DNA of 64,000 nt from positions 1 through 64,000 of the forward strand of contig NZ_JAHNZT010000021.1 in NCBI RefSeq assembly GCF_019039035.1, given 5' to 3'. Position numbers and translations under genes: made by a program. The stretch comes from Citreicoccus inhibens (lineage in GTDB: Bacteria; Myxococcota; Myxococcia; Myxococcales; Myxococcaceae). Numbering within the stretch: the first letter of the stretch is position 1; each line of letters starts with the position of its first letter. Under the pieces are notes generated by a model that saw nothing but the letters and a program-made list of their open reading frames with translations, searched no databases and was not told the origin of the DNA. Shown here piece by piece: positions 1 through 64,000 of the stretch.

Positions 1-752
1 TTGGGTGTGCGCGGTGCCGGCGTGGCGGCATGCGCGGCCGGCGAGCGACCCTGCGCGGGCACGAGCACGGGCGGCGCACCCGCGGCGCGCTGCGCCTCGC
101 GACGGGGTGCCGCGGACTCCCCAGGCACGGCGCTCAGCGCGGGCAGGGCCCGAGGGCTCGGGAGCTGCTTGATGGGCGTGCGCACGCGCTGGGCCACGGG
201 CGTGTTCATCGTCGCGGGGGACACGGGCGGCGTGCGGCGGATCGCCTCCAGGCTCACCGGCGCGATGGCGGGCGCCGAGGGCAGCGGGCGCGGCGCCTCG
301 CGCGCGGCGTTCAGCACCTCCAGCGGCGGTGGGGCCGGCGGCGTCTCGACAATCTCCAGCGGCGCCAGCAGGCAGGTGAGCTGGTTGTAGCTGCCGTCGT
401 CCTCCACCGGGTTCGCGTTCCGCCCGCCGGGGCTCAGCCGCTTGAGGTCCGACAGCAGGATGGGGTCTCGCGGATCCAACTCGAGCGCGGCCTTCAGCAC
501 CGCGCGCGCCTTGGACTCACAGCCGAGCGCCACCAGCAGCTCCGCCGCCTCGCGATACGACGCGATGGCCGGCTGACGGTCCCCCGCGCGACGGCACGCC
601 TCCGCGTGGCGCACGCGCACCGTGGGATCCTTCGGAGCCAACTGGAGCAGATGCGCGTAGGTCTCCGCGCATTTCGAGAACCGGCCTCGCACATACAAGG
701 CATGCGCCGCTTCCTTCAGCGCTCGCACCTTGACCAGCTCCCGCTCGCTCAT
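1..752 (-). CDS. TPR-containing protein, C-terminus beyond window
   Basis: An open frame begins at ATG 752-750 and is still open at the left edge, so about 250 residues are visible and the C-terminus is missing. A good Shine-Dalgarno (GGAAAGGACGAG) sits just upstream. Residues 1 to about 95 read as tetratricopeptide-type helical repeats (LKEAAHALYVRGRFSKCAET, then AEACRRAGDRQPAIASYREA), followed by ELDPRDPILLSDLKRLSPGG. After that the chain turns into a Pro/Ala-rich low-complexity linker. TPR plus a Pro-rich linker usually mediates protein contacts, often ahead of a signalling domain, but that domain is outside the window. No function is assigned. Confidence 0.75.
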   Translation of the reverse strand, partial: MSERELVKVRALKEAAHALYVRGRFSKCAETYAHLLQLAPKDPTVRVRHAEACRRAGDRQPAIASYREAAELLVALGCESKARAVLKAALELDPRDPILLSDLKRLSPGGRNANPVEDDGSYNQLTCLLAPLEIVETPPAPPPLEVLNAAREAPRPLPSAPAIAPVSLEAIRRTPPVSPATMNTPVAQRVRTPIKQLPSPRALPALSAVPGESAAPRREAQRAAGAPPVLVPAQGRSPAAHAATPAPRTP

Positions 753-1133
753 TGGCTCGTCCTTTCCGGGTGGTGTGAGGACGCCGGAAAGCAGGGGACG
801 TGCCGTGCAGGACGATTGCCGCGAAGGGTCCACCATTCAGCGCGCTCCCGGCACTCGGGGCACACGCGCATGTCGCCCGTTGATTGGGCGCCTCGCCCCC
901 ATGTCGCAAACCTCTGCGCGCGAGGGCCAGGCGCGACGCCTGCTCACCCTGTAGAAACAGTGATAGGTGCTGTAACAACGAAAGTCTTCACCCTGGCGCA
1001 CGGGATGCGGAGCCGCGCCAGGGGGGCGCGGACGTTTCCAATGTCTTCCGGGAGTTCTCGTTTTGCCCCGCGAGTCCACCCGCCTCGGATTCTCAGAGGG
1101 CGGGAGGCGGTGCGTCGCGCGGGGCGGGCGGGC
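753..1133. other. Intergenic region upstream of the TPR gene
   Basis: A 381-bp stretch between the TPR gene start and the end of the thioesterase gene. No convincing reading frame is seen. It holds one weak sigma70-like pair reading toward the TPR gene: TTGTTA (978-973) and TCTACA (955-950) with 17-bp spacing. This would leave a leader of about 190 nt. The assignment is tentative. Confidence 0.3.
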
Positions 1134-1586
1134 TCAGGGCTCGGCGAGCAGGAAGATGGCGTGCGCGCTGGCGATGGGGCGCGTGCGGTCATCCTGCCAG
1201 GCCTCCACGCGCACGTTGGCCACGCGGCGTCCCTGGCGCGTGATGAGCGCCTTGGCGAAGGTGTCCTGGGGTTTGCCCGAGCGCAGGAAGTCCACGGTGA
1301 GCGAGACGACCTTGGGGACGCGCTCGGCCTGGGCTTGGAGGAGCAGCTCGAAGATGGCGGCGGATTCCAGCAGCGCGCCGAGCGTGCCGCCGTGGAGCGC
1401 GGGCAAGAGGCTGTTGCCGATGAGGCGCGGGGCATAGGCCATGCGGCAGAGCATCTCGCCGGCCAGGTTCTCCACGCCGATGCCCATGAAGCGCGTGTAG
1501 GGGATGGCGTCGGTGAGGCGGCGGTACTCGCGCGTCTGGCGCACCTCGCGCACGAGGTCCGCGAGGGGGAGGGTGGGCGTGCTCAT
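1134..1586 (-). CDS. Hotdog-fold thioesterase (PaaI-like)
   Basis: A 150-residue protein of the length typical for single hotdog-domain acyl-CoA thioesterases. The segment LHGGTLGALLESAAIF matches the HGG...E/D signature on the central hotdog helix, where the acidic residue and backbone help hydrolysis of the thioester. A beta-strand-rich C-terminal half follows (VPKVVSLTVDFLR, VANVRVEAW). It lies 3 nt after a second hotdog gene in the same direction, so the two are almost certainly co-transcribed. The paired arrangement suggests a heteromeric or paralogous thioesterase pair acting on cytosolic acyl-CoAs. The substrate cannot be told from sequence. Confidence 0.85.
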   Translation of the reverse strand: MSTPTLPLADLVREVRQTREYRRLTDAIPYTRFMGIGVENLAGEMLCRMAYAPRLIGNSLLPALHGGTLGALLESAAIFELLLQAQAERVPKVVSLTVDFLRSGKPQDTFAKALITRQGRRVANVRVEAWQDDRTRPIASAHAIFLLAEP

Positions 1587-1589
1587 GGC

Positions 1590-2039
1590 CTATTCCTCCA
1601 CCCGCATGAAGGTGCCCTGCGCGGAGGCCACCGGCTGATGGGGGTCTCCCTGGTGCACGAGCGCGCGCACGAAGGCGACCATGCGCGTGAGCTTGTAGCA
1701 CTCGGCCCGAGCGGTCAGCTCGCGGCGGGGGAGGGCGGGGCGCAGGTAGTCGATGCGCAGGTCCAGCGTGACGACCGCGGAGAAGCCGCCAATGCGCGCG
1801 AGCACCGCCGCGCCGCTGGTCGCGTCGATGAGCGTCGTGACCGCGCCGCCCGCGAGCACGCCCGTTTCAGGGTTGCCCACGAGGACATCCGCGTACGGAA
1901 GCACCACGGTGGCGTGGGCGTCCCCCACGTCCACCAGCCGCAGGCCCAGGGCCAGGTTGTGGGGAACGGCGTCGCTGAAGAGCACGGACAACTGCTCGCG
2001 CCGTCCCTCTGGGTCCGAGGGAAGAGTGAAGTGAGACAT
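1590..2039 (-). CDS. Hotdog-fold thioesterase (PaaI-like)
   Basis: A 149-residue single hotdog-domain protein. The helix segment GVLAGGAVTTLIDATSG carries the GG...D signature of PaaI-type thioesterases, with Asp as the expected general base. The strand TLDLRIDYLRPA is also typical of the family. It is the first gene of a two-gene unit with the following thioesterase (3-nt gap). Sequence similarity between the two is limited to the fold, so they are probably old paralogues with different acyl preferences. It is expected to be cytosolic. Confidence 0.87.
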   Translation of the reverse strand: MSHFTLPSDPEGRREQLSVLFSDAVPHNLALGLRLVDVGDAHATVVLPYADVLVGNPETGVLAGGAVTTLIDATSGAAVLARIGGFSAVVTLDLRIDYLRPALPRRELTARAECYKLTRMVAFVRALVHQGDPHQPVASAQGTFMRVEE

Positions 2040-2129
2040 GGACTCGCGATAACAGATTCGCGTCCATCCGGCGCGCGTCGATTGCCTGTGCGCGCCGTGA
2101 ACGTGTGTCCGGCCCGACGGTGTGAGCGA

Positions 2130-3122
2130 CTAAGCAGCCTTCTCCGACGCGCGCCGCAACCGCGCCCACGCGTGCGCGAGGGATTGCCCGATGGGCCCCA
2201 TCACGCCGGCGTCGGACCAGTAGAACGGATGCACCAACGGGGTCCACGACACGAGCGGCCCGCCAACGCGAACGCTCACGTCCTTCACCTGCGCGCGGTA
2301 GGCGTCACTCAATGGCGCCAGCGGCCAGGCGAGGATGTCGTCGGCGTCGTGGAAGTTCACCCACTCGCCGCCGAGCCCCGGATGGTGCGTGGCGAGCGCG
2401 GTGTCCGGGACGGTGAGCGGCCGGTCCAGCGCCGCGTGCGCATAGCGCAGGCTCCACAGCGCCATGGGGTTGCCCAGGGTGAAGAGGCGGCTGAGCGTCT
2501 CGCCTCGCTCCAGCGGTGACGGGCCCTGGGCCTGGCGCACCGAGTCCTCGATGAGGTCGCGCCCCAGGCGCTGCTGCTGCAAGTCGTAGAAGTAGTTGCT
2601 CGCGATGACCGAGCCCAGGCTGTGCGCGATGACGCAGAGGGGCGCGGTGTCCCCGGCCTTCGCGCGCAGCCGGCCGAGCGCCTCGGCCACCTTCTGGTGG
2701 ATGGACGTGTACACGTCGCGGTCCGCGGGGTTGAGCTGGTAGGCGATGGCGTCGCCGATGAAGTTCACGAGCAGCCAGCGCAGGCCCGGGTAGTGCGGCG
2801 TGCCCGGACCGCCCGCGGCGGGGCGCATGAGGTGGAAGGCGAGGGGGAGCAGCGCGGACTCGTGGCCTTGGTTGACGGCGTGAATGCCCTCGTGGAGGCG
2901 CCGCCAGTAGCCGTCCATGCGCTCGGGGTAGTTCGCGGCGAGGAGCCGTTGCTCGGCGCCCTCCAGACAGGCGGCCCAGTTGACGGTCTCGATGGCGAGC
3001 GCGTCCTCGGCGCGCGCGCCGGTGTGCTCCACGAACTGCTCCCGCAGGAGCCGCGTGGCGGTGTCATACAGGCCCGGGTCATCCACCTCCACGCCGTGGA
3101 TGAAGAGGACGGCGAGCTTCAT
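2130..3122 (-). CDS. Alpha/beta-hydrolase fold protein
   Basis: A 330-residue protein opening with a strand and HG turn (LAVLFIHGVEV) and carrying a nucleophile elbow AHSLGS (GxSxG-like, Ser in position) near residue 170, both marks of serine alpha/beta hydrolases. A C-terminal HPFYWSD segment could supply the catalytic His. There is no signal peptide, so it is probably cytosolic. The inserted Trp/Tyr-rich helices between strands recall bacterial homologues of eukaryotic lipases and phospholipases. It precedes the thioesterase pair in the same direction with a 90-bp gap, but no shared pathway is evident. The substrate is unknown. Confidence 0.75.
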   Translation of the reverse strand: MKLAVLFIHGVEVDDPGLYDTATRLLREQFVEHTGARAEDALAIETVNWAACLEGAEQRLLAANYPERMDGYWRRLHEGIHAVNQGHESALLPLAFHLMRPAAGGPGTPHYPGLRWLLVNFIGDAIAYQLNPADRDVYTSIHQKVAEALGRLRAKAGDTAPLCVIAHSLGSVIASNYFYDLQQQRLGRDLIEDSVRQAQGPSPLERGETLSRLFTLGNPMALWSLRYAHAALDRPLTVPDTALATHHPGLGGEWVNFHDADDILAWPLAPLSDAYRAQVKDVSVRVGGPLVSWTPLVHPFYWSDAGVMGPIGQSLAHAWARLRRASEKAA

Positions 3123-3372
3123 GGGCGAGCCCGCCCGGCGTCGTGCCGCGTCAGCATGTGTCTTCCCCCCGCCATGGAAGCAGGTGCTTCCGGAGTGGAG
3201 CGGCCCGCCACGCGTCCGTGACGGTCGCTGGCGCCCGCTTCATCGCGCGCGATACCTTACATGGCCCGGAAGAAGCCCGCCCGGGGGCCTGTTCATGCGC
3301 CCGCTTCACGGCCCCCCGCCTCCTTTCTGCTGACCTCCATCTGACACTCCGCCTTCGCGTCCAGGAGTCCCG

Positions 3373-6300
3373 GTGAAACGATTGACCTCCGCTTTTTGTC
3401 TGGCCTGGCTTGTCCCCGGCGCGCTGCTCGCCGCCTCGCCCCCACCCCAGGAGCAGCCGCCTCCCGCTCCCGACGTGAAGGAGTCCGCGCGAGCCGCCGC
3501 GCGCGCCACGGAGGTGGACGCGGGCGTGCCCCCGTTGGAGGCCAGCGCGAAGGGAGGTCCGGAGAAGGACGCATGGAAGGTGGATGCGCCGGGCTTCCCC
3601 GCCACCCAGGCCACCATCGACGTGCGCCAGGGCACGTGGATGAGCGTGGACGTCAGCCCCAGCGGAGACGAGCTGGTGTTCGACCTCTTGGGAGACCTCT
3701 ACACGCTGCCCATGGCGGGCGGCGAGGCGCGGCCCCTGACGTCGGGCGTCGCGTGGGACATGCAGCCGCGCTACAGCCCGGACGGCAAGTCCATCGCCTT
3801 CACCAGCGACCGCGGCGGTGGCGACAACATCTGGGTGATGAACCGCGATGGCTCCAACGCGCGCGCGGTGACACACGAGACGTTCCGCCTGCTCAACAGC
3901 CCCACGTGGAGCCCGGACGGGCAGTTCATCGTGGCGCGCAAGCACTTCACCGGGCGCCGCTCGCTGGGCGCGGGTGAGATGTGGATGTACCACCGCTCCG
4001 GCGGCGACGGCGTGCAGCTCACCGAGCGCCCCACCGAGCAGAAGGACGTGGGAGAGCCCGCGTACTCGCGTCCGGACGGGCGCTACGTCTACTTCAGCCA
4101 GGACGTCACGCCGGGCAAGACCTTCGAATACAACAAGGACCCCAACGGGGAGATCTACGTCATCCAGCGGCTGGACCTGGAGACGAAGGAGATTGAACCG
4201 TTCGTCACCGGCCCGGGGGGCTCCATCCGGCCCACGCCGTCACCGGACGGCAAGCAGCTCGCGTTCGTGCGCCGCGTGCGCGGCCAGAGCGTCCTCTACG
4301 TCACCGACGTGGCCTCGGGCGCCGAGCGTCCGCTGTATGACCGGCTCGACCGCGACATGCAGGAGACGTGGGCCATCCACGGCGTCTATCCCGCCATGGC
4401 GTGGACGCCGGATGCGCGCGCCCTCGTCTTCTGGGCGGGCGGCGGACTGCACCGCATCGACGTGGCGTCGAAGCAGGTGACGGACATCCCCTTCCACGTG
4501 AAGGGCACGCGCACGCTCTTCTCCTCGCTGCGCTTCCCGCAGAAGGTGGCCCCCGAGCGCTTCTCCGTGAAGATGCTGCGCTGGGTGCAGGTGTCACCGG
4601 ATGGCAAGAAGGTCGTGTACCAGGCGCTGGGCAAGCTGTACGTGAAGGACCTGCCCTCCGGCACGCCGCGCCGGCTGACGAAGCAGGAGGAGCACCTGGA
4701 GTTCTACCCGTCGTTCTCGCGCGACGGGCGCTCCATCGTCTACACGACGTGGGACGACGAGCAGCTCGGCGCCGTGCGCGTGGCGTCGGCCGCGGGCGGC
4801 GAGGGCCGCGTGGTGACGACGCACCCGGGCTACTACGTGGAGCCGGCCTTCAGCCCGGATGGCAAGGCCATCGTCTTCCGCGCCACGGGTGACGGCTACC
4901 TGATGCCGGGACAGTGGAGCCGCGAGACGGGCCTGTTCGTCCTGCCCACCACGGGCGGCCCGGCGCGCAAGCTGACCCGGGATGGCGAGCAGCCGCACTT
5001 CGGCGCGCGCTCGGACCGCGTCTACTTCCTGGAGGTGGAGGAGAAGGAGAAGGAGGACGTGCGCACGCTGAAGAGCATCGCGCTCGACGGCAGCCACGAG
5101 CGCAGCCACCTCAAGAGCGGCGGAGCGCTGGAGATGCGCGTGTCGCCGGACGAGCGCTGGGTGGCGTTCCGCGAGGACTACAACGCCTACGTCACGCCGT
5201 TCCCGCGCGGCGCGAAGGACGCGGCGGTGGGCCCGGACGCCAAGTCGCTGCCGGTGGCGAAGGTGAGCCGCGACGCGGGCGAGTACCTGCATTGGTCCGG
5301 AGACAGCCAGCGCCTGCACTGGTCGCTGGGGCCCCAGCTCTTCACGCGCGCGCTGAAGGACACCTTCTCCTTCGTGGAGGGCGCGCCGGAGAAGCTGCCG
5401 CCCGTGGCGGAGCAGGGCGTGGACATCTCCTTCCAGGCGAAGACGGACGTGCCCGAGGGCACGCTCGCGCTGGTGGGGGGCCGCGTCATCACCATGAAGG
5501 GCGACGAGGTGCTGGAGCAGGGCGTGGTGGTGGTGAAGGGCAACCGCATCGTGGCGGTGGGGCCGGTGGGGCAGGTGCAGGTGCCCGCGGACGCGAAGGT
5601 GGTGGACGTGAAGGGCAAGACGCTGATGCCCGGGCTCGTGGACGTGCACTGGCACGGCAGCATGGGCGTGTCCGGTCTGATGCCCGAGCAGAGCTGGGTG
5701 CACGCGGCCTCGCTGGCCTACGGCGTCACCACGCTGCATGACCCGTCCAACAACTCGGAGACCATCTTCTCCGCGAGCGAGATGGGCAAGGCGGGCCTGT
5801 TCACCGCGCCGCGCATCTTCTCCACTGGCACCATCCTCTATGGCGCGGCCGGCGCGGACTATCACGTGAACATCGAGACGCTGGACGACGCGCGCGCCCA
5901 CCTGCGCCGCATGCAGGCCCTGGGGGCCTTCAGCGTGAAGAGCTACAACCAGCCCCGGCGCGATCAGCGGCAGAAGATTCTCCAGGCCGCGCGCGAGCTG
6001 AAGATGATGGTGGTGCCCGAGGGCGGCTCGCTGCTCCAGCACAACCTCACCATGGTGGTGGATGGCCACACGGGCGTGGAGCACTCGCTGCCCGTGGCGC
6101 GCCTCTACGACGACGTGCGCCAGCTCTGGAGCCAGAGCCAGGTGGGCTACACGCCGACGCTGGGCGTGGCCTACGGCGGCGTCATGGGTGAGAACTACTG
6201 GTACCAGAAGACGAACGTGTGGGAGGAGGAGCGGCTGTTGTCCTTCGTGCCCCGCCGCGTCGTGGACGCGCGCAGCCGCCGGCGCAACATGGTGCCGGAC

Positions 6301-6753
6301 GATGAGTTCAACCACTTCTCCACCGCGCGGGGCGCGCGCGAGCTGAACGACGCGGGCGTGAGCGTGCAGCTCGGCGCCCACGGTCAGCGCGAGGGACTCG
6401 CGGCGCACTGGGAGCTGGCCATGTTGGGCCAAGGCGGGATGAAGCCCCTCCAGGCGCTGCGCGTGGGCACCCTCAACGGCGCGCGCTACCTGGGGTTGGA
6501 TCAGGACCTCGGCTCGCTGGAGGTGGGCAAGCTGGCGGACCTCATCGTGATGGACCGCAACCCGCTGGAGGACCTGGGCAATACCAAGTCCGTGCGGCTC
6601 ACCATGGTGAACGGGCGCTTGTTCGACGCGGCCACCCTGGACGAGGTGGGCACGCGCCAGCGCAAGCGCGCCCGGTTCTTCTTCGAGAAGGACGGCAACG
6701 ACGGCTGGAGCCCCCGCGCCACCAGCCACGCCAACACCCACGTCTGCGATTGA
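3373..6753 (+). CDS. TolB-type beta-propeller fused to amidohydrolase, secreted
   Basis: An 1126-residue protein starting at GTG 3373 with CCAGGAG upstream. It has a Sec signal peptide (MKRLTSAFCLAWLVPGALLA), then about 600 residues of TolB/PD40 repeats (recurrent YSPDGKSIAF, PTPSPDGKQLAF, FSPDGKAIVF blocks) forming one or two propellers. The C-terminal part, from about residue 690, is a metal-dependent amidohydrolase: the first metal motif is VDVHWHG, with later His residues in GHTGVEHS and LGAHGQREG and the closing LADLIVMDRNPL strand. This architecture is recurrent in myxobacteria, Acidobacteria and Bacteroidetes. It is likely a periplasmic or secreted hydrolase, with the propeller as substrate or peptide recognition module. 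The substrate is unknown. Confidence 0.88.
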   Translation: MKRLTSAFCLAWLVPGALLAASPPPQEQPPPAPDVKESARAAARATEVDAGVPPLEASAKGGPEKDAWKVDAPGFPATQATIDVRQGTWMSVDVSPSGDELVFDLLGDLYTLPMAGGEARPLTSGVAWDMQPRYSPDGKSIAFTSDRGGGDNIWVMNRDGSNARAVTHETFRLLNSPTWSPDGQFIVARKHFTGRRSLGAGEMWMYHRSGGDGVQLTERPTEQKDVGEPAYSRPDGRYVYFSQDVTPGKTFEYNKDPNGEIYVIQRLDLETKEIEPFVTGPGGSIRPTPSPDGKQLAFVRRVRGQSVLYVTDVASGAERPLYDRLDRDMQETWAIHGVYPAMAWTPDARALVFWAGGGLHRIDVASKQVTDIPFHVKGTRTLFSSLRFPQKVAPERFSVKMLRWVQVSPDGKKVVYQALGKLYVKDLPSGTPRRLTKQEEHLEFYPSFSRDGRSIVYTTWDDEQLGAVRVASAAGGEGRVVTTHPGYYVEPAFSPDGKAIVFRATGDGYLMPGQWSRETGLFVLPTTGGPARKLTRDGEQPHFGARSDRVYFLEVEEKEKEDVRTLKSIALDGSHERSHLKSGGALEMRVSPDERWVAFREDYNAYVTPFPRGAKDAAVGPDAKSLPVAKVSRDAGEYLHWSGDSQRLHWSLGPQLFTRALKDTFSFVEGAPEKLPPVAEQGVDISFQAKTDVPEGTLALVGGRVITMKGDEVLEQGVVVVKGNRIVAVGPVGQVQVPADAKVVDVKGKTLMPGLVDVHWHGSMGVSGLMPEQSWVHAASLAYGVTTLHDPSNNSETIFSASEMGKAGLFTAPRIFSTGTILYGAAGADYHVNIETLDDARAHLRRMQALGAFSVKSYNQPRRDQRQKILQAARELKMMVVPEGGSLLQHNLTMVVDGHTGVEHSLPVARLYDDVRQLWSQSQVGYTPTLGVAYGGVMGENYWYQKTNVWEEERLLSFVPRRVVDARSRRRNMVPDDEFNHFSTARGARELNDAGVSVQLGAHGQREGLAAHWELAMLGQGGMKPLQALRVGTLNGARYLGLDQDLGSLEVGKLADLIVMDRNPLEDLGNTKSVRLTMVNGRLFDAATLDEVGTRQRKRARFFFEKDGNDGWSPRATSHANTHVCD

Positions 6754-7193
6754 GCCCCCGGGGCGCTTCGTTTCTGACGCGGCCCGCCGCGTCGGGCTCT
6801 GTCCGAGCTGGAAAGATTGAACAGTCTCGGAAGAACGGATTGCCCCAGGGTATGAATCGCACTTCACGCCTTGACGCTGGAAACGAACGCATTCAAGACT
6901 GGGTGCGCGTCTCCTGTTTCAGAAGGCGTGGGCAGAGGTGTTCGCGTCCCCCAACCGCGGCATCCCTGCTTCGAAGTCCCAGTTGAGCCCCGCGCGCCGC
7001 GTTCCCCCTCTCGGCGCGCGGTGGCCCCTGGGATTCCGGACCTCTCCGCTGCCCTCGTGACGGCTTCCACGCGCTGTCTTCGTGGACCGCTGCTCGGAGA
7101 GGAGGCGTGCGGCCCAGGGCCGGCTCGGGAATACCGCCGTGCTTGCGAGCGCGAAAACACGAGCGGAGAGTAACGGCCTCCCTGGAGGCACCT
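6754..7193. other. Intergenic region between amidohydrolase and M28 peptidase genes
   Basis: A 440-bp stretch without a credible gene. An upstream in-frame extension of the M28 frame (from 7107) lacks a ribosome site and is better read as leader. It contains the hairpin at 6776-6793 close to the upstream stop codon. The rest shows no tRNA, repeat or recognised regulatory element. Confidence 0.4.
6776..6793 (+). terminator. Possible factor-independent hairpin
   Basis: Inverted repeat GACGCGGC / GCCGCGTC (8 bp, minimal loop) located 22 nt after the amidohydrolase stop codon. There is no T-tract, as is common for GC-rich genomes, so termination is only suggested by position. Confidence 0.35.
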
Positions 7194-8684
7194 GTGTCCG
7201 CATCTCTCATTGTCCTGCCTGCTTCGCTGGCGCTTTCGCTGCTCACCTCGGCCACTCCCGCCGCGAAGCCCGAGGCGTCGGGGGTGAAGCCCGCGGCGAC
7301 GTCCGTGAAGCTGACCGCCGCGCAACAGTCCGCCGCCGAGCGATTGGTGGGGGGCGCGCTCGCGGAGGGCCACGCCTACGCGCGGCTGGCCGAGCTGACG
7401 GATGGCGTGGGGCCGCGACTGTCCGGCAGCGAGGGCGCGGAGGCCGCGGTGGCCTGGGCCCTGCGCTCGTTCCAGGCGGACGGGGTGAAGGCGTGGAAGG
7501 AGCCGGTGAAGGTGCCGCACTGGGTGCGCGGCGAGGGCCATGGCGAGGTGCTCGCCTCCGAGCGCACGCGCGGCCATCCGCTGGAGCTGCTGGCGCTGGG
7601 CGGCAGCGCGCCCACGCCTCCCGAGGGACTGGTGGCGGAGGTGGTGGAGCTCCGCTCGCTGGAGGAGCTGGCCGCGCTGGGTGAGAAGGTGAAGGGCAAG
7701 ATTGTCTTCGTGAACCACGACATGAGCGTGGCGGAGGAGTACGGCCACGCGGCCGGCCTGCGCGCGCGCGTCCCGGCGGAGGCGGCGAAGCTGGGCGCGG
7801 TGGGCATGCTCATCCGCTCGTTGTCCACCGCGTCGCTGCGCACGCCGCACACGGGGGCCACGCACTTCGAGGCCGGTGAGGCGCGCATTCCCGCGGCGGC
7901 GGTGTCCGTGGAGGACTCGATGCTGCTGCACCGGCTGCTGGCCGGTGGCGCCGTGAAGGTGAAGCTGACGCTGGGCTGCTCGGAGCTGCCGGACGCGGAC
8001 TCGTCCAACGTGGTGGCCGAGGTGCGGGGCCGCGAGAAGCCGGACGAGGTGGTGGTGCTGGGCGCGCACCTGGACTCGTGGGACGTGGGCACTGGCGCGC
8101 ATGACGACGGCGCGGGCGTCACCATGGTGATGGAGGCCGCGCGCCTCATCGCGAAGCTGCCGCAGGCGCCTCGACGCACGGTGCGCGTGGTGCTGTTCAT
8201 GAACGAGGAGAACGGCCTGCGCGGCGGCAAGGCCTACGCGGAGGCGCACGCGAAGGAGCTGCCCAAGCACGTGGCCGCGCTGGAGATGGACTCGGGTGGC
8301 GGCCGTCCGCTGGGCATCGGCCTGCGCGCGGGTGACGGTGCGAAGGCGATGCTGCGGCCCTGGCTTGCTCCGCTCGAGGGGCTGGGCGCGGCCAGCTTCG
8401 TGGACGCCGAGGCGGGCGGCGCGGACATCAGCCCGCTCATCCCCGCGGGCGTGCCCATGGTGGGCGTGAAGGTGGACAGCAGCCGCTACTTCGACGTGCA
8501 CCACTCCATGGCGGACACGCTGGACAAGGTGAACCCGCAGGACCTGGCGCGCACCACCGCCGCGGTGGCGTGGATGGCCTACGCGCTCGCCGAGTCCCCC
8601 ACGCCGCTCGCGCGTCCCGAGGCCCCCGCCACTCCGCCGGCGCCGAGCGTGCCCGCGCCTTCCGCGAAGGCCTCGGGCACCTGA
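7194..8684 (+). CDS. M28-family zinc aminopeptidase, secreted
   Basis: I place the start at GTG 7194, where GGAGG lies 5 nt upstream and the product begins directly with a signal peptide (VSASLIVLPASLALSLLT). The frame is open further upstream but without a ribosome site. About 496 residues. A PA-like insert (GKIVFVNHD) precedes the peptidase domain. The M28 zinc ligands are visible: His and Asp in LGAHLDSWD and GAHDDGAG, the Glu pair in MNEENG, Asp in LEMDSGG, and His in YFDVHHSMADT. A Pro/Ala-rich C-terminal tail follows. It is likely a periplasmic or extracellular peptidase fitting a predatory, proteolytic lifestyle. Confidence 0.9.
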   Translation: MSASLIVLPASLALSLLTSATPAAKPEASGVKPAATSVKLTAAQQSAAERLVGGALAEGHAYARLAELTDGVGPRLSGSEGAEAAVAWALRSFQADGVKAWKEPVKVPHWVRGEGHGEVLASERTRGHPLELLALGGSAPTPPEGLVAEVVELRSLEELAALGEKVKGKIVFVNHDMSVAEEYGHAAGLRARVPAEAAKLGAVGMLIRSLSTASLRTPHTGATHFEAGEARIPAAAVSVEDSMLLHRLLAGGAVKVKLTLGCSELPDADSSNVVAEVRGREKPDEVVVLGAHLDSWDVGTGAHDDGAGVTMVMEAARLIAKLPQAPRRTVRVVLFMNEENGLRGGKAYAEAHAKELPKHVAALEMDSGGGRPLGIGLRAGDGAKAMLRPWLAPLEGLGAASFVDAEAGGADISPLIPAGVPMVGVKVDSSRYFDVHHSMADTLDKVNPQDLARTTAAVAWMAYALAESPTPLARPEAPATPPAPSVPAPSAKASGT

Positions 8685-8693
8685 GCCCACGTC

Positions 8694-9496
8694 TCAGCGG
8701 CCGAGGACCGTGACGCGCCCGCCCGCGAAGACCCGCGGGCGGCCCCGCGGCGGGACGATGCGCACGCGCCCCTCGCCGAGCGCCATCAGGTCCGCCACGC
8801 CCGGCGCCACGCCCACGGCGTCGGGCTCGTTGGTGAAGGGCGGTCGCCCAGCGCGGCGATCTCCGTGGCCACGCCCTCCTTGAGCCACGCGAGGCGCTGC
8901 GCTGATCCACGTGGTAGAGCTGCTGGGTCGTCGCGTCCCACGCGAGCTGCTGGAGGGCGTGGTCGTTTGCAGGTCATCCCAGGAGCGGCTCCAGACGCCT
9001 GTCTCCAGGTTCGCCTCGACGAGCTCGCCGCCCCACGCTCCATGGCCCGTGCCGAACCGGAGCTGGCTGCCCACCGCGTGCAGGGCGAGCGCTCGCATCC
9101 GCACGGGGCGCTTCTGCTTCGTGGGCGGCGGAGTCTTGATGAGGCGCCTGGCCGCCACGTCCTCCACAGTCAGCTCGCGGAAGAGGACGGGGCCCACGTC
9201 CGTCGCCACGTGCTGCTGGATGGGGTCCTCGGCCACGCTGCCCACCACGGCTCATGACTTCTCCGCCGTCCCAGCGGAACACCTGCTTCAAGTCGCTGCC
9301 GTAGCGCGTGGTCGCGTCCGCGGTGAGCCGCACCATCTCGTGGGTGTTGAGCGCGCGGACGAACTCGTGGGCCTGCTCGAGGTCCGCGATGCGCCACGCG
9401 CGCACGGTGTCCAGGTCGAGGGGCTTCTCGTCGGCCTTCTCCTCCCCCCGCCTCGGAAGGCCCCACGACACGCAGCAGCACCAGCAGTCCGCGCAT
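8694..9496 (-). pseudogene. Frameshifted secreted protein remnant
   Basis: A start with an excellent ribosome site (AGGAGGCGCG before ATG 9496-9494) opens a signal-peptide-like MRGLLVLLRVVG. Coherent protein sequence then continues only by changing frame repeatedly. The pieces, in order, are EKPLDLDTVRAWRIADLEQA, then GPVLFRELTVEDVAARRL through ETGVWSRSWDDLQ, then LAWDATTQQLYHVD, then RLAWLKEGVATEIAALGD, then PPFTNEPDAVGVAPGVADLM to the stop at 8694. That is about five frame changes in 800 bp. The text (VWSRSW, TTQQLYHVD, RVRIVPPRG) resembles a beta-propeller-like secreted protein of unknown role. It is either a decayed gene or a locus with clustered indel errors. Confidence 0.7.
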
Positions 9497-9560
9497 CGCG
9501 CCTCCTGTCTCATGGCCTCGACTCTCCGTGAGCGCACGGGGGGCGTGTTGCACCGAGGGG

Positions 9561-11270
9561 TCAGGGCTTGTGCGTCGCGGGCTCGCGCGTGCGTCGCAGG
9601 GGCTGCTCGGGCATGGCCAATGTGGCGAGGAGGGCCGCGAGCGCTACGAGGATGGCGCAGCGGTAGATGGCGCGGGTGGCCTGGGTGAAGGATTCCTTGC
9701 GCGCGCGCTGCACCTTGTCCACGGTGGCGAGCGCACGTTGCTCGTCGGCGTCCACGCGGGCGCGGTCCGCGGTGGGCCCGCGCCGGCCCTCGACGTGTCG
9801 GCGTTGCAGGGCATAGCCCTCATGCAGCCGCTGCTTCACGGCGTCGGCGGGGAAGGGCTGCTCGGGAGGCGCGGCCTGGGACACCGTGGCCTTCACGTCC
9901 GCGGGCGCACCGGCGATGGCGCTCTCGGTGCGCGTGCTCAGCTCGCCGCCCAACGTGCCCGCGAACACCGTGCCCAGCAGGGCCACGCCCACCGTCATCC
10001 CGAGCTGGCGGAAGAAGGTGGACGCGGAGGTGGCCACGCCAATGCGCTCCGGGGGCACCGCGTTCTGCACCGCCACGGTGTAGAGCGGAATGGAGGGACC
10101 GAGCCCGAGCCCCACCATCACCATCTTCACCGTCACCTCCACGGGCCCCGAGTCCGGGGTGAGCGTGAAGGCCATCACCGCGAAGCCCGCGAGCAGCAGC
10201 GCCAGCGAGCCCAGCAAGAGCGCCTTGTAGTGCCCCACCCGCGCCACCAGCTGTCCGGACAGCACGTTGCCCGCCATCACGCCGAGCGTCAGCGGGGTGA
10301 TGGTGAGGCCGGCGCGGGTGGCGGACAGGCCCACCACGTTCACCATGAACAGGGGCAGGAAGACGACGGAGGCGAGGAACACCGCGCCCACCAGGAACAC
10401 CGCGAGGTTGGCCGCGCTGAAGGTGCGCAGGCGGAAGAGGCTCGGGTCGAGCAGGGGCTCCGGGGCGCGCAGCTCGCGCCACGCGAAGAGGACCGTGCCC
10501 ACCGCGGCCACGGCGAACATCGCGAGGATGGGCGGGGAACCCCAGGGGTAGCCGCCCGGCTCGTTCGTGTCCGCTCCCCGTCCCAGGCTGAGCGCGAGCA
10601 AGAGCGGCACCACCGCGAGCGCCAGCGCGCCCGCGCCCAGCCAGTCCAACCGCCCCCCCTGCACGCCCGGGGGCTTGAGCGCCGGCATGCGCAGGAAGAT
10701 GAGCGTGAGGGCCACCGCGCCCACGGGCACGTTGATGAAGAAGACCCAGTGCCAGCTGAGTTGATCCGTGATGAAGCCGCCCACCAGCGGACCCACCACG
10801 CTGGACAGGCCGAACACCGCGCCGAAGAGGCCCTGGTACTTGCCGCGCTCGCGGGGGGGATAGAGGTCCGCCACCACCGCCAGCGCGGCGGTGAACAGCG
10901 CCGCGCTGCCGACGCCCTGCACCGCGCGGAAGAGCACGAGCGCCAGCGTCGTCTGCGACACGCCGCACAGGAAGCTGCCGACGAGGAAGATGCAGATGCC
11001 CATCACCAGCACCGCGCGCCGGCCCATCAGGTCCGACAGCTTGCCCCACACGGGCACCATCATCGTCGAGGCCACCAGATAGGACGTGGTGAGCCATGGG
11101 TAGAGCGCCGGGGGGATGTCCAGGTCCTGCTGGATGGCGGGCCCCGCGGTGGCCACGATGGTCTGGTCGAGCGCGGCGAGCAGCAGCCCCAGCAGCGCGC
11201 CCGCCATCGTGAAGGCCTTCTGGGCGCGGGTGAACTGCATCGGGGATGACGCCATGGCTCGCTCGGGCAT
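9561..11270 (-). CDS. MFS drug-efflux transporter, DHA2 (EmrB/QacA) family
   Basis: About 569 residues and 14 predicted membrane segments. Family marks include LLLAALDQTIVATAGPAI in TM1, GKLSDLMGRRAVLV in the TM2-3 loop (motif A), and FRAVQGVGSAAL with PLVGGFITDQLSWHWVFFIN (the DHA2 motif before TM6). A long periplasmic loop of about 110 residues lies before the last helix, as in EmrB-type pumps. The first in-frame codon is GTG 11279; ATG 11270 or ATG 11255 are alternatives and no start has a strong ribosome site. No EmrA-like fusion protein or regulator is adjacent. Probable proton-driven export of hydrophobic compounds. Confidence 0.88.
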   Translation of the reverse strand: MPERAMASSPMQFTRAQKAFTMAGALLGLLLAALDQTIVATAGPAIQQDLDIPPALYPWLTTSYLVASTMMVPVWGKLSDLMGRRAVLVMGICIFLVGSFLCGVSQTTLALVLFRAVQGVGSAALFTAALAVVADLYPPRERGKYQGLFGAVFGLSSVVGPLVGGFITDQLSWHWVFFINVPVGAVALTLIFLRMPALKPPGVQGGRLDWLGAGALALAVVPLLLALSLGRGADTNEPGGYPWGSPPILAMFAVAAVGTVLFAWRELRAPEPLLDPSLFRLRTFSAANLAVFLVGAVFLASVVFLPLFMVNVVGLSATRAGLTITPLTLGVMAGNVLSGQLVARVGHYKALLLGSLALLLAGFAVMAFTLTPDSGPVEVTVKMVMVGLGLGPSIPLYTVAVQNAVPPERIGVATSASTFFRQLGMTVGVALLGTVFAGTLGGELSTRTESAIAGAPADVKATVSQAAPPEQPFPADAVKQRLHEGYALQRRHVEGRRGPTADRARVDADEQRALATVDKVQRARKESFTQATRAIYRCAILVALAALLATLAMPEQPLRRTREPATHKP

Positions 11271-11547
11271 GGCGCACACACGCGCCTCGCGACGAGAAGC
11301 TGGGGACGCCCCCCGGCTCAGTCCACTCCGCTTGCTCCGCCGGGTGTCCGCCGTGCGAAGGGGCGGGCGGCTGGGCGGGCTCGGCGGGCGGGGGAAGTGT
11401 TGATCAAATGAATGTCAGTTTTCACGCGTAACGCGGGTTGACGCTAAGGTTCAGCGCGATGGGCCCGCGGCACGGCGGGGCCGGCATCCGTGCACTCTTG
11501 TCGAAGGGAGGGGCGGGCTCTTGGCGCGGCGCGCTGGAGGCGTACCC

Positions 11548-13515
11548 ATGTCCTGGTCGAGAGCACTGGCAGGAGTGTCGTTGTCGTGGTGGGCCCTGAG
11601 TCTGGGAGGCTGTTCGGACGAACCCGAGCCGAAGCCGCCTCCCGAAGAGGGGCCGGTGCTCTCGGATACGCCGGTCTGGGAGGTGGAGGGAGACCCCGCG
11701 CACGTCGGGGGGTGTTTCGGTCGCTCGGTCGCGGTGGGGGACTTGAACGGGGATGGGTTCAAGGACCTCATCGTCGTGTCGCCGCCGTGCTCCGCGGCGT
11801 CGCTCGATCCGGGCCGCATCTCCATCTTCGCGGGGCAGGCGTCGTACTTCTCCAAGACGCCGCTGACCACGGAGCTGACGTGGCGCAACACCAGCCCGCG
11901 CACCAGCGGCCGCAACGCCAGGGTGGCCCGAGTGGGCAACGTGAACGGAGATGCCTATCCGGATGTGCTCATCGCGGGCACCTACGGTGTCTCCGTGTAT
12001 GCCGGCGGGCCGGACCTGTCGAAGGTGTTCGCCGAGCCCCTGTTCCGCATGCCGGGCAACGGCACCTTCGTGAGCGCGACGCTGGTGGACTTGAACGGGG
12101 ACGGGCTGGATGACCTCGTCAACAGCAACCCCCTCGCGAATGGCGTGGAGGTCTTCCTCGCCACGCCCACCGCGACCGAGCCCTTCACATCCAGCCGGGT
12201 CTTGCCGAAGGCGCGGGGCGCGCGCAGGGCAGGGGACATCAACGGGGATGGGACACAGGACCTGCAGATGATGGACGTGCAGGGGCAATACGTCTTCTAC
12301 CTGGGGTGCCGAGCGGGGAGCCCGCTGGTGTGTGATGGACCGCTCACGGCGCAGCCTGCATGGAGCGCGACGGCGGAGACGCTGGCGACGGCTCCGGACC
12401 TCGATGGAGACGGGCTCCCCGAGCTGGTGTCCGGCATGGGCGGCGGCAGCTACGATTTGCACCTCTCCACGTCGGCGTCCTCGTTGGATGGCGTCCTCGC
12501 GTCGGCCCCGGTGTGGTCGGTGATGGAGGACCCCGCCTTCAGCCTCCTGGACGGGACCATGAACCCCGTGGGGGACATGAACGGCGATGGCGCTCGCCAC
12601 GACTTCACGCTGGACTCGGCAGGGCGCATCTACCTGTTCTCACCCGGGGCGACGGTGTCCTCGGACATGCACCCCATCTGGGCGTGGCCGCGCACGGACC
12701 ACGTCGTGCCGGAGACCTTCCACGGGTTCCCGCGCTTCTCGCTGGCGCCGGTGGGGGACCTGAATGGCGATGGCTATGACGACCTGGTGGTGGGCTCGAC
12801 GCAGTCGGTGGATGGCTCGTTCGCGCCGGGTCGGGTGATGCTCTTCGCGGGGGGCCGCGTGCCGGACCCCTCCGCGCCGCCGCCGCTGCTGTCGGGGGCG
12901 AAGCGTTGCGGAATCGTGTTGGACCCGGAGCACGGCAAGCCGGACCTCACCATCGATGGGGATGCGATTGCCCGCTCGCTGTACGTGAACCGTCGCTCCT
13001 TCGCGGCGGACTCATGCGAGGTGCGCGAGGGCTGCGTGCCCACCGGTGGCGAGCGGCGCCTGCTGCGCTTCAACGCCTCCATCGCGAACCTGGGCAATGC
13101 CGCCGCCATCGTGCCGTCGCCGGACGTTCGGCCAGACCTCTTCATCTGGGATGAGTGCCACCAGCACGACCACCTCGTCGGCTTCGCGGGCTACGAGCTG
13201 CGCAACGCGCAGGGCGGCCTCACGGCAGTGGGGCGCAAGCAGGGCTTCGCCCTGGCGGACATCACGCGCTACTGCTCGGAGGCGCCGCCCTTCCAGCTCT
13301 ACGACCCGGGGACGGGCATCTCGCCGGGCTGGGCGGACATCTACACGTCCGACATCGCCTGCCAGTGGTTGGACATCACCGACACGCCGGACGGTGACTA
13401 CACGCTGCGCGTGGGCGTGGACGAGAAGAACATCATCGACGAGGACGACCGTTACCCGAACGAGACCTTCATCAAGGTGCGCCTGAAGGGCGACACGGTG
13501 ACGGTCCTCCCGTAG
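11548..13515 (+). CDS. FG-GAP repeat lipoprotein with C-terminal lysyl-oxidase-like domain
   Basis: Start at ATG 11548 with GGAGG 9 nt upstream. A lipoprotein signal ends in LSLGGC. The body carries FG-GAP/VCBS beta-propeller repeats with calcium-loop motifs (DLNGDGFKD, NVNGDAYPD, DLNGDGLDD, DINGDGTQD, DMNGDGARH, DLNGDGYDD). The last 200 residues match the lysyl oxidase fold: DECHQHDHLVGFAGYEL supplies a His-x-His copper site, followed by GRKQGFALADITRYC and DIACQWLDITDTPDGDYTL. This domain in animals oxidises lysine amines using copper and a quinone. In bacteria the role is unclear. It is likely surface exposed. Confidence 0.85.
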   Translation: MSWSRALAGVSLSWWALSLGGCSDEPEPKPPPEEGPVLSDTPVWEVEGDPAHVGGCFGRSVAVGDLNGDGFKDLIVVSPPCSAASLDPGRISIFAGQASYFSKTPLTTELTWRNTSPRTSGRNARVARVGNVNGDAYPDVLIAGTYGVSVYAGGPDLSKVFAEPLFRMPGNGTFVSATLVDLNGDGLDDLVNSNPLANGVEVFLATPTATEPFTSSRVLPKARGARRAGDINGDGTQDLQMMDVQGQYVFYLGCRAGSPLVCDGPLTAQPAWSATAETLATAPDLDGDGLPELVSGMGGGSYDLHLSTSASSLDGVLASAPVWSVMEDPAFSLLDGTMNPVGDMNGDGARHDFTLDSAGRIYLFSPGATVSSDMHPIWAWPRTDHVVPETFHGFPRFSLAPVGDLNGDGYDDLVVGSTQSVDGSFAPGRVMLFAGGRVPDPSAPPPLLSGAKRCGIVLDPEHGKPDLTIDGDAIARSLYVNRRSFAADSCEVREGCVPTGGERRLLRFNASIANLGNAAAIVPSPDVRPDLFIWDECHQHDHLVGFAGYELRNAQGGLTAVGRKQGFALADITRYCSEAPPFQLYDPGTGISPGWADIYTSDIACQWLDITDTPDGDYTLRVGVDEKNIIDEDDRYPNETFIKVRLKGDTVTVLP

Positions 13516-13646
13516 CGCGGCCGGGGCGCGGGGCCGCCTCGCCGAGAGCAGGCGGGAAGGCCCGGGTCCGAGTGCCCGGCCGTCGGGGGGAGTCTCCTCG
13601 GCGCCGGGAATATCGGCGCGCGTGCAATCACCTTCGGACCTGTGCG

Positions 13647-13652
13647 TAGAGT
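13647..13652 (+). promoter_or_regulatory. TAGAGT -10-like element
   Basis: TAGAGT lies inside the upstream extension of the permease frame. If it is the -10 element, transcription starts after about 13658 and the first in-frame GTG (13642) cannot be the start, which favours GTG 13711. Confidence 0.35.
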
Positions 13653-13710
13653 GCTGGCCGGCCTGCCCTCGGGTGTTTCGAGGGAGGTCGGTCGCGCTGA
13701 AAGTGAGGGT

Positions 13711-14943
13711 GTGCGCTTGGGTTTCCGGGTCGACGTGTACGAGGGCGGCCGGATCGCGCTGTCTTCCCTGCGCTCCAATCGCTTGAGGACGGTGCTGACC
13801 ACGGTGGGCATTGGCGTGGGCGTGTGCACGCTGCTGGCCATCGTCGGCATCATCCAGGGGCTGAACAGCTCGTTCGCGCAGCAGCTCGGGAAGATTGGCG
13901 CCAACACGCTCCAGGTGTCGAAGTTCCCCTGGGTCATGGGCGGCGACTGGTGGGAGTACCGCAACCGCAAGGACCTGTCCGTGAAGCTGGTGCCGCCCAT
14001 CATGGCGGCCTCGGAGCATGTGATTGCGGCGGCCCCCATCTTCTACACGCGGGGCGAGGCGAACTTCCTGGACCGGAAGCTGTCGGGCATCTCCGTGCTG
14101 GGCACCACGGCGGAGTACCTGGCCGCGGGCTCCTTCGAGATGGCCGGCGGCCGCTTCCTCACCGACGCGGACGTGGACAACCGGGCCGCGGTCGCGGTCA
14201 TCGGCGCCGAGCTGGTGAAGGTCCTCTTCCCCAACTTCAGCCCGCTGGGTCACCGCATCCTCGTGGACGGTCACCCCTACCGCATCGTGGGGACGCTGGC
14301 CGCCATGGGCACGGTGCTGGGCGAGAACCAGGACCTGGTGGTGATGGTGCCGTACCGCACCTTCGTGAGCCACTTCGGCAACAAGCGCTCGCCCGCCATC
14401 GTCGTCGCGGTGGACAGCACGGACAACCTCCCCAAGGTGCAGGACGCGCTCACCTCCGCGCTGCGCCGCGAGCGCGCCACGCCGCCCGGCGTGCCGGATG
14501 ACTTCGCGCTCAACCGGCCGGATCAGCTCGCCAACATGTACAAGCAGCTCACCCGCGCGCTCTACGGCGCCGCGACGGGCGTGGGCTTCATCACGCTGCT
14601 GGTGGGCGGCATTGGCATCATGAACATCATGCTCGTGTCGGTGCGCGAGCGGACGCGCGAGATTGGCGTCCGGCGCGCGCTGGGCGCGAAGAAGCGCACC
14701 ATCGTGCTCCAGTTCCTCATGGAGGCGGCGAGTGTGTCCGCGGTGGGCGGCGCGCTCGGGACGGTGGTGGGCCTGGGGCTGGCGTACATCGTGTCGCTCA
14801 TCAGCCCGCTGGCCGCGGCCGTGGAGCCGCTCACGGTGGCGTTCGGCGTGGGCTTCGCGGCGCTGGTGGGCCTGCTGTTCGGCATCTGGCCGGCGGCGCG
14901 AGCGGCGAACCTGGATCCGGTGGAAGCACTCCGCCACGAATAA
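13711..14943 (+). CDS. MacB-type ABC transporter permease (FtsX domain)
   Basis: About 410 residues from GTG 13711. The frame is open from 13642, but a -10-like TAGAGT lies between and no ribosome site serves the earlier codon. The order is one N-terminal membrane helix (LRTVLTTVGIGVGVCTLLAI), a large MacB periplasmic core domain, then three C-terminal helices with the conserved GGIGIMNIMLVSVRERTREI and RRALGAKKRTI segment. It lacks an ATPase domain, so it needs a separate nucleotide-binding subunit, and none is in the window. A second paralogous permease follows 11 nt later. Such pairs act in lipoprotein, toxin or antibiotic export. Confidence 0.88.
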   Translation: MRLGFRVDVYEGGRIALSSLRSNRLRTVLTTVGIGVGVCTLLAIVGIIQGLNSSFAQQLGKIGANTLQVSKFPWVMGGDWWEYRNRKDLSVKLVPPIMAASEHVIAAAPIFYTRGEANFLDRKLSGISVLGTTAEYLAAGSFEMAGGRFLTDADVDNRAAVAVIGAELVKVLFPNFSPLGHRILVDGHPYRIVGTLAAMGTVLGENQDLVVMVPYRTFVSHFGNKRSPAIVVAVDSTDNLPKVQDALTSALRRERATPPGVPDDFALNRPDQLANMYKQLTRALYGAATGVGFITLLVGGIGIMNIMLVSVRERTREIGVRRALGAKKRTIVLQFLMEAASVSAVGGALGTVVGLGLAYIVSLISPLAAAVEPLTVAFGVGFAALVGLLFGIWPAARAANLDPVEALRHE

Positions 14944-14954
14944 GGAGACTCCGG

Positions 14955-16181
14955 ATGTGGATGGCTTTGTGGGACACGGTGCGGTTGGCCTTCGGCACCT
15001 TCGTGGCGCACCCGATGCGCTCGTTCCTCACGCTGCTGGGCATCGTCATCGGCGTCACCACGGTGGTGTCGATGATGGCCCTCATCGAGGGGCTGAAGAA
15101 CGAGGTGAATGACCGGCTCTCCGAGCTGGGCGCCAACTGCTTCCAGGTGCAGCGGCTGCCCTTCGGCGCCGGAAACCTGTCCGCCGCGGAGCTGGCGCGG
15201 CGGCCTCGCATCACCTACGGGGACCTGGACGCCATCCGCCTCCAGCCGTCCGTGCTGGTGGCGGCGGCCGAGGACTCGACGGGCGGCCAGAAGGTGTCCA
15301 CGTCCATGCGCGAGACGCGCGCCAACGTGAGCGTGTGGGCGGGCACGCCGGAGTACTTCCAGACGAACTCGGTGACCCTGGCCACCGGGCGCATCTTCAC
15401 CGAGACCGAGTCGATGGACGCGCGCCACGTGGCGGTGATTGGCGCGGACCTGGCGGACACGCTGTTCCCGGGCATGGACCCCCTGGGGCGCGAGATGCGC
15501 ATCAAGGGGCGCACCTTCCAAGTCGTGGGCACGCTCAAGCGGCGCGGCGGCTTCATGGGCGGGGGCAGCCAGGACAACCAGGTGATGATGCCGCTGTCCG
15601 CGTACACGCCGCTGTTCGGCGTGCGCGAGCTGCGGGTGAGCATCCAGGCCCGCTCGGGCGAGGTGCACCAGCGGGCGCAGGACGAGGTATCCCTGCTCAT
15701 GCGCCGGCGCCATGGCCTCAAGCCCATGGATGCGGATGACTTCTTCGTGTTCTCCAATGAGAGCACCACGCAGATGTTCAACAACATCTCGCAGGTCATC
15801 TCCGTGGCCAGCTTTGGCGTGTGCCTGCTGTCCCTCCTGGTGGGAGGCATTGGCATCCTCAACATCATGCTGGTGGCCGTGACGGAGCGGACGCGAGAGA
15901 TTGGCATCCGCAAGGCGCTGGGCGCCAAGAAGCGCCGCATCCTCGGGCAGTTCGCGCTGGAGGCGGTGGTGCTGTCGCTGGTGGGAGGCTTCCTCGGCGT
16001 CGCGCTGGGTGTGGGCCTGTCGCAGTTGGCGCGCTGGGTCATCCAGCTCCCCACGGAGGTGCCCGCCTGGGCCGTGGCGGTGTCCCTGGCGATGAGCTGC
16101 GGCGTGGGGCTGAGCTTCGGCATCTACCCGGCGGCGAGGGCCGCCAAGCTGGACCCCGTGGAGGCCATGCGTACGGAATAG
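14955..16181 (+). CDS. MacB-type ABC transporter permease (FtsX domain)
   Basis: 408 residues, with the same fold order as the preceding gene: TM1 (HPMRSFLTLLGIVIGVTTVV), a MacB-type periplasmic domain, then three helices. The signature GGIGILNIMLVAVTERTREI and RKALGAKKRRIL is nearly the same as in its partner. GGAG lies before ATG 14955. The two genes likely encode a heterodimeric permease within one operon. Neither an ATPase nor a membrane-fusion protein is adjacent, so the complex must recruit a subunit encoded elsewhere. Confidence 0.88.
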   Translation: MWMALWDTVRLAFGTFVAHPMRSFLTLLGIVIGVTTVVSMMALIEGLKNEVNDRLSELGANCFQVQRLPFGAGNLSAAELARRPRITYGDLDAIRLQPSVLVAAAEDSTGGQKVSTSMRETRANVSVWAGTPEYFQTNSVTLATGRIFTETESMDARHVAVIGADLADTLFPGMDPLGREMRIKGRTFQVVGTLKRRGGFMGGGSQDNQVMMPLSAYTPLFGVRELRVSIQARSGEVHQRAQDEVSLLMRRRHGLKPMDADDFFVFSNESTTQMFNNISQVISVASFGVCLLSLLVGGIGILNIMLVAVTERTREIGIRKALGAKKRRILGQFALEAVVLSLVGGFLGVALGVGLSQLARWVIQLPTEVPAWAVAVSLAMSCGVGLSFGIYPAARAAKLDPVEAMRTE

Positions 16182-16232
16182 GAGGGAGCACTGCTAGGGT
16201 GATGGGACTGGCTTCCCGCTGCCAGCCCATTC

Positions 16233-16919
16233 ATGACCGAACCTACCGCTCCTCCGCCTTCGTCCGCGGCGCCGCTCCAGTTCGAGCACGCCGAGTTCTC
16301 CGACCCCGTGGCTGCCCCGCAGTGCGCGGTGTGCAAGAAAGCCATTGCCGAGACCTACTTCGAGGTCACCGGCAACCTGCTGTGTCCGTCGTGTCGAGCG
16401 GAGCTGCTGGCGTCGCTGGAAGGTGGCTCGGCGGCGAGTCGCGCCTTCCGCGCCACGGGCTTGGGGGTGGGCGCGGCGATCGCCGGCGCGGTGCTGTACT
16501 ACGTGGTGAACCTGACGGGCTACAACCTGGGCATCATCGCCGTCGCGGTGGGCTGGATGGTGGGCATGGCCGTGCGCCGCGGCTCGGATGGGCGCGGCGG
16601 GTGGTTCTACCAGACGCTCGCGGTGCTGCTGACGTACCTGTCCATCTGCGCCTCGCTGGCTCCGGACGTCTACGCGGGCGTGGTCTCGGAAGGGGCGCAG
16701 GGCGTGCTGGGCGTCCTCGTGACCATCGTCGTGTCACTGGGCGCGCCGGTCATCGTGGGCATGGAGGGCCCGCTGTCCCTGCTCATCTACGGCTTCGCGC
16801 TGTTCGAGGCGTGGCGGCGCAACAAGCGCCTGGAGGTGAAGGTGGACGGTCCCTTCCGGCTGTCCGCGCGCGCGCCCGCCTCGGCGTCCCCTCCCGCGGA
16901 GGCGTCGTCCGTTGGATGA
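16233..16919 (+). CDS. Zinc-ribbon membrane protein
   Basis: 228 residues. A CAVCKK...CPSC pair (about residues 31-53) forms a probable zinc ribbon. About four hydrophobic helices follow (GVGAAIAGAVLYYVV, LGIIAVAVGWMVGMAV, LAVLLTYLSICASLAP, VLGVLVTIVVSLGAP), and the C-terminal tail is Ala/Pro-rich. No ribosome site precedes ATG 16233. The stop overlaps the start of the following M50 peptidase gene by 8 nt, so the two are translationally coupled and probably act together at the membrane. I do not recognise a named family. Confidence 0.75.
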   Translation: MTEPTAPPPSSAAPLQFEHAEFSDPVAAPQCAVCKKAIAETYFEVTGNLLCPSCRAELLASLEGGSAASRAFRATGLGVGAAIAGAVLYYVVNLTGYNLGIIAVAVGWMVGMAVRRGSDGRGGWFYQTLAVLLTYLSICASLAPDVYAGVVSEGAQGVLGVLVTIVVSLGAPVIVGMEGPLSLLIYGFALFEAWRRNKRLEVKVDGPFRLSARAPASASPPAEASSVG

Positions 16920-17970
16920 AGCACTGGCGGTGGCCACTCGGTGTGAGGGGTGTGGCTCTGAACTGGGTCCTCGGCTGCTGACCTGTCCGTCGTGTCTGCG
17001 ATTGGTGCACGCGCGGACGCTCCAGCGGCTCGCCGCGGAGGCAGAGGCCGCCACCGCGCGGCAAGCCCTGACGGAAGCGCTGGGGGCCTGGCGTCAGGCC
17101 TTGGACCTGCTGCCCGCGGGCACCAGCCAACACGCGCAGGTGATGGCGCGCGTGGAGGCGTTGAGCCGTCAGGTGGATGTCGCGGGGGCGGGCTCCTCGG
17201 CGGACTCGAAGTCCGCGCGCGCGGGCATGCCCAAGGCGCTGGCGGGGCTGGGCGCGTTCGGCGTGGCGCTGTGGAAGTTCAAGTTCGCGCTGCTGTTCCT
17301 GCTGGGCAAGGGGAAGCTGCTGCTGCTCGGGCTGACGCAGGCGAGCACGCTGTTCTCCATGCTCCTGGCCATGGGCGTGTACTGGACGGCGTGGGGTTGG
17401 GTGTTCGCGGTGGGGCTGGTGGCCTCCATCTACGTGCACGAGATGGGGCACGTGGCGGCGCTCCGGCGCTTCGGCATGCAGTCCAGCGCGCCCATGTTCA
17501 TCCCGGGCCTGGGGGCGCTGGTGCGCCTGAAGCAGGCCCCGGTGGATGCGCGCGAGGATGCTCGGGTGGGGCTGGCGGGGCCCATCTGGGGCGGGGCCGC
17601 GGCGGTGCTCACCTTCGTCGCCGCGCTCGCCACGGGGTGGAAGAGCCTGGGTGCCATCGCGCACGCGGCGGCGTGGCTCAACGTGTTCAACCTGCTGCCG
17701 CTCTGGCAGCTCGATGGTGGGCGCGGGTTCCGGGCGCTGTCCCGGAAGGAGCGCTGGTGGGCCGTGGCCGCGGTGGGTGGCGCATGGTTCCTCACCCACG
17801 AGAGCTTGTTCGTGCTGCTGCTCGCCGGAGCGACCTTCCGCGCCCTGCTCACCCCCGCGCCCGAGGAGGGCGACACCCGGACCCTGGTGGAATACGTGGG
17901 GCTGGTGCTCGTGCTCGGCGCGGTGGGCTGGCTGGCGCAGGAGTGGACGGGCGCCGCGCTCGCGATGTGA
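16912..17970 (+). CDS. M50-family (site-2-protease-like) membrane metalloprotease
   Basis: 352 residues from TTG 16912, overlapping the upstream gene by 8 nt. An N-terminal zinc ribbon (CEGCGS...CPSC) is followed by a helical stretch like one TPR unit (ALTEALGAWRQALDLLPAG), then an M50 core. The catalytic motif is HEMGH (segment YVHEMGHVAALRRFGM). The second metal-site motif is NVFNLLPLWQLDGG, matching the N/P...DG signature. Several membrane helices surround them. Zinc ribbons on both coupled proteins suggest a shared partner or a metal-dependent assembly. It could cleave transmembrane regulators; the substrate is unknown. Confidence 0.85.
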   Translation: MDEALAVATRCEGCGSELGPRLLTCPSCLRLVHARTLQRLAAEAEAATARQALTEALGAWRQALDLLPAGTSQHAQVMARVEALSRQVDVAGAGSSADSKSARAGMPKALAGLGAFGVALWKFKFALLFLLGKGKLLLLGLTQASTLFSMLLAMGVYWTAWGWVFAVGLVASIYVHEMGHVAALRRFGMQSSAPMFIPGLGALVRLKQAPVDAREDARVGLAGPIWGGAAAVLTFVAALATGWKSLGAIAHAAAWLNVFNLLPLWQLDGGRGFRALSRKERWWAVAAVGGAWFLTHESLFVLLLAGATFRALLTPAPEEGDTRTLVEYVGLVLVLGAVGWLAQEWTGAALAM

Positions 17971-18058
17971 GGCCGCTCGGCCGCCCCGCGTCCCATCGGC
18001 CAGGGGCGAGGTGGCCGCGCGGGGGAAGCGCGTGGCGGTGGGGGTCGTTGCTCCCTCC

Positions 18059-20029
18059 ATGCGCTGTGTGAATCGACTCCTCGGTCTGGGCCTCGCGTCT
18101 GTGTTCCTCTCCGTCCCCGCGCTCGCGGCGGCACCGGCCGCGTGGGCGGAGAGCGCGATGGTGAAGGTGCGGTCTGGGGCCTCGGCGCAGGCTCGGTCCG
18201 AGCTGCGGCTGACCGCCGCGCGCAACGAGTTCGTCTCCTTCCAGGTGGCGCTGCACGGCGGCGACGCGGGCCTGCGAGGCGTGCGCGCGAGCCTGGCGTC
18301 GCTGGACGGCCCATCGCGCATCGCGGGCACGGACGTGACGCTCTACCGCGAGGCGTACGTCACCACGAAGCAGCCCTCGGTGAAGGGGGAGCCCGTGGGG
18401 GCGTGGCCGGATGGGCTGGTGCCGGACCGGGATGAGATTGCCGGCGAGGCGCGCAAGGCCTTCCCGTTCGACGTGCCCGCGGGCGAGGCGCGCGCGGTCT
18501 GGGTGGACGTGCGCGTGCCGGAGAACGCGCCCGCGGGGGACTACGTGGGCGAGGTGACGGTGACGGCGGATGGGGGCTTCACGTCGCGAGTCACCGTGCG
18601 GCTCGCGGTGGTGGACGCGGCCTTGCCGAGCACGCCCGCGCTGGCGTCGGCGTTTCTCTTGTGGCCGCCGCACGTGTGCAACGCGCACTTTGGCCGGACG
18701 GACTGCACGCCCGCGGAGCTGGAGCCGCTGCTGACCCGTTATCAGCGCATGGCGCTGGAGCACCGCATCACCCTGTCAGGGCCGTTCCCTCGGTCGCCGT
18801 GGGCGCCGGACTGGGCCGCCTTCGACGCGACGTGGGGGCCTTTCCTGGAGGGCACCGCGCCCACGCGACTGCCGGGCGCGAAGGCGACCACGCTGGAGTA
18901 TGTGGGCCCGCTCACGGCCTCCGCGCTGGCGGACTTCACCGCGCATGTGCGGGCGCGCGGCTGGCTGGACCGCGCCTATGCGCAGGTGGGGGATGAGCCT
19001 CCCTACGGCGCGAGCTTCGAGGACGTGCGCGCGCACGCGGAGTTGGTGCGTCAGTCCGCGCCGGGATTGAGGACGCTGCTGACGACGAACTCCGCCGAGC
19101 TGGCCAATCACTCGCTGGAGGACCTGGTGGACGTGGCGGTGCCGCTGGTGAACCACCTGGATGGCACCGAGGCTCCGTACGTAGGGGACCAGCGCGGCAC
19201 CTACGCGGGCTTCCTCGCGCGGCCGGGCCGGCAGGTGTGGGCGTATCAGAGTTGCATGAGCCACGGCTGTGCATATGGAACCAACGCGCCGGAGAACAAG
19301 CCGGGGGCCGGGTGGCCGTCGTACATGTTGGACCGCTCGGCGGCGAAGGCGCGGGCCATGGAGTGGGTGTCCTTCCTGGAGGGCGCCACGGGCGAGCTGT
19401 ACTACCAGACGGTGGGCATGCTCCCGACGGCGTGGACGGACCAGTACCGCTTCAACGGCAACGGGGACGGGACGCTCTTCTACCCGGGCACGGTGGCCGC
19501 CATTGGCGGGAGCACGGCTGTGCCGGTGGCCTCCATCCGCTTGAAGCTCATCCGCCAGGGTGTGCAGGACTACGAGTGGCTGACCGCGGTGAGCCGCGCG
19601 GGAGACCCGGCCTTCGCGCGCAAGGTGGCGCGTGAGCTGATTCCCGCGGCGTCGCGCGTGCCGGATGATGGCGCCGCGTTCGACGCCGCGCGCCTGCGCC
19701 TCATCCAGCGCTATCAGGAGCTGACAGGCGCGAGCACGCCCACGCCGCCCGCGACAGGGGATGCGAACTCGGGCGGGACGCCGACGCCGGTGACGCCGCC
19801 CGCGACGGGCGGAACCGCGTCCGGAGGTTCGACGCCGACGCCCGCGCCGACGGGGACGGTGCCCTCGGCCGCGGTGGATGCGCCCTCGGGCGGATGCAGC
19901 GCGGGCGGTGGCGGTGGCACGGCGATGCTGGCGGGCCTCCTCGTGCTCGGAGCCTGGTGGAGCCGAGGTGCTCGGCGCGCGCGGGTGCGTGTCCCGGTGC
20001 GGATGTCCCCTCGGCGTCGTCGGGGGTGA
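18059..20029 (+). CDS. DUF4091 (glycoside-hydrolase-like) protein with MYXO-CTERM tail
   Basis: 656 residues from ATG 18059, where a signal peptide begins (MRCVNRLLGLGLASVFLSVP, cleavage near ALA-AAP). The open frame extends upstream but overlaps the previous gene. An N-terminal Ig-like region (RNEFVSFQVALHGGDAG) is followed by a barrel-like domain of the DUF4091 type related to GH123-like glycosidases (WPPHVCNAHF, YAQVGDEPPYG, VWAYQSCMSHG, QGVQDYEWL). A Thr/Pro/Gly spacer leads to a C-terminal tripartite MYXO-CTERM signal: GGCSAGGGGG, a hydrophobic helix, then an Arg-rich cluster. This tail marks sorting to the outer surface in myxobacteria. Substrate unknown. Confidence 0.88.
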   Translation: MRCVNRLLGLGLASVFLSVPALAAAPAAWAESAMVKVRSGASAQARSELRLTAARNEFVSFQVALHGGDAGLRGVRASLASLDGPSRIAGTDVTLYREAYVTTKQPSVKGEPVGAWPDGLVPDRDEIAGEARKAFPFDVPAGEARAVWVDVRVPENAPAGDYVGEVTVTADGGFTSRVTVRLAVVDAALPSTPALASAFLLWPPHVCNAHFGRTDCTPAELEPLLTRYQRMALEHRITLSGPFPRSPWAPDWAAFDATWGPFLEGTAPTRLPGAKATTLEYVGPLTASALADFTAHVRARGWLDRAYAQVGDEPPYGASFEDVRAHAELVRQSAPGLRTLLTTNSAELANHSLEDLVDVAVPLVNHLDGTEAPYVGDQRGTYAGFLARPGRQVWAYQSCMSHGCAYGTNAPENKPGAGWPSYMLDRSAAKARAMEWVSFLEGATGELYYQTVGMLPTAWTDQYRFNGNGDGTLFYPGTVAAIGGSTAVPVASIRLKLIRQGVQDYEWLTAVSRAGDPAFARKVARELIPAASRVPDDGAAFDAARLRLIQRYQELTGASTPTPPATGDANSGGTPTPVTPPATGGTASGGSTPTPAPTGTVPSAAVDAPSGGCSAGGGGGTAMLAGLLVLGAWWSRGARRARVRVPVRMSPRRRRG

Positions 20030-20249
20030 CGCGGCATGACGGGCGCGAGGTGTTCCCTGTCGCGCTCGGTCGTTCACCTCGCCATGGGCGGCAGCGGGAG
20101 GGACTCGTCGATATTCCCCCGAGGGCGTCGCAGGCGGCTGGGCATGAAGGGCGCCATGCCCTCATGTCGGCCTGGGTGCAAGCGAGCGGGGAGTCGAGCA
20201 CGAAAGCCTCTGCGTGTCCGTGAGGGCGGTGCGCTCGCGGTGGGCGTGA

Positions 20250-20255
20250 TAGAGG
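20250..20255 (+). promoter_or_regulatory. -10-like element, leaderless type
   Basis: TAGAGG ends 7 nt before ATG 20263, and no Shine-Dalgarno is present. This geometry would place the transcription start at or next to the start codon. Confidence 0.4.
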
Positions 20256-20262
20256 CGCGCTC

Positions 20263-20787
20263 ATGGACCCTCATGTGCTGGACAAGGTGGTCATCCGCGA
20301 GGCTCGCCCCGAGGACGACGGCGTGGTGGGCGAGATGCTCGTCGAGGCCTTCATCACGCAGTACGCGAAGAAGCTCCCCGAGATTGTCTACACCGACGAG
20401 CGCAAGCGCGAGCTGCGCGACGTGGCCGCGCGCCGGAAGGTGGCGACGTTGCTCGTGGCCGAGAAGGACGGTGAGGTCATCGGCACGGTGGCCCTCTTCC
20501 CGCCCGGTGCGCCGGGCTCCGAGGCGTGGCTGCCCCGTTGCGCGGACCTGCGCGGCCTGGCCACCGCCGTGCGATTCCATGGCACCGGGTTGGCCAAGCC
20601 GCTGCTGGACGCGGCCGAGGCGCTCGCGCGCTCGTGGAACGTGGACGCCATCTGCCTTCACGTGCGCAAGGGCGCGGACGGCGTGGCCCGCATGTACATG
20701 CGCCGCGGCTTCGTGCGGGAGCCGGTGGGCGACATGGTGCTGCCGTCCGTGACGCTCGAGGCGTATCGCCTGTCCTTCAAGGGTTGA
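20263..20787 (+). CDS. GNAT-family N-acetyltransferase
   Basis: 174 residues. The GNAT fold is read from VVIREARPEDDGVVGEML at the N-terminus, ATLLVAEKDGEVIGTVALF as strands 2-4, and LRGLATAVRFHGTGLAKPLLDAAEALAR as the acetyl-CoA pyrophosphate loop region. In that loop the usual Q/RxxGxG/A appears as RFHGTGLA. AICLHVRKGADGVARMYMRRGFVRE completes the fold with the typical Y/M-RRGF motif. The acceptor substrate is not predictable. The gene seems to be leaderless and is followed by a strong hairpin, so it is probably monocistronic. Confidence 0.87.
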   Translation: MDPHVLDKVVIREARPEDDGVVGEMLVEAFITQYAKKLPEIVYTDERKRELRDVAARRKVATLLVAEKDGEVIGTVALFPPGAPGSEAWLPRCADLRGLATAVRFHGTGLAKPLLDAAEALARSWNVDAICLHVRKGADGVARMYMRRGFVREPVGDMVLPSVTLEAYRLSFKG

Positions 20788-20805
20788 GCCCCGCGGTCGG
20801 GATAC

Positions 20806-20837
20806 CTCCCCCCAGGTACAGACGGCGCCTGGGGGAG
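20806..20837 (+). terminator. Hairpin terminator after GNAT gene
   Basis: CTCCCCCCAGG and CCTGGGGGAG form a 10-bp stem with one bulged C and an 11-nt loop, 18 nt after the GNAT stop codon. It is positioned as a factor-independent or hairpin-assisted terminator. Confidence 0.55.
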
Positions 20838-20919
20838 TCGAGAACATGAAGGCATGCCCAGCAATGAGCGCCCGCAGGCCTTCATGTCCAACTCAGCCAC
20901 CCGCGCAGGAGCCGTCCCC

Positions 20920-21153
20920 ATGTATGAGTATCACGTCGATGCGTTCGTCCCGCCCGCGCCCGGCTGTGGCGCCCAAGAGGGGGGCTGGAGCCCCAAGCGG
21001 TGCGGGGACTTCGCCAGGTTCCTCAATGGCTATGCCGCGCAGGGCTGGAAGCTGCACTCCAGCGAATACCGCGCGGTGACGTCGACGAAGGGGTGTGGCA
21101 CCGCGACGGGCTCGTGGCTCGTCTGTGTCTTCGAGCGAGCCGTGGCGGGATGA
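20920..21153 (+). CDS. Small DUF4177-like protein
   Basis: 77 residues from ATG 20920, chosen because AGGAG lies 8 nt upstream and because family members begin directly with MYEY. The frame could extend to 20854. The pattern MYEYHVDAF ... FARFLNGYAAQGWKLHS ... GSWLVCVFER matches small DUF4177-type proteins, with a conserved Gly-Trp after the helix and an alternating beta sheet. Four cysteines (GCGAQ, RCGD, GCGT, VCVF) are unusual and could bind metal. The stop overlaps the start of the yidD-like gene (ATGA), so translation is coupled. Confidence 0.75.
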   Translation: MYEYHVDAFVPPAPGCGAQEGGWSPKRCGDFARFLNGYAAQGWKLHSSEYRAVTSTKGCGTATGSWLVCVFERAVAG

Positions 21154-21509
21154 GCCAGGACCCCGCCTCCTCCCGAGCCGAGCCACCGCCCTGGGAAGAC
21201 ATTCCCTGCTCCGCCCGGGCCCTGTCGTCTCGCCGCTCGCCGCAAGCGCCCGTGTCCACGCGACCCGCCGCCGCGCTCCTGCCGTGGTGGCTCAATCCCT
21301 TGTGCCTGTTCGCGATGGCCTGCGTGCTCATGTACCGCCGCGCCGTGCCGCATGCGTGGAAGCGCCGGTGCATCTACACGCCCACCTGCTCGATGTATGG
21401 CCTTCAAGCCCTGCGCATGTATGGCTTCTGGCGCGGCGCCTGGCGGACCTGGGCGCGCATCCAGCGCTGCAACGACACCCTGTTCCAGGGCGGTGTCGAT
21501 GCGCCGTGA
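21150..21509 (+). CDS. yidD: YidD-like membrane protein insertion efficiency factor
   Basis: 119 residues from ATG 21150, overlapping the previous stop by 4 nt. The C-terminal 70 residues carry the YidD signature: RRCIYTPTCSMYGLQALRMY followed by GFWRGAWRTWARIQRCND, with the conserved Cys-x-PTCS-x-Y and RCN elements. YidD sits at the inner membrane and aids YidC-dependent insertion. It is normally encoded between rnpA and yidC near the origin, which are absent here. It also has an N-terminal extension of about 45 polar residues, so this may be a relocated or second copy. YidD function is inferred from family only. Confidence 0.85.
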   Translation: MSQDPASSRAEPPPWEDIPCSARALSSRRSPQAPVSTRPAAALLPWWLNPLCLFAMACVLMYRRAVPHAWKRRCIYTPTCSMYGLQALRMYGFWRGAWRTWARIQRCNDTLFQGGVDAP

Positions 21510-21532
21510 GCGCGCCCACTGTCCGACTCGAC

Positions 21533-23173
21533 TCAGCGGCGCACGGGCAGGGCGAACGCGAGCTGGAAGCGCGTCCCCGCGTGCTCGGGCGGGACGGTGG
21601 CGGTGACCTGGATGGCGCGGCCGTCGCCCGTGGTGACGAGCTCGCCCCGGAGCTGACCCAACTCCGTGGCGCCGCGGAAGAGGAACACCTCGGCGGCCTG
21701 CGCGAAGATGGCGGAGACGTCCTCGCCGCTGGAGCCCGCGGGGAGCTGGTCGCGGACCCACTGCGCGAAGCGGACGATGCGCCCCGTGAGGAGCTGCGCG
21801 GGCAGCGGCACCGTGTAGCCCCCGCCGAACACCGTGGGCGCGGTGGCCAGCAGCACCGCGTCCGCGTTGCGCCCGCTGCCCAGGCCCAGGATGCCGCGCT
21901 CCTCCAGGCGCGCCTGCGCGCGGATGGGCAGCATGACCTCGGTGGGGATGAGCGTCCCCTTGTCGCGCCCCGCGGGCACCTCCCACGTGGTGGGCGCGCG
22001 CACGCCGCCGGGCTGCCCCAGGATGCGCGCGAAGGAGCCGGTGTCTCGGAAGCTCGCCGCCAGCAGCGAGGCCACCGCGAAGGCGGGGCTGGCGAACGCG
22101 ACCCGCTTGAGTGTGCCCTTGCTCTCGCTGCCCACCACCGGGCGGTTGAGCGCGACGCACAGCCAGCGTCCGGACTCGTCCTGGCGCAGCTCCGGCCAGG
22201 ACTCGGGCACCTCGTCGCGGGCCTCCTCCAACCCCGTGGTCAGCTCCGCCACGGGCAGGCCGAGCAGGCTCGGCGACACGGCCACCACCATGGGCACCTG
22301 CGCGTGCTCGCCCAGCAGAGCCATTCGCCCCAGCCGCGCGGCGTCATCGCAGGTGTCCGTGACGAAACACGCGTCGGGGCGCTCGAAGGGCTCGGCCGCG
22401 AGCGCTGCCTCCAGTGCCTCCGTCAAGTCACCGGCCCCCACGTCGAGCACCTCCACCGCCATGCCCGCGTCGGGCGGGCACTGGTCCAGGAGCCACTTGA
22501 GCCCGCGCCACGCGGACTCCATGCGCGCCACGGGCTCGGCGGCCAGCAGGTCCTTCGCGGTGAGGAGCACTGCCTCCTCGACGACGTCTCGCGCGGACTT
22601 CACCGCGGCCGACGACGACGTCGCGCTCGAGGCCGAGCCCTTGGGCTGGATGGCGCGCAGGAAGGCATCCACCGCGCGCGACGCGGCGGCGGGGCGATGC
22701 GGCTCGCCGGGGTTCAGCAGCGTCTCCACCAGCTCCGCGCCGGACGTGGTGGCGGGGCCCGTCGCGGGCGTCGGGTCCGGTGTCGTGCCCCGCAGCGCGG
22801 CGGCGACCGCCTCGGAGAGCCGGCCCGCGCCCACGATGGAGGCCACCCGCTCCGCGCCCGCCTCGGGGGACAGGCCCGCGCGGGACAGCTCGTCACGCAG
22901 GCCCTGGAGCGCGCGCAGCTCGGGCACCGCCGCGATGACCTCCGCGAGTTGGAAGGCGCGCAGCTTGTCGAAGGACAGCGTCACGGTGCGCGTGTCCTGC
23001 GCGCCCAGGCGGTCCACCACGGTGGCGCGCAGGCCGGACGCGGCGCGGCTCAGCTCGGTGGGGAAGGACTCGGAGGTGAGGTGGAAGCGCCGCCCCGTGG
23101 CGGGAGACGCGAACGCCCCCGCGACCAGCCACCGCACCCGCGCGTTCTCTGCACTCGCTCCGCTCTGACTCAT
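21533..23173 (-). CDS. TssB-TssC-like fused type VI sheath protein
   Basis: 546 residues from ATG 23173, with GGGGGAG 6 nt upstream. Residues 1 to about 110 resemble TssB/VipA (a strand-rich start, ESFPTELSRAASGLRA, then LSFDKLRAFQLAEVIAAVP and LRALQGLRDEL). A Pro/Ser/Ala linker leads into a TssC/VipB-like part: AVDAFLRAIQ, RMESAWRGLKWLLDQC, VEVLDVGAGDLTEALEAAL, HAQVPMVVAVSPSLLGL and WPELRQDESGRWLCVALNRP, all in TssC order. TssB and TssC are usually separate proteins of about 160 and 490 residues, so this is a compact fusion. No other tss gene is nearby. It may build a sheath-like or regulatory structure. Confidence 0.7.
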   Translation of the reverse strand: MSQSGASAENARVRWLVAGAFASPATGRRFHLTSESFPTELSRAASGLRATVVDRLGAQDTRTVTLSFDKLRAFQLAEVIAAVPELRALQGLRDELSRAGLSPEAGAERVASIVGAGRLSEAVAAALRGTTPDPTPATGPATTSGAELVETLLNPGEPHRPAAASRAVDAFLRAIQPKGSASSATSSSAAVKSARDVVEEAVLLTAKDLLAAEPVARMESAWRGLKWLLDQCPPDAGMAVEVLDVGAGDLTEALEAALAAEPFERPDACFVTDTCDDAARLGRMALLGEHAQVPMVVAVSPSLLGLPVAELTTGLEEARDEVPESWPELRQDESGRWLCVALNRPVVGSESKGTLKRVAFASPAFAVASLLAASFRDTGSFARILGQPGGVRAPTTWEVPAGRDKGTLIPTEVMLPIRAQARLEERGILGLGSGRNADAVLLATAPTVFGGGYTVPLPAQLLTGRIVRFAQWVRDQLPAGSSGEDVSAIFAQAAEVFLFRGATELGQLRGELVTTGDGRAIQVTATVPPEHAGTRFQLAFALPVRR

Positions 23174-23349
23174 CTCGGCTCCCCCCAACTGGAATAGGTG
23201 CCTCACGTTACCCCGAGCCAGAGACCTGCGTCGTCCGTGGGTGCAGGATTCCTTGGGAGGTGTGAATCCGAGAAAAGCCAAGGAGGCCCCGGACGGCCTC
23301 TCTTGCGACACTTCCGGGTGGGAAAGGTGCGCAGGGGATGCGGCCCCGG

Positions 23350-23355
23350 TAGCCT
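23350..23355 (+). promoter_or_regulatory. -10-like element, leaderless type
   Basis: TAGCCT ends 9 nt before ATG 23365. The spacing is compatible with a transcript that starts at or 1-3 nt ahead of the start codon. Confidence 0.4.
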
Positions 23356-23364
23356 GGAAAGACC

Positions 23365-23805
23365 ATGTCCATCCGCAAGGACTTCATCGAGCGCACCCTG
23401 GAGCAGTTCGTCGAGGCGCTCACCCGCCTCATCAAAGCCCGGCGGGAGCACCGGTTCAGTGACTCGCTCAAGGCCATCCGCGAGACGTCGCTGTCCACGC
23501 TGGGCATGGAGTACAGCACGCTCCTCATGGCGGACGCCGAGTCCACCTCACGGCTCCTGGGGACGCCCACGCGCGTGAAGATGCTCGCGATGCTCGTGCG
23601 CGAGGACGGCGAGCTGATGAAGGCGCAGGGCGACCCGCTCACCGCCGACTCGCGCTTCCTGCTGTCGCTGGAGCTGTACCTGGAGGCGATGACGCTCGGC
23701 CTCAATCCAGACACCGCGGACGCCACGGCCATCGCCGAGCTGCGTGTCATCGTGGACACCGCATCGCTCTCCGAGCGTCATCAGCGCATGCTCGTCCTCG
23801 CGTGA
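23365..23805 (+). CDS. Small helical protein of unknown function (DUF6483-like?)
   Basis: 146 residues, all-helical by composition, with no signal peptide or membrane segment. The N-terminus SIRKDFIERTLEQFVEALTR and the following basic helix resemble DUF6483-type small helical proteins, and the second half (RFLLSLELYLEAMTLGLNPD) looks TPR-like. It is divergent from the sheath-fusion gene with a 191-bp shared region. I do not know its function. Translation probably starts from a leaderless mRNA. Confidence 0.65.
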   Translation: MSIRKDFIERTLEQFVEALTRLIKARREHRFSDSLKAIRETSLSTLGMEYSTLLMADAESTSRLLGTPTRVKMLAMLVREDGELMKAQGDPLTADSRFLLSLELYLEAMTLGLNPDTADATAIAELRVIVDTASLSERHQRMLVLA

Positions 23806-24010
23806 TGCCGCCGCGCGGCAAGCCGGCAACGCAACGCATGCGTCGCATGGCCCCCTCGTCGCTTCGGCGTGGATGACGCGCCGCGCCTCTCGGAAGCCCC
23901 TCCCGCGAGGTCGTCTTTCCGACACCGGCCGACCCACGGCACACAGCGTTAGGCCCATTCGCTGACATCGCGTCCTTGGCCTGAGTTGCGGTGCTGTCCG
24001 TGAACTCGAC

Positions 24011-24016
24011 TACGAT
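24011..24016 (+). promoter_or_regulatory. Possible promoter of the URC cluster
   Basis: TACGAT with TTGCGG at 23986-23991 (19-bp spacer) lies about 40 nt upstream of the GTG start of the first gene. It is a weak match, given only because it is the sole candidate in the 250-bp region 23806-24055, where nothing else is recognised. Confidence 0.3.
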
Positions 24017-24055
24017 GAATCGCACATCGTCACGCAACACCAGGGGGGTGCGCGC

Positions 24056-25540
24056 GTGTCCTTCGTCGAGTTTCCCGAGAGCATCATCACCTGTCGCAAC
24101 CTGGTGGGAGGCGAGTGGCTGGAGCCGGTGGGCGCCATGTCGCTGGAGGTCCGCAGTCCCTATACGGGCGCCCTGATTGGCCGGGTGCCGCTGACCTCCG
24201 CGAGCGGCGTCGCGCAGGCGGTGGAGGCCGCGAAGCCCGGCGCGGCGCAGTGGCGGGCCACGTCGCTGCGCGAGCGCACCCAGCACCTCTTGCGCTTCCG
24301 CGCGCTGCTGGAGGCCCAGGCGGGTCGGCTGGCGCACCTGGCCGCGGCCGAGGCGGGCAAGACGGTGGCCGAGGCCCGCGCCGGAATCCTCAAGGGCCTG
24401 GAGGTATGTGATTTCGCGCTGTCGTTGCAGAACCTGGACAGCGGTGGGCACATGGAGGTCAGCCGGGGCGTCACGTGTGAGTTTCGCCGTGAGCCGTTGG
24501 GCATCGTGGCGGGCGTCACGCCTTTCAACTTCCCCGCCATGGTCCCGATGTGGCTGTTCCCCATCGCGGTGACGTTGGGCAATGCCTTCATCCTCAAGCC
24601 CTCGGAGAAGGTGCCGCTGACGGCGTGCGCGCTGGGCGAGTTGATGGTGGAGGCGGGCTATCCCGCGGGCGTGTTCTCCGTGGTGCACGGCGGACGCGAG
24701 GCGGTGGATGCGCTGGTGGTGCATCCGGACGTGCAGGCGCTGGCCTTCGTGGGCTCGTCCTCGGTGGCGCGGCACCTGTACTCAGAAGGGGGCAAGCGGG
24801 GGAAGCGCGTGCTCGCGTTGGGCAGCGCGAAGAACCACCTCATCGTCGTGCCGGACGCGGATCCATCACTGACGCCGCAGGCGGTGGTGGACTCGTTCAC
24901 GGGCTGCGCCGGGCAGCGGTGCATGGCGGCGAGCGTGCTGCTCGCGGTGGGGGAGGTGCAGCCGCTGGTGGACGACATCGTCCAGCGCGCGGCGCGGTTG
25001 GAGCTGGGGCCGGGCATGGGCGCGCTCATCGACCGGGGCGCGGTGGACCGCTTGGAGACGGCCATCGCGCGGGCCAGGGAAGAGGGCGCGCGCGTGCTGT
25101 TGGACGGGCGAGGCAGGCGCCCCGCGGGTGAGGCCTGGGCGGGGGGCAACTGGCTGGGGCCCACGATCCTGGATGGGGTGTCGCCGGAGATGGAGGCCGC
25201 GCGGCGCGAGCTGTTCGGGCCGGTGCTGTCCATCATCCGCGTGCCCACGCTGTCCGCGGCGTTGGCCGTGGAGAACGCGTCTCCCTATGGGAACGCGGCG
25301 TCTGTCTTCACCACCAACGGCGCGGTGGCGCAGGCGGTGGTGGAGGGCGCGCGCGCGGGCATGGTGGGCGTGAACGTGGGCGTGCCGGTGCCGCGCGAGC
25401 CGTTCTCCTTTGGCGGCACGGGCGACTCGAAGTTCGGCCACGGCGACGTCACCGGACCCTCCAGCCTCGACTTCTGGACCCAGCTCAAGAAGGTGACGCG
25501 CAAGTGGACCGCGCGCACCGACGGCTCGTGGATGAGCTGA
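24056..25540 (+). CDS. mmsA: CoA-acylating methylmalonate/malonate-semialdehyde dehydrogenase
   Basis: 494 residues from GTG 24056 after GGGGGTG. The aldehyde dehydrogenase fold is complete. NAD-site text is GIVAGVTPFNFPAMVPMW, the catalytic Cys lies in GCAGQRCMAAS, and LGSAKNHLIVVPDAD replaces the usual catalytic-Glu loop, as is characteristic of MmsA. MmsA enzymes convert (methyl)malonate semialdehyde to propionyl- or acetyl-CoA. The position at the head of a URC uracil-degradation cluster, where malonate semialdehyde is an expected product, suggests acetyl-CoA formation here rather than valine breakdown. The 67-bp gap to the next gene supports a common operon. Confidence 0.88.
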   Translation: MSFVEFPESIITCRNLVGGEWLEPVGAMSLEVRSPYTGALIGRVPLTSASGVAQAVEAAKPGAAQWRATSLRERTQHLLRFRALLEAQAGRLAHLAAAEAGKTVAEARAGILKGLEVCDFALSLQNLDSGGHMEVSRGVTCEFRREPLGIVAGVTPFNFPAMVPMWLFPIAVTLGNAFILKPSEKVPLTACALGELMVEAGYPAGVFSVVHGGREAVDALVVHPDVQALAFVGSSSVARHLYSEGGKRGKRVLALGSAKNHLIVVPDADPSLTPQAVVDSFTGCAGQRCMAASVLLAVGEVQPLVDDIVQRAARLELGPGMGALIDRGAVDRLETAIARAREEGARVLLDGRGRRPAGEAWAGGNWLGPTILDGVSPEMEAARRELFGPVLSIIRVPTLSAALAVENASPYGNAASVFTTNGAVAQAVVEGARAGMVGVNVGVPVPREPFSFGGTGDSKFGHGDVTGPSSLDFWTQLKKVTRKWTARTDGSWMS

Positions 25541-25607
25541 CGCCGTCGCCTCCTCGTCGCGCTTCCTCGCACATTCGTGTCCCGCGCCCGAGAAGGAGGG
25601 CGCACCC

Positions 25608-26861
25608 ATGGCCGACAAGAAGCCCGTGAATCACATCCGCCTCACCTCGCATCCGGACGGTGAAGCTCCGGGTGTGGCCATCCACTGGGGAGACCCCGAG
25701 CCCCTGCGTCGGGGGCCCGTGGTGGCCACGCTGGGTGACCCGTCGAAACGCAATGCCATCGGGACGCACTCGGGCGCGTATGCCATCTACCGCGCGCTGG
25801 CGGTCTCCGCGGGCAAGCTGCCGCCGGACCACCGCGCGGACCTGACGCACACGTCGCCCGCCGCTCAGATTGGTCCGCATCCCTCGTGGAGCGATGCCTC
25901 GCGCATCGTGTCGTTGGACCCGTGGGGCGCCATCGCGCCGCAGGTGTTCCGCGCGTTCCTGGAGCAGGACGTGGACTTCCGGCCCACCATCGCCGTCACG
26001 CGGGCGCACATCAACCTGCCCGAGGTGCGCGACGCCATCGCTGCGGGGCGCCTCAAGGCCGATGGCGACCTCGTGGCACCCAACGGCGACATCAAGGTGG
26101 TGAAGGCCGCGGTGGAGCCCGTCTGGTATCTGCCCGGCATCGCCAAGCGCTTCGAGCTGACGGAGAGCGCGCTGCGCCGCGGCCTCTTCGAGCACACGGG
26201 CGGCATGTTCCCGGAGCTGATTACGCGCCCGGACCTGCACGTGTTCCTGCCGCCCATCGGCGGCCTGTCGCTGTATGTCTTTGGAGACATCGAGTCGCTG
26301 GCGGACCGGGACGTGCCGCTGGCGGTGCGCGTGCATGACGAGTGCAACGGCTCGGATGTGTTCGGCAGCGACATCTGCACGTGCCGGCCCTACCTGGCGC
26401 ACGGCATCGAGGAGTGCGTGCGCACCGCGCAGGGCGGAGGCGCGGGCCTCATCGTGTACCTGCGCAAGGAGGGGCGCGCGCTGGGCGAGGTGACCAAGTT
26501 CCTGGTCTACAACGCGCGCAAGCGACAGGAGGGCGGGGATCAGGCGGCCACGTACTTCCAGCGCACCGAGTGCGTCGCGGGCGTGCAGGACATGCGCTTC
26601 CAGGAGCTGATGCCGGACGTGCTGCACTGGCTGGGCATCACCCGCATCCACCGCTTCGTGTCGATGAGCGACATGAAGCACGACGCCATCACCCGCTCGG
26701 GCATCGAAATCCTGGAGCGCGTCCCCATCCCGGACGAGCTGATTCCAGCGGACGCCAAGGTGGAGATGGAGGCGAAGAAGGCCGCGGGCTACTTCACGCG
26801 CGGGCCCGTGGCGGATGCGGACGCGCTGACGCGGGTGAAGGGGCGTGACCTCGATGCTTGA
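25608..26861 (+). CDS. Urc1-type GTP cyclohydrolase II-like enzyme (uracil catabolism)
   Basis: 417 residues. An N-terminal region of about 200 residues absent from ordinary RibA precedes the GTP cyclohydrolase II fold. The zinc ligands are kept: Cys246, Cys257 and Cys259 in DECNGSDVFGSDICTC (C-x10-C-x-C). YLRKEGRALGEVTKF replaces the RibA YLRQEGRGIGL loop. The RibA TNNPxK segment is replaced by VSMSDMKHDAITRSGIEIL. These changes plus the Urc4 and UPRT neighbours identify the Urc1 branch, known from yeast URC1, which acts on a ribosylated uracil rather than in riboflavin synthesis. The stop overlaps the next gene. Confidence 0.85.
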   Translation: MADKKPVNHIRLTSHPDGEAPGVAIHWGDPEPLRRGPVVATLGDPSKRNAIGTHSGAYAIYRALAVSAGKLPPDHRADLTHTSPAAQIGPHPSWSDASRIVSLDPWGAIAPQVFRAFLEQDVDFRPTIAVTRAHINLPEVRDAIAAGRLKADGDLVAPNGDIKVVKAAVEPVWYLPGIAKRFELTESALRRGLFEHTGGMFPELITRPDLHVFLPPIGGLSLYVFGDIESLADRDVPLAVRVHDECNGSDVFGSDICTCRPYLAHGIEECVRTAQGGGAGLIVYLRKEGRALGEVTKFLVYNARKRQEGGDQAATYFQRTECVAGVQDMRFQELMPDVLHWLGITRIHRFVSMSDMKHDAITRSGIEILERVPIPDELIPADAKVEMEAKKAAGYFTRGPVADADALTRVKGRDLDA

Positions 26862-28071
26862 CGAGACGACGCCGCGTGCACGGCAGGACGTGTCCCCCAC
26901 GGTGGCGTGGCTGCGCAGCCCCGCCGCCATCCGCGAGCGGTGCCACCAGATGCTGGACCTGGGGTTGGCGGGGCGCCTGCCGCACTTCCGCGTGGAGCCC
27001 TCGCGCTTGCCCGCGGTGGTGGACCGCGTGCTGGCGGTGACGCGCGAGGCCTACCCCACGCTGGACATCCCGGTGCACAGCCGCTGGCGGCACTTCGACG
27101 CGGGCGGGGTGCCTCGGCTCGCGGAGCTGGAGGCGCGGCTGTCCAAGCTGTCTCCCGAGGAGCGCGCCCGCGCGAAGCTGGACCTGGTGGTGGTGAGCGT
27201 GCTCCTGGACGCGGGCAGCGGGCCGGCGTGGCGCTACCGCGAGCAGGGCGGCGGCACGTATGTCCGCTCGGAGGGGTTGGCGGTGGCCAGCCTGCGCATG
27301 TTCATGGCGGGGCTGTTCTCGTCCGACCCGGACCGGCCCCTGCGCGCCGACGCCGAGGCGCTGGGACGGCTCACGCGCGAGTCGCTGGGCCAGGGCCTCC
27401 AGGTGACCGGGGACAATCCGCTCCACGGCTTGGAGGGCCGGCTGCACCTCTTGCACGGCGTGTCGCGCGCGCTGCCTCGGCCGGGGGCGATGTTCGACAT
27501 GCTCGCGGCCCATCGCCGCAGCGTGCGCGCCGCGGAGGTGCTGGGCACGGTGCTGGAGGTGCTGGGCCCCATCTGGCCCGGGCGCGTGATGGTGGACGCG
27601 GTGAACCTGGGTGACGTGTGGCCGCACTCGTCCTTGGGGCCGGTGGAGAGCGCGGACGCGCTGGTGCCCTTCCACAAGCTGTCCCAATGGCTGGCGTACT
27701 CGCTGATGGAGCCCTTGAACGAGGCGGGCGTGGGCGTGACGGAGCTGGACGCGCTCACGGGGCTGCCCGAGTACCGCAACGGCGGCCTCTTCGTGGACCT
27801 GGGCGTGCTGGTGCCCTACGAGACGCGGCTCTTCACGGATGTCTTCGCCCCGGCGGACGAGCCCATCGTGGAGTGGCGCGCGTTGACGGTGGCGCTGCTG
27901 GACCGGGTGGCGGCGCTGGTGCGCGGCCGGCTGGGCTTGAGCGCGGAGGAGCTGCCGCTGGCGAAGGTTCTCCAGGGCGGGACGTGGACGGCGGGCCGCC
28001 AGGTGGCGGCGGAGAAGCGGGCAGGGGGCGTGCCTCCGATTCGCGTGGAGAGCGACGGGACCGTGTTCTGA
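26854..28071 (+). CDS. Urc4/Urg3 family (DUF1688) protein, uracil catabolism
   Basis: 405 residues from ATG 26854, with AAGGGG 10 nt upstream. GTG 26845 is possible. The start overlaps urc1 by 8 nt. Family marks are [20 protein letters not shown] at the N-terminus, the [11 protein letters not shown] segment, the [16 protein letters not shown] stretch and a C-terminal [15 protein letters not shown] ... [16 protein letters not shown] with [15 protein letters not shown] at the end. In Lachancea kluyveri, URC4 is essential for uracil use by the URC route, but its exact chemistry is unsettled to my knowledge. Presence here in a coupled cluster supports the same pathway. Confidence 0.87.
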
Positions 28072-28091
28072 AACCAAGTGAGGGAGGGCGC

Positions 28092-28727
28092 ATGGCATTT
28101 CCGAACTGCACCGTGGTGGACCACCCGCTGGTGAAGCACAAGCTGACGTTGATGCGGCGCGCGGACACGAGCACCGCGTCCTTTCGCGCGCTGCTCCAGG
28201 AGATTTCGCTCCTCCTCGGCTACGAGGCGATGCGGGACCTGAAGCTGCGCGACGAAGAAATCCAGACGCCCATGGCGAAGACGCGGGCGCCGCTGCTGGA
28301 TGGCAAGAAGCTGGTGCTGGTGCCCATCCTGCGCGCGGGCCAGGGCATCGTGGATGGGATGCTCCAACTCGTGCCGTCGGCGCGCATGGGGCACATCGGC
28401 CTGTACCGCGATCCGGAGACGCTCGACGCGGTGGAGTACTACTACAAGGTCCCGGCGAACCTGGCGGACCGCGATGTCATCGTCTGTGACCCGATGCTGG
28501 CCACGGGGAACTCGGCGGTGGCGGCGCTCCAGCGGGTGAAGCGCAGCCGCCCCGGCAGCCTGCGCTTCGTGTGTCTGTTGGCGTGTCCCGAGGGACTGAC
28601 CAACCTGCGCGAGCACCACCCGGACGTGCATGTCTTCACCGCCGCCATCGACGAACGGTTGGATGAGCACGGCTACATCCTGCCGGGCCTGGGCGACGCG
28701 GGAGACCGCCTCTTCGGCACGAAGTAG
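28092..28727 (+). CDS. upp: Uracil phosphoribosyltransferase
   Basis: 211 residues, the usual UPRT length, from ATG 28092 with GGGAGGG upstream. It starts as [20 protein letters not shown] and carries the PRPP loop [14 protein letters not shown] and the uracil site near the C-terminus ([18 protein letters not shown]). It makes UMP from uracil and PRPP. UPRT is the first committed step of the URC pathway, and the gene follows urc4 by 20 bp in the same direction, so here it most likely serves catabolism as well as salvage. Confidence 0.93.
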
Positions 28728-28762
28728 GTGACGTGGATGCGAGCGGGGGCGAGGCCCGAGGC

Positions 28763-28768
28763 TAGAGT
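28763..28768 (+). promoter_or_regulatory. -10-like element, leaderless type
   Basis: TAGAGT ends 6 nt before GTG 28775 and directly abuts the alternative GTG 28769. If it is the -10, only GTG 28775 can be the start, read from a leaderless transcript. Confidence 0.4.
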
Positions 28769-28774
28769 GTGTTC

Positions 28775-30103
28775 GTGACCTCGTCCGTGTTGTGGCTCGT
28801 GCCCCTGCTGTGCGCCGCGTCTCCTGTCCAGGTGGAGCTCGTCTTCGGCGGGGATGTGATTCCACACGGCGAGGTGAAGACCGTTGCCCAGGAGCACGCG
28901 CGCCTGGGCTCGGTTCCTCCCGAGGGCGGCGCCGCCCCCTCGCTCAACCACGGTGGGTGGGACCACCTCTTTGGCCCGGTGGCGGACGTGCTGCGCACCG
29001 CGGACGTGGGCGTCGTCAATCTGGAGACGCCCGTCACGGACAACCGCAAGGCCGTGACGCGGGAGCTGCTGTTCAACGCGCCCTCGGACCTGGTGCGCGC
29101 GTTGTCGAGCGCGGGCGTGAAGGTGGTGTCCACGGGCAACAACCACGCGAGGGACCAGCGGCCCGAGGGACTGGTGGAGACGCTCAAGCACCTGGACGCC
29201 ACGGGCATCCAGCACACGGGCACGGGGACCACGCTCGCCGCCGCGTGGACGCCGGTGTTCCGCGACGTGGAGGGGGTGCGGCTGGGCTTCCTGTCCTTCA
29301 CGCGGTGGCTGAATGGCTTCAGCAACCCGAAGGACGCGGAGGCCCCTCACGTGGCCTTCGTGCCCTACGCCGTGCACCGCCTGCACCGCGGGCTCACGCC
29401 GGAGGAGGCCACGGAGCAGGTGCGCGCGGCGGCGGCGAAGTGCGACGCGCTGTTCGTGATGGTGCACTGGGGCACCGAGTATGCGGACACGCCGCATCCC
29501 GAGGACCGGGCGCTGGGGCGCGCGCTGCTCGACGCAGGGGCGTTCGCCATCATCGGCCACCACCCGCACGTGCTCCAGCCGCTGGAGGCGTACACCACGG
29601 CCTCGGGGCGCAAGTCGTTCATCGCGTACTCGCTGGGCAATCTGGTGGCGAACCAGGGGCGCTTCTACAGCCACGCACCGGGCAAGGCGGGCAAGGAGGG
29701 GGACAAGCGCGACTCGATGCTCCTGCGCGTCTCCGTGGTCCGTCCCTCGGAAGGCGCCCCCGTGGCGCTGTCGGACGTGGAGGTCCTGCCGGTCTGGATT
29801 GAGAACAACGCGGTGGGGCGCAAGCGCGCCGAGGCGCGGAACATCCAACCCGTGCTCATCGACCGCGAGGTGGAGGCGGTGTCCGAGCGGCTGGCGCTGC
29901 TCGCCTCGCGCACGGAGACTCCGAGCAAGGACGCGCGCGCGGAGAAGGCGGAGCTGGAGCAGCGCCTGACTCAGTCGCGCTTCCGGCGCGAGCGCATCCT
30001 GCGCATGTTGCCCGAGGGCTTCGAGGTGGCGCTGCCTGGGCTGCGTCGCCGCCACGCCTCGGTGCAGGCGACGCCCGCGGCGACCGCGCAGTCGCGGCCC
30101 TGA
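28775..30103 (+). CDS. CapA-family metallophosphoesterase-like protein
   Basis: 442 residues from GTG 28775, with a short signal peptide (VTSSVLWLVPLLCAASPV). The PGA_cap/CapA fold is shown by LVFGGDVIPHGEV, ADVGVVNLETPVTDN, VVSTGNNHARDQ, VHWGTEYADTPHP and IIGHHPHVLQPLE, the set of metal and active-site blocks found in poly-gamma-glutamate capsule proteins and related calcineurin-like phosphoesterases. No capsule synthesis genes are adjacent. An Arg/Glu-rich C-terminal helix follows (SERLALLASR, KAELEQRLTQSRFRRE). Its stop abuts the stop of the convergent kinase gene with no gap. Confidence 0.85.
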   Translation: MTSSVLWLVPLLCAASPVQVELVFGGDVIPHGEVKTVAQEHARLGSVPPEGGAAPSLNHGGWDHLFGPVADVLRTADVGVVNLETPVTDNRKAVTRELLFNAPSDLVRALSSAGVKVVSTGNNHARDQRPEGLVETLKHLDATGIQHTGTGTTLAAAWTPVFRDVEGVRLGFLSFTRWLNGFSNPKDAEAPHVAFVPYAVHRLHRGLTPEEATEQVRAAAAKCDALFVMVHWGTEYADTPHPEDRALGRALLDAGAFAIIGHHPHVLQPLEAYTTASGRKSFIAYSLGNLVANQGRFYSHAPGKAGKEGDKRDSMLLRVSVVRPSEGAPVALSDVEVLPVWIENNAVGRKRAEARNIQPVLIDREVEAVSERLALLASRTETPSKDARAEKAELEQRLTQSRFRRERILRMLPEGFEVALPGLRRRHASVQATPAATAQSRP

Positions 30104-31399
30104 TCAACGCACGGGCACGCGGGCGAGCAGGAACTCCACGGCGTCGCGACTTCGAGCACAGCGCTCCTTGAACCCAGCGCTCAGCTCGGGCGTGCGCGTG
30201 AGCCGAGTCCAGTAGGCCAATGCCTGACGTCCCGCCTCGGCCCAGACATCGAGGGTGGCGGCGGAAGGGGGCAGCGGCTCGAAGTCGCGTTTGACGAGGC
30301 TCGCCCCCACGGGCGCGAAGACCATGGGCAACATGTCGTAGACGGGCGCGAGCCGGAATCGCCCCGGAGACTCCACGTGGAAGGAGAGATTGCCCGGGTG
30401 GCGGTCCGTGTTCCCGATGAGCTGACCGAAGGTGTCGAGCCAGCGCACGGCCCGCGCATCCGCGTCGCTCAAGCGCTGCGCGGCGACGAGCTGACGCGAG
30501 GCCTCGGTCCAGTCACGGCCCGGGCCGACATAGGCGTGCGTGAGCGCTCGCAGCGAGAGCAGCGGTCGCCGCCCACGGTCGCCCACGCGGTCGCAGCGCT
30601 CGACCTCGAGGAACCGGCGTCCGCCGATGTCCATCCAGCGTGAGCGGCTGGCGAGGTGGCCCGAGGCGCGAAGGGTCTCCAGCGCGAGGTGCTCGCAGAT
30701 GAGCAGGTCTCGCCAACGGCTCGCGGCGCCGCCTCGGTCGGTGTCCGCGAACTTCACCAGCACATGCCGCCCATCCACGAACGCGGTGAACTTGGGCTGG
30801 GTGCCGCCCACCGCCGCGCCCGTCGAGACCCCGAGCGAGGAGCGCGCGAGCTCGGAGTAGCGCTCTGGATCCACCGGGAGCGGCGCGCTCGCCAGCCAGC
30901 GACTCAAGGACTCACCGCCGAGGATGAGCTGGCCCGTGCAGTCCTCGCCTCGCCGGGCCAGCGCGAGCAGGAGTTGATCCGCGGACCAATCGAGCGGGCG
31001 GGAGGGAAGCTCCAGGTCCGGGTGCCGCCGCGAGAAGTCCTGCCCGAGATAGCCCTGCGGCCCCATCTCGGCGACGAAGGGCGGGAGGCCCGCGAAGAAC
31101 TCGCCGGTCCCGTCGGCGTGCTCGAACCAGTGCTGCCCGTTCGCGAGCAGATGCAGCTCACCGTGACGGTGGATGTGGCCCGCCTCGTCCACGCCGTGCA
31201 CGGGCACCCGGGTGCCGAGCCCCGCGACCGAACGCGTGTGCGCGTAGCGCGTGGCCCGGCCCTTCCCCATGCGGCAGACGTGCGCGCCGGCCTTGGCGAT
31301 GAGGCGCGAGAGCGTGGGCTGCGACACGGCGAGCCGCCGAGCCAGCTCACCGGCCTGGATGCGGGGCTGTTGGACCAGGAGCGAGAGAAGTTCGCTCAC
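30104..31399 (-). CDS. yjjJ: YjjJ/HipH-type HipA-like kinase-fold toxin
   Basis: 431 residues from GTG 31399 (AGGTGA upstream). Residues 1-55 form a winged-helix DNA-binding domain (AGELARRLAVSQPTLSRLIA). The rest is HipA-like: GGTQPKFTAFV as nucleotide-binding loop, VKFADTD with the catalytic-lobe Lys, GNTDRHPGNLSF as catalytic loop and LAPVYDMLPM as metal-binding segment. This domain order, with the DNA-binding part fused in place of a separate HipB, matches E. coli YjjJ (HipH). No hipB- or hipS-like gene is adjacent. Tandem 12-bp repeats start 13 bp upstream of its start, suggesting autoregulation. Confidence 0.87.
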   Translation of the reverse strand: MSELLSLLVQQPRIQAGELARRLAVSQPTLSRLIAKAGAHVCRMGKGRATRYAHTRSVAGLGTRVPVHGVDEAGHIHRHGELHLLANGQHWFEHADGTGEFFAGLPPFVAEMGPQGYLGQDFSRRHPDLELPSRPLDWSADQLLLALARRGEDCTGQLILGGESLSRWLASAPLPVDPERYSELARSSLGVSTGAAVGGTQPKFTAFVDGRHVLVKFADTDRGGAASRWRDLLICEHLALETLRASGHLASRSRWMDIGGRRFLEVERCDRVGDRGRRPLLSLRALTHAYVGPGRDWTEASRQLVAAQRLSDADARAVRWLDTFGQLIGNTDRHPGNLSFHVESPGRFRLAPVYDMLPMVFAPVGASLVKRDFEPLPPSAATLDVWAEAGRQALAYWTRLTRTPELSAGFKERCARSRDAVEFLLARVPVR

Positions 31400-31411
31400 G
31401 ACGTCACCTGC

Positions 31412-31459
31412 TGAATGGAGTCATGAATGGATTCGTGAATGGATTCTGGCCGGATTCTT
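31412..31459. repeat. 12-bp tandem repeats at the yjjJ promoter
   Basis: Three contiguous 12-bp units of TGAATGGATTCN (31412-31423, 31424-31435, 31436-31447; the first reads TGAATGGAGTCA) and a degenerate fourth (31448-31459, GGCCGGATTCTT). They lie 13-60 bp upstream of the start codon. A regular 12-bp period places copies on nearly the same DNA face, as expected for cooperative repressor binding. Confidence 0.7.
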
Positions 31460-31590
31460 GAGCCTAAGGCATCGAATTTTCTGGGGTGGATCAGAAGATT
31501 TGGACATGGATTTGGTCGACCGGGTAGCGCGCCGGGCGGGGAGCCAGGGCGGTGGCGGATCCGGGCGGTTCTGCACTACAGGTGAAGCCC

Positions 31591-32679
31591 ATGACGTCGC
31601 AGGGGACCGCCAGCGAGCCTCGTCCTGGGGCGCAGTCCTCCGCGCCCGCGCGCTCAGGGCGGTGGCTCGCCTTTGTCGGGACGTCGGTGGGGCTCCATGG
31701 CGTGTTGGGCGCGTTGCTCGCGCTCGGGCCTTCGCGCGCGCCGCCGCGTCTGCACGACCGCGTGAACGAGCCGGTCGCGGTGGACATCGCCTGGAAGGGC
31801 GCGGGTGATGTTCGTTCGCCAGGGCTCGAGGCGGGAGCACACGGCGTGGCCGCGCAGCCCGATGCACCGGCTGCTCACGCCCAGGGGGGGCCGCTGAAGT
31901 CCAGCGAGCCCCGTGCGAAAGACGCCCCCGTCGAAGCGCTGGCGCCCCACCCACCGCGTGTCGCCAGCACCCGGTCAGAGCCCGCGAGGAAGCCCAGCGC
32001 ATCCCACGCCCCCCTCGAACGGACCGCGCCGCCGAGCGCACGGCTCGCGCCGTCGCATCTCGTGCTCCCGCCGCCTGTGCCTGTGCCCTCGCGGACGCCA
32101 GAACCCGCGCGAGCCACAAGCGCACGGGCCGAGCCCGCGCCGGTTCCTGGCGCAACCGCTGAACCGTTGCGCGTCGCCAGCGCTCAGCCGCAACCCCTGC
32201 CTGCGTTGGGTTCGTCGCCTGCGTCACCCTCGGAATCGCCTCGCTCACCCAGTCCTGAGCTGGGGTTCGCGGCGGAGTCCGCACGGGCCGGAGCCGCGGC
32301 CAGCGCTGCGCGCGGTGGGGCCACTCCCTCGGGCGTGACAGGGCCGGGGACCTCCTCGGAGGGAGGGGACGGGCGGCTCGCCATTGTCGACTACACCCTT
32401 CGTCTCTCGCGGCGCGTGATGCGTGAGCAACACTATCCCGAGCCCGCGGTGCGGCTGGGAATGAGAGGCATTGCCCAGGTTCGGGTGACCGTGCGACGAG
32501 ATGGCTCTCTCGCCGCGACGCCCCGGCTCTCGCAGTCCTCGGACTTCGAGCTGCTCGACGTCGAGGCCTTGCGCATGGTGAATGCTTGCGCGCCCTTCGA
32601 GCCGCTGCCTGCGTCCTGGCCCTACCTCGAAGCGGAGCTGGTCATCCCCGTGCGCTTCTTCCTCAAGACCGGGAATTGA
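31591..32679 (+). CDS. TonB-like energy transducer
   Basis: 362 residues from ATG 31591 with AGGTGAAG upstream. A short cytoplasmic head is followed by one membrane helix (WLAFVGTSVGLHGVLGALLA), then more than 200 residues rich in Pro, Ala, Arg and Ser that would span the periplasm. The C-terminal TonB domain follows (YPEPAVRLGMRGIAQVRVTV, DGSLAATPRLSQSS, FEPLPASW). The classical TonB YP motif is present as HYPEPAVR. No exbB/exbD or TonB-dependent receptor is nearby, so it must share a proton-channel complex elsewhere. Confidence 0.83.
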   Translation: MTSQGTASEPRPGAQSSAPARSGRWLAFVGTSVGLHGVLGALLALGPSRAPPRLHDRVNEPVAVDIAWKGAGDVRSPGLEAGAHGVAAQPDAPAAHAQGGPLKSSEPRAKDAPVEALAPHPPRVASTRSEPARKPSASHAPLERTAPPSARLAPSHLVLPPPVPVPSRTPEPARATSARAEPAPVPGATAEPLRVASAQPQPLPALGSSPASPSESPRSPSPELGFAAESARAGAAASAARGGATPSGVTGPGTSSEGGDGRLAIVDYTLRLSRRVMREQHYPEPAVRLGMRGIAQVRVTVRRDGSLAATPRLSQSSDFELLDVEALRMVNACAPFEPLPASWPYLEAELVIPVRFFLKTGN

Positions 32680-32764
32680 GCGTCTGACCAAGATTTTCGC
32701 GTCCCCCAGCTTGCACTCAGAGTCCAGGCTGTCACTAAGTGGACCCCCCACCCCTGGAGGTCCC

Positions 32765-35068
32765 ATGTTCTCTCGTCGTATCGGGCTGCCCCGTGCCGCA
32801 TGGGCGGCGCTCGCCATGGCAGGAGCCCTGGCCTGCGCCCCTGTTGAAGAACTCCCCGAGCCAACCCCCGCGCCAGCGTCCGTGAAGCAGGGCCTCGGCG
32901 TGCCGGGCTTCGCGGAGCTGCACCACCACATGTTCGCGGAGGAGGCCTTCGGCGGAGGCTGGTTCCACGGCAGCTATACCGGTGCCCTCACCACGTGCGA
33001 CGGAGGACTTCCGGAGAGTGACCACGCGCGCGTTCGAATGGACCTGAGCAACCTGCTCAATCTGTGTCCCAACTCGGGCGGGGTGGATCTGCGGGGCGTG
33101 CCCATCTTGTCGCAGCTCTTTGGCGTGGGCGGCGCGGTGGCCTCGGAGTTCCTTGGGAAGATTGAAGGCACGCAAGGCGACACCGGGCTGCACCTGGGCC
33201 GGCGCGTCCCGAACAGCGAGTGGCCGCGCTGGGACACCATCGCGCATCAACAGTCCTGGGAGGGCTGGTTGAAGCAGGCGCATCAAGGGGGCCTGTCGCT
33301 GGTGGTGGTCTCCGCCGTCAGCAATCAATTCCTCTGCGAAGCGCTGCCGCCGCAGAACCGCAAGCGGGGCTGTGACGAGATGGCGGACGTGGAGGTCCAG
33401 CTCCAACTGGCGCGTCAGTTCGACGCCGCGAATGATTGGGTGGAGATTGCCCTGTCGCCTGCGGATGCCCGGCGGATCATCTCGCAGGGCAAGCTGGCCA
33501 TGGTGCTCTCCATCGAGACGAGCAAGCTGTTCGGCAGCAAGGACTGGCGCGCGGAGCTCGATCGCTTCCATGCGCTCGGTGTGCGCACGCTCCAGCCCGT
33601 GCACCAGTTGGACAACCGCTTCGGCGGCGCGGCGCTGCACAACGTCATCTTCCAGGCGGCGCAGTTCCTGGAGAACTGCCACATCGACACGGACTGCGGC
33701 GTCACCGCGGGCAACTTCACGTTGGGCTTCGACGTGGACGCGCAGTGCCGCAACGTGCGCGGACTCACGACGGAAGGCCAGCAGCTGGTGCAGGCGATGA
33801 TGGACAAGGGGATGCTCATCGACCTGGCCCACCTGTCCGAGAAGGGCGTGAAGGACGCCTACTCGGTGGCGGAGCGGAACAACTACTACCCGCTCTTCAT
33901 CAGCCACGGACACTTCCGCGAGGTGATGAACGGCAAGCTGGCGGAGAACGAGAAGACGACGCCGGCCTGGGTGGTGCAAATGCTGCGGCGCACGGGCGGC
34001 ATGTTCGGCCTGCGCACGGCGCACGACGAGACGCGCACGTACACCAAGGCGAACATCGCCAATGACTGCCAGGGCTCCAGCCGCTCCTTCGCGCAGGCGT
34101 ACGAGTTCGGCCGTCAGGGCCTCAAGGTGCCCATGGCCTTCGGCGCGGACTTCAACGGCTTCATCCAGCAGACGCGTCCGCGCTTCGGTCCGAACGGCGC
34201 GTGCTCGGCGGGCTTCCAGGCCGAGGCCGATGCCCAGGAGCACGCGCAGGAACAGCACGGCCCCGCGCGCCTGGGCACGCCCTTTGATGAGCAGGGACTG
34301 GCGCACGTGGGCCTGCTGCCCGACCTCTTGAAGGACCTGCGCAACCTGGGGGCGGACACGACCGGATTGAACAATTCCGCCGAGACTTTTATCCGCATGT
34401 GGGAGCGCACGAGCGCGGCGCGCGTGGGGATGGCGGACGCGGCGAACGACATGGACACGAGCGGCGTGGCTCCCTGGGTGGCGCCGGGCGAGCGTGAGAA
34501 GGCGTACCCCACGGTGTGCGGCAAGGCGTACGCGCCGGACTCAAAGGAGCTGGGGCAGGGCTGCCGCTTCGACGATGAGTGCGTCAGTGAACAGTGCACG
34601 TCGGTGCTGTGCGACACGTTCGACGGGCGCTGCGTGTGCAACGACGATGGAGACTGTGGCGCGGCGAGTTACTGCCAGGACGGGGTGCCGGGCAACCCGA
34701 GCGACAACGACTGCGTGCCGAGGAAGGCGGACTGGGCCTCGTGCAGTCGAGATGGGCAGTGCCTCTCCGGGGCGTGTGGCGGTTGCCTGAACGCGGTGGG
34801 TTGGTGCTACGCGCCGCGTTCGAAGGCGCTTGGGCAGACGTGCAAGTCGGACCGGGAGTGCACGACGGACCGGTGTAGCGCGGACTGCTACTTGAACCCC
34901 ACGGGCGTGTGCCTCTGCAACAGCGATTCGCAATGTGGGGCGAACCAGTTCTGTGGGTGGGGGCTGAACTCGGGCAAGTGCGTGAACAAGCGCTCCCGGG
35001 GCGCGGCCTGTTCGAGCGACCGCGAGTGCCTGTCCGACCGGTGTCGCTGGTCGTTCACCTGCGCGTGA
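32765..35068 (+). CDS. Membrane-dipeptidase-like (M19 fold) protein with Cys-rich repeats
   Basis: 767 residues from ATG 32765 (GGAGG upstream), with a probable lipoprotein signal ending in GALAC. After FAELHHHMFAEEAFGG, an M19-like barrel follows: MVLSIETSKLFG, LGVRTLQPVHQLDNRFGG, GMLIDLAHLSEKGV and PLFISHGHFR carry His/Glu positions typical of renal-dipeptidase-like metalloenzymes. The last 190 residues hold Cys-rich units (CRFDDECVSEQCTS, CSRDGQCLSGACGG, CKSDRECTTDRC, CSSDRECLSDRC), a Dickkopf-like pattern common in myxobacterial surface proteins. The barrel is larger than in canonical M19 enzymes, so the activity is not certain. Confidence 0.78.
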   Translation: MFSRRIGLPRAAWAALAMAGALACAPVEELPEPTPAPASVKQGLGVPGFAELHHHMFAEEAFGGGWFHGSYTGALTTCDGGLPESDHARVRMDLSNLLNLCPNSGGVDLRGVPILSQLFGVGGAVASEFLGKIEGTQGDTGLHLGRRVPNSEWPRWDTIAHQQSWEGWLKQAHQGGLSLVVVSAVSNQFLCEALPPQNRKRGCDEMADVEVQLQLARQFDAANDWVEIALSPADARRIISQGKLAMVLSIETSKLFGSKDWRAELDRFHALGVRTLQPVHQLDNRFGGAALHNVIFQAAQFLENCHIDTDCGVTAGNFTLGFDVDAQCRNVRGLTTEGQQLVQAMMDKGMLIDLAHLSEKGVKDAYSVAERNNYYPLFISHGHFREVMNGKLAENEKTTPAWVVQMLRRTGGMFGLRTAHDETRTYTKANIANDCQGSSRSFAQAYEFGRQGLKVPMAFGADFNGFIQQTRPRFGPNGACSAGFQAEADAQEHAQEQHGPARLGTPFDEQGLAHVGLLPDLLKDLRNLGADTTGLNNSAETFIRMWERTSAARVGMADAANDMDTSGVAPWVAPGEREKAYPTVCGKAYAPDSKELGQGCRFDDECVSEQCTSVLCDTFDGRCVCNDDGDCGAASYCQDGVPGNPSDNDCVPRKADWASCSRDGQCLSGACGGCLNAVGWCYAPRSKALGQTCKSDRECTTDRCSADCYLNPTGVCLCNSDSQCGANQFCGWGLNSGKCVNKRSRGAACSSDRECLSDRCRWSFTCA

Positions 35069-35174
35069 GAAGAAGAGGGGACAGGCAGGCGCCCGAGGTC
35101 GGGAGCGGTTTGCGAACTCGGGCGCGGCTGTCATGGCCCATGGGGTGAGCGGTGGGCGGAATGGGGTGATGCGC

Positions 35175-35180
35175 TAGACT
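35175..35180 (+). promoter_or_regulatory. -10-like element, leaderless type
   Basis: TAGACT ends 8 nt before ATG 35189, and there is no purine-rich ribosome site between them. Confidence 0.45.
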
Positions 35181-35188
35181 GCCGCACC

Positions 35189-37441
35189 ATGCGTCGCAAA
35201 GCCCTATTCCTGCTCCCGTTGTTGCTCCTGGCCTGCAACCGTGAACCGGCCGCGAACGAAGCCGCGATCGCCGTCAACGTCGCCTACGACACGTCCTTCA
35301 AGAAGGGCTGCTTCGTGGTGCGAGCGCGTGACGGCTTGGGCAAGGAGGCCCTGGCCCGGGTGAACGCGGCCGATCGATCGGACAGCTCGAAGCCCGTGAC
35401 GGTGGCGGTCTACCGCAAGGCGGACTGGGGGCGTGACGTGGAGATCAACGTCACGGCGTTCGAGCTGAAGGACTGCACGGCCACGGCGGCGGGAATGCCC
35501 CTGGCGACGCCGGTGGACAGCTCCACGAAGTCGTTCGCGTTCAAGGACGCGGGCAAGCAGTCGTGGGACGTCGCGCTCATCACGCCGGACGCGGATGGGG
35601 ACGGCTACGTGGCCATGCGTGACGGCGGCGGCGGCACGGACTGCGATGACTCACGCGCGGACACGTACCCAGGCGCGAAGGAACTCTGCGACGGGGTGGT
35701 GAACAACTGCGGCGGTCAGGTGGACGAGGGTCTGCCGAAGACGAAGTACTACCGGGACGAAGACGGGGATGGTTACGGCGATCAGAGTCAGATGAAGGAG
35801 CTGTGCTCCGCGCCCGCCGGCTACGTGGCGGAGACCGGGGGAGTCTTCGATTGCAATGACAAAGCGAAGGACATCCACCCGGGGGCGACGGAGATCTGCA
35901 ACGAGATCGACGATAACTGCAACGGAGTCAAGGACGAGGGCCTGGACCAGGAGTGGTTCAGGGACGCTGACGGCGACGGGTTTGGAGACGCAACAGCCTG
36001 GCTCGTGAATTGTGCGAAGCCCGCGGGCTACGTGGCGAAGCGCAGCGAGGGAAGTGGATTCGACTGCAACGACTCCGATGCAGCCATCAACCCGCTCGCG
36101 ACGGAGAAGTGCAACGGCGTCGATGACAACTGCACGGGTGGCATCGATGAGACGTTCCCGGACAAGGACAAGTCCTGCACCAACGATGTGTGCGTTGGCA
36201 AGTTGGTATGCAACGCGAACCAGGATGGGCTCATGTGCAACGCCCTCGCGCCGGTGACCTATCACCGTGACGCGGACGACGATGGGTCCGGTTCGTCGAA
36301 TTCGGCAGATGCGCTGAAGGTGTGCCCGCCCAATGGAAAGCCGGCTGGGTATGTTACGAGTAGCGATGACTGCGACGACAAGGACCCGCACAATTTCCCT
36401 GGCAACCCGGAGATCTGCGACGACCGAGACAACAACTGCTCGGCCGGAACGAATGAAGAGGCCCGGCCCTCCGGTATCTGCGGGGACAAGGGGTGGGGTC
36501 AGGTCGCGGATGCTGTGCTGGCGGCGGGGACGACGTGGAACACGGTGGCGACTGCCCCCTCGGGCTATCCCGTGTGGATCGCTGGCGCGGGTGGCGCAAT
36601 GGCTGTTCGTGAGACAGCCAGTTCGCAGTTCGTGAGCTGGAACGGGAAGTGCGGCAGCTTTGACTGGCGAGCTGCTTGGGTAAGGCCCGATGGAGCGATC
36701 TTCCTGGCGGGGGCCGGTGGAAACATCGCAGTCTTCAAACTGGGAGATTCAGCCTGTGCCAGCCTCTCCACCGCGGCAGCGACGGGAGGGACAACCTCGA
36801 ATCATCCGCTCACAGGAATCATTGGCTTCATGAGCGGCGGCAACACACTGGTCTACGTGGTGAATGACGATGGCCAGGTCTACGAGTGGCGTGTCGGTCA
36901 GGCCTTGACGGCCAAACTCGATGTCAGTGGGCGCAAGTACCAGGACATCCACGGGTTCGACATGACGCACGTCCTGGTGGCTGGATACACGGGAAACTCT
37001 TCGAATCCCACTCCGGCGTTGTTCTCAACGGATGTCACCCAAACAACGCCTGGAACGACGTTGCACTCGTTCGCCAGTGCTCTGCCCAATAGCAACAAGG
37101 TGTTGTTCAACAAGGTTTGGGCTTGGGATGCGACCCATGCGTATGCCGTGGGGACACAGGGCGCGATTGTGAGATGGGACGGCGTGAGCACGTGGACGCC
37201 AGTGAACCCTGGCGGGCTCAATCTGGAGTTCAGCAGTGTGTGGGCGATGGACGACGCCTCTGTTTATTTGACAGACACGTCCGGAGTGATCCGTTGGCTG
37301 TCCCCGAGTGGTTGGAACACGCGGTACAATTCGGGCGGCGAGCTGCGGGACCTGGTGGTCGTACCGCGCACGGACGGCTCGAACATCTGGGATTACTGGG
37401 CGGTGGGTCCCAACAACCGCGTCATCCACTTCCCGGAATAG
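35189..37441 (+). CDS. Lipoprotein with MopE-type Ca-binding repeats and beta-propeller
   Basis: 750 residues with lipoprotein signal (LLLLAC). An N-terminal beta domain of about 120 residues precedes four or five MopE-like units, each with DxDGDGYGD followed by CDD/CND...C-D-NC and a DEG end (LCDGVVNNCGGQVDEG, ICNEIDDNCNGVKDEG, KCNGVDDNCTGGIDE, ICDDRDNNCSAG). The C-terminal 320 residues look like a Ycf48-type beta-propeller (VWAWDATHAYAVGTQGAIVR, SSVWAMDDASVYLTDTSG). MopE repeats bind calcium or copper in surface proteins. It is a mosaic paralogue of the gene at 38450-40525. Confidence 0.82.
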   Translation: MRRKALFLLPLLLLACNREPAANEAAIAVNVAYDTSFKKGCFVVRARDGLGKEALARVNAADRSDSSKPVTVAVYRKADWGRDVEINVTAFELKDCTATAAGMPLATPVDSSTKSFAFKDAGKQSWDVALITPDADGDGYVAMRDGGGGTDCDDSRADTYPGAKELCDGVVNNCGGQVDEGLPKTKYYRDEDGDGYGDQSQMKELCSAPAGYVAETGGVFDCNDKAKDIHPGATEICNEIDDNCNGVKDEGLDQEWFRDADGDGFGDATAWLVNCAKPAGYVAKRSEGSGFDCNDSDAAINPLATEKCNGVDDNCTGGIDETFPDKDKSCTNDVCVGKLVCNANQDGLMCNALAPVTYHRDADDDGSGSSNSADALKVCPPNGKPAGYVTSSDDCDDKDPHNFPGNPEICDDRDNNCSAGTNEEARPSGICGDKGWGQVADAVLAAGTTWNTVATAPSGYPVWIAGAGGAMAVRETASSQFVSWNGKCGSFDWRAAWVRPDGAIFLAGAGGNIAVFKLGDSACASLSTAAATGGTTSNHPLTGIIGFMSGGNTLVYVVNDDGQVYEWRVGQALTAKLDVSGRKYQDIHGFDMTHVLVAGYTGNSSNPTPALFSTDVTQTTPGTTLHSFASALPNSNKVLFNKVWAWDATHAYAVGTQGAIVRWDGVSTWTPVNPGGLNLEFSSVWAMDDASVYLTDTSGVIRWLSPSGWNTRYNSGGELRDLVVVPRTDGSNIWDYWAVGPNNRVIHFPE
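36371..36748 (+). repeat. Near-identical direct repeat, copy 1
   Basis: This 378-bp block aligns without gaps to 39461-39838, with five mismatches counted by eye. It covers the last MopE unit and the first propeller strands. Flanking parts of the two genes are much less alike. Confidence 0.85.
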
Positions 37442-37453
37442 TTCCGGAAGTTC

Positions 37454-37482
37454 CTCCCGCCACGCATCCGTCGTGGCGGGAG
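37454..37482 (+). terminator. Hairpin terminator
   Basis: CTCCCGCCACG and CGTGGCGGGAG form a perfect 11-bp stem with a 7-nt loop, 12 nt after the stop codon of the first MopE-type gene. Confidence 0.65.
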
Positions 37483-37571
37483 TGCAGCCCCTGGGCCTTC
37501 AGTGACAAGGTTCAGTATTGAACGCCAGGAATGCTGCTCTGGCATGTCTGGATGGTTTTGAGTGTTCCCGA

Positions 37572-37577
37572 TAGTGT
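37572..37577 (+). promoter_or_regulatory. -10-like element, leaderless type
   Basis: TAGTGT ends 6 nt before ATG 37584, again without a Shine-Dalgarno in between. Confidence 0.4.
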
Positions 37578-37583
37578 CGGTCC

Positions 37584-38453
37584 ATGGCACGAATCATGGA
37601 CCGGGGGATTGCAGCGCTCCTCATCTGCGGGTTGATGGGGGTGCCGCGCTTGGCGCAGGCCACGGAGGCGTTGGACCGACAGCTTCGCGAAGCGGTCCGC
37701 CTCTACGAAGACCTGGAATATGAGCAGGCGTTGGGTTTGCTCAAGCGGGCCCACCAGTCCTCGCGAGGCGCCTCCGATGACACCGCGGTGTTCCTGCTCG
37801 AAGGCATCGTGTGTGCGGACTTGGGGCGCTGGGAGACTGCCCGCAGCGCATTCCGGTCCGCGCTGCTTCGGCAGCCCGAGGCCCGGCTTCCGCTGAAGGT
37901 CTCTCCGAAGGTGGAGCGCGAGTTCGAGGCGGAGCGAGTGAAGGCGCGCCAGGAACTCGCTCGTCGCACCGCAGCCACCCCCGCGAGCAAGACGGTCGCG
38001 ACGTCCAAGCCTCTGTCCGTGGACGTGGAGAAGCCGCAGGTCGGGTCAGTAGCTCTCGTGGCTGAGGACCCGCTGCGAGCGGCCGCTCCGGCTGAGTCCG
38101 CTCCCGTGGCGTCCTCCGCACCTTCAGAGGTGCTCACCCTCAGGGGTGACACGACACGCAGTGGAGCCGCGAGCGGTCGTCGAGTCTCGACAGTGACGTG
38201 GTCGCTCTTGGGGGCGGGCGTGGTGGCGGGTGGGGTGGGTTCCGTCTTTGGCGTGTCGTCACGAGGTCATGTGGCGGATGCGCGCAAGGCGCAGTTTCAG
38301 GACGAGCTCATCCTTCATCACACTCAGGCAGAGAGCACCGCGCGGACAGCGAACATCCTCTTCGGGGTAGCAGGCGCCGTGGCAGTGGGGGCGGTGGTGA
38401 CGTGGCTGCTGACTCCGAGCGAGTCAGTGGCCTCTGTGGAGGTGGCGCGATGA
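37584..38453 (+). CDS. Secreted/membrane TPR-like protein
   Basis: 289 residues. A signal peptide (ALLICGLMGVPRLAQA) is followed by helical TPR-like units (LREAVRLYEDLEYEQALGLL, CADLGRWETARSAFRSALL). A Lys/Arg-rich helix and a Pro/Ala/Ser linker come next, and two hydrophobic segments close the chain (TWSLLGAGVVAGGVGSVFGV and ILFGVAGAVAVGAVVTWLL). The type is frequent in myxobacteria next to surface-protein genes. The stop overlaps the start of the second MopE-type protein (ATGA), so the two are translationally coupled, and the TPR protein may help export or anchor it. Confidence 0.75.
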   Translation: MARIMDRGIAALLICGLMGVPRLAQATEALDRQLREAVRLYEDLEYEQALGLLKRAHQSSRGASDDTAVFLLEGIVCADLGRWETARSAFRSALLRQPEARLPLKVSPKVEREFEAERVKARQELARRTAATPASKTVATSKPLSVDVEKPQVGSVALVAEDPLRAAAPAESAPVASSAPSEVLTLRGDTTRSGAASGRRVSTVTWSLLGAGVVAGGVGSVFGVSSRGHVADARKAQFQDELILHHTQAESTARTANILFGVAGAVAVGAVVTWLLTPSESVASVEVAR

Positions 38454-40525
38454 GCCGCCTGACACTCTGTGGACTGGGTTTGTTGTGGGGCGTGATGGCG
38501 TGCACGGTGCCGGGTTTGGACGAACTCCAGGGTGGGAGCGCACGCGCCTGCAATGCGCAGCATGTCTGTGCCAGTGGCTCCGTGTGCATTCAGGGAACCT
38601 GTCAGCCCTGCGACGGCGCAGTCGTTCAAGCGTATCCAGATGCAGACCGAGACGGTCACGGCGCGATGGGAAGGCCCGCGGAGGTGTTTTGTGGTCGTGC
38701 ACCCGCAGGTTATGCGACGTCGAATGACGATTGTGACGACACGAACCCAAGTACCTATCCGGGCGCGAAGGAACTCTGCGATGGGCTGGTGAACAACTGT
38801 GGCGGCTTGGCGGATGAGGGCCTGCCGAAGACGAAGTACTACCGGGACGAAGACGGAGATGGTTACGGCGATCAGAGTCAGATGAAGGAGCTGTGTTCCG
38901 CGCCCGCCGGCTATGTGGCGGAGACTGGGGGAGGCTTCGATTGCAATGACAAAGCGAAGGACATCCACCCGGGGGCGACGGAGATCTGCAACGAGATCGA
39001 CGACAACTGCAACGGAGTCAAGGACGAGGGCTTGATCCAGGAGTGGTTTCGAGACGCGGACGGTGACGGTTTTGGCGACGTGACGGCCCGAGCCGTGAAC
39101 TGCGCGAAGCCCACTGGCTACGTGGCGAAGCGCGCGGAGGGGAATGGGTTCGACTGTAACGACAACAATGCGGGGATCAACCCTCTCGCGACCGAGAAGT
39201 GCAACGGCATTGATGACAACTGCACGGGTGGCATCGACGAGACGTTCCCGGACAAGGACAAGTCCTGCACCAACGACGTGTGTGGGGGGGCGTTGGTGTG
39301 CAACGCGAACCAGGATGGGCTCGTATGCAACGCCCCCCCGCCGGTGACTTATCACCGTGACTCGGACAGCGACGGGGTCGGTTCGGCGAATGCTGCGGAT
39401 GCCCTGAAGGCGTGTCCATTCGGAGGGTATCCGGCTGGATACGTCCTGAGCAGCAACGACTGCGACGACAAGGACCCGCACAATTTCCCTGGCAACACGG
39501 AGATCTGCGACGACCGAGACAACAACTGCTCGGCCGGAACGAGTGAGGAGGCCCGGCCCTCCGGTATCTGCGGGGACAAGGGGTGGGGTCAGGTCGCGGA
39601 TGCTGTGCTGGCGGCGGGGACGACGTGGAACACGGTGGCGACTGCGCCCTCGGGCTATCCCGTGTGGATCGCTGGCGCGGGTGGCGCAATGGCTGTTCGT
39701 GAGACAGCCAGTTCGCAGTTCGTGAGCTGGAATGGGAAGTGCGGCAGCTTTGACTGGCGAGCTGCTTGGGTAAGGCCCGATGGAGCGATCTTCCTGGCGG
39801 GGGCCGGTGGAAACATCGCAGTCTTCAAACTGGGAGATGCAGCCTGTTCAGGCCTCTCCACCACGATAGCGGAGGGGGCACAGCACTCGAACAATCCACT
39901 CAGTGGCATCATTGGTTTCGTCGAGAATGGTGTGACTACCGTCTATGTTGTGAATGATCAGGGGCATCTCTATCAATGGATTGTGGGGACCTCGCTCAAA
40001 TACAAATCGGGGCGTGCGCCGAACTATCAGGACATTCACGGGCATGATGCGGCTCATCTTCTGCTGGTTGGATTCACGGGAAACCTTTCGATTCCTACCC
40101 CTGCGCTGCTGTCTGCCGATGGGAGCGTGGTAAACCCCGGGTCCACGCTACATGCGGTTGACTCGAATACACCGACCAAAACAATCATCAATAAGGTGTG
40201 GTCGTGGGATGCATCGCATGCCTACGCAGTAGGTACGAATGGAGCCATGTTGCGTTGGGATGGGGCTTCCTCATGGGCATTCGCTAATCCGGATCCCACG
40301 GTCAATTTTAGTCTCACGAGTGTGTGGGCATTGGATGAATCGACGGTCTACACGACAGATGTGCTGGGCGCAGTCCGTTGGTTGTCCCCGAATGGTTGGA
40401 TCACACGGGTCAACGGTGGCGGCGAGCTGCGGGACCTGGTGGTCGTGCCGCGCACGGATGGCTCGAACATCTGGGACTACTGGGCGGTGGGTCCCAACAA
40501 CCGCGTCATCCACTTCCCGGAGTGA
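38450..40525 (+). CDS. MopE-repeat/beta-propeller lipoprotein, paralogue
   Basis: 691 residues from ATG 38450, overlapping the upstream stop by 4 nt. The frame is open far upstream but inside the TPR gene. The lipoprotein signal ends in GVMAC. A Cys-rich start (CNAQHVCASGSVCIQGTCQP) replaces the beta domain of the first copy. MopE units and the propeller follow as in the gene at 35189. The middle block is nearly identical to that copy, while the propeller from about residue 465 is strongly diverged and visibly less GC-rich (about 39,900-40,400). The last 30 residues return to near identity. Confidence 0.82.
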   Translation: MSRLTLCGLGLLWGVMACTVPGLDELQGGSARACNAQHVCASGSVCIQGTCQPCDGAVVQAYPDADRDGHGAMGRPAEVFCGRAPAGYATSNDDCDDTNPSTYPGAKELCDGLVNNCGGLADEGLPKTKYYRDEDGDGYGDQSQMKELCSAPAGYVAETGGGFDCNDKAKDIHPGATEICNEIDDNCNGVKDEGLIQEWFRDADGDGFGDVTARAVNCAKPTGYVAKRAEGNGFDCNDNNAGINPLATEKCNGIDDNCTGGIDETFPDKDKSCTNDVCGGALVCNANQDGLVCNAPPPVTYHRDSDSDGVGSANAADALKACPFGGYPAGYVLSSNDCDDKDPHNFPGNTEICDDRDNNCSAGTSEEARPSGICGDKGWGQVADAVLAAGTTWNTVATAPSGYPVWIAGAGGAMAVRETASSQFVSWNGKCGSFDWRAAWVRPDGAIFLAGAGGNIAVFKLGDAACSGLSTTIAEGAQHSNNPLSGIIGFVENGVTTVYVVNDQGHLYQWIVGTSLKYKSGRAPNYQDIHGHDAAHLLLVGFTGNLSIPTPALLSADGSVVNPGSTLHAVDSNTPTKTIINKVWSWDASHAYAVGTNGAMLRWDGASSWAFANPDPTVNFSLTSVWALDESTVYTTDVLGAVRWLSPNGWITRVNGGGELRDLVVVPRTDGSNIWDYWAVGPNNRVIHFPE
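39461..39838 (+). repeat. Near-identical direct repeat, copy 2
   Basis: Partner of the block at 36371-36748, offset by exactly 3090 bp. Third-position changes are almost absent inside the block and frequent outside it. Confidence 0.85.
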
Positions 40526-40529
40526 GACG

Positions 40530-40564
40530 CGTCAGGGCGCGCGGAGTCTCCGCGCGCCCTGACG
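40530..40564. terminator. Bidirectional terminator hairpin
   Basis: CGTCAGGGCGCGCGGA and TCCGCGCGCCCTGACG form a perfect 16-bp stem with a 3-nt loop, between the convergent MopE-type and MFS genes. It ends 3 nt before the MFS stop codon. Confidence 0.8.
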
Positions 40565-40567
40565 GAT

Positions 40568-41866
40568 TCACGGTCCGCTCGTCTCGTAGCTGGAGGGCGT
40601 GGTCACTCGGACTGGACCACGCGTCTGTTTCGGGGGCGCGCGGGTGAAGGCCCAGAAGGTCAGGGCACCCGCGCTGAAGCTCGCGCCCAGCACGCAGACC
40701 CCGGTCCATCCCCAGTGCGCATACGCGAGCGTCGAGGCGATGGCGCCCGCCCCGCTCCCCACGGAATAGAAAAACATGTAGCCCGCGACGAGCCGACTGC
40801 GAGCCTCGGGGCGCACGCTGTAGAGCATGCTCTGGTTGGTGACGTGCACGGCTTGGATGGCGAGGTCCAAAAGAATGACTCCCACCACCAGGGCCCACAG
40901 GGAGTCGCCCAAGAGCCCGATGGGCAGCCACGACACCCACAAGAGCACCAAGGCGCTCCCCGTGGTCGCTTGTCCCAAGCCTCGGTCCGCGAGCTGTCCT
41001 GCTCGCACGGCCCCCAGCGCGCCCGCGGCTCCCACCAGTCCGAACAGGCCCACTTGGGTCGCTGAAAGCGAAAGCGGTGGCGCGCTGAGCGGAAGCACCA
41101 GGGACGTCCAGAAGGTGCTGAACGCCGCGAAGATGAGCATGGCGAGCACGCCACGAACGCGCAGCAGTCGCTCCTGCACGAACAGGTCGAACACCGAGCG
41201 AAGCAGCCGCGAATAGGACAGGGCCGCTTCCGCTGGCGCGTGCCGGGGCAGCACGCGGAACAGCGCCGCCGCCATCCCCACCGTGAGCAGCGCGGAGAGC
41301 AGATACACCGCGCGCCAGCCCGCGAGGTCCGCGACCACGCCCGACACCGTGCGCGCCACGAGGATGCCGAGCACCACGCCCCCCGTCACCGTGCCCACCA
41401 CGGTTCCGCGCTGCTCGGCCGATGCCAGGGTCGCCGCGAAGGCCACGAGCACCTGGGTCACCACCGCGAGGAGCCCCACCACGGCCATGCCCAGGAGCAG
41501 CCCTCCCCGAGTGTGCGCGAACCCCACCAGGACCAGCGCGCCCACGGACAACAGGAGCTGTCCCATGATGAGTCGCCGGCGCTCCACGACATCTCCCAGC
41601 GGCACCACCAGGAGCAGCCCGAGCCCATAGCCCGCCTGAGTCACGGTGACGACGATGCCGATCGACGCCGCGGGAATGCCCAGCTCGACCGCCATCGCCT
41701 GGAGCAGCGGCTGGGCATAATAGACATTCGCCACGGACAGCCCGCATGCCACGGCGAACAACAGCACGACCGAGCGAGTCAGCGGAGGCGTGACTTCCTG
41801 CCCCGCCTGCGTCGCCAGTTCTCCGTCCGCCTCCTCGCCCCTCGCACCCCGCTGCTCCATCCGCAT
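40568..41866 (-). CDS. MFS transporter (12-TM, efflux type)
   Basis: About 432 residues. I prefer ATG 41866 (GGAG 8-9 nt upstream) to GTG 41875. Twelve membrane segments follow the MFS layout: VANVYYAQPLLQAMA in TM1, VPLGDVVERRRLIM as motif A, a cytoplasmic loop in the middle, and LLWVSWLPIGLLGDSLWAL in the second half. The N-terminal YYAQPLL signature is typical of the YnfM/arabinose-efflux-like group. It is transcribed divergently from an HxlR-family regulator with inverted repeats between them, which points to inducible efflux of a reactive or toxic compound. Confidence 0.87.
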   Translation of the reverse strand: MRMEQRGARGEEADGELATQAGQEVTPPLTRSVVLLFAVACGLSVANVYYAQPLLQAMAVELGIPAASIGIVVTVTQAGYGLGLLLVVPLGDVVERRRLIMGQLLLSVGALVLVGFAHTRGGLLLGMAVVGLLAVVTQVLVAFAATLASAEQRGTVVGTVTGGVVLGILVARTVSGVVADLAGWRAVYLLSALLTVGMAAALFRVLPRHAPAEAALSYSRLLRSVFDLFVQERLLRVRGVLAMLIFAAFSTFWTSLVLPLSAPPLSLSATQVGLFGLVGAAGALGAVRAGQLADRGLGQATTGSALVLLWVSWLPIGLLGDSLWALVVGVILLDLAIQAVHVTNQSMLYSVRPEARSRLVAGYMFFYSVGSGAGAIASTLAYAHWGWTGVCVLGASFSAGALTFWAFTRAPPKQTRGPVRVTTPSSYETSGP

Positions 41867-41884
41867 CCTCGTCACTCCGTCATG

Positions 41885-41903
41885 TGGTTTCGTTTTGAAA
41901 CCA
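41885..41903. promoter_or_regulatory. Candidate HxlR operator 1
   Basis: Perfect inverted repeat TGGTTTC-GTTTT-GAAACCA in the 99-bp divergent region between the MFS gene and the hxlR-like gene, about 18 bp upstream of the MFS start. Confidence 0.55.
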
Positions 41904-41929
41904 GCTCAGGGGTAGCGAGGCCGGTTTCA

Positions 41930-41939
41930 GGTTGCAACC
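41930..41939. promoter_or_regulatory. Candidate HxlR operator 2
   Basis: Palindrome GGTTGCAACC preceded by GGTTTC, sharing the GGTT/AACC half-sites of the first operator. It overlaps a TTGCAA that could be the -35 of the regulator gene (16 bp before TAGGTT). Confidence 0.45.
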
Positions 41940-41953
41940 AGATTTGGGGCCGC

Positions 41954-41959
41954 TAGGTT
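41954..41959 (+). promoter_or_regulatory. -10-like element, leaderless type
   Basis: TAGGTT ends 6 nt before ATG 41966, with TTGCAA 16 bp upstream. Confidence 0.45.
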
Positions 41960-41965
41960 TGAGGG

Positions 41966-42433
41966 ATGAAGCGGACTCGGTTGGAGGGAACGCCTTGCCC
42001 CGTGGCCCGGGCGCTGGATGCCGTGGGCGACGGTTGGTCCCTGCTCATCGTGCGCGATGCGTTCGATGGGCTTCGCCGGTTCGGTGAGTTCCAGAAGAGC
42101 CTCGGCCTGGCGAAGAACATCCTGGCGGCGCGGTTGCGCTTGCTGGTGGCGGAGGGCGTCCTGGAGCTGGCGCCCGCGTCGGATGGCAGCGCGTATCAGG
42201 AGTATGTGCTGACGCCGAAAGGCCGTGGGCTCTTCCACGTCGTGGTGGGGCTGCGCCAATGGGGCGAGGACCACTGCTTCGCGCCGGGAGAGGAGCGCTC
42301 CGTGCTGGTGGACCTCTCCGCCGAGCGGCCCGTGCGCAGGTTGCAACTGCCCGCGCAGGATGGACGGCTGCTGGGCCCGGACGACGCGGTCGTGAAGAAG
42401 GCCCCGGTGCGCAAGGCTCGCGCGAAGCGATAG
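41966..42433 (+). CDS. HxlR-family winged-helix regulator
   Basis: 155 residues. The HxlR core is clear: CPVARALDAVGDGWSLLIVRDAFDGLRRFGEF with the family Cys near residue 12, then GLAKNILAARLRLLVAEGVL as recognition helix and wing, and YVLTPKGRGL. The conserved Cys often senses electrophiles or oxidants in this family. A C-terminal Lys/Arg-rich tail extends beyond the typical length of about 110-130. It is divergent from an efflux transporter, which it likely controls, and probably represses itself. Confidence 0.88.
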   Translation: MKRTRLEGTPCPVARALDAVGDGWSLLIVRDAFDGLRRFGEFQKSLGLAKNILAARLRLLVAEGVLELAPASDGSAYQEYVLTPKGRGLFHVVVGLRQWGEDHCFAPGEERSVLVDLSAERPVRRLQLPAQDGRLLGPDDAVVKKAPVRKARAKR

Positions 42434-42462
42434 GGCCCGCGAGCCTCACGTCCCCGCGTGAC

Positions 42463-43752
42463 TCAGGGGCCCGGGGCGGCGGCGGGCTTCGCGGGCTCGC
42501 TGGGCAGCTCGCGCAGGGGCGTGAGTCGCTCCAGCAGCGGGCCGCCGTGCTTCAGCCTCGCGATGCGCTGCGCGGGATAGATGCCGCGGTGGCCCGTGAG
42601 CAGATACGCCACGACCGAGACGATGGCCACGTGGGGCAACACCGTGCTGCCCAAGAGCTCCACCGCCATGATGGACAGCGCGAGCGGGGTATTGGCCGCC
42701 GCGGCGAACAGCGCCGCCATCCCCACCGCCGCGCCCATCTCCACCGGCAGATGGAGCAGCCGCGCCAGCAGGTTCCCCAGCGCTGCGCCGATGAAGAACA
42801 GCGGCGTCACCTCCCCGCCCAGGAAGCCCGCGCCCAGCGTCACCACCGTGAACACCAGCTTCCACGCGAACGCGGACCCGGGCAGCGTCGGGTCCTGGAA
42901 CGCGCGCACGATGCCCGGCACGCCCAACCCCAGATAGTCGTCCGTGCCCGCCAGCTTCCACAGGGCCACCACGCCCAGGCCGCCCAGCGCCATGCGCACC
43001 GGAAGCCACGGCACGCGCCGCTCCAGCAGCTTCTTCGTCCGGTGAGTGCCCTCGACGAACAACACCGCCACGCCCGCCACCGCCACCGCGAACACCAGCC
43101 ACTTGCCCACCATGGGCCACGTGAGCGGCAGCGCCGAGGGGAGGGGGTAGGCCGTGTGGTGGATGCCCAGGCCGCGCGTCACCAGGTCGCCCACCACCGC
43201 CGCGACCAGCGCGGGCAGGAGCGCCTCGTAACCGAGCCGCCCCACGCACACCACCTCCAGCCCGAACACCGTCCCCGCGATGGGCGTGCCGAACACGGAG
43301 CCGAAGCCCCCCGCGATGCCCGCGGCCAACAGCTCGCGCCGCGTCTCCACCGTCACGCGCAGGCGATGCGCAATCGCATCCGCGAGGCTCGCGCCCATCT
43401 GCACCGCGGTGCCCTCGCGCCCCGCGCTGCCTCCGAACAGGTGCGTCAGCACCGTGCCCAGCAACACCATGGGCGCCATGCGCACCGGAATCTGCGCGTC
43501 ACCCGCGTGCACCGTGTCGATGACCAGGTTGTTGCCGCCCCGGATGGCGTGGCCCCACTTCCCGTACAGCGCGCCCAGCACGAGCCCCGCCACGGGCAGC
43601 AGGTAGACCATCTCCTCGTGGCCTGTCCGCCACTCGGTGGCCTTCTCCAGCAAGAAGAGGAAGACCGCGGATGCGACGCCGCACACCCCGCCCACCACGC
43701 TGCCCAAGGCCAACCACTGCGCCAGCGCCCGCGCGCTCCGAGAGAGTTCCAC
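42463..43752 (-). CDS. CLC-family anion transporter, probable CLC-F fluoride/proton antiporter
   Basis: 429 residues from GTG 43752, chosen because TACACT sits 7 nt upstream and no ribosome site serves the in-frame ATGs at 43794 and 43881. About 11-12 membrane helices. The selectivity region reads RGGNNLVIDTV where chloride CLCs have GSGIP, the second motif is GSAGREGTAVQMGASLA, and the third is GGEVTPLFFIGAALG. GNN, GREGT and VTPLF are features of the fluoride-exporting CLC-F branch rather than EcClcA. It probably protects against fluoride. No crcB-type riboswitch is visible upstream. Confidence 0.82.
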   Translation of the reverse strand: MELSRSARALAQWLALGSVVGGVCGVASAVFLFLLEKATEWRTGHEEMVYLLPVAGLVLGALYGKWGHAIRGGNNLVIDTVHAGDAQIPVRMAPMVLLGTVLTHLFGGSAGREGTAVQMGASLADAIAHRLRVTVETRRELLAAGIAGGFGSVFGTPIAGTVFGLEVVCVGRLGYEALLPALVAAVVGDLVTRGLGIHHTAYPLPSALPLTWPMVGKWLVFAVAVAGVAVLFVEGTHRTKKLLERRVPWLPVRMALGGLGVVALWKLAGTDDYLGLGVPGIVRAFQDPTLPGSAFAWKLVFTVVTLGAGFLGGEVTPLFFIGAALGNLLARLLHLPVEMGAAVGMAALFAAAANTPLALSIMAVELLGSTVLPHVAIVSVVAYLLTGHRGIYPAQRIARLKHGGPLLERLTPLRELPSEPAKPAAAPGP

Positions 43753-43759
43753 GCGGCGC

Positions 43760-43765
43760 AGTGTA
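43760..43765 (-). promoter_or_regulatory. -10-like element, leaderless type
   Basis: TACACT on the minus strand ends 7 nt before GTG 43752 of the CLC gene. Confidence 0.35.
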
Positions 43766-43947
43766 GGCGCTCCGCGTCTGAAACAATGCGTCATCCAGCG
43801 GCAGGCCGCGTCATCCGTGGAACACTGCGTCAAGAATTTCACGTTGAGTAGCTTTTGCGGGTTTCGGTGGTGATTCTCCAATCAACCCCCTGTAGCCTGC
43901 GCGCCCCTCACCCCACCCCCTCCGTCGGAAACGACAAGGAGCAGGTC

Positions 43948-45033
43948 ATGTCTGTTCGGCGCAGCAGCTTGTCCCTCGCCGCCATGGTCGCGGCCGCCAC
44001 CGTCAGCGGCAGCGCGATGGCGAGCACCATCAACCAGAACACCTCGTGGACCATCAACCGCTCGGCGTCGTCGACGTACCGCATCGTCGCGTACGGTGAC
44101 TCCATCTACGCTGGCTATGAGGGTGGCCTCTTCGACGTGGCCCGTCGCGCGGCGCCGATGATTCAGGGTGAGTACGCCGCGAAGACGTGGGGCAGCAACG
44201 TGGAGGTGGTGCGCCGCACGAAGTCCGGCGCGAAGGCGGACGACATCTACAACAACAAGATTGTCTCCGAGAAGTCGTACATGCAGGCCACCAACACGCG
44301 CGCCGTCGTGTTCGAGATGTGTGGCAATGACTACCTCCAGGCGCGCAGCGCGTTCTCGGGGCAGTCCGGCACGTGTGACTACAGCGGCCTGGAGAGCGCG
44401 CTGTCCGCGTGTGCCTCGTACACGGAGAAGGCCATGCAGGCCATCAACCAGTACGCGACCACGGCCAAGGTGAAGATTGTCTCCAACATCTACTACCCGG
44501 GCTATGCGTCGGATGACACGCTGACGGGCTGCACCGACTCGGTCACCGGGCAGAAGGTGAACAAGCAGGCCAAGTTCCTGCCGCTGCTGGCGCGCAGCAA
44601 CTGGCGCACGTGCAGCCTGGCCACGAAGTATGGCTTCAAGTGCTCGGACTCCTTCGCGGAGATGATGGGCGCGGAGTACGACTCGAACGGCGACGGCAAG
44701 GTGGACGTGGACGGCCTGCGCTACGTCGAGGGTGAGTCCGAGGCCGACTACGTGACGCGCATCACCACCACGCTGCGCTCCACCATCCGCGACTCGAACG
44801 GGCACCTGGCCAACGCCAGCACCAGCTACGACTACCTCCAGTCGGATGACACGCACCCGACCTACTCGGGCAGCACCATCAGCCTGAACTGGTTCTCGGG
44901 CACGGGCTCCGGCTCGGCCGCTCCGGCGTACACGGACGCGCAGATGTCCGGTGGCAAGAACCCGGTCTGGAACCAGTTCGGCCACGAGAAGATGGGCTGG
45001 TCGATGTCCACGTACAACCCGGCCACGCCGTGA
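43948..45033 (+). CDS. Secreted SGNH/GDSL hydrolase
   Basis: 361 residues from ATG 43948 (AAGGAG upstream; TAGCCT -10-like element at 43892). The signal peptide SLAAMVAAATVSGSAMA is followed by the SGNH blocks: GDSIYAG with the nucleophile Ser, a Gly in block II near RTKSGAK, MCGNDY as block III, and DDTHPTYSG with the Asp-x-x-His pair. An EF-hand-like DSNGDGKVDVDG occurs near residue 250. It is probably an extracellular esterase or lipase-like enzyme. The substrate is unknown. Confidence 0.85.
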   Translation: MSVRRSSLSLAAMVAAATVSGSAMASTINQNTSWTINRSASSTYRIVAYGDSIYAGYEGGLFDVARRAAPMIQGEYAAKTWGSNVEVVRRTKSGAKADDIYNNKIVSEKSYMQATNTRAVVFEMCGNDYLQARSAFSGQSGTCDYSGLESALSACASYTEKAMQAINQYATTAKVKIVSNIYYPGYASDDTLTGCTDSVTGQKVNKQAKFLPLLARSNWRTCSLATKYGFKCSDSFAEMMGAEYDSNGDGKVDVDGLRYVEGESEADYVTRITTTLRSTIRDSNGHLANASTSYDYLQSDDTHPTYSGSTISLNWFSGTGSGSAAPAYTDAQMSGGKNPVWNQFGHEKMGWSMSTYNPATP

Positions 45034-45100
45034 GTTGACGTGTCGCGCTGGGGCCTCCGACTCCGCTCGCGGGGCGGGGGCCCTTCGCGTTTCTGGAGCC

Positions 45101-46024
45101 TCACATGAGGTAGAAGCGCACGAGGAGCAGCGCGGGCAGGCCGCCGTAGTACGCGAGCCGGCACAGCCACTCCGCCCCGCGCCGCGTGTTGCGCGCCCAG
45201 CGAGGACCCAGCCACGCCGCGCTGAACGACAACACCTCCGCCAGCGCGCGCCAGAAGCACGCATACAGCACGAGGCTCAGCGTCACGGGCACCCAGAAGC
45301 GCCCGAAGGTCTTCAGGTACGCCGTGAGCCCGTGCATCTGGTACTCGCCCAGCCAACCGCCGAACGCGATGTACTGGTGCGCGCGGAAGAAGACGCCCGT
45401 GATGAGGAGCGGCACGCCCACGTGCTTCAGCGCGAGCTGGTGCGGGCGGCGCAGCCACATCGCCTGTCGTGCCTGGGCATACCGGACCAGCGGATGCGTG
45501 CGCGCCGCGCCCAGGGGGCCGTGCGTCGAGAGGGCCTCGAGCAGCGGGGATGGATCCTGCGTCTCCAGGAAGCGGCCGAAGGTGCGCCCCGTGCGCAGGC
45601 GCAGCGTGAGGCCTGGACCGGGCAAGGGCACCCAGGCCGGGTGGACGCCGGCGAGGGCGTCGAAGGGAAGCTCGAAGCGCTCGCCGCCGCGCAGCGTGAG
45701 CACCAGCCGCGAGGGCTCCACGGCCACGCGGGCGCGCGTGAGCCCGCGCAGCACCGCGACCAGCGCGAGCGGCAACAGTCCTCCGAACACGAGCCCGCGG
45801 CCCACCGGGCCGGGCTGCACGGTCTGCGTGCCCGAGACGACGTCGCTCAAGAGCTGCGCGGTGAAGAAGAGGATGCTGCCCAGCGATACGCCCTGCGCGA
45901 GCATGGCCAGCCATCGCAGCGCGGTGGGGTAGGCATGGACCGCGAAGGTCGCGTGGGCGGACTCGGAGTCGATGACCTCGGGCGCGGCGGAGACGGGCAC
46001 GGTGGACGCGTTCATGCGGCGCAT
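45101..46024 (-). CDS. Integral membrane protein of unknown function
   Basis: 307 residues. Two hydrophobic helices near the N-terminus (LRWLAMLAQGVSLGSILFFT and GRGLVFGGLLPLALVAVL) precede a soluble beta-rich segment like a PH/bPH domain (RARVAVEPSRLVLTLRGGER, LTLRLRTGRTFGRFL). At least three more helices follow (GVPLLITGVFF, VTLSLVLYACFW, YGGLPALLLV). ATG 46015 is an alternative start. It is divergent from the gene preceding lnt with a 95-bp gap. No family is recognised. Confidence 0.65.
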   Translation of the reverse strand: MRRMNASTVPVSAAPEVIDSESAHATFAVHAYPTALRWLAMLAQGVSLGSILFFTAQLLSDVVSGTQTVQPGPVGRGLVFGGLLPLALVAVLRGLTRARVAVEPSRLVLTLRGGERFELPFDALAGVHPAWVPLPGPGLTLRLRTGRTFGRFLETQDPSPLLEALSTHGPLGAARTHPLVRYAQARQAMWLRRPHQLALKHVGVPLLITGVFFRAHQYIAFGGWLGEYQMHGLTAYLKTFGRFWVPVTLSLVLYACFWRALAEVLSFSAAWLGPRWARNTRRGAEWLCRLAYYGGLPALLLVRFYLM

Positions 46025-46119
46025 TCAGGCGGGTGACGAGGCGCGGTCGACGGCCTCGGGTCGATTGCCTCAGGAGGAGGGGCTCCGTAGCATACGCAGC
46101 CCGGAGGTCCTCAGCGAAC

Positions 46120-46761
46120 ATGCGGTCGCCGTCTCCATCGCCTCAGCGCCGCATCGATTCCGACGGAGTCACCCACGTCGCGCCCGAGCGCTCCGGCAGT
46201 CGCGCGGCGCTCTGGATTGTCGGCGGTGGGCTCGTCTTCACCGTGGCATGTCTGGTGTTGAGCGGCTGGTTGATGTCCTCGACACCGGAGGTCGAGGCGT
46301 CACCGCCCATCGCGCAGGAGCCTCTTCCCGTCGAGCGGCTCCCCGAGCCCGCGCCCTACGTGGCGCGCGCGCAGGTGCCGCCGCCGTCTCGTCCCGCCCC
46401 GCAGGTCGCGGCCCCGGCGGTCGAGGCGCCCAGCGAGCCGCCCGCGCCCCAGGCCGCGCCGTACACGGGCCCCACGGGCATGGGGCTGTACCAGCGCGGC
46501 ACCAAGCCGCTGAAGCGCGGCATCCTGGTGCCCGAGGGCTTCGAGCTGCCTCCGGGTTACATGCGCCACTACCAGGCCACGGATGACGGCGAGCGTGTGG
46601 CGCCCATCTTGATGTTCCACCCCGACTACAAGCCGCTCGACGCGAATGGACAGCCGCTCGCGTTGCCGGAGAACCGCGTGGTGCCCGTGGAGATGGCGCC
46701 GGCGGGCATGCCCATCCAGATGCTGGAGTTGCCAAAGGAAGAGGCGGGGAGCACTCCGTGA
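46120..46761 (+). CDS. Membrane-anchored Pro-rich protein preceding lnt
   Basis: 213 residues from ATG 46120 (GGAGG at 46102-46106, TAGCAT -10-like at 46088). A cytoplasmic head is followed by one membrane helix (ALWIVGGGLVFTVACLVLSG), then a Pro/Ala-rich periplasmic stretch and a compact C-terminal domain (GMGLYQRGTKPLKRGILVPE, PPGYMRHYQATDDGERVAPI). The gene overlaps the start of lnt (GTGA), so the products are made together. I do not know the family. A role with lipoprotein maturation is only suggested by position. Confidence 0.7.
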   Translation: MRSPSPSPQRRIDSDGVTHVAPERSGSRAALWIVGGGLVFTVACLVLSGWLMSSTPEVEASPPIAQEPLPVERLPEPAPYVARAQVPPPSRPAPQVAAPAVEAPSEPPAPQAAPYTGPTGMGLYQRGTKPLKRGILVPEGFELPPGYMRHYQATDDGERVAPILMFHPDYKPLDANGQPLALPENRVVPVEMAPAGMPIQMLELPKEEAGSTP

Positions 46762-48404
46762 GGCTGCCGAGACGGGGGGCGCGGTCCTTCCTGGCCGTCC
46801 TGGCGACCACGGGGATGTTGTGGCTCGTCTCGCGCATGCAGGTCCCCTGGGTGGTCTTGGGCTGGGTGGCCCTGGTGCCGTGGCTTGGGGTGGTGGACTC
46901 GGCGCGCTCGGCCCGTGAGGCCTGGGGGCCGGCGCTGTGGCTGAGCCTGTGCTTCAACGCCGCCGTCTTCGGGTGGTTCCCGGAGGCCATCGCCGCGTAT
47001 GCGCGCGCGCCCGCGTGGGTGTGCTGGGCCGTGTTCCTCGCGCTGTCTCCGCTGCTGGAGCCGCAATTCCTCGTCTTCGCGCTGGCGCGCCTGTGGACGC
47101 GTCGCGCGGTGGGCGAGGATTCGCGAGGCGCGTGGTTGCCGCCCGCGGTGGCTGGGTTCGCGTACCTGGGCTCCGAGTGGCTCGTGCCCAAGCTCTTCGC
47201 GGAGACGCTGGGCCATGGCTTCTATGCCTCCGAGTGGCTGCGTCAGGGCGCGGACGTGGCGGGCGCCCCGGGCCTCACGCTGGTGTTGCTCGTCGTCAAC
47301 GAGTGCGTGCTGGCGGCGGTGAAGGGGTGGCGCGCGGGAGGCGCTCGGCGCGCGGTGCGGCCCGTGGCGGTGGCGCTCGCGGTGGGGCTCGGATGTCTGG
47401 CTTATGGCGCGGTGCGCTTGCGACAAGTGCGCGCGGCGGTGGCGCCGGGGCCCGGGCTGCGCGTGGGCGCGGTGCAGGCCAACATCACCCACTACGAGAA
47501 GCTCGCGGCGGAGCGCGGCACCTACGACGTGGTGCGGATGATCCTGGACACGCACTACGCGCTGTCGGACGCGCTGTTGCGGAGCGGTCCGGTGGACCTG
47601 CTCGTGTGGCCGGAGACGGTGTATCCGACCACGTTCGGCGTGCCGAAGAGCGAGGACGGCGCGGCGCTCGATGATGAGATTCGCGCCTTCGTCACGCGGT
47701 CCGGCGTGCCGCTCGTGTTCGGCACGTATGACCTGGAGGGCGAGCGCGAGTTCAACGCGGCCATGTTCCTGGGCCCGGATGGTCACGGCGGACTGACGCA
47801 CACGGCCTATCGAAAGACGATGCTGTTCCCGCTGACGGAGTGGGTGCCCGAGTCCGTGGACTCGCCCACGCTGCGCGAGTGGTTGCCGTGGACTGGCTAC
47901 TGGAAGCGGGGACCGGGGCCGCGCGTGGTGGCGCTCCCATTGCGCGAGGGGCGCGTGCTCAAGGTCGCGCCGCTCATCTGCTACGAGTCCATCTTCCCGG
48001 GCTACGTCGCGGAGGAGGTCCGACAGGGCGCGGAGCTGTTGCTGACGCTGTCGAACGACTCCTGGTTCAGCGGCACGCCCGCGCCTCGGCTGCACCTCAT
48101 GCACGCGGCCTTCCGCAGCATCGAGACGCGGCGGCCCCAGGTGCGCGTGACGAACTCGGGCATCTCCGCGCTCATCGACCCCACGGGCGCGGTGCTCGCG
48201 GAGGTGGAGGACCAGCAGCGCGCGAGCCTGCCGCTGAGTGTTCCGACGACAGCGCCGCTGACGTCGCTGGCGCTGGCGTGGGGGGACTGGCTGGGCCCGG
48301 TGGCGCTGCTCCTGTCGCTGGTGCTGGGCGTGGGCGCGCGCGGTTACTTCTCGCGCAGCCGGATGGAAGCGATGCGGTCATCCGGGGTGAGCGTCACGAT
48401 GTAG
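46758..48404 (+). CDS. lnt: Apolipoprotein N-acyltransferase
   Basis: 548 residues from GTG 46758. Seven or so N-terminal membrane helices precede a nitrilase-like domain. The catalytic triad is present: Glu286 in VWPETVYP, Lys353 in YRKTMLFPLTEWVP and Cys408 in LICYESIFPG. LTLSNDSWFSG and VTNSGISALIDPTG complete the family signature. It transfers the third acyl chain to the N-terminal Cys of lipoproteins in the inner membrane, which fits the many lipoproteins in this window. Its last 61 bp overlap the end of the convergent serine hydrolase gene. Confidence 0.93.
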   Translation: MRLPRRGARSFLAVLATTGMLWLVSRMQVPWVVLGWVALVPWLGVVDSARSAREAWGPALWLSLCFNAAVFGWFPEAIAAYARAPAWVCWAVFLALSPLLEPQFLVFALARLWTRRAVGEDSRGAWLPPAVAGFAYLGSEWLVPKLFAETLGHGFYASEWLRQGADVAGAPGLTLVLLVVNECVLAAVKGWRAGGARRAVRPVAVALAVGLGCLAYGAVRLRQVRAAVAPGPGLRVGAVQANITHYEKLAAERGTYDVVRMILDTHYALSDALLRSGPVDLLVWPETVYPTTFGVPKSEDGAALDDEIRAFVTRSGVPLVFGTYDLEGEREFNAAMFLGPDGHGGLTHTAYRKTMLFPLTEWVPESVDSPTLREWLPWTGYWKRGPGPRVVALPLREGRVLKVAPLICYESIFPGYVAEEVRQGAELLLTLSNDSWFSGTPAPRLHLMHAAFRSIETRRPQVRVTNSGISALIDPTGAVLAEVEDQQRASLPLSVPTTAPLTSLALAWGDWLGPVALLLSLVLGVGARGYFSRSRMEAMRSSGVSVTM

Positions 48405-49741
48405 CGGTACGTCTTCGGACCGAACGCCACCATGTACGTGTACACGCGGTCATCGCCGACCGTGGTGCGCTCCGCGAGCACCAGCGGTCCCTCGGGAGGC
48501 AGGGGCTTCATGAAGGCCTGATAGGCCTTGGTGAGCTCCTGGAAGACGTTCGCGCGCGCATAGGCGAAGTCCTTCGCGTCGAGCGTCCCGGCCCGGACCT
48601 GTCCGAGCAGCGTGGTGAGCCTTGCGGTCACCTGGGGCTCATGGTCCTCGATGGGCGCGAGCCGTGACGGGCCGAGCGCGGGATTCACGATGGCGGCGAT
48701 GCCCTCCGCGATGAGCCCGGAGTGCGCGTCGGCGGAGTTGGCCAGGACGATGATGGACAGCGAATCGCCGAGGTATCGCGCGAACGCGCTGGTGAAGCCC
48801 TGCCATGCGCCCGTGTGTTGATGGAGGGGCTGTCCGCCGCGCTCGGTCACCTGCCAACCAAAGCCATACGGATAGGTGGCGCCGCTCGCGAGCCGCACGG
48901 GCGTGAGGATCTCCTTCCAGCTCTCCGGCGTGAGGATGGCGTGTCGCTGCACGGCCGCGTCCCACGCCACCAGGTCCTGCACAGACACATAGAGCGAGCC
49001 GTCCGCCGTGGTGTTCAGTGAGGGCGCGACCCATTCCTGGTTCTTCACCACGCCGTTCACCATGCGATAGCCACTGGCGCGGTGCGGGATGACGTCGTCC
49101 TCGCTGATGCCTCGCGCCGTCGTCATCCCCGCGGGCTGGAAGACCCGGTCGCGGAGGACGTTGAGATACGACGTGCCCGCGACGCGGGTCACGATGATGC
49201 CGAGCAGGTCATAGCCGGTGTTGCTGTAGTTCCACCGCGTGCCGACGGGGAACTCGATGGGCAAGGTGTAGATGAAGCGCACCAGCTCCTCGTCCGTGAA
49301 GTCCTTGCGCGGGTCGAGCAGGCCCTCGAGGTCCGCGATGCCGGAGGTGTGCGTCAGCAGGTGGCGCACGGTGATGCCGTCCCAAGAGGCCGGCGCGTCC
49401 GGGAAGAACTTCTTCACCGAGTCGCTCAGCGCGAGCTTCCCCGCCTCGACCTGGAGCATCACCGCCATCGCGGTGAACTGCTTGCCCAGGGAGCCGGACT
49501 GGAAGAGCGTCCGGGGCTCCACGCGCGCGTCGTGCTCCAGGTTGGCGAAGCCATAGCCCTTCACGAGGAGGACCTTGCCGTGGCTCACCACGCCGATGCC
49601 GAGGCCGGGGATGTGCTGCCGCGCCAGCTCCGCGCGCACGAAGGAGTCAATGCGGTCCCGCACCGCGGGCGAGGGAGCTGCGGCTGCGCTCGCGAAGCCA
49701 TACAGCGCGAACATCACGAACAGGGGACGGAGGCGGTGCAT
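48344..49741 (-). CDS. Serine beta-lactamase-fold hydrolase (class C/esterase type)
   Basis: 465 residues from ATG 49741 (AGGAG 4 nt upstream), with signal peptide (LFVMFALYGFASAAAA). The active-site SxxK is SLGK in FQSGSLGKQFTAM, and the second motif is YSNTGYDLLG (YxN). HTSGIADLEGL and WAGAWQGF-like GAWQGFTSAFARY fit the beta-lactamase/D-aminopeptidase family. A C-terminal lipocalin-like extension of about 120 residues follows (VTARLTTLLGQVRAG, RYIVTLTPDDRIASIRL). It is probably a periplasmic peptidase or esterase rather than a resistance enzyme. The convergent 61-bp overlap with lnt is unusual. Confidence 0.87.
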   Translation of the reverse strand: MHRLRPLFVMFALYGFASAAAAPSPAVRDRIDSFVRAELARQHIPGLGIGVVSHGKVLLVKGYGFANLEHDARVEPRTLFQSGSLGKQFTAMAVMLQVEAGKLALSDSVKKFFPDAPASWDGITVRHLLTHTSGIADLEGLLDPRKDFTDEELVRFIYTLPIEFPVGTRWNYSNTGYDLLGIIVTRVAGTSYLNVLRDRVFQPAGMTTARGISEDDVIPHRASGYRMVNGVVKNQEWVAPSLNTTADGSLYVSVQDLVAWDAAVQRHAILTPESWKEILTPVRLASGATYPYGFGWQVTERGGQPLHQHTGAWQGFTSAFARYLGDSLSIIVLANSADAHSGLIAEGIAAIVNPALGPSRLAPIEDHEPQVTARLTTLLGQVRAGTLDAKDFAYARANVFQELTKAYQAFMKPLPPEGPLVLAERTTVGDDRVYTYMVAFGPKTYRYIVTLTPDDRIASIRLREK

Positions 49742-49916
49742 GGGGCTCCTGTCTCGCCGCCAGCCTTCAGGTGGCGGGGCTCCGTGCACCAGAGCACGGC
49801 GCGAGGGCCTTGGGCAGGGCGTTGGCTGTGAGGTGTGCACCACGCATCGCTGGGTCGCGACCCATGCGTCGGCCCAGACGTGAGGCGGCCTCGCGGCGCG
49901 GCCCGCGGGGGCCCGC

Positions 49917-50807
49917 TCAGGCGGCGGGCTGCGCTGGCGTGCGGGCCTCGGGCAGCGCGGGCGCGGCGGGCCGCTGCGCGATGACCTGGATCTCACGGCG
50001 CAGGTGCGTGACGCGGCAGACCTGGACCCAGGCCCACTGCAACGCGAAGCGGACGTACTCGTAGGGCGCGCGCAGCCCCTTCGCCAGCCGCCGGCGCAGG
50101 ATGTCCTTGCCTGCCTTCACCGGGACCATGCCCGCGCGCGCGCACGCGTCCGCGAGGTTCTTCTCGTAGAAATAGACATGGTGCTGCCAGCCGCGGCGGT
50201 CCGGGCGGAAGGAGCGACCGCGCCGTGGCATGACGATGATTTTGTAATAGGCCGCGTCCGGAACGATGACGAAGGCCACGCCACCCGGGCGCAGCACGCG
50301 CTGGAGCTCACGCAGCCCGCTCATGGGCTGGTCCACGTGCTCCAGCGTGTGCTTGAGCGTGATGATGTCGAACGAGGCGTCCGGGAAGGGCAGCTGCGTC
50401 AGCGAGCCGTACTCGGCGCGGTACCCCCGCTCGCGGCACAGGTCCACCGTGAAGCGCGAGTAGTCCAGCCCCGTGGCGCTCAGGCCCAGCCGCTGCGCGG
50501 CCTCCAGCACGTAGCCCGCCGAGCACCCCACGTCGAGCAGGTCCTTCGCGTGCGGCGCGTACTCCAGACAGGCGAGCACCTGCCGCTCGCACTTGCGCAC
50601 CCGGTGGTCCCAGCGGCCCAGGTACTTGGCGCGGTTGTGTTTGAAGTACTTCTCCTCGTAGCCATCTCCCAGCCCGGGGACCTGCTCGCGCTTGTAGATG
50701 AGGCCGCAGCCCGTGCACCGCCCGAAGGACAGCTCGCGGTAGGTGATGACCTCGCGAGACTCGGTGGCCTCGCAGACGGGGCAGGCGGCGTAGAAGGGGG
50801 TGCGCAT
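49917..50807 (-). CDS. Class I SAM methyltransferase with N-terminal zinc ribbon
   Basis: 296 residues from ATG 50807, selected because a good promoter ends 15 nt upstream. ATG 50868-50870 is an alternative. CPVC and CTGC near residues 8-35 form a zinc ribbon typical of methyltransferases encoded in sugar and polysaccharide loci. The SAM site is LLDVGCSAGYVLEAA, with the acidic end of strand 2 as TGLDYS. FDIITLKHTLEHVDQP and LRPGGVAFVIVPD finish the fold. The substrate is unknown. No glycosyltransferase is adjacent. Confidence 0.87.
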   Translation of the reverse strand: MRTPFYAACPVCEATESREVITYRELSFGRCTGCGLIYKREQVPGLGDGYEEKYFKHNRAKYLGRWDHRVRKCERQVLACLEYAPHAKDLLDVGCSAGYVLEAAQRLGLSATGLDYSRFTVDLCRERGYRAEYGSLTQLPFPDASFDIITLKHTLEHVDQPMSGLRELQRVLRPGGVAFVIVPDAAYYKIIVMPRRGRSFRPDRRGWQHHVYFYEKNLADACARAGMVPVKAGKDILRRRLAKGLRAPYEYVRFALQWAWVQVCRVTHLRREIQVIAQRPAAPALPEARTPAQPAA

Positions 50808-50822
50808 GGGCGTCGGGCGTGC

Positions 50823-50852
50823 ACTATCGGGTGTCGCCTCTGGAAGCGTCAA
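50823..50852 (-). promoter_or_regulatory. Sigma70-like promoter of the methyltransferase gene
   Basis: TTGACG (50852-50847) and GATAGT (50828-50823) with an 18-bp spacer on the minus strand. The predicted transcript begins within about 10 nt of ATG 50807. Confidence 0.5.
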
Positions 50853-50965
50853 ACACGCCGTTGCCCGCATGCTCCTCGGGCGAGCAACGGCGCAGGTTCG
50901 CTGCGGCGAGGTGCCTCGTGAGGAAGGGAGGGAGCGAGCCCCCTCCCTTCCTGGAACATCAACGG

Positions 50966-52480
50966 CTACGGGCTGAAGGTGCCGGTGAGCACGCTGGCGC
51001 GGGCTCGAGGCAGCGCGCGCTTGAACGGGCTCGTGGCCAGGTTCGAACCGGGCTGGTACCAGCTCTGAATCTCAGCGAAGTAGGTCTGTCCCGCCTGGAG
51101 CACATCCGGCGGCAGGTACACGCTTTGGAGATCCGTGTGGAGCACCGCCACGTTTGTTGCAGTGGTGGCACCATTGCTCGTGCCGAGCCGGTAGATGTTC
51201 ACCACGTAGTTCGTGGCTGTGCCAATCAGCGGCTTCGACCAGCGCAGCGATGCATCGGTTCCCACGCCGGTGAGGTTCTGGAACGCGCCTCGCGTGTTCA
51301 CCTGGGGCGACTGCACCGGCCCGATGAGGGGCTCCACGGGCGCGGCCGTGAAGGCGCTCGCCTCCTGCTCCACGCGGATCTCCACGTTCATGGAGTAAGG
51401 CGCCGCGCTTCCCAGCGCGTAGTCCTTCGTGAAGCCCGCGATGGCGAAGGCCATCTTCTGCCACGTCGACGGAAGCGGGTTGTTGTAGGCCATGGGCCCC
51501 GTGACGAGGTCGGTCTTCTGCGCATCCGGGTTGAGCGTCACGAGCAAGGGCGGCCCGCTGAGGGCCGACAGCGCGGAGCCCACCGCGGCAGGACGCGCGG
51601 ACATCCAGATCTCGTTGTACGTACTGACCGCGTCAGGGTTCACCTGGGTGTGGAGGGCGTCGAAGGCGGAGCGTCTCCAATCCACCGAGAAGGTGCCCGT
51701 TGCCGAGGGCTGCGTGAAGGTCCCGTTGACGGTGACGGGCTGTCCCGCCACCTGCGTCACGTCCGCGAGCATCACCTTGTGCATTGCGCGGTAGGGCACG
51801 CCGTTGGCGGTGGTCTGCCAGCGCATCTGCGCCAGCGAGAGCTTATCCCCGAGGCTGGTGTCGAGCAGGACGGGGTTGCGCATGGTGGCGTAGTCGAAGG
51901 TCAGCCCGGACAAGGACGTGGCGCCCGAGAGCGGGCGTCCCGTCGTGGCGTTGCTGTCGGCGTATCCGTACGTGCCCGTGTTCAACGAATACATGTCCAG
52001 GAAGTCTCCCGACTGCCAGGGAGACAGGCCGGTGGCAGAGACCGTAACGGGCGTGGGGACCGAGACGAAGGTTCCGTCGCGGCCCCACTTGGTGGAGCCC
52101 AGGTCGAACGTCCGGTCGGTGCTCACCAGGTAGCGCGAGCCCAGCTTCAAGTAGATGCGGCCGGACGGGACGTTGGGCACCGAGATGGTTCCGTCCGCGG
52201 CGCCCGAGCCCGGATACGCCGTGAATGCTCCCGTGGTCGAGTCCCGCGTGTAGGCCAGCACCGAGGTTGTGGATTGATTGTATGGCTTTGTTTCAGTGCT
52301 CGAGAAGGCGACGAAGGAGACGGGGCTGGTACCGGTGACCTGCGTGACCAGGCCCTGGGGGGCCTGGGCGGTCGCGTCCGTTGCCACGGAGGGGGGCACG
52401 GCCTCGGTCTCGTCGAGGCCCGCGCAGCCGACCCCAGTCATTCCGGCCATCAGGCCGAGGGAAATCAATGACATCTTCAT
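50966..52480 (-). CDS. Lipoprotein with beta-sandwich domains
   Basis: 504 residues from ATG 52480 (AAGGGAT upstream; the frame extends to 52594 without signal features). The lipoprotein signal ends in GMTGVGC. The mature part is rich in Ser, Thr and beta strands (SFVAFSSTETKPYN, IYLKLGSRYLVSTDRTFDL). A C-terminal FN3-like unit follows (ASLRWSKPLIGTATNYVVNI, QAGQTYFAEIQSWYQPGSN). No enzyme motif is seen. Expected to sit in the outer membrane or surface as an adhesin-like or structural protein. Confidence 0.72.
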   Translation of the reverse strand: MKMSLISLGLMAGMTGVGCAGLDETEAVPPSVATDATAQAPQGLVTQVTGTSPVSFVAFSSTETKPYNQSTTSVLAYTRDSTTGAFTAYPGSGAADGTISVPNVPSGRIYLKLGSRYLVSTDRTFDLGSTKWGRDGTFVSVPTPVTVSATGLSPWQSGDFLDMYSLNTGTYGYADSNATTGRPLSGATSLSGLTFDYATMRNPVLLDTSLGDKLSLAQMRWQTTANGVPYRAMHKVMLADVTQVAGQPVTVNGTFTQPSATGTFSVDWRRSAFDALHTQVNPDAVSTYNEIWMSARPAAVGSALSALSGPPLLVTLNPDAQKTDLVTGPMAYNNPLPSTWQKMAFAIAGFTKDYALGSAAPYSMNVEIRVEQEASAFTAAPVEPLIGPVQSPQVNTRGAFQNLTGVGTDASLRWSKPLIGTATNYVVNIYRLGTSNGATTATNVAVLHTDLQSVYLPPDVLQAGQTYFAEIQSWYQPGSNLATSPFKRALPRARASVLTGTFSP

Positions 52481-52669
52481 TGTGTGGGAATCCCTTTCGA
52501 CGACACTCAGATGGGCGTCGTCAGGGAGATTCATATCGCGCCGGTCTGACATGTCTGGGCATGCTTCGACTCCACCTGGCCCTTGATACAACACATGAGA
52601 CAGGTGGATCCGGCGGGCACTTCCGTGAGGCGGACCCCGTGACGGCGGGCGCTGTCCGCTCGGGTCTCG

Positions 52670-54211
52670 TCAGAGACGGCCGGCCTTCAGCTCGCGCACC
52701 ACGTGCTCGCTGGCGCGCACCGTGAGCGCCATCATGGTCAACGTGGGGTTCTGCGCTCCCTGCGAGGGGAAGCACGCGCCGTCCATGACAAACAGGTTGG
52801 GCACGTCCCAGCTCTGGTTGTGAGCATTGAGGACAGACGTCTTCGCGTCCGTCCCCATTCGCGCCGTGCCCACCTCGTGGATGGCCATGCCCGGCTTGGA
52901 CAACGTGCGCCCCACGCGCTCCACTGTGCAGCCCGCTTCCCCCAGCATCTCCAGGCAGGTGGCGACGGCGTCCTCGGCCATGCGCTTCTCGTTGTCCGAG
53001 TGCTGGCATTCGATATGCGCGGCGGGGATTCCCCAGCGGTCCTTCACGGTGGAGCTGAGCGTCACCCGGTTGTCCGCGCGCGGCAGCATCTCGCCGAAGG
53101 GGACGAGGTGGACTTGATCCGCGAAGGTGAACATCTGCACGCCGTAGCCGCGCGCGAAGTCTGACTCCTGCCGCGCGAGGTTGCGGAAGCGCGGGATGTA
53201 CGCCCAGCTCTGCTCGGCTTGCTGCTCACCGGCTGACAACGCCAGGCGGGCCTCGGTGCCCAGCATGTATGTGTGGTCCATCAAGTTGCGGCCGAGCTGG
53301 CCCGACGAGTTGGCGAGTCCCTCGGGAAGCTCACGGCTGCGGGAGTGCAACAACAGCCGCGTGGACTCGATGGTGCCGGCGGCCAGCACCACCACGCGCG
53401 CGCGGACCTCCTCGGTGCGACCGGTGCGCGTGTCCGTGAAGATGACGCCGCTCGCCCGCCCGAGCTTCGGGTCATGCAACACCTGACTCACCACCGCGTG
53501 GGTGCGCAGCGTGAGGCGGCCCGTGCGCAGCGCGGCGGGGAGGGTGGAGGGCGCGGCGGCGGTCCTTCTCGCGATGACCCGGCGCTCGGGCCAGCGGCGC
53601 TCGATGCGAGCCTTCACGCGCTGCTCGCCCGCCGTGAGCGGAACAGGGGCGGCGTAGTGCGAGTCAGGGAGGGTGTCGAGGCCGTCCGCGTTGCCGCGAA
53701 TGCCCATCCACCGCTCGACGACCTCGTAGTGTGGCGCGAGCTCCGTGAGGCTCAGGGGCCAGTCGGGTCCATGCCCGTCGCGGCTGCCCGCTTTGAAGTC
53801 ATGATCCGACAGCCGATAGAACTGGCGGCCGTGGCTCGCCACCGAGGTTCGACCGCCGACCTGCCGAGCGCGAATCCAGGCGAAGGGCTGGGACTCGGGC
53901 GTGGTGTAGGGATTGTCGACATCGTCCACGAAGGCGTGGGGATGGAAGGGCCACGCGAAGGTGGTGGACTGAATGGGCTGCCTGCCGAGCCGCTTCGCGT
54001 CCGATTCGACGCGATAGCCCAGCTTCTGGCGGAGCCGATGCAGGACGCGCAGCACCTTGTCCTCGCGGGGGCCGCGCCCTGCCTCCAGCACGAGGACCCG
54101 GAGCCCCGCTTCGGTGAGTTGCTTCGCGGCCCAGCCGCCACATGCCCCCGACCCCACCACCACCGCATCGAACGTCGTCTTGGCCGCGCCCACGCAGGTC
54201 TCGTCCCTCAC
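52670..54211 (-). CDS. GMC-family FAD-dependent oxidoreductase
   Basis: 513 residues from GTG 54211; GTG 54193 with GAGG upstream is an alternative. The dinucleotide site is VVVGSGACGGWAAKQL with VLVLEAGRGP at strand 2. RARQVGGRTSVASHGRQ marks the FAD loop, and VVLAAGTIESTRLLL is the GMC strand motif. The C-terminal AIHEVGTARMGTDA and FVMDGACFPSQGAQNPTLTM carry the active-site His and Asn. It resembles bacterial choline/glucose-type dehydrogenases that oxidise alcohols or sugars. No cytochrome or gamma subunit gene is beside it. Substrate unknown. Confidence 0.9.
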   Translation of the reverse strand: MRDETCVGAAKTTFDAVVVGSGACGGWAAKQLTEAGLRVLVLEAGRGPREDKVLRVLHRLRQKLGYRVESDAKRLGRQPIQSTTFAWPFHPHAFVDDVDNPYTTPESQPFAWIRARQVGGRTSVASHGRQFYRLSDHDFKAGSRDGHGPDWPLSLTELAPHYEVVERWMGIRGNADGLDTLPDSHYAAPVPLTAGEQRVKARIERRWPERRVIARRTAAAPSTLPAALRTGRLTLRTHAVVSQVLHDPKLGRASGVIFTDTRTGRTEEVRARVVVLAAGTIESTRLLLHSRSRELPEGLANSSGQLGRNLMDHTYMLGTEARLALSAGEQQAEQSWAYIPRFRNLARQESDFARGYGVQMFTFADQVHLVPFGEMLPRADNRVTLSSTVKDRWGIPAAHIECQHSDNEKRMAEDAVATCLEMLGEAGCTVERVGRTLSKPGMAIHEVGTARMGTDAKTSVLNAHNQSWDVPNLFVMDGACFPSQGAQNPTLTMMALTVRASEHVVRELKAGRL

Positions 54212-54347
54212 GCAGCGGGACGCTGCGAAGCTCGAAGTGACAGGCGAGCCTATGCGGCGCTGGCGCTTCCACCAAGGGAGGGCCTGGACGACCCCGGGCT
54301 TTCTGGGAGACTCGTGGCGCGCGGCAGGTGTCAGAGGGGGCGATAGA

Positions 54348-55244
54348 ATGGCGAGGAAGTGGCGGGCGGTGCTGGGCAGTGCGCTGACGGTCGGCGTGCT
54401 GGGCGTGGGGGCCCTGTTCCTGCGCGCGATGTGGCGCTCCGAGCAGTATTTCCATTACCCGAGACCCGCCGCCGTGCGCCCGGAGGATCTGGCCGAAGCC
54501 GAGGACGTCCGGCTGCGGACCGAGGATGGACTCCAGCTGCGTGGTTGGTACCTCCCGTCGCGAAACCACGCGGCGGTGGTGCTGGCTCATGGGCTCTCGC
54601 AGACGCGCACGGACCTGCTGCCCGAGGCGCGGGTGCTGCGCGACGCGGGCTATGGCGTGTTGCTGTTCGACCTGCGCGCGCATGGGGAGAGCGAGGGCGC
54701 GTTCTCCACGTGGGGTGACCTGGAGCGGCGGGACATCCGCGCCGCGCTGGCCTACGTGCGAGGGCGTCCCGACGTGGAGCCAGCGCGAGTGGGCGCGCTG
54801 GGGTTCTCCATCGGTTCGGCGGCGGTGGCCGAGGTGGCCGCGCAGGACACAGGCGTGGCGGCGGTGGTGTTGCTGTCGCCGTTCAACACCTTGCGACTGG
54901 CCGCCGCGTATGACTTTCGCCGGTTCGGAGTGGTGACGGAGTCAGGGGCGCTGATGCCCTTCTGGCGGCGCGGCATTGCGCTGGACGAGGTGAGGACTCA
55001 AGCCGCGGTGGAGCGCATCCGTCCGCGCCCGCTCTTCATCGTCGCGGGGACTGAGGAGTCAGGTCAGCCATTGCTGGATGCGTTGTTCGCGCAGGTCGCG
55101 CCTTATGCCCAGACATGGCGAATCCAAGGCGCGTCGCATGGTGGATTCCAGGTCACCGAGCCGCAAGCGTATCCGCGCCGCCTGCGGGCGTTCTTCGACG
55201 CCGCGCTGCTGTCCCCGATACCGCCCGCCGAGGTCGCGCGGTAG
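54348..55244 (+). CDS. Membrane-anchored alpha/beta hydrolase
   Basis: 298 residues from ATG 54348 (GAGGGGG upstream). One N-terminal membrane helix (VLGSALTVGVLGVGALFLRA) anchors a hydrolase domain. VVLAHGLSQTRTDLLPEA is the oxyanion turn, GFSIGSAAVAEVA the nucleophile elbow with the Ser, and GASHGGF the catalytic His region. LLFDLRAHGESEG is typical of the BAAT/YfhR-like group. It is divergent from the GMC oxidoreductase gene with a 136-bp shared region. Substrate unknown. Confidence 0.85.
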   Translation: MARKWRAVLGSALTVGVLGVGALFLRAMWRSEQYFHYPRPAAVRPEDLAEAEDVRLRTEDGLQLRGWYLPSRNHAAVVLAHGLSQTRTDLLPEARVLRDAGYGVLLFDLRAHGESEGAFSTWGDLERRDIRAALAYVRGRPDVEPARVGALGFSIGSAAVAEVAAQDTGVAAVVLLSPFNTLRLAAAYDFRRFGVVTESGALMPFWRRGIALDEVRTQAAVERIRPRPLFIVAGTEESGQPLLDALFAQVAPYAQTWRIQGASHGGFQVTEPQAYPRRLRAFFDAALLSPIPPAEVAR

Positions 55245-55358
55245 CACCGCGATGCGGGAGCGGGAGCGAGATGCCGCGTCCCCTGCGCGGTGGAAGGGGC
55301 GCCGCGTGACGGGGTGTTTCAGCGGAGCGCCAGCGCCCCTTTGGGGCCATGCTGCCGT

Positions 55359-56564
55359 TCAGGGTGGGGCGGCGGCGGTTCCACGCCGCGCGAACGCGAG
55401 GGTGACACAGGCGAGCAGTCCCGCGGCGGCCACGGTGAAGGCCATGGGACGCGCGGTGCCTTCGTGACTCGCGCTCACCACGGTGGAGGCCCCGGCCGCC
55501 AGGGTGAACTGGAGCGCTCCGAGCACCGCGGAGGCCACGCCGGCCTGCTTCGCGTGATGCTCCAGCGCCATGGCCGTGGCATTGGGGACCACCGCGCCCA
55601 GGCTGGACACGAAGAGGAACAGCGAGACCGCGATGCCCCACACGCCGCCGACACCGGTGAGCGCGGCGGCCACGAGGAGCAGTCCCGCGCCCGCGGCGAA
55701 GCGAACGGCGAGTGACAACACGCGACTCGGTGACGCACGCGAGAGCAGCAAGTGATTGAGCTGCGAGGTCGCCACCAGCCCCGCGGCGTTGGTCCCGAAG
55801 AACCAGCCGAACTTCTCGGGAGGAATGCCGTGGAGCGTGATGAAGACAAACGGCGAGCCGCCGATGTATGCGAACATTCCCGCCTGCGCGAGCGCCACCG
55901 TGAGCGCATGACCGAGAAAGTCCGGCGCGCGCAGCAGCCCGAGCATGCGGGTGAAGGGCTGACTGGAGTCTCGCTGGGGTGGCGCGGTCTCCGGCAATGA
56001 CAGGATGACCGCGAGCAAGGCCACGGCGCCCACGGTGGCGAGGCTCCAGAAGATGAACCGCCACCCGAAGGCATGCAGCACCCAGCCACCAAACAAGGGC
56101 GCGAGGATGGGGGCCACGCCCATGACGAGCACCAGCCGCGACATCATCCGAGCCGCCGCCGCGCCGGAGTGGAGATCCCTCACGATGGCGCGAGCCGTGA
56201 CGATGCCCACCGACCCCCCGAGCGCCTGCGCGAAGCGCCACGCCGCGAGCACGTCGGCCGAGGGCGAGAGCGCGCAGCCCACCGACCCCAACACATAGAG
56301 GGCGAGCCCCAGATAGAGCGGACGCGTGCGCCCGAAGCGATCCGTGAGAGGTCCCGTCACGAGCTGCCCGAGCGCGAGGCCCGCGAAGAACGTCGCGAGG
56401 GTGCGCTCCACCGCGCCCGCGCTCGCGCCCAGGTCTTGAGCGATGGCCGGGAACGCGGGCAGGTACATGTCAATGGACAGCGGCGCGAAGGCCGTCAGCG
56501 CGCCCAGGAGGAGCACGAGCCCGGGGCCATGGGGCGGATGGCGTGTCTCGACGGCGGTGGTCAT
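55359..56564 (-). CDS. Bcr/CflA-family drug efflux MFS transporter
   Basis: 401 residues with 12 membrane segments. Family marks are TAFAPLSIDMYLPAFPAIA in TM1, GPLTDRFGRTRPLYLGL as motif A, and RFAQALGGSVGIVTARAIVRDL, the Bcr/CflA signature ahead of motif C. The start overlaps the stop of the upstream TetR gene by 4 nt (ATGA), so pump and regulator are produced from one mRNA. It probably exports hydrophobic antibiotics or self-made compounds, and is controlled by the TetR protein at the palindrome near 57180. Confidence 0.9.
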   Translation of the reverse strand: MTTAVETRHPPHGPGLVLLLGALTAFAPLSIDMYLPAFPAIAQDLGASAGAVERTLATFFAGLALGQLVTGPLTDRFGRTRPLYLGLALYVLGSVGCALSPSADVLAAWRFAQALGGSVGIVTARAIVRDLHSGAAAARMMSRLVLVMGVAPILAPLFGGWVLHAFGWRFIFWSLATVGAVALLAVILSLPETAPPQRDSSQPFTRMLGLLRAPDFLGHALTVALAQAGMFAYIGGSPFVFITLHGIPPEKFGWFFGTNAAGLVATSQLNHLLLSRASPSRVLSLAVRFAAGAGLLLVAAALTGVGGVWGIAVSLFLFVSSLGAVVPNATAMALEHHAKQAGVASAVLGALQFTLAAGASTVVSASHEGTARPMAFTVAAAGLLACVTLAFARRGTAAAPP

Positions 56565-57172
56565 GTGGCTTTCCGTTTCAGGACGCGGGGCGCGCGGCGA
56601 ACAGGGACGAGCAGGCGCACCAGCTCGCGCAGGATGGCTTCGTCATTGCCTGGGGCGTAGCGAGCGCCTCCCACGTGCGCGTTGAAGCAGCGAGCCTCGA
56701 CCGTGCCGCAGAGCGCCTCGGCTACGCGTCTGGGATTATCCACGCGGGTGAGTCCGTCTCGTCGCGCGCGGGCGAGCCAGGACGTGAGGCGCCGACGCAG
56801 CGCGACGGGAGGCGGTGTCACGGCGTGCATCGCGCGCTCGACGCCGAGCGGGGAGCAGCGCAGCACGAAGAGGTTGGGGACGAGTCCCCGGAGGAAGTCG
56901 CGGTGGTGCATCAACGCGGCGACGAGCTGTTCCCCCAACTCGCCGGCCCGGGCCGGTTCACGCGCGAGCAGGGCCGCCGCCGAGGGCGGCTCGGGGCGGA
57001 GCGCCAGCAACATCAGCGCCTCCTTGGTGCCCACGCGGTGCAGCAGCGCCGCCTGTGAGATGCCGAGTCTTCGCGCGATGAGCTGCAACGGCGCGGACGG
57101 TCCCTTCTCCAGGAAGACCTCGCGGGCGGTAGCGCGAATCTGTTCGTCGAGGACGCGGCGGGGGCGGGGCAT
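56561..57172 (-). CDS. TetR-family repressor
   Basis: 203 residues. An N-terminal helix-turn-helix is present (IRATAREVFLEKGPSAPLQLIARRLGISQAALL split across residues 11-43), with HRVGTKEALM as the end of the DNA-binding domain. The C-terminal ligand domain is variable. It is first in a two-gene operon with the Bcr/CflA pump. The palindrome just upstream of its start codon covers a -10-like TAACTA placed 7 nt before the ATG, which predicts autorepression of the whole operon. Confidence 0.88.
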   Translation of the reverse strand: MPRPRRVLDEQIRATAREVFLEKGPSAPLQLIARRLGISQAALLHRVGTKEALMLLALRPEPPSAAALLAREPARAGELGEQLVAALMHHRDFLRGLVPNLFVLRCSPLGVERAMHAVTPPPVALRRRLTSWLARARRDGLTRVDNPRRVAEALCGTVEARCFNAHVGGARYAPGNDEAILRELVRLLVPVRRAPRVLKRKAT

Positions 57173-57195
57173 GGCCAGTTAGTTACTGGCCAGTA
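57173..57195 (-). promoter_or_regulatory. TetR operator overlapping the promoter
   Basis: Two nested symmetric elements: GGCCAGT-TAGTT-ACTGGCC (57173-57191) and the 12-bp palindrome TACTGGCCAGTA (57184-57195). They abut the ATG at 57172 and cover TAACTA (minus strand, 57185-57180). Confidence 0.65.
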
Positions 57196-57246
57196 GGTAA
57201 TGGTTTCCGCTGGGGCACGCAAGCCACGCGGAGGTGAACGGCTTGC

Positions 57247-57915
57247 TCAGTAGAACGCGAGTCCGAGCGTCAAGCTGGTGAGGAGTCCACCGTGTTGGAG
57301 CAGGTCGATGACGTCCTCGGTGAAGGCGTCGGGGCGACTGCCATCGCGCATCCGGTAGTTGTCCTCGCGGAGTCTCCAGGCCCAGCCCACTCGCGACGTG
57401 AGGAACAGCTTGGTGCCGAGCGCCGCCCGAAGGCCGCCACTCCCGATGGCTACGGGAGTCATCAGCAGCTCCGCGTAGTTCCGGTTCCCAGGATGCTCCT
57501 CGGAGTACGCCGCGGTGCCGAGGTTGAAGCTGCCGCCCGCCTCGAAGAATGGACTCGCGCCCACTTCACCAGGGGATACAGCCGAAGTGAGGGACTGAGT
57601 CGTGTGCCCCACGCTCTGGGTCGAGGCTTGCTGTGAGCCATCGAGGGCCTGCATGGACGTCGGATCCACGCGAAGGATGCGGAGCTGATTCTGCTCATCG
57701 AGCGTGCCGGTGACGCGCTTGCGCGCCTCCGAGATGGGCACGGACGTGGCGGGATGCGGAGGCTCCTTCGCGCCATTGCACGCGATGCAGACGAGCGCGA
57801 GCCACAGGGCCGTGTAGCGACGGCGAACACGCCGCGGGGGGCTGGGGACATGGCGCCACGCTGTCCGCGAGCGCCCCACGTGGACCCTCGCGCCCGAGGC
57901 GGGCCGAACGGTCAT
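57247..57915 (-). CDS. Hypothetical lipoprotein
   Basis: Up to 222 residues. An Arg-rich start leads into a hydrophobic stretch ending in a lipobox (ALVCIAC), so the real start may lie 15-30 residues in. The mature part has a Ser/Thr/Gln-rich segment and a beta-rich end (GLRAALGTKLFLTSRVGWAW, GLLTSLTLGLAFY) closing with Phe-Tyr, reminiscent of small outer-membrane barrel tails. It lies 49 bp downstream of the retron RT in the same direction. I do not recognise a family. Confidence 0.6.
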   Translation of the reverse strand: MTVRPASGARVHVGRSRTAWRHVPSPPRRVRRRYTALWLALVCIACNGAKEPPHPATSVPISEARKRVTGTLDEQNQLRILRVDPTSMQALDGSQQASTQSVGHTTQSLTSAVSPGEVGASPFFEAGGSFNLGTAAYSEEHPGNRNYAELLMTPVAIGSGGLRAALGTKLFLTSRVGWAWRLREDNYRMRDGSRPDAFTEDVIDLLQHGGLLTSLTLGLAFY

Positions 57916-57964
57916 CCCGTCGGCGTGTTCACGCGTGATGACTCTTGGATGACTGGCGACGGGA

Positions 57965-59416
57965 TTACGCCGCCGTCGTCGCGGGGCGAGCGGACAGCTT
58001 CTCCAGCCGCTCCATGAAGGCGCGGCCCTTGGCCGGATCCGTCATGTGGATGAAGGCGGCCATGCCCTGGAGCTGCTCCAGCGACTCGCCTTCCTTGCCC
58101 GGCTTGCCCTGCTCACGGTTGTGCAGGGCGGCGCGCAGGCGGCGCACCACGTCGCGCGGGACTCGCGCGGCGGGGACCTTCGGGCCGGCGTCATTCACCA
58201 CCAGCCCCGTCACGCGCTGACGGCTGCCCTTGCGAGCCACGCGCGTCTTGTCCGGATGCAGGCGGAAGCCCTCGGCCTCCACCACTTCCTGCACGCGCGC
58301 GAGCAACACCGCCACTGGAGCGCCCTGCGCCCGCCGAGCCTTGGGTGCCTTGGCCTTCGTCCACGAGAAGGTCAGGTCATCCGCGTAGCGCGTGTAGACG
58401 AAGCCCAGCTTGCGAGAGAGCGCGGACAGCCGCTTGTCCAAGCGCAGGCACAGCGCGTTGGTGATGCCCGGAGAGGTGGGCGCGCCCTGAGGCAGCGCGC
58501 GCGGCCCCTGCGCCACGTAGAGCGTCTTGCCTCGGAAGCTCACGGCCTCGCGCGGGGCCTCGGTGGCGAGCAGCGCGAGCAGCGTGGCGATGTTCTCCGG
58601 CAGCCCGCCCTTGCGCAGCAGGCCCTTCACGCGCGGCCACGTCACGGACGGGAAGAAGTCCTTCACGTCCACCTTCACCACCACGTCCGCGCCTCGGTGC
58701 GCCAGCGCGTTGGTGAGGATGGAGCGGCCCGCCACGAAGCCGTGCGCGGCGCCGTGCACGGGCAGCCGCTCGACGATGTTGGAGAGCACCCAGCGCTGGG
58801 CGGCCTTCAGCTCCGTCTTGGGCGAGGTGATGGTGCGCGAGCCGCCGTCCCGCTTGGGAATGCGCCAGCTCGTGTAATGCGTGGCGGTGTCCACCTCGCG
58901 GTGGAAGGCGAACCAGCGCAGCTTGGAAACGCCGAGGCCCAGCGCCTTGGCCACGTCCTCCGCCGAGGTGAACTCAGGCAGGCCGTTGGACTTGGCCCGC
59001 TCCTCGCGGTGAGGGATGTCGAACGCGTCCGCGCCGCCCTCCTCGTTCCAGTGGATGCCCGCGCCCAGGTGGCCAATGTGCGTGGCCTTCCAGGCTTCGT
59101 AGGCCAGCCGCTTCAGCGCGCGGCGCTCGGTGGCCTCGGCCTTCTTCTTCTCCTTCCAGGCCGTCTTCTCCTTCTCCTTCAGGGAAGAGAAGTCGACCTC
59201 CTCGGCCAGCGCGCCTCGGGCGACGAGCTGCTGGTGCACCCACTCGTCCTGGCCGCCGGCCTCGGTGATGGCCTTCCATCGGGCGAGCACCGCGGCCCTG
59301 GCGGCCTGGCGCGTCTCACGCTGCACCAAGGCTTGCGCGGTGGGCGTGACGGGCGTCGGGGTGGCGATGGCCTGCGGTGGAGCGGCGGGGACGAAGGACT
59401 CAAGCTTCGCGGTCAT
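57965..59416 (-). CDS. Retron reverse transcriptase (Mx162/Sa163 type)
   Basis: 483 residues from ATG 59416; the frame extends to 59503 but there overlaps the a2 repeat, and 483 fits the length known for Mx162 RT. A Lys/Glu-rich N-terminal domain of about 150 residues precedes the RT. Motifs in order: RIPKRDGGSRTI, the retron NAxxH as NALAH (236-240), catalytic Asp250 in VDVKDFFPS, QGAPTSP (310-316), YADD (344-347) and VTG in RVTGLVV (402-404). It primes cDNA from the msr RNA to make branched msDNA. The msr-msd lies directly upstream. Confidence 0.93.
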   Translation of the reverse strand: MTAKLESFVPAAPPQAIATPTPVTPTAQALVQRETRQAARAAVLARWKAITEAGGQDEWVHQQLVARGALAEEVDFSSLKEKEKTAWKEKKKAEATERRALKRLAYEAWKATHIGHLGAGIHWNEEGGADAFDIPHREERAKSNGLPEFTSAEDVAKALGLGVSKLRWFAFHREVDTATHYTSWRIPKRDGGSRTITSPKTELKAAQRWVLSNIVERLPVHGAAHGFVAGRSILTNALAHRGADVVVKVDVKDFFPSVTWPRVKGLLRKGGLPENIATLLALLATEAPREAVSFRGKTLYVAQGPRALPQGAPTSPGITNALCLRLDKRLSALSRKLGFVYTRYADDLTFSWTKAKAPKARRAQGAPVAVLLARVQEVVEAEGFRLHPDKTRVARKGSRQRVTGLVVNDAGPKVPAARVPRDVVRRLRAALHNREQGKPGKEGESLEQLQGMAAFIHMTDPAKGRAFMERLEKLSARPATTAA

Positions 59417-59466
59417 TGCGACACCAGGGACGGGCGCGGCGGCGTGAGGTGGGGCGACGGACGTTG

Positions 59467-59490
59467 CGCGAGCAGTCGAGGGAGGCCGGG
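59467..59490 (-). repeat. Retron a2 repeat
   Basis: On the plus strand CGCGAGCAGTCGAGGGAGGC (59467-59486) continues to 59490. Its complement in the transcript pairs with the a1 segment at 59720-59745, with few mismatches. It lies immediately 3' of msd, as required for priming. Confidence 0.75.
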
Positions 59491-59725
59491 AAAGCACCAC
59501 CATCTCACCTGGGGCACGGTAGCCTCACCGGCTCTTCCCTCCTAGGCACCATGGCCGCGGCGGGAAAACGGCGGTCGCGTCGTTGGCTCCGCTTCCCGCC
59601 GTGGCCATGGTGCCTAGGAGGGAGAGAGCCAAGAACAGGCTACCTTGCGGAGAGTGTCCTGCATTTCAACCAGAGCGGCGCAACGCCGCTCCTGCGCTCG
59701 AGGCGCTAAGGCTGATGCGCTCCGG
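59491..59725 (-). ncRNA. msr-msd: Retron msr-msd RNA
   Basis: Between a1 and a2 lie about 235 nt, close to the 77-nt RNA plus 162-nt DNA less overlap described for Mx162. Going 5' to 3' on the minus strand: a TTAGCG motif at 59709-59704 whose G at 59706 fits the branching guanosine (about 20 nt into the RNA), an 8-bp GC stem-loop (59691-59673), then a very long hairpin forming msd. The predicted msDNA is about 162 nt, covering roughly 59494-59655. Ends are inferred by analogy and need primer extension. Confidence 0.85.
59530..59630 (-). repeat. msd inverted repeat hairpin
   Basis: Arms 59530-59566 and 59593-59630 are complementary over 37 bp, with one bulged base and one G-T pair, around a 26-nt loop. 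Outer segments 59519-59526 and 59638-59645 (GGTAGCCT / AGGCTACC) extend the symmetry. The arms include CCTAGG and CCATGG. Confidence 0.9.
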
Positions 59726-59745
59726 ACCTCTCTCGGCTGCTCGCG
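59720..59745 (-). repeat. Retron a1 repeat
   Basis: On the minus strand CGCGAGCAGCCGAGAGAGG then TCCGG. It matches the complement of a2 at about 21 of 24 positions, with a single wobble among the differences. It lies 5' of the presumed branching G. Confidence 0.75.
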
Positions 59746-59814
59746 TTCGCTATTTCGTCCGTCGCACCCATCCTTCCAGCCGCCCCGTCGGCGGCCGGGC
59801 CGTTGTTGAGAGGT

Positions 59815-61662
59815 TTACACCAAGGCTGAGGCCGCGTCGATGTAGCCGTCGGCCATCAATTGCTCCAGGCGCGCGAAATACGCGGTGCGCGCCTCGGAAT
59901 CCGAGTCGAACCACAGGCGCTGGTGCCGGGCCTCGCCCGAGCGCGGGCCCCACTCCAGGCCCACCAGCTTTCCATCCAACGACACGCGGTACACCTGCTC
60001 CAGTCCGCTGACCGGGTCGCGGCGCACGTACTGCCGCGTCTCGGCGCGGATGAGCTGGCGCCCCTCGGGCGTCTGGCGAAGCGCCTCTTCCTCTGCGCGG
60101 CGGCGGCCATAAGCCAGACGCAGCGCCAGGAGGTGCTCGCAGGGGCCCTCGCGCAGGCCGGAGCGGCGGAAGTGCGGACACCCGCAGCCCGCGTCGCGCA
60201 GCCGGCTCTCCAGGTCCAGCGTGAAGCTGGGGAAGAAGCTGCGCACGGCCTCGCGGTCCACGACCTCGCCGTGGATGCGGGTGCCTTCGCCCACCAGCTC
60301 GTGCACCTTGGTGAGCTTCACCTCGCCCGCGCCGGGGCCGCCGTCGCCGAGCAGGCGGTGGGCGCGCGCTTCCAGCTCATTGCCGAAGCGGATGGTGGCC
60401 TCGTCCACGGGCGTGGGCATCAGCTCGCGCGGCCGGTACTTGTTGCCGGCCACGTCGAAGAGGACGCGTCCGCGCAGGCACTCCAACTGGAGCGCGGCGC
60501 GCACGGCGTCTCGGGGTGAGCCCGCGGTGGCGGCCAGCGTGTCGAAGGGCAGGGGCCCTTCCGCGCGCAGGCGGTTGCGCAGCTTCTCCGCCAGCCCGTC
60601 CGGCACCGCGCGCGGCATGAGGACATCGAAGGCGGCGGCGCTGGACCAGCCGCTCTCCGTCCAGCCCGTCAGGCCGAGCGTCAGCGTGGCCATGCCCAGG
60701 TCGATGACCCAGAACACCGGCAGGCCCGGGCCCATGAGCTGCACCTTCACCGACTTCGCGTGCGGCAGCAGGCGGGCCAGGGCCATGAGGCGCTGACGGC
60801 CGAAGGTGCGCACCACGGCGGGGGCGGTGCCCGTGTACTTGCCGCCGTGGCACTCCAGCACCAGCTCCCACGGCTCCAGCACGAGGCGCGGGGGGGCGCC
60901 GGGCACCAGCTCGAAGCGCAGCGCGCGCGGGGCCTTCTTGGCCTTGCGGGTGCGCAGCGCGACCAGCAGGTTGTAGAGGTCGACGGGCGCCAGCTCGCAG
61001 GTGGTGGCCGGCAACGTGGCCGCGGACTGCACCTGGAGGAAGCCGCGCAGCCACGCGTGCGGGACGTCCACGTTGCGCGGGGCTCGGGCCTCGCCACGCG
61101 CGGGCAGCGCCACGTGGGCCTCCAGCGACACGGGGACATAGGCGCGCAGCCGGTCCACCTTGGTCAGCAGGTCGCCGGGGACGTCCAGGAAGGTGGAGCC
61201 GTGCGCGGCCTCGCGCCCCTCGAAGAGGGCGTTGTCGAAGGCGAGCCGGGCGTAGGCGCTCTCGTCGCGGGAGAACACCTCCAGGGACACCTGATCCGGA
61301 TCCACCGTGAGCACGGGGTCCAGCACCGCGTCCTTCTTCTCCTCGCCGTCCAGCGCGCTGTCGAGGAAGGCCTTCTGCGCCTCCCAAATCTGGGCGGTGG
61401 CGCGCTTGCCCTGCTTCATGAGGTAGGCGAGGTACGCGGTCCGGTCCTTGCCCCGGTAGCGCAGGTCGCTGGCGAGGACGCCGAAGGCGGCGCTCAGCGC
61501 GTCGCGGAAGAGGGCGGCGTCACGGACGCGGCCACGCAGGCCCACCGTGCCGCGCGAGCCCTCCAGGGCCAGCAGCACGCGCGAGGCGTCCGAGGTGGCG
61601 TCCACATCGCTCGCGGTGGCGTAGCGGAGCGCGACGGGATGGCGAGGGGAGGCGGTGCTCAC
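59815..61662 (-). CDS. SWIM zinc-finger protein with C-terminal WGR-like domain
   Basis: 615 residues from GTG 61662, whose GTGA overlaps the stop of the HEAT gene. Residues 1-480 are mixed alpha/beta without a motif I recognise (AYLAYLMKQGKRATAQIWEA, WVIDLGMATLTLGLTGW). A SWIM zinc site follows: Cys493 and Cys495 in AGCGCPHF, then Cys508 and His510 in GPCEHLLAL (CxCx12CxH). The end resembles a WGR domain (VYRVSLDGKLVGLEWGPRSG, FDSDSEARTAYFARLEQLM, ADGYIDA). SWIM and WGR domains bind nucleic acids. The gene is co-directional with the retron and 90 bp upstream of msr, so it is a candidate retron accessory protein. Confidence 0.85.
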   Translation of the reverse strand: MSTASPRHPVALRYATASDVDATSDASRVLLALEGSRGTVGLRGRVRDAALFRDALSAAFGVLASDLRYRGKDRTAYLAYLMKQGKRATAQIWEAQKAFLDSALDGEEKKDAVLDPVLTVDPDQVSLEVFSRDESAYARLAFDNALFEGREAAHGSTFLDVPGDLLTKVDRLRAYVPVSLEAHVALPARGEARAPRNVDVPHAWLRGFLQVQSAATLPATTCELAPVDLYNLLVALRTRKAKKAPRALRFELVPGAPPRLVLEPWELVLECHGGKYTGTAPAVVRTFGRQRLMALARLLPHAKSVKVQLMGPGLPVFWVIDLGMATLTLGLTGWTESGWSSAAAFDVLMPRAVPDGLAEKLRNRLRAEGPLPFDTLAATAGSPRDAVRAALQLECLRGRVLFDVAGNKYRPRELMPTPVDEATIRFGNELEARAHRLLGDGGPGAGEVKLTKVHELVGEGTRIHGEVVDREAVRSFFPSFTLDLESRLRDAGCGCPHFRRSGLREGPCEHLLALRLAYGRRRAEEEALRQTPEGRQLIRAETRQYVRRDPVSGLEQVYRVSLDGKLVGLEWGPRSGEARHQRLWFDSDSEARTAYFARLEQLMADGYIDAASALV

Positions 61663-64000
61663 GACGGGGTTCCTTCCTTCCGGACGCGCTCATTGGCCCG
61701 GCGTGCACGTTTGTGGGCGCGCCACGCGGCCTTGCGCAGCTCCACCGATTGCGACTTGTCGAAGGCGGCGGTGTGCAGCAGTTCCGTTGCCGCGTCTCCA
61801 CCCACGCGCCCCAGCGCGGCCCAGGCGTCCTGGCGGACCTCGGGCTTCGCGTTGGCCGCGAGCGGGCGCAGGGTTTCTGTCTGTCTGGCGCCGAGCAGCG
61901 CGGGCAGCGCGAGCCGGCGGGCCTCGTCCGTGGCCAGCGCCTCGGCGGCCACCTTCACGCCCGTGGGGCCGAAGGCCACCGGGTCGAAGGGCTTCACTTC
62001 CAGGGCCCACGCCGCGGCCTGCTCGGGCGCGAGCTTCGCCAGCGTGTCTGCCGCCGCCGCGCGCACTCGCGCGTCCGGGTCGGAGAGGGCGGCGCGCACG
62101 GACTCCAGCTCCTTCACGGCGCCCAGCCGACCCAGCGCGCGCGCGGCTTCCTGCCGCACGTTCGCCGGGGCCACGGACTCGCCCGAGCGCAGCAGCGCGC
62201 TGGCGGGGCCGACCAGCTCTCTCCCCCCCAGCCGAGCCGCCGCCCACAGCACGCGCTCCCACGCGGAGGCCACCGGGGCGCGCTTGGGCGCGGGCGTGGA
62301 CGCCCACTCGGCGGCGGTGCGGCGCTCGGTGGTGAGCAGGGCCTGTGACAGCGCGGAGGTGTCCACGGAGCCCGCGGGACGCGCCTCGCCGGTCCAGGTG
62401 CCCACCAGCCACGCGGCCTCCTCGCGGGCCTGCGCCTTGTCGTGGCCCAGGAGCGCGGTCAGCTCAGGGATGGGCAGGGCACCACGGCGCGCGAGTCCGC
62501 GACGCAGCCGCAGCCGCAGGGCCGCGTTGTCCAGGGTGGCCAGACGGGGCACCAGCAGCGCGGGGTCTCCCTCGCCGGAGAGGTAGGCCGCGGCGGGCTC
62601 GGAGATGTCCGTGTACTTGCTGGCCACCGCGAGGAACTCCACGCGCGTGCGCTCCTGCGGGAAGAGCTTGTCCAGCGCCTTGCGGGCCGCCTCGCGCAGC
62701 TCGTCCTCGTCGTCGTCGAGCGCGGCGGCCAGGGCGGCCTCTGCGGCCAGGTCTCCCAGCTTCCCGAGCTGCTCGGCCACCGTGACGCGCACGTCCACGT
62801 CCGTGCCGTCGTCCGCCAGCAGGGCCTCCAGCTTCACGCGGGCGCGCTCGCCGCCGATGGCGCGCAGGCCGCACACGCCCGCGCGCTGCATCTCCTCGGT
62901 CTGGCCTTCCATCGCGGCGGCCTCGACCTTCTCCTCGACCCGACGGCGCTCCTCGCCCTCGGGCAGTCGGCCCGCGAGGCGTCCCAGGCCCTCGATGGCG
63001 GCGACCACCATGGACGGCTCGGCCGGGGCCTCCGGCGTGCCACCCGCGGCCACGAGCTCCAGCTCCGCGAGGGCGCGCGCATCCCCCAGCGTGCCCAGGG
63101 CGAGCAGCGCCCGCTCCCGGTCACCCGGCTCTCCGGCGCGCGCGTACAGCAGCAGGGGACGCAGCGCGCTGGCGCGGCCCTTGTGCGCCACGCCCTCGGC
63201 GGCGGGCAGCATCACCAACCGGTCGCCGGCGCGCAGGACCTCTTCCAGCGGCTCCACCGGCGAGCCCTGGTAGATGACCCGCTTCGAGTAGCGCGCCACG
63301 GCCTCCGCGCGCACGGCGGCGTCGCGGTCGTTGAACAAGCCCACCAGCAGCGCGTCCTGGCCCGCCTCCTTGCCGGTCTGCAACTCGACGGCGGCGGCCT
63401 TGCGCACCTCCGCGTCCGCGCTCTTCACCGCCACGCGCAGGAAGCGCACCGCCAGCTCGGGGTCGCGCTTCGTCGCCTCGCGGTCCTTCGTCTTCTCGCG
63501 GTCGGTGCCCGCGATCTTCATGGCGGCCGCCACGCAGGCGAGGCGCACGGCGGGGGCCTCGTCGTCCACGCTGCGGCGCGCGAGCAGGTCCAGCGCCTCG
63601 ACCCGCTCGGTACGTCCCAGGGCCTTCACCAGATTCGTGCGCTCGTTGACGTCCGTGGAGACGGACAGGCGCGCGCCCAGGGCGGCCACGGCGGCCGGAG
63701 TCGCCAGGCGGGCCAGTCCCTCCACCGCGCGCTTCACCAGCGGCGCGGCCTCGGCGCGCAGGAAGGCGCCCAGCACCTCCACGGCGCGGTCGTCGCCGCG
63801 CCACGCGAGCAGCTCGGCGGCGCGCAGCCGGAGGTCCTCGTGCTCGCTGGCCATCGCGCGGCCGAGCGCCTCGGTGACGCGCGCGTCGTTGGCGCCCGCC
63901 AGCCGCTCGATGACGCCCACGCGCAGGTCGGCGTGCTCGCTGCTCAGCGCCGCGAGCAGCGGCTCCAGGCTTCCCGCCGGGCTGAGCTTCTCCAGCAGCT
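61659..64000 (-). CDS. HEAT-repeat protein, N-terminus beyond window
   Basis: The frame is open from the right edge (visible start LLEKLSPAGSLEPLLAALSS), so about 780 C-terminal residues are present and the 5' end is missing. GTG 63920 is only an internal codon. Nearly the whole chain is HEAT/Armadillo-like helical repeats with the DxxVR/A spacing (LRLRAAELLAWRGDDRAVEV, PAVRLACVAAAMKIAG, VRKAAAVELQTG, DPDARVRAAAADTLAKLAP). The tail is Arg/Lys-rich (KAAWRAHKRARRANERVRKE), suited to nucleic-acid contact. It is translationally coupled to the SWIM gene. Such superhelices act as scaffolds. Confidence 0.87.
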   Translation of the reverse strand, partial: LLEKLSPAGSLEPLLAALSSEHADLRVGVIERLAGANDARVTEALGRAMASEHEDLRLRAAELLAWRGDDRAVEVLGAFLRAEAAPLVKRAVEGLARLATPAAVAALGARLSVSTDVNERTNLVKALGRTERVEALDLLARRSVDDEAPAVRLACVAAAMKIAGTDREKTKDREATKRDPELAVRFLRVAVKSADAEVRKAAAVELQTGKEAGQDALLVGLFNDRDAAVRAEAVARYSKRVIYQGSPVEPLEEVLRAGDRLVMLPAAEGVAHKGRASALRPLLLYARAGEPGDRERALLALGTLGDARALAELELVAAGGTPEAPAEPSMVVAAIEGLGRLAGRLPEGEERRRVEEKVEAAAMEGQTEEMQRAGVCGLRAIGGERARVKLEALLADDGTDVDVRVTVAEQLGKLGDLAAEAALAAALDDDEDELREAARKALDKLFPQERTRVEFLAVASKYTDISEPAAAYLSGEGDPALLVPRLATLDNAALRLRLRRGLARRGALPIPELTALLGHDKAQAREEAAWLVGTWTGEARPAGSVDTSALSQALLTTERRTAAEWASTPAPKRAPVASAWERVLWAAARLGGRELVGPASALLRSGESVAPANVRQEAARALGRLGAVKELESVRAALSDPDARVRAAAADTLAKLAPEQAAAWALEVKPFDPVAFGPTGVKVAAEALATDEARRLALPALLGARQTETLRPLAANAKPEVRQDAWAALGRVGGDAATELLHTAAFDKSQSVELRKAAWRAHKRARRANERVRKEGTPS

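Follow-up and report, generated by a model that had tools for sequence, protein, structure and literature searches.

A tssB-tssC fusion gene of Citreicoccus inhibens as a putative accessory sheath gene of myxobacterial type VI secretion systems

Introduction

Can a single polypeptide that joins TssB and TssC, the two sheath proteins of type VI secretion systems (T6SSs), belong to such a system when its gene lies among housekeeping genes? This question is raised by a gene found in 64,000 nucleotides of Citreicoccus inhibens DNA (the window: the whole stretch analysed, contig C37 of a genome of 9.05 Mb in 123 contigs). Two canonical TssC genes are found on other contigs of this genome (C86 and C48). 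An initial annotation described the gene as a TssB-TssC fusion located outside any type VI cluster.

Each sheath subunit donates the TssB N-terminal strand and the TssC C-terminal strand into the acceptors beta11/beta12 of its neighbours (PMC5807055, PMC5813253). Both donated arms point towards the baseplate, and TssE is the proposed acceptor of the first-ring arms (PMC5813253). The composition of the distal sheath end is unresolved; it may be made of sheath subunits (PMC5813253). The T6SS of Myxococcus xanthus comprises 13 core genes in one cluster and an orphan vgrG2 (PMC5801462).

The fusion gene and its neighbours

Positions are those of the window.

21533..23173, minus strand: tssBC-like fusion gene (ATG at 23173, stop at 21533; 546 aa; coding sequence including stop)
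23180..23187, minus strand: purine-rich sequence resembling a ribosome-binding site (GGGGGGAG), just upstream of the fusion ATG, read from the sequence
22877..23140, minus strand: TssB-like part, residues 12-99, aligned to TssB 31-126 by hhalign
22715..22732, minus strand: LVETLL, residues 148-153, a degenerate form of the ClpV-recruitment motif, aligned with LLDEIL of TssC (hhalign, family columns)
21536..22627, minus strand: TssC-like part, residues 183-546 (hhalign against TssC, probability 99; VIA)
21743..21808, minus strand: PLPAQLLTGRIVRFAQWVRDQL, residues 456-477, the best conserved block, predicted to form the tube-side helix of sheath domain 1
21545..21655, minus strand: strands predicted for the handshake, acceptors at 507-515 and 518-527 and the C-terminal one at 536-543, from the secondary structure of the model
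21150..21509, plus strand: convergent flanking gene encoding YidD (PF01809), not part of the system
23365..23805, plus strand: divergent flanking ORF of 146 aa, family unassigned, kept beside the fusion gene in Myxococcus

The immediate neighbours of the fusion gene encode YidD, GNAT, DUF4177, the 146-aa ORF, ALDH, GTP cyclohydrolase II, DUF1688, PGA_cap and HipA proteins. They are housekeeping genes, and no T6SS gene was found among them; on this point the initial annotation is borne out within the window. The HipA-like kinase (30104-31399, minus strand) carries an N-terminal winged-helix-like region in the same chain, and no separate HipB was seen beside it. A plus-strand ORF of 700 aa overlaps the fusion gene. 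A chance or antisense ORF was nevertheless rejected, as family matches and conserved orthologues were found for the minus frame only.

Similarity of the two halves to TssB and TssC

Computational comparison shows that both halves of the fusion are homologous to TssB and TssC. In searches with Pfam models, VipB (PF05943) matches with E=6.7e-17 (61.9 bits, cut-off 27) and T6SS_VipA (PF05591) with E=1.6e-5 (25.2 bits, cut-off 24). Both cut-offs are exceeded, that of the TssB half marginally. The NCBIfam equivalog models TIGR03355 and TIGR03358 give 55.1 bits (cut-off 271.5) and 18 bits (cut-off 97.25); both cut-offs are missed by the fusion and passed by the canonical TssB and TssC genes of the same genome. 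Profile-profile alignments (hhalign) match residues 12-99 to myxobacterial TssB (probability 96, E=3.5e-9) and residues 145-444 to myxobacterial TssC (probability 99, E=9e-18); the TssC match region as a whole covers residues 145-546. Pfam VipB_2 does not match the fusion; the acceptor and C-terminal strands are still predicted, and the fold is aligned up to residue 529-535. Both halves are carried by one ORF in all intact family members.

The name given to the gene is thus retained, since both halves are matched by profiles and both fold and phylogeny (see below) agree; the same evidence backs the earlier suggestion of a sheath-derived structural protein. The size deficit, first estimated at about 100 residues, is of the right order: TssB (166 aa) and TssC (492 aa) of the same genome add up to 658 aa, against 546 aa for the fusion.

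Family, constraint and phylogeny

Full-length orthologues are present across Myxococcaceae, where the family has two forms. Long form: about 550 aa, found in the source genome (window), Myxococcus, Pyxidicoccus, Hyalangium and Archangium, including a named strain of M. xanthus (L075). Short form: about 470 aa, found in Myxococcaceae and devoid of the N-terminal region of TssC. A fully supported branch separates the whole fusion family from TssC. The short forms group together, again with full support, nested among the long forms of Myxococcaceae. The tree is to be read with caution, given its rooting and the long inner branch. Two matches from the same order (G141 and G143) were not counted as fusions: they span an in-frame stop, as expected of adjacent but separate tssB and tssC genes. 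No relative was matched in viral contigs, and the BFVD matches are distant phage sheaths. An assembly titled 'Comamonas sp. KCTC 72670' (L068, BNCN01000009.1) carries a Myxococcus-like fusion in a Myxococcus-like gene order and is probably mislabelled.

The dN/dS ratio between the window gene and its nearest orthologue, from a congener, is 0.155, which points to purifying selection and led to the rejection of a pseudogene (the pair L007-L009 was left out of this analysis: wrong strand, meaningless values). For the same two genes, the linker has a pN of 0.104, against 0.023 for the TssB part and 0.013 for the TssC part, which indicates that both folded halves are constrained. A decaying, functionless sheath relic could account for a gene that is detached, shortened and missing from some T6SS-bearing genomes. 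This constraint, the intact ORFs found across several families and the adaptation of a paralogue to a second T6SS (see below) make such a relic very improbable.

Orthologues located in T6SS loci

The fusion gene does lie outside any type VI cluster in the lineage of the window, as first annotated; this does not hold for Nannocystaceae, Sandaracinaceae and two MAGs, where orthologues are found inside T6SS loci. The gene order in Plesiocystis pacifica is tssB-tssC-tssA(ImpA_N+VasJ)-fusion-hcp. Enhygromyxa SWB005 has a similar order, and SWB007 shows the tssA-fusion-hcp portion. In the two MAGs and in Sandaracinaceae, the fusion gene follows tssF-tssG-clpV-fha, or clpV-fha where the contig begins later. 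The complete locus of one Sandaracinaceae genome (G204; L126/L127) encodes on one strand tssC, tssB, tssA, tagF, tssM, tssL, tssK and a tssJ-like lipoprotein, and on the opposite strand hcp, tssE, tssF, tssG, clpV and fha, then a pair of lipoprotein-like ORFs and the fusion; next comes a Ser/Thr kinase (assigned from the kinase domain found in the near-identical L085 protein). Canonical TssB and TssC and the fusion therefore coexist in one T6SS locus. More generally, canonical tssB and tssC accompany the fusion gene in the intact orthologue-bearing loci.

The canonical TssC proteins of these loci are 69-76% identical to the C86 TssC of the source genome, which itself scores 1013 bits against M. 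xanthus TssC (5urw). Type A: T6SS of the C86 TssC kind, M. xanthus-type and ClpV-containing. In complete genomes of Myxococcaceae, the fusion gene is located millions of bases from the T6SS locus; in G062, it lies at 145 kb, versus 5.92 Mb for type A TssC and 5.93 Mb for ClpV.

Two Sandaracinaceae MAGs (G198 and G199) have no other TssB or TssC match. The fusion as sole sheath protein was rejected: the near-identical G204 carries tssB and tssC past the end of the G198 contig, and their absence is very probably an assembly gap. The T6SS proteins of two Sandaracinaceae assemblies (L126/L127 and L109/L110) are 99-100% identical, and one contig stops just past tssM; a claim of gene absence drawn from that MAG would thus mislead.

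Lipoprotein-like ORFs adjoin the fusion gene in Sandaracinaceae and a MAG (L127 8111-10381, L085 8831-9895, L084 8721-9863, L129 6525-7691) and belong to no Pfam family where tested. In Sandaracinaceae, the opposite flank of the fusion gene is occupied by a conserved Ser/Thr kinase gene. The products of these ORFs and the kinase are possible partners of the fusion.

Co-occurrence with two T6SS types

The distribution was surveyed in 96 Myxococcaceae genomes, the TssC type being assigned by bit score. Type A TssC was found in 51 of them. It is present in all 33 genomes with the long form, and none of the 45 genomes devoid of type A has the long form (Fisher 5e-13, uncorrected for shared ancestry). 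Type A is the only one of the two scored canonical TssC types in 13 of the 33 long-form genomes, and all 33 harbour an M. xanthus-type T6SS with ClpV. The fusion is missing from seven type-A genomes of one genus (g5) and from several others, which indicates that it is accessory to the T6SS and not essential.

The short form is associated with type B in 14 genomes out of 14 (Fisher 6e-5, also uncorrected for shared ancestry). Its gene lies within the type B T6SS, beside genes for VgrG-like proteins (recognised by eye, with no match to a Pfam model), coiled-coil proteins, IcmF/TssM and an IglE-like lipoprotein. The shorter paralogue is adapted to this second T6SS. In the source genome, the type B locus of C48 encodes TssF, DotU and VasE, with a weak TssG match, and carries no copy of the fusion. 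This divergent locus spans L056 8574-19757 and L057 65-8489, lacks ClpV and encodes IcmF, DotU, TssF, VasE, two VgrG-like proteins missed by Pfam and an apolipoprotein-like coiled-coil protein. In L051, an IglE-like, Francisella-like lipoprotein is encoded at the corresponding locus.

That the fusion is a conserved accessory protein of T6SSs in Myxococcota, derived from the sheath and with its gene displaced from the locus in Myxococcaceae, is well supported. The more specific reading is given a probability of about 0.5: the fusion would serve the M. xanthus-type T6SS as an accessory subunit of sheath origin, and its gene would have arisen by the joining of adjacent tssB and tssC and have been displaced from the T6SS locus in Myxococcaceae.

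A putative ClpV-recruitment motif

One class of T6SS relies on an N-terminal LLDEII helix of TssC for the recruitment of ClpV (PMC4239648, PMC5048182). The motif of type A TssC in the source genome is SLLDEIL. At the aligned place, all examined long forms of Myxococcaceae and Nannocystaceae have LV-[EGD]-x-[LIM]-[LF] (LVETLL in the window), the two MAGs have SVDDLL and Sandaracinaceae a weak remnant. The type B locus lacks ClpV, type B TssC lacks the motif and the short form of the fusion lacks the motif region. Only one ClpV of the source genome is above the cut-off, and it belongs to type A; none was found above the cut-off in G004 and G038, which have only type B and the short form. The handle for ClpV thus appears to be kept only where the machine has ClpV, which is indirect evidence that the fusion enters the sheath cycle; its loss is one evolutionary event and hence not statistically independent. 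The retained LVETLL-type putative motif would allow the fusion to be recycled by ClpV along with the sheath.

The fusion could also stay free in the cytosol and regulate or chaperone sheath subunits or ClpV without ever entering the filament; this would fit a retained ClpV-like motif and a separate gene far from the T6SS locus, as in Myxococcaceae. Such a role is quite unlikely, as conservation is highest in the complete protomer fold and in the tube-side helix, both described below.

Predicted fold and missing arm

For the fusion chain, modelled as a monomer, AlphaFold2 predicts a single confident sheath protomer (pLDDT 86, pTM 0.84). The top ranks of Foldseek and VIA are TssC chains of T6SSs, with VIA Z of about 27-29 and 19-21% identity (13% for the Francisella chain); Z is 27.8 against M. 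xanthus TssC over residues 187-529. Single-chain sheaths of phages, pyocins and eCIS come next (residues 10-535, Z about 18-24). The model of the short form gives the same result, with poorer confidence (pLDDT 79).

The main departure from the canonical protomer is at the N-terminus. The stretch ahead of the first core strand is 31-32 residues long in canonical TssB, where it includes the arm RVNIIYKPA; in all 31 aligned family members it is only 7-15 residues long and shows no pattern of this kind. No counterpart of TssB 1-30, the N-terminal donor arm, was aligned in the fusion by hhalign. Most single-chain sheaths align from residue 10-11 of the fusion model to their own residue 21-25 or so (VIA). 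The possibility that the assigned start codon is too far downstream and cuts off a donor arm was rejected, as the longest ORF already starts at the short N-terminus in several orthologues, among them L036, L041, L044 and L082. Two segments of TssC (around SGMYKIAYSNEYGVFGGKPYG and LPRFLLRLPYGEKT) are also missing from the fusion, according to an alignment by eye.

The best conserved stretch, PLPAQLLTGRIVRFA, contains 9 of the 44 invariant columns within residues 457-468 and lies in a helix of the model (457-476). Manual alignment places it at the TssC helix LPYMFIMTRLAHY. By analogy with the attachment helix of known sheath architecture (PMC8894135), this helix may contact the tube. The model also contains the predicted acceptor strands 507-515 and 518-527 and the C-terminal strand 536-543.

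Putative position in the sheath

The fusion would join the Hcp/TssB-TssC sheath-tube as a minor protomer. Devoid of the N-arm donor and endowed with predicted acceptors, a C-terminal donor strand and a tube-side helix, it would dock by one link instead of two. An ordinary repeating subunit is unlikely, since one donor is missing while the predicted acceptors and C-terminal strand are kept. Docking by one link would suit a terminal ring (either the distal, TssA-capped ring or the first baseplate ring) better than the repeating sheath, and a terminal ring is, on balance, the most likely place. The distal ring is a reasonable possibility, still short of probable. Two points tip the balance slightly towards this end: the gene adjoins tssA in Nannocystaceae, and the distal end may consist of sheath subunits. 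It is proposed tentatively that the arm-less single-chain TssBC is a dedicated third sheath protein of Myxococcota, forming a terminal cap ring that stops growth, docks TssA and is recycled by ClpV, and that the paralogue acts likewise in the T6SS devoid of ClpV.

Alternatively, the fusion could be a baseplate-proximal adaptor that nucleates polymerisation and is restricted to the first sheath ring, the one built on TssE. PVC and AFP particles use several sheath proteins (PMC8894135), and specialised paralogues may act in this way; the predicted C-terminal arm, which could enter TssE, and the predicted acceptor strands for ring 2 are kept. The missing N-arm, however, would halve the link to the baseplate, and the Plesiocystis gene adjoins tssA, whose product localises to the distal end in E. 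coli (PMC5813253). This baseplate-proximal ring is rather unlikely. The VIA matches to PVC baseplate-ring sheath chains that start at model residue 1 are tied with others and were not used to assign a position.

Copies mixed into the sheath could also break the N-arm chain and limit either the propagation of contraction or sheath length. Two residues added to the VipA N-arm linker block contraction and yield non-contractile sheaths (PMC5797969), and the fusion family is naturally arm-less. With 19-21% identity to TssC, however, random mixing into the canonical lattice is doubtful, and such an interspersed brake is unlikely. A position or role other than a terminal ring or an interspersed modulator is somewhat unlikely.

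Significance and comparison with known systems

The fusion is probably an unrecognised specialised part of the myxobacterial sheath, including that of the model species M. xanthus. The sheath structure of this species has been solved (5urw/5urx) and it is genetically tractable; the fusion would be an overlooked sheath-related component there. As an orthologue is found in a named M. xanthus strain, its role is directly testable in that species. A naturally arm-less protomer offers a direct test of sheath ending, TssA docking and control of contraction by arm linkage. No natural TssB-TssC fusion or minor T6SS sheath protein was found in the literature among open-licence papers.

TssA, TagA, TagB and TagJ are, like the proposed role of the fusion, accessory to sheath assembly or recycling, and the fusion gene can adjoin tssA. 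As far as known, they are not sheath-derived, and no similarity to the fusion was found in the searches made. Specialised sheath paralogues of PVC/AFP likewise provide several sheath proteins per machine, but the machine differs and there is no close sequence relation to the fusion. Single-chain sheaths (pyocin R2, PVC/AFP, phages) have, like the fusion, a complete protomer in one polypeptide; the fusion differs by an identity of about 10% and the absence of the N-terminal arm. No phage-tail or eCIS gene lies beside it: the window carries housekeeping genes, and its relatives sit with T6SS genes.

The closest systems are TssB/VipA and TssC/VipB (M. xanthus 5urw/5urx; V. cholerae 3j9g), which share the fold, are homologous to both halves and are encoded in the same loci as relatives of the fusion in related orders. 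The fusion differs from this pair by being one chain, about 112 aa shorter, without the TssB N-terminal donor arm and two TssC segments, and by scoring under the equivalog cut-offs while coexisting with the canonical pair. It is predicted by the model to share with the pair the acceptor and C-terminal strands and the tube-side helix.
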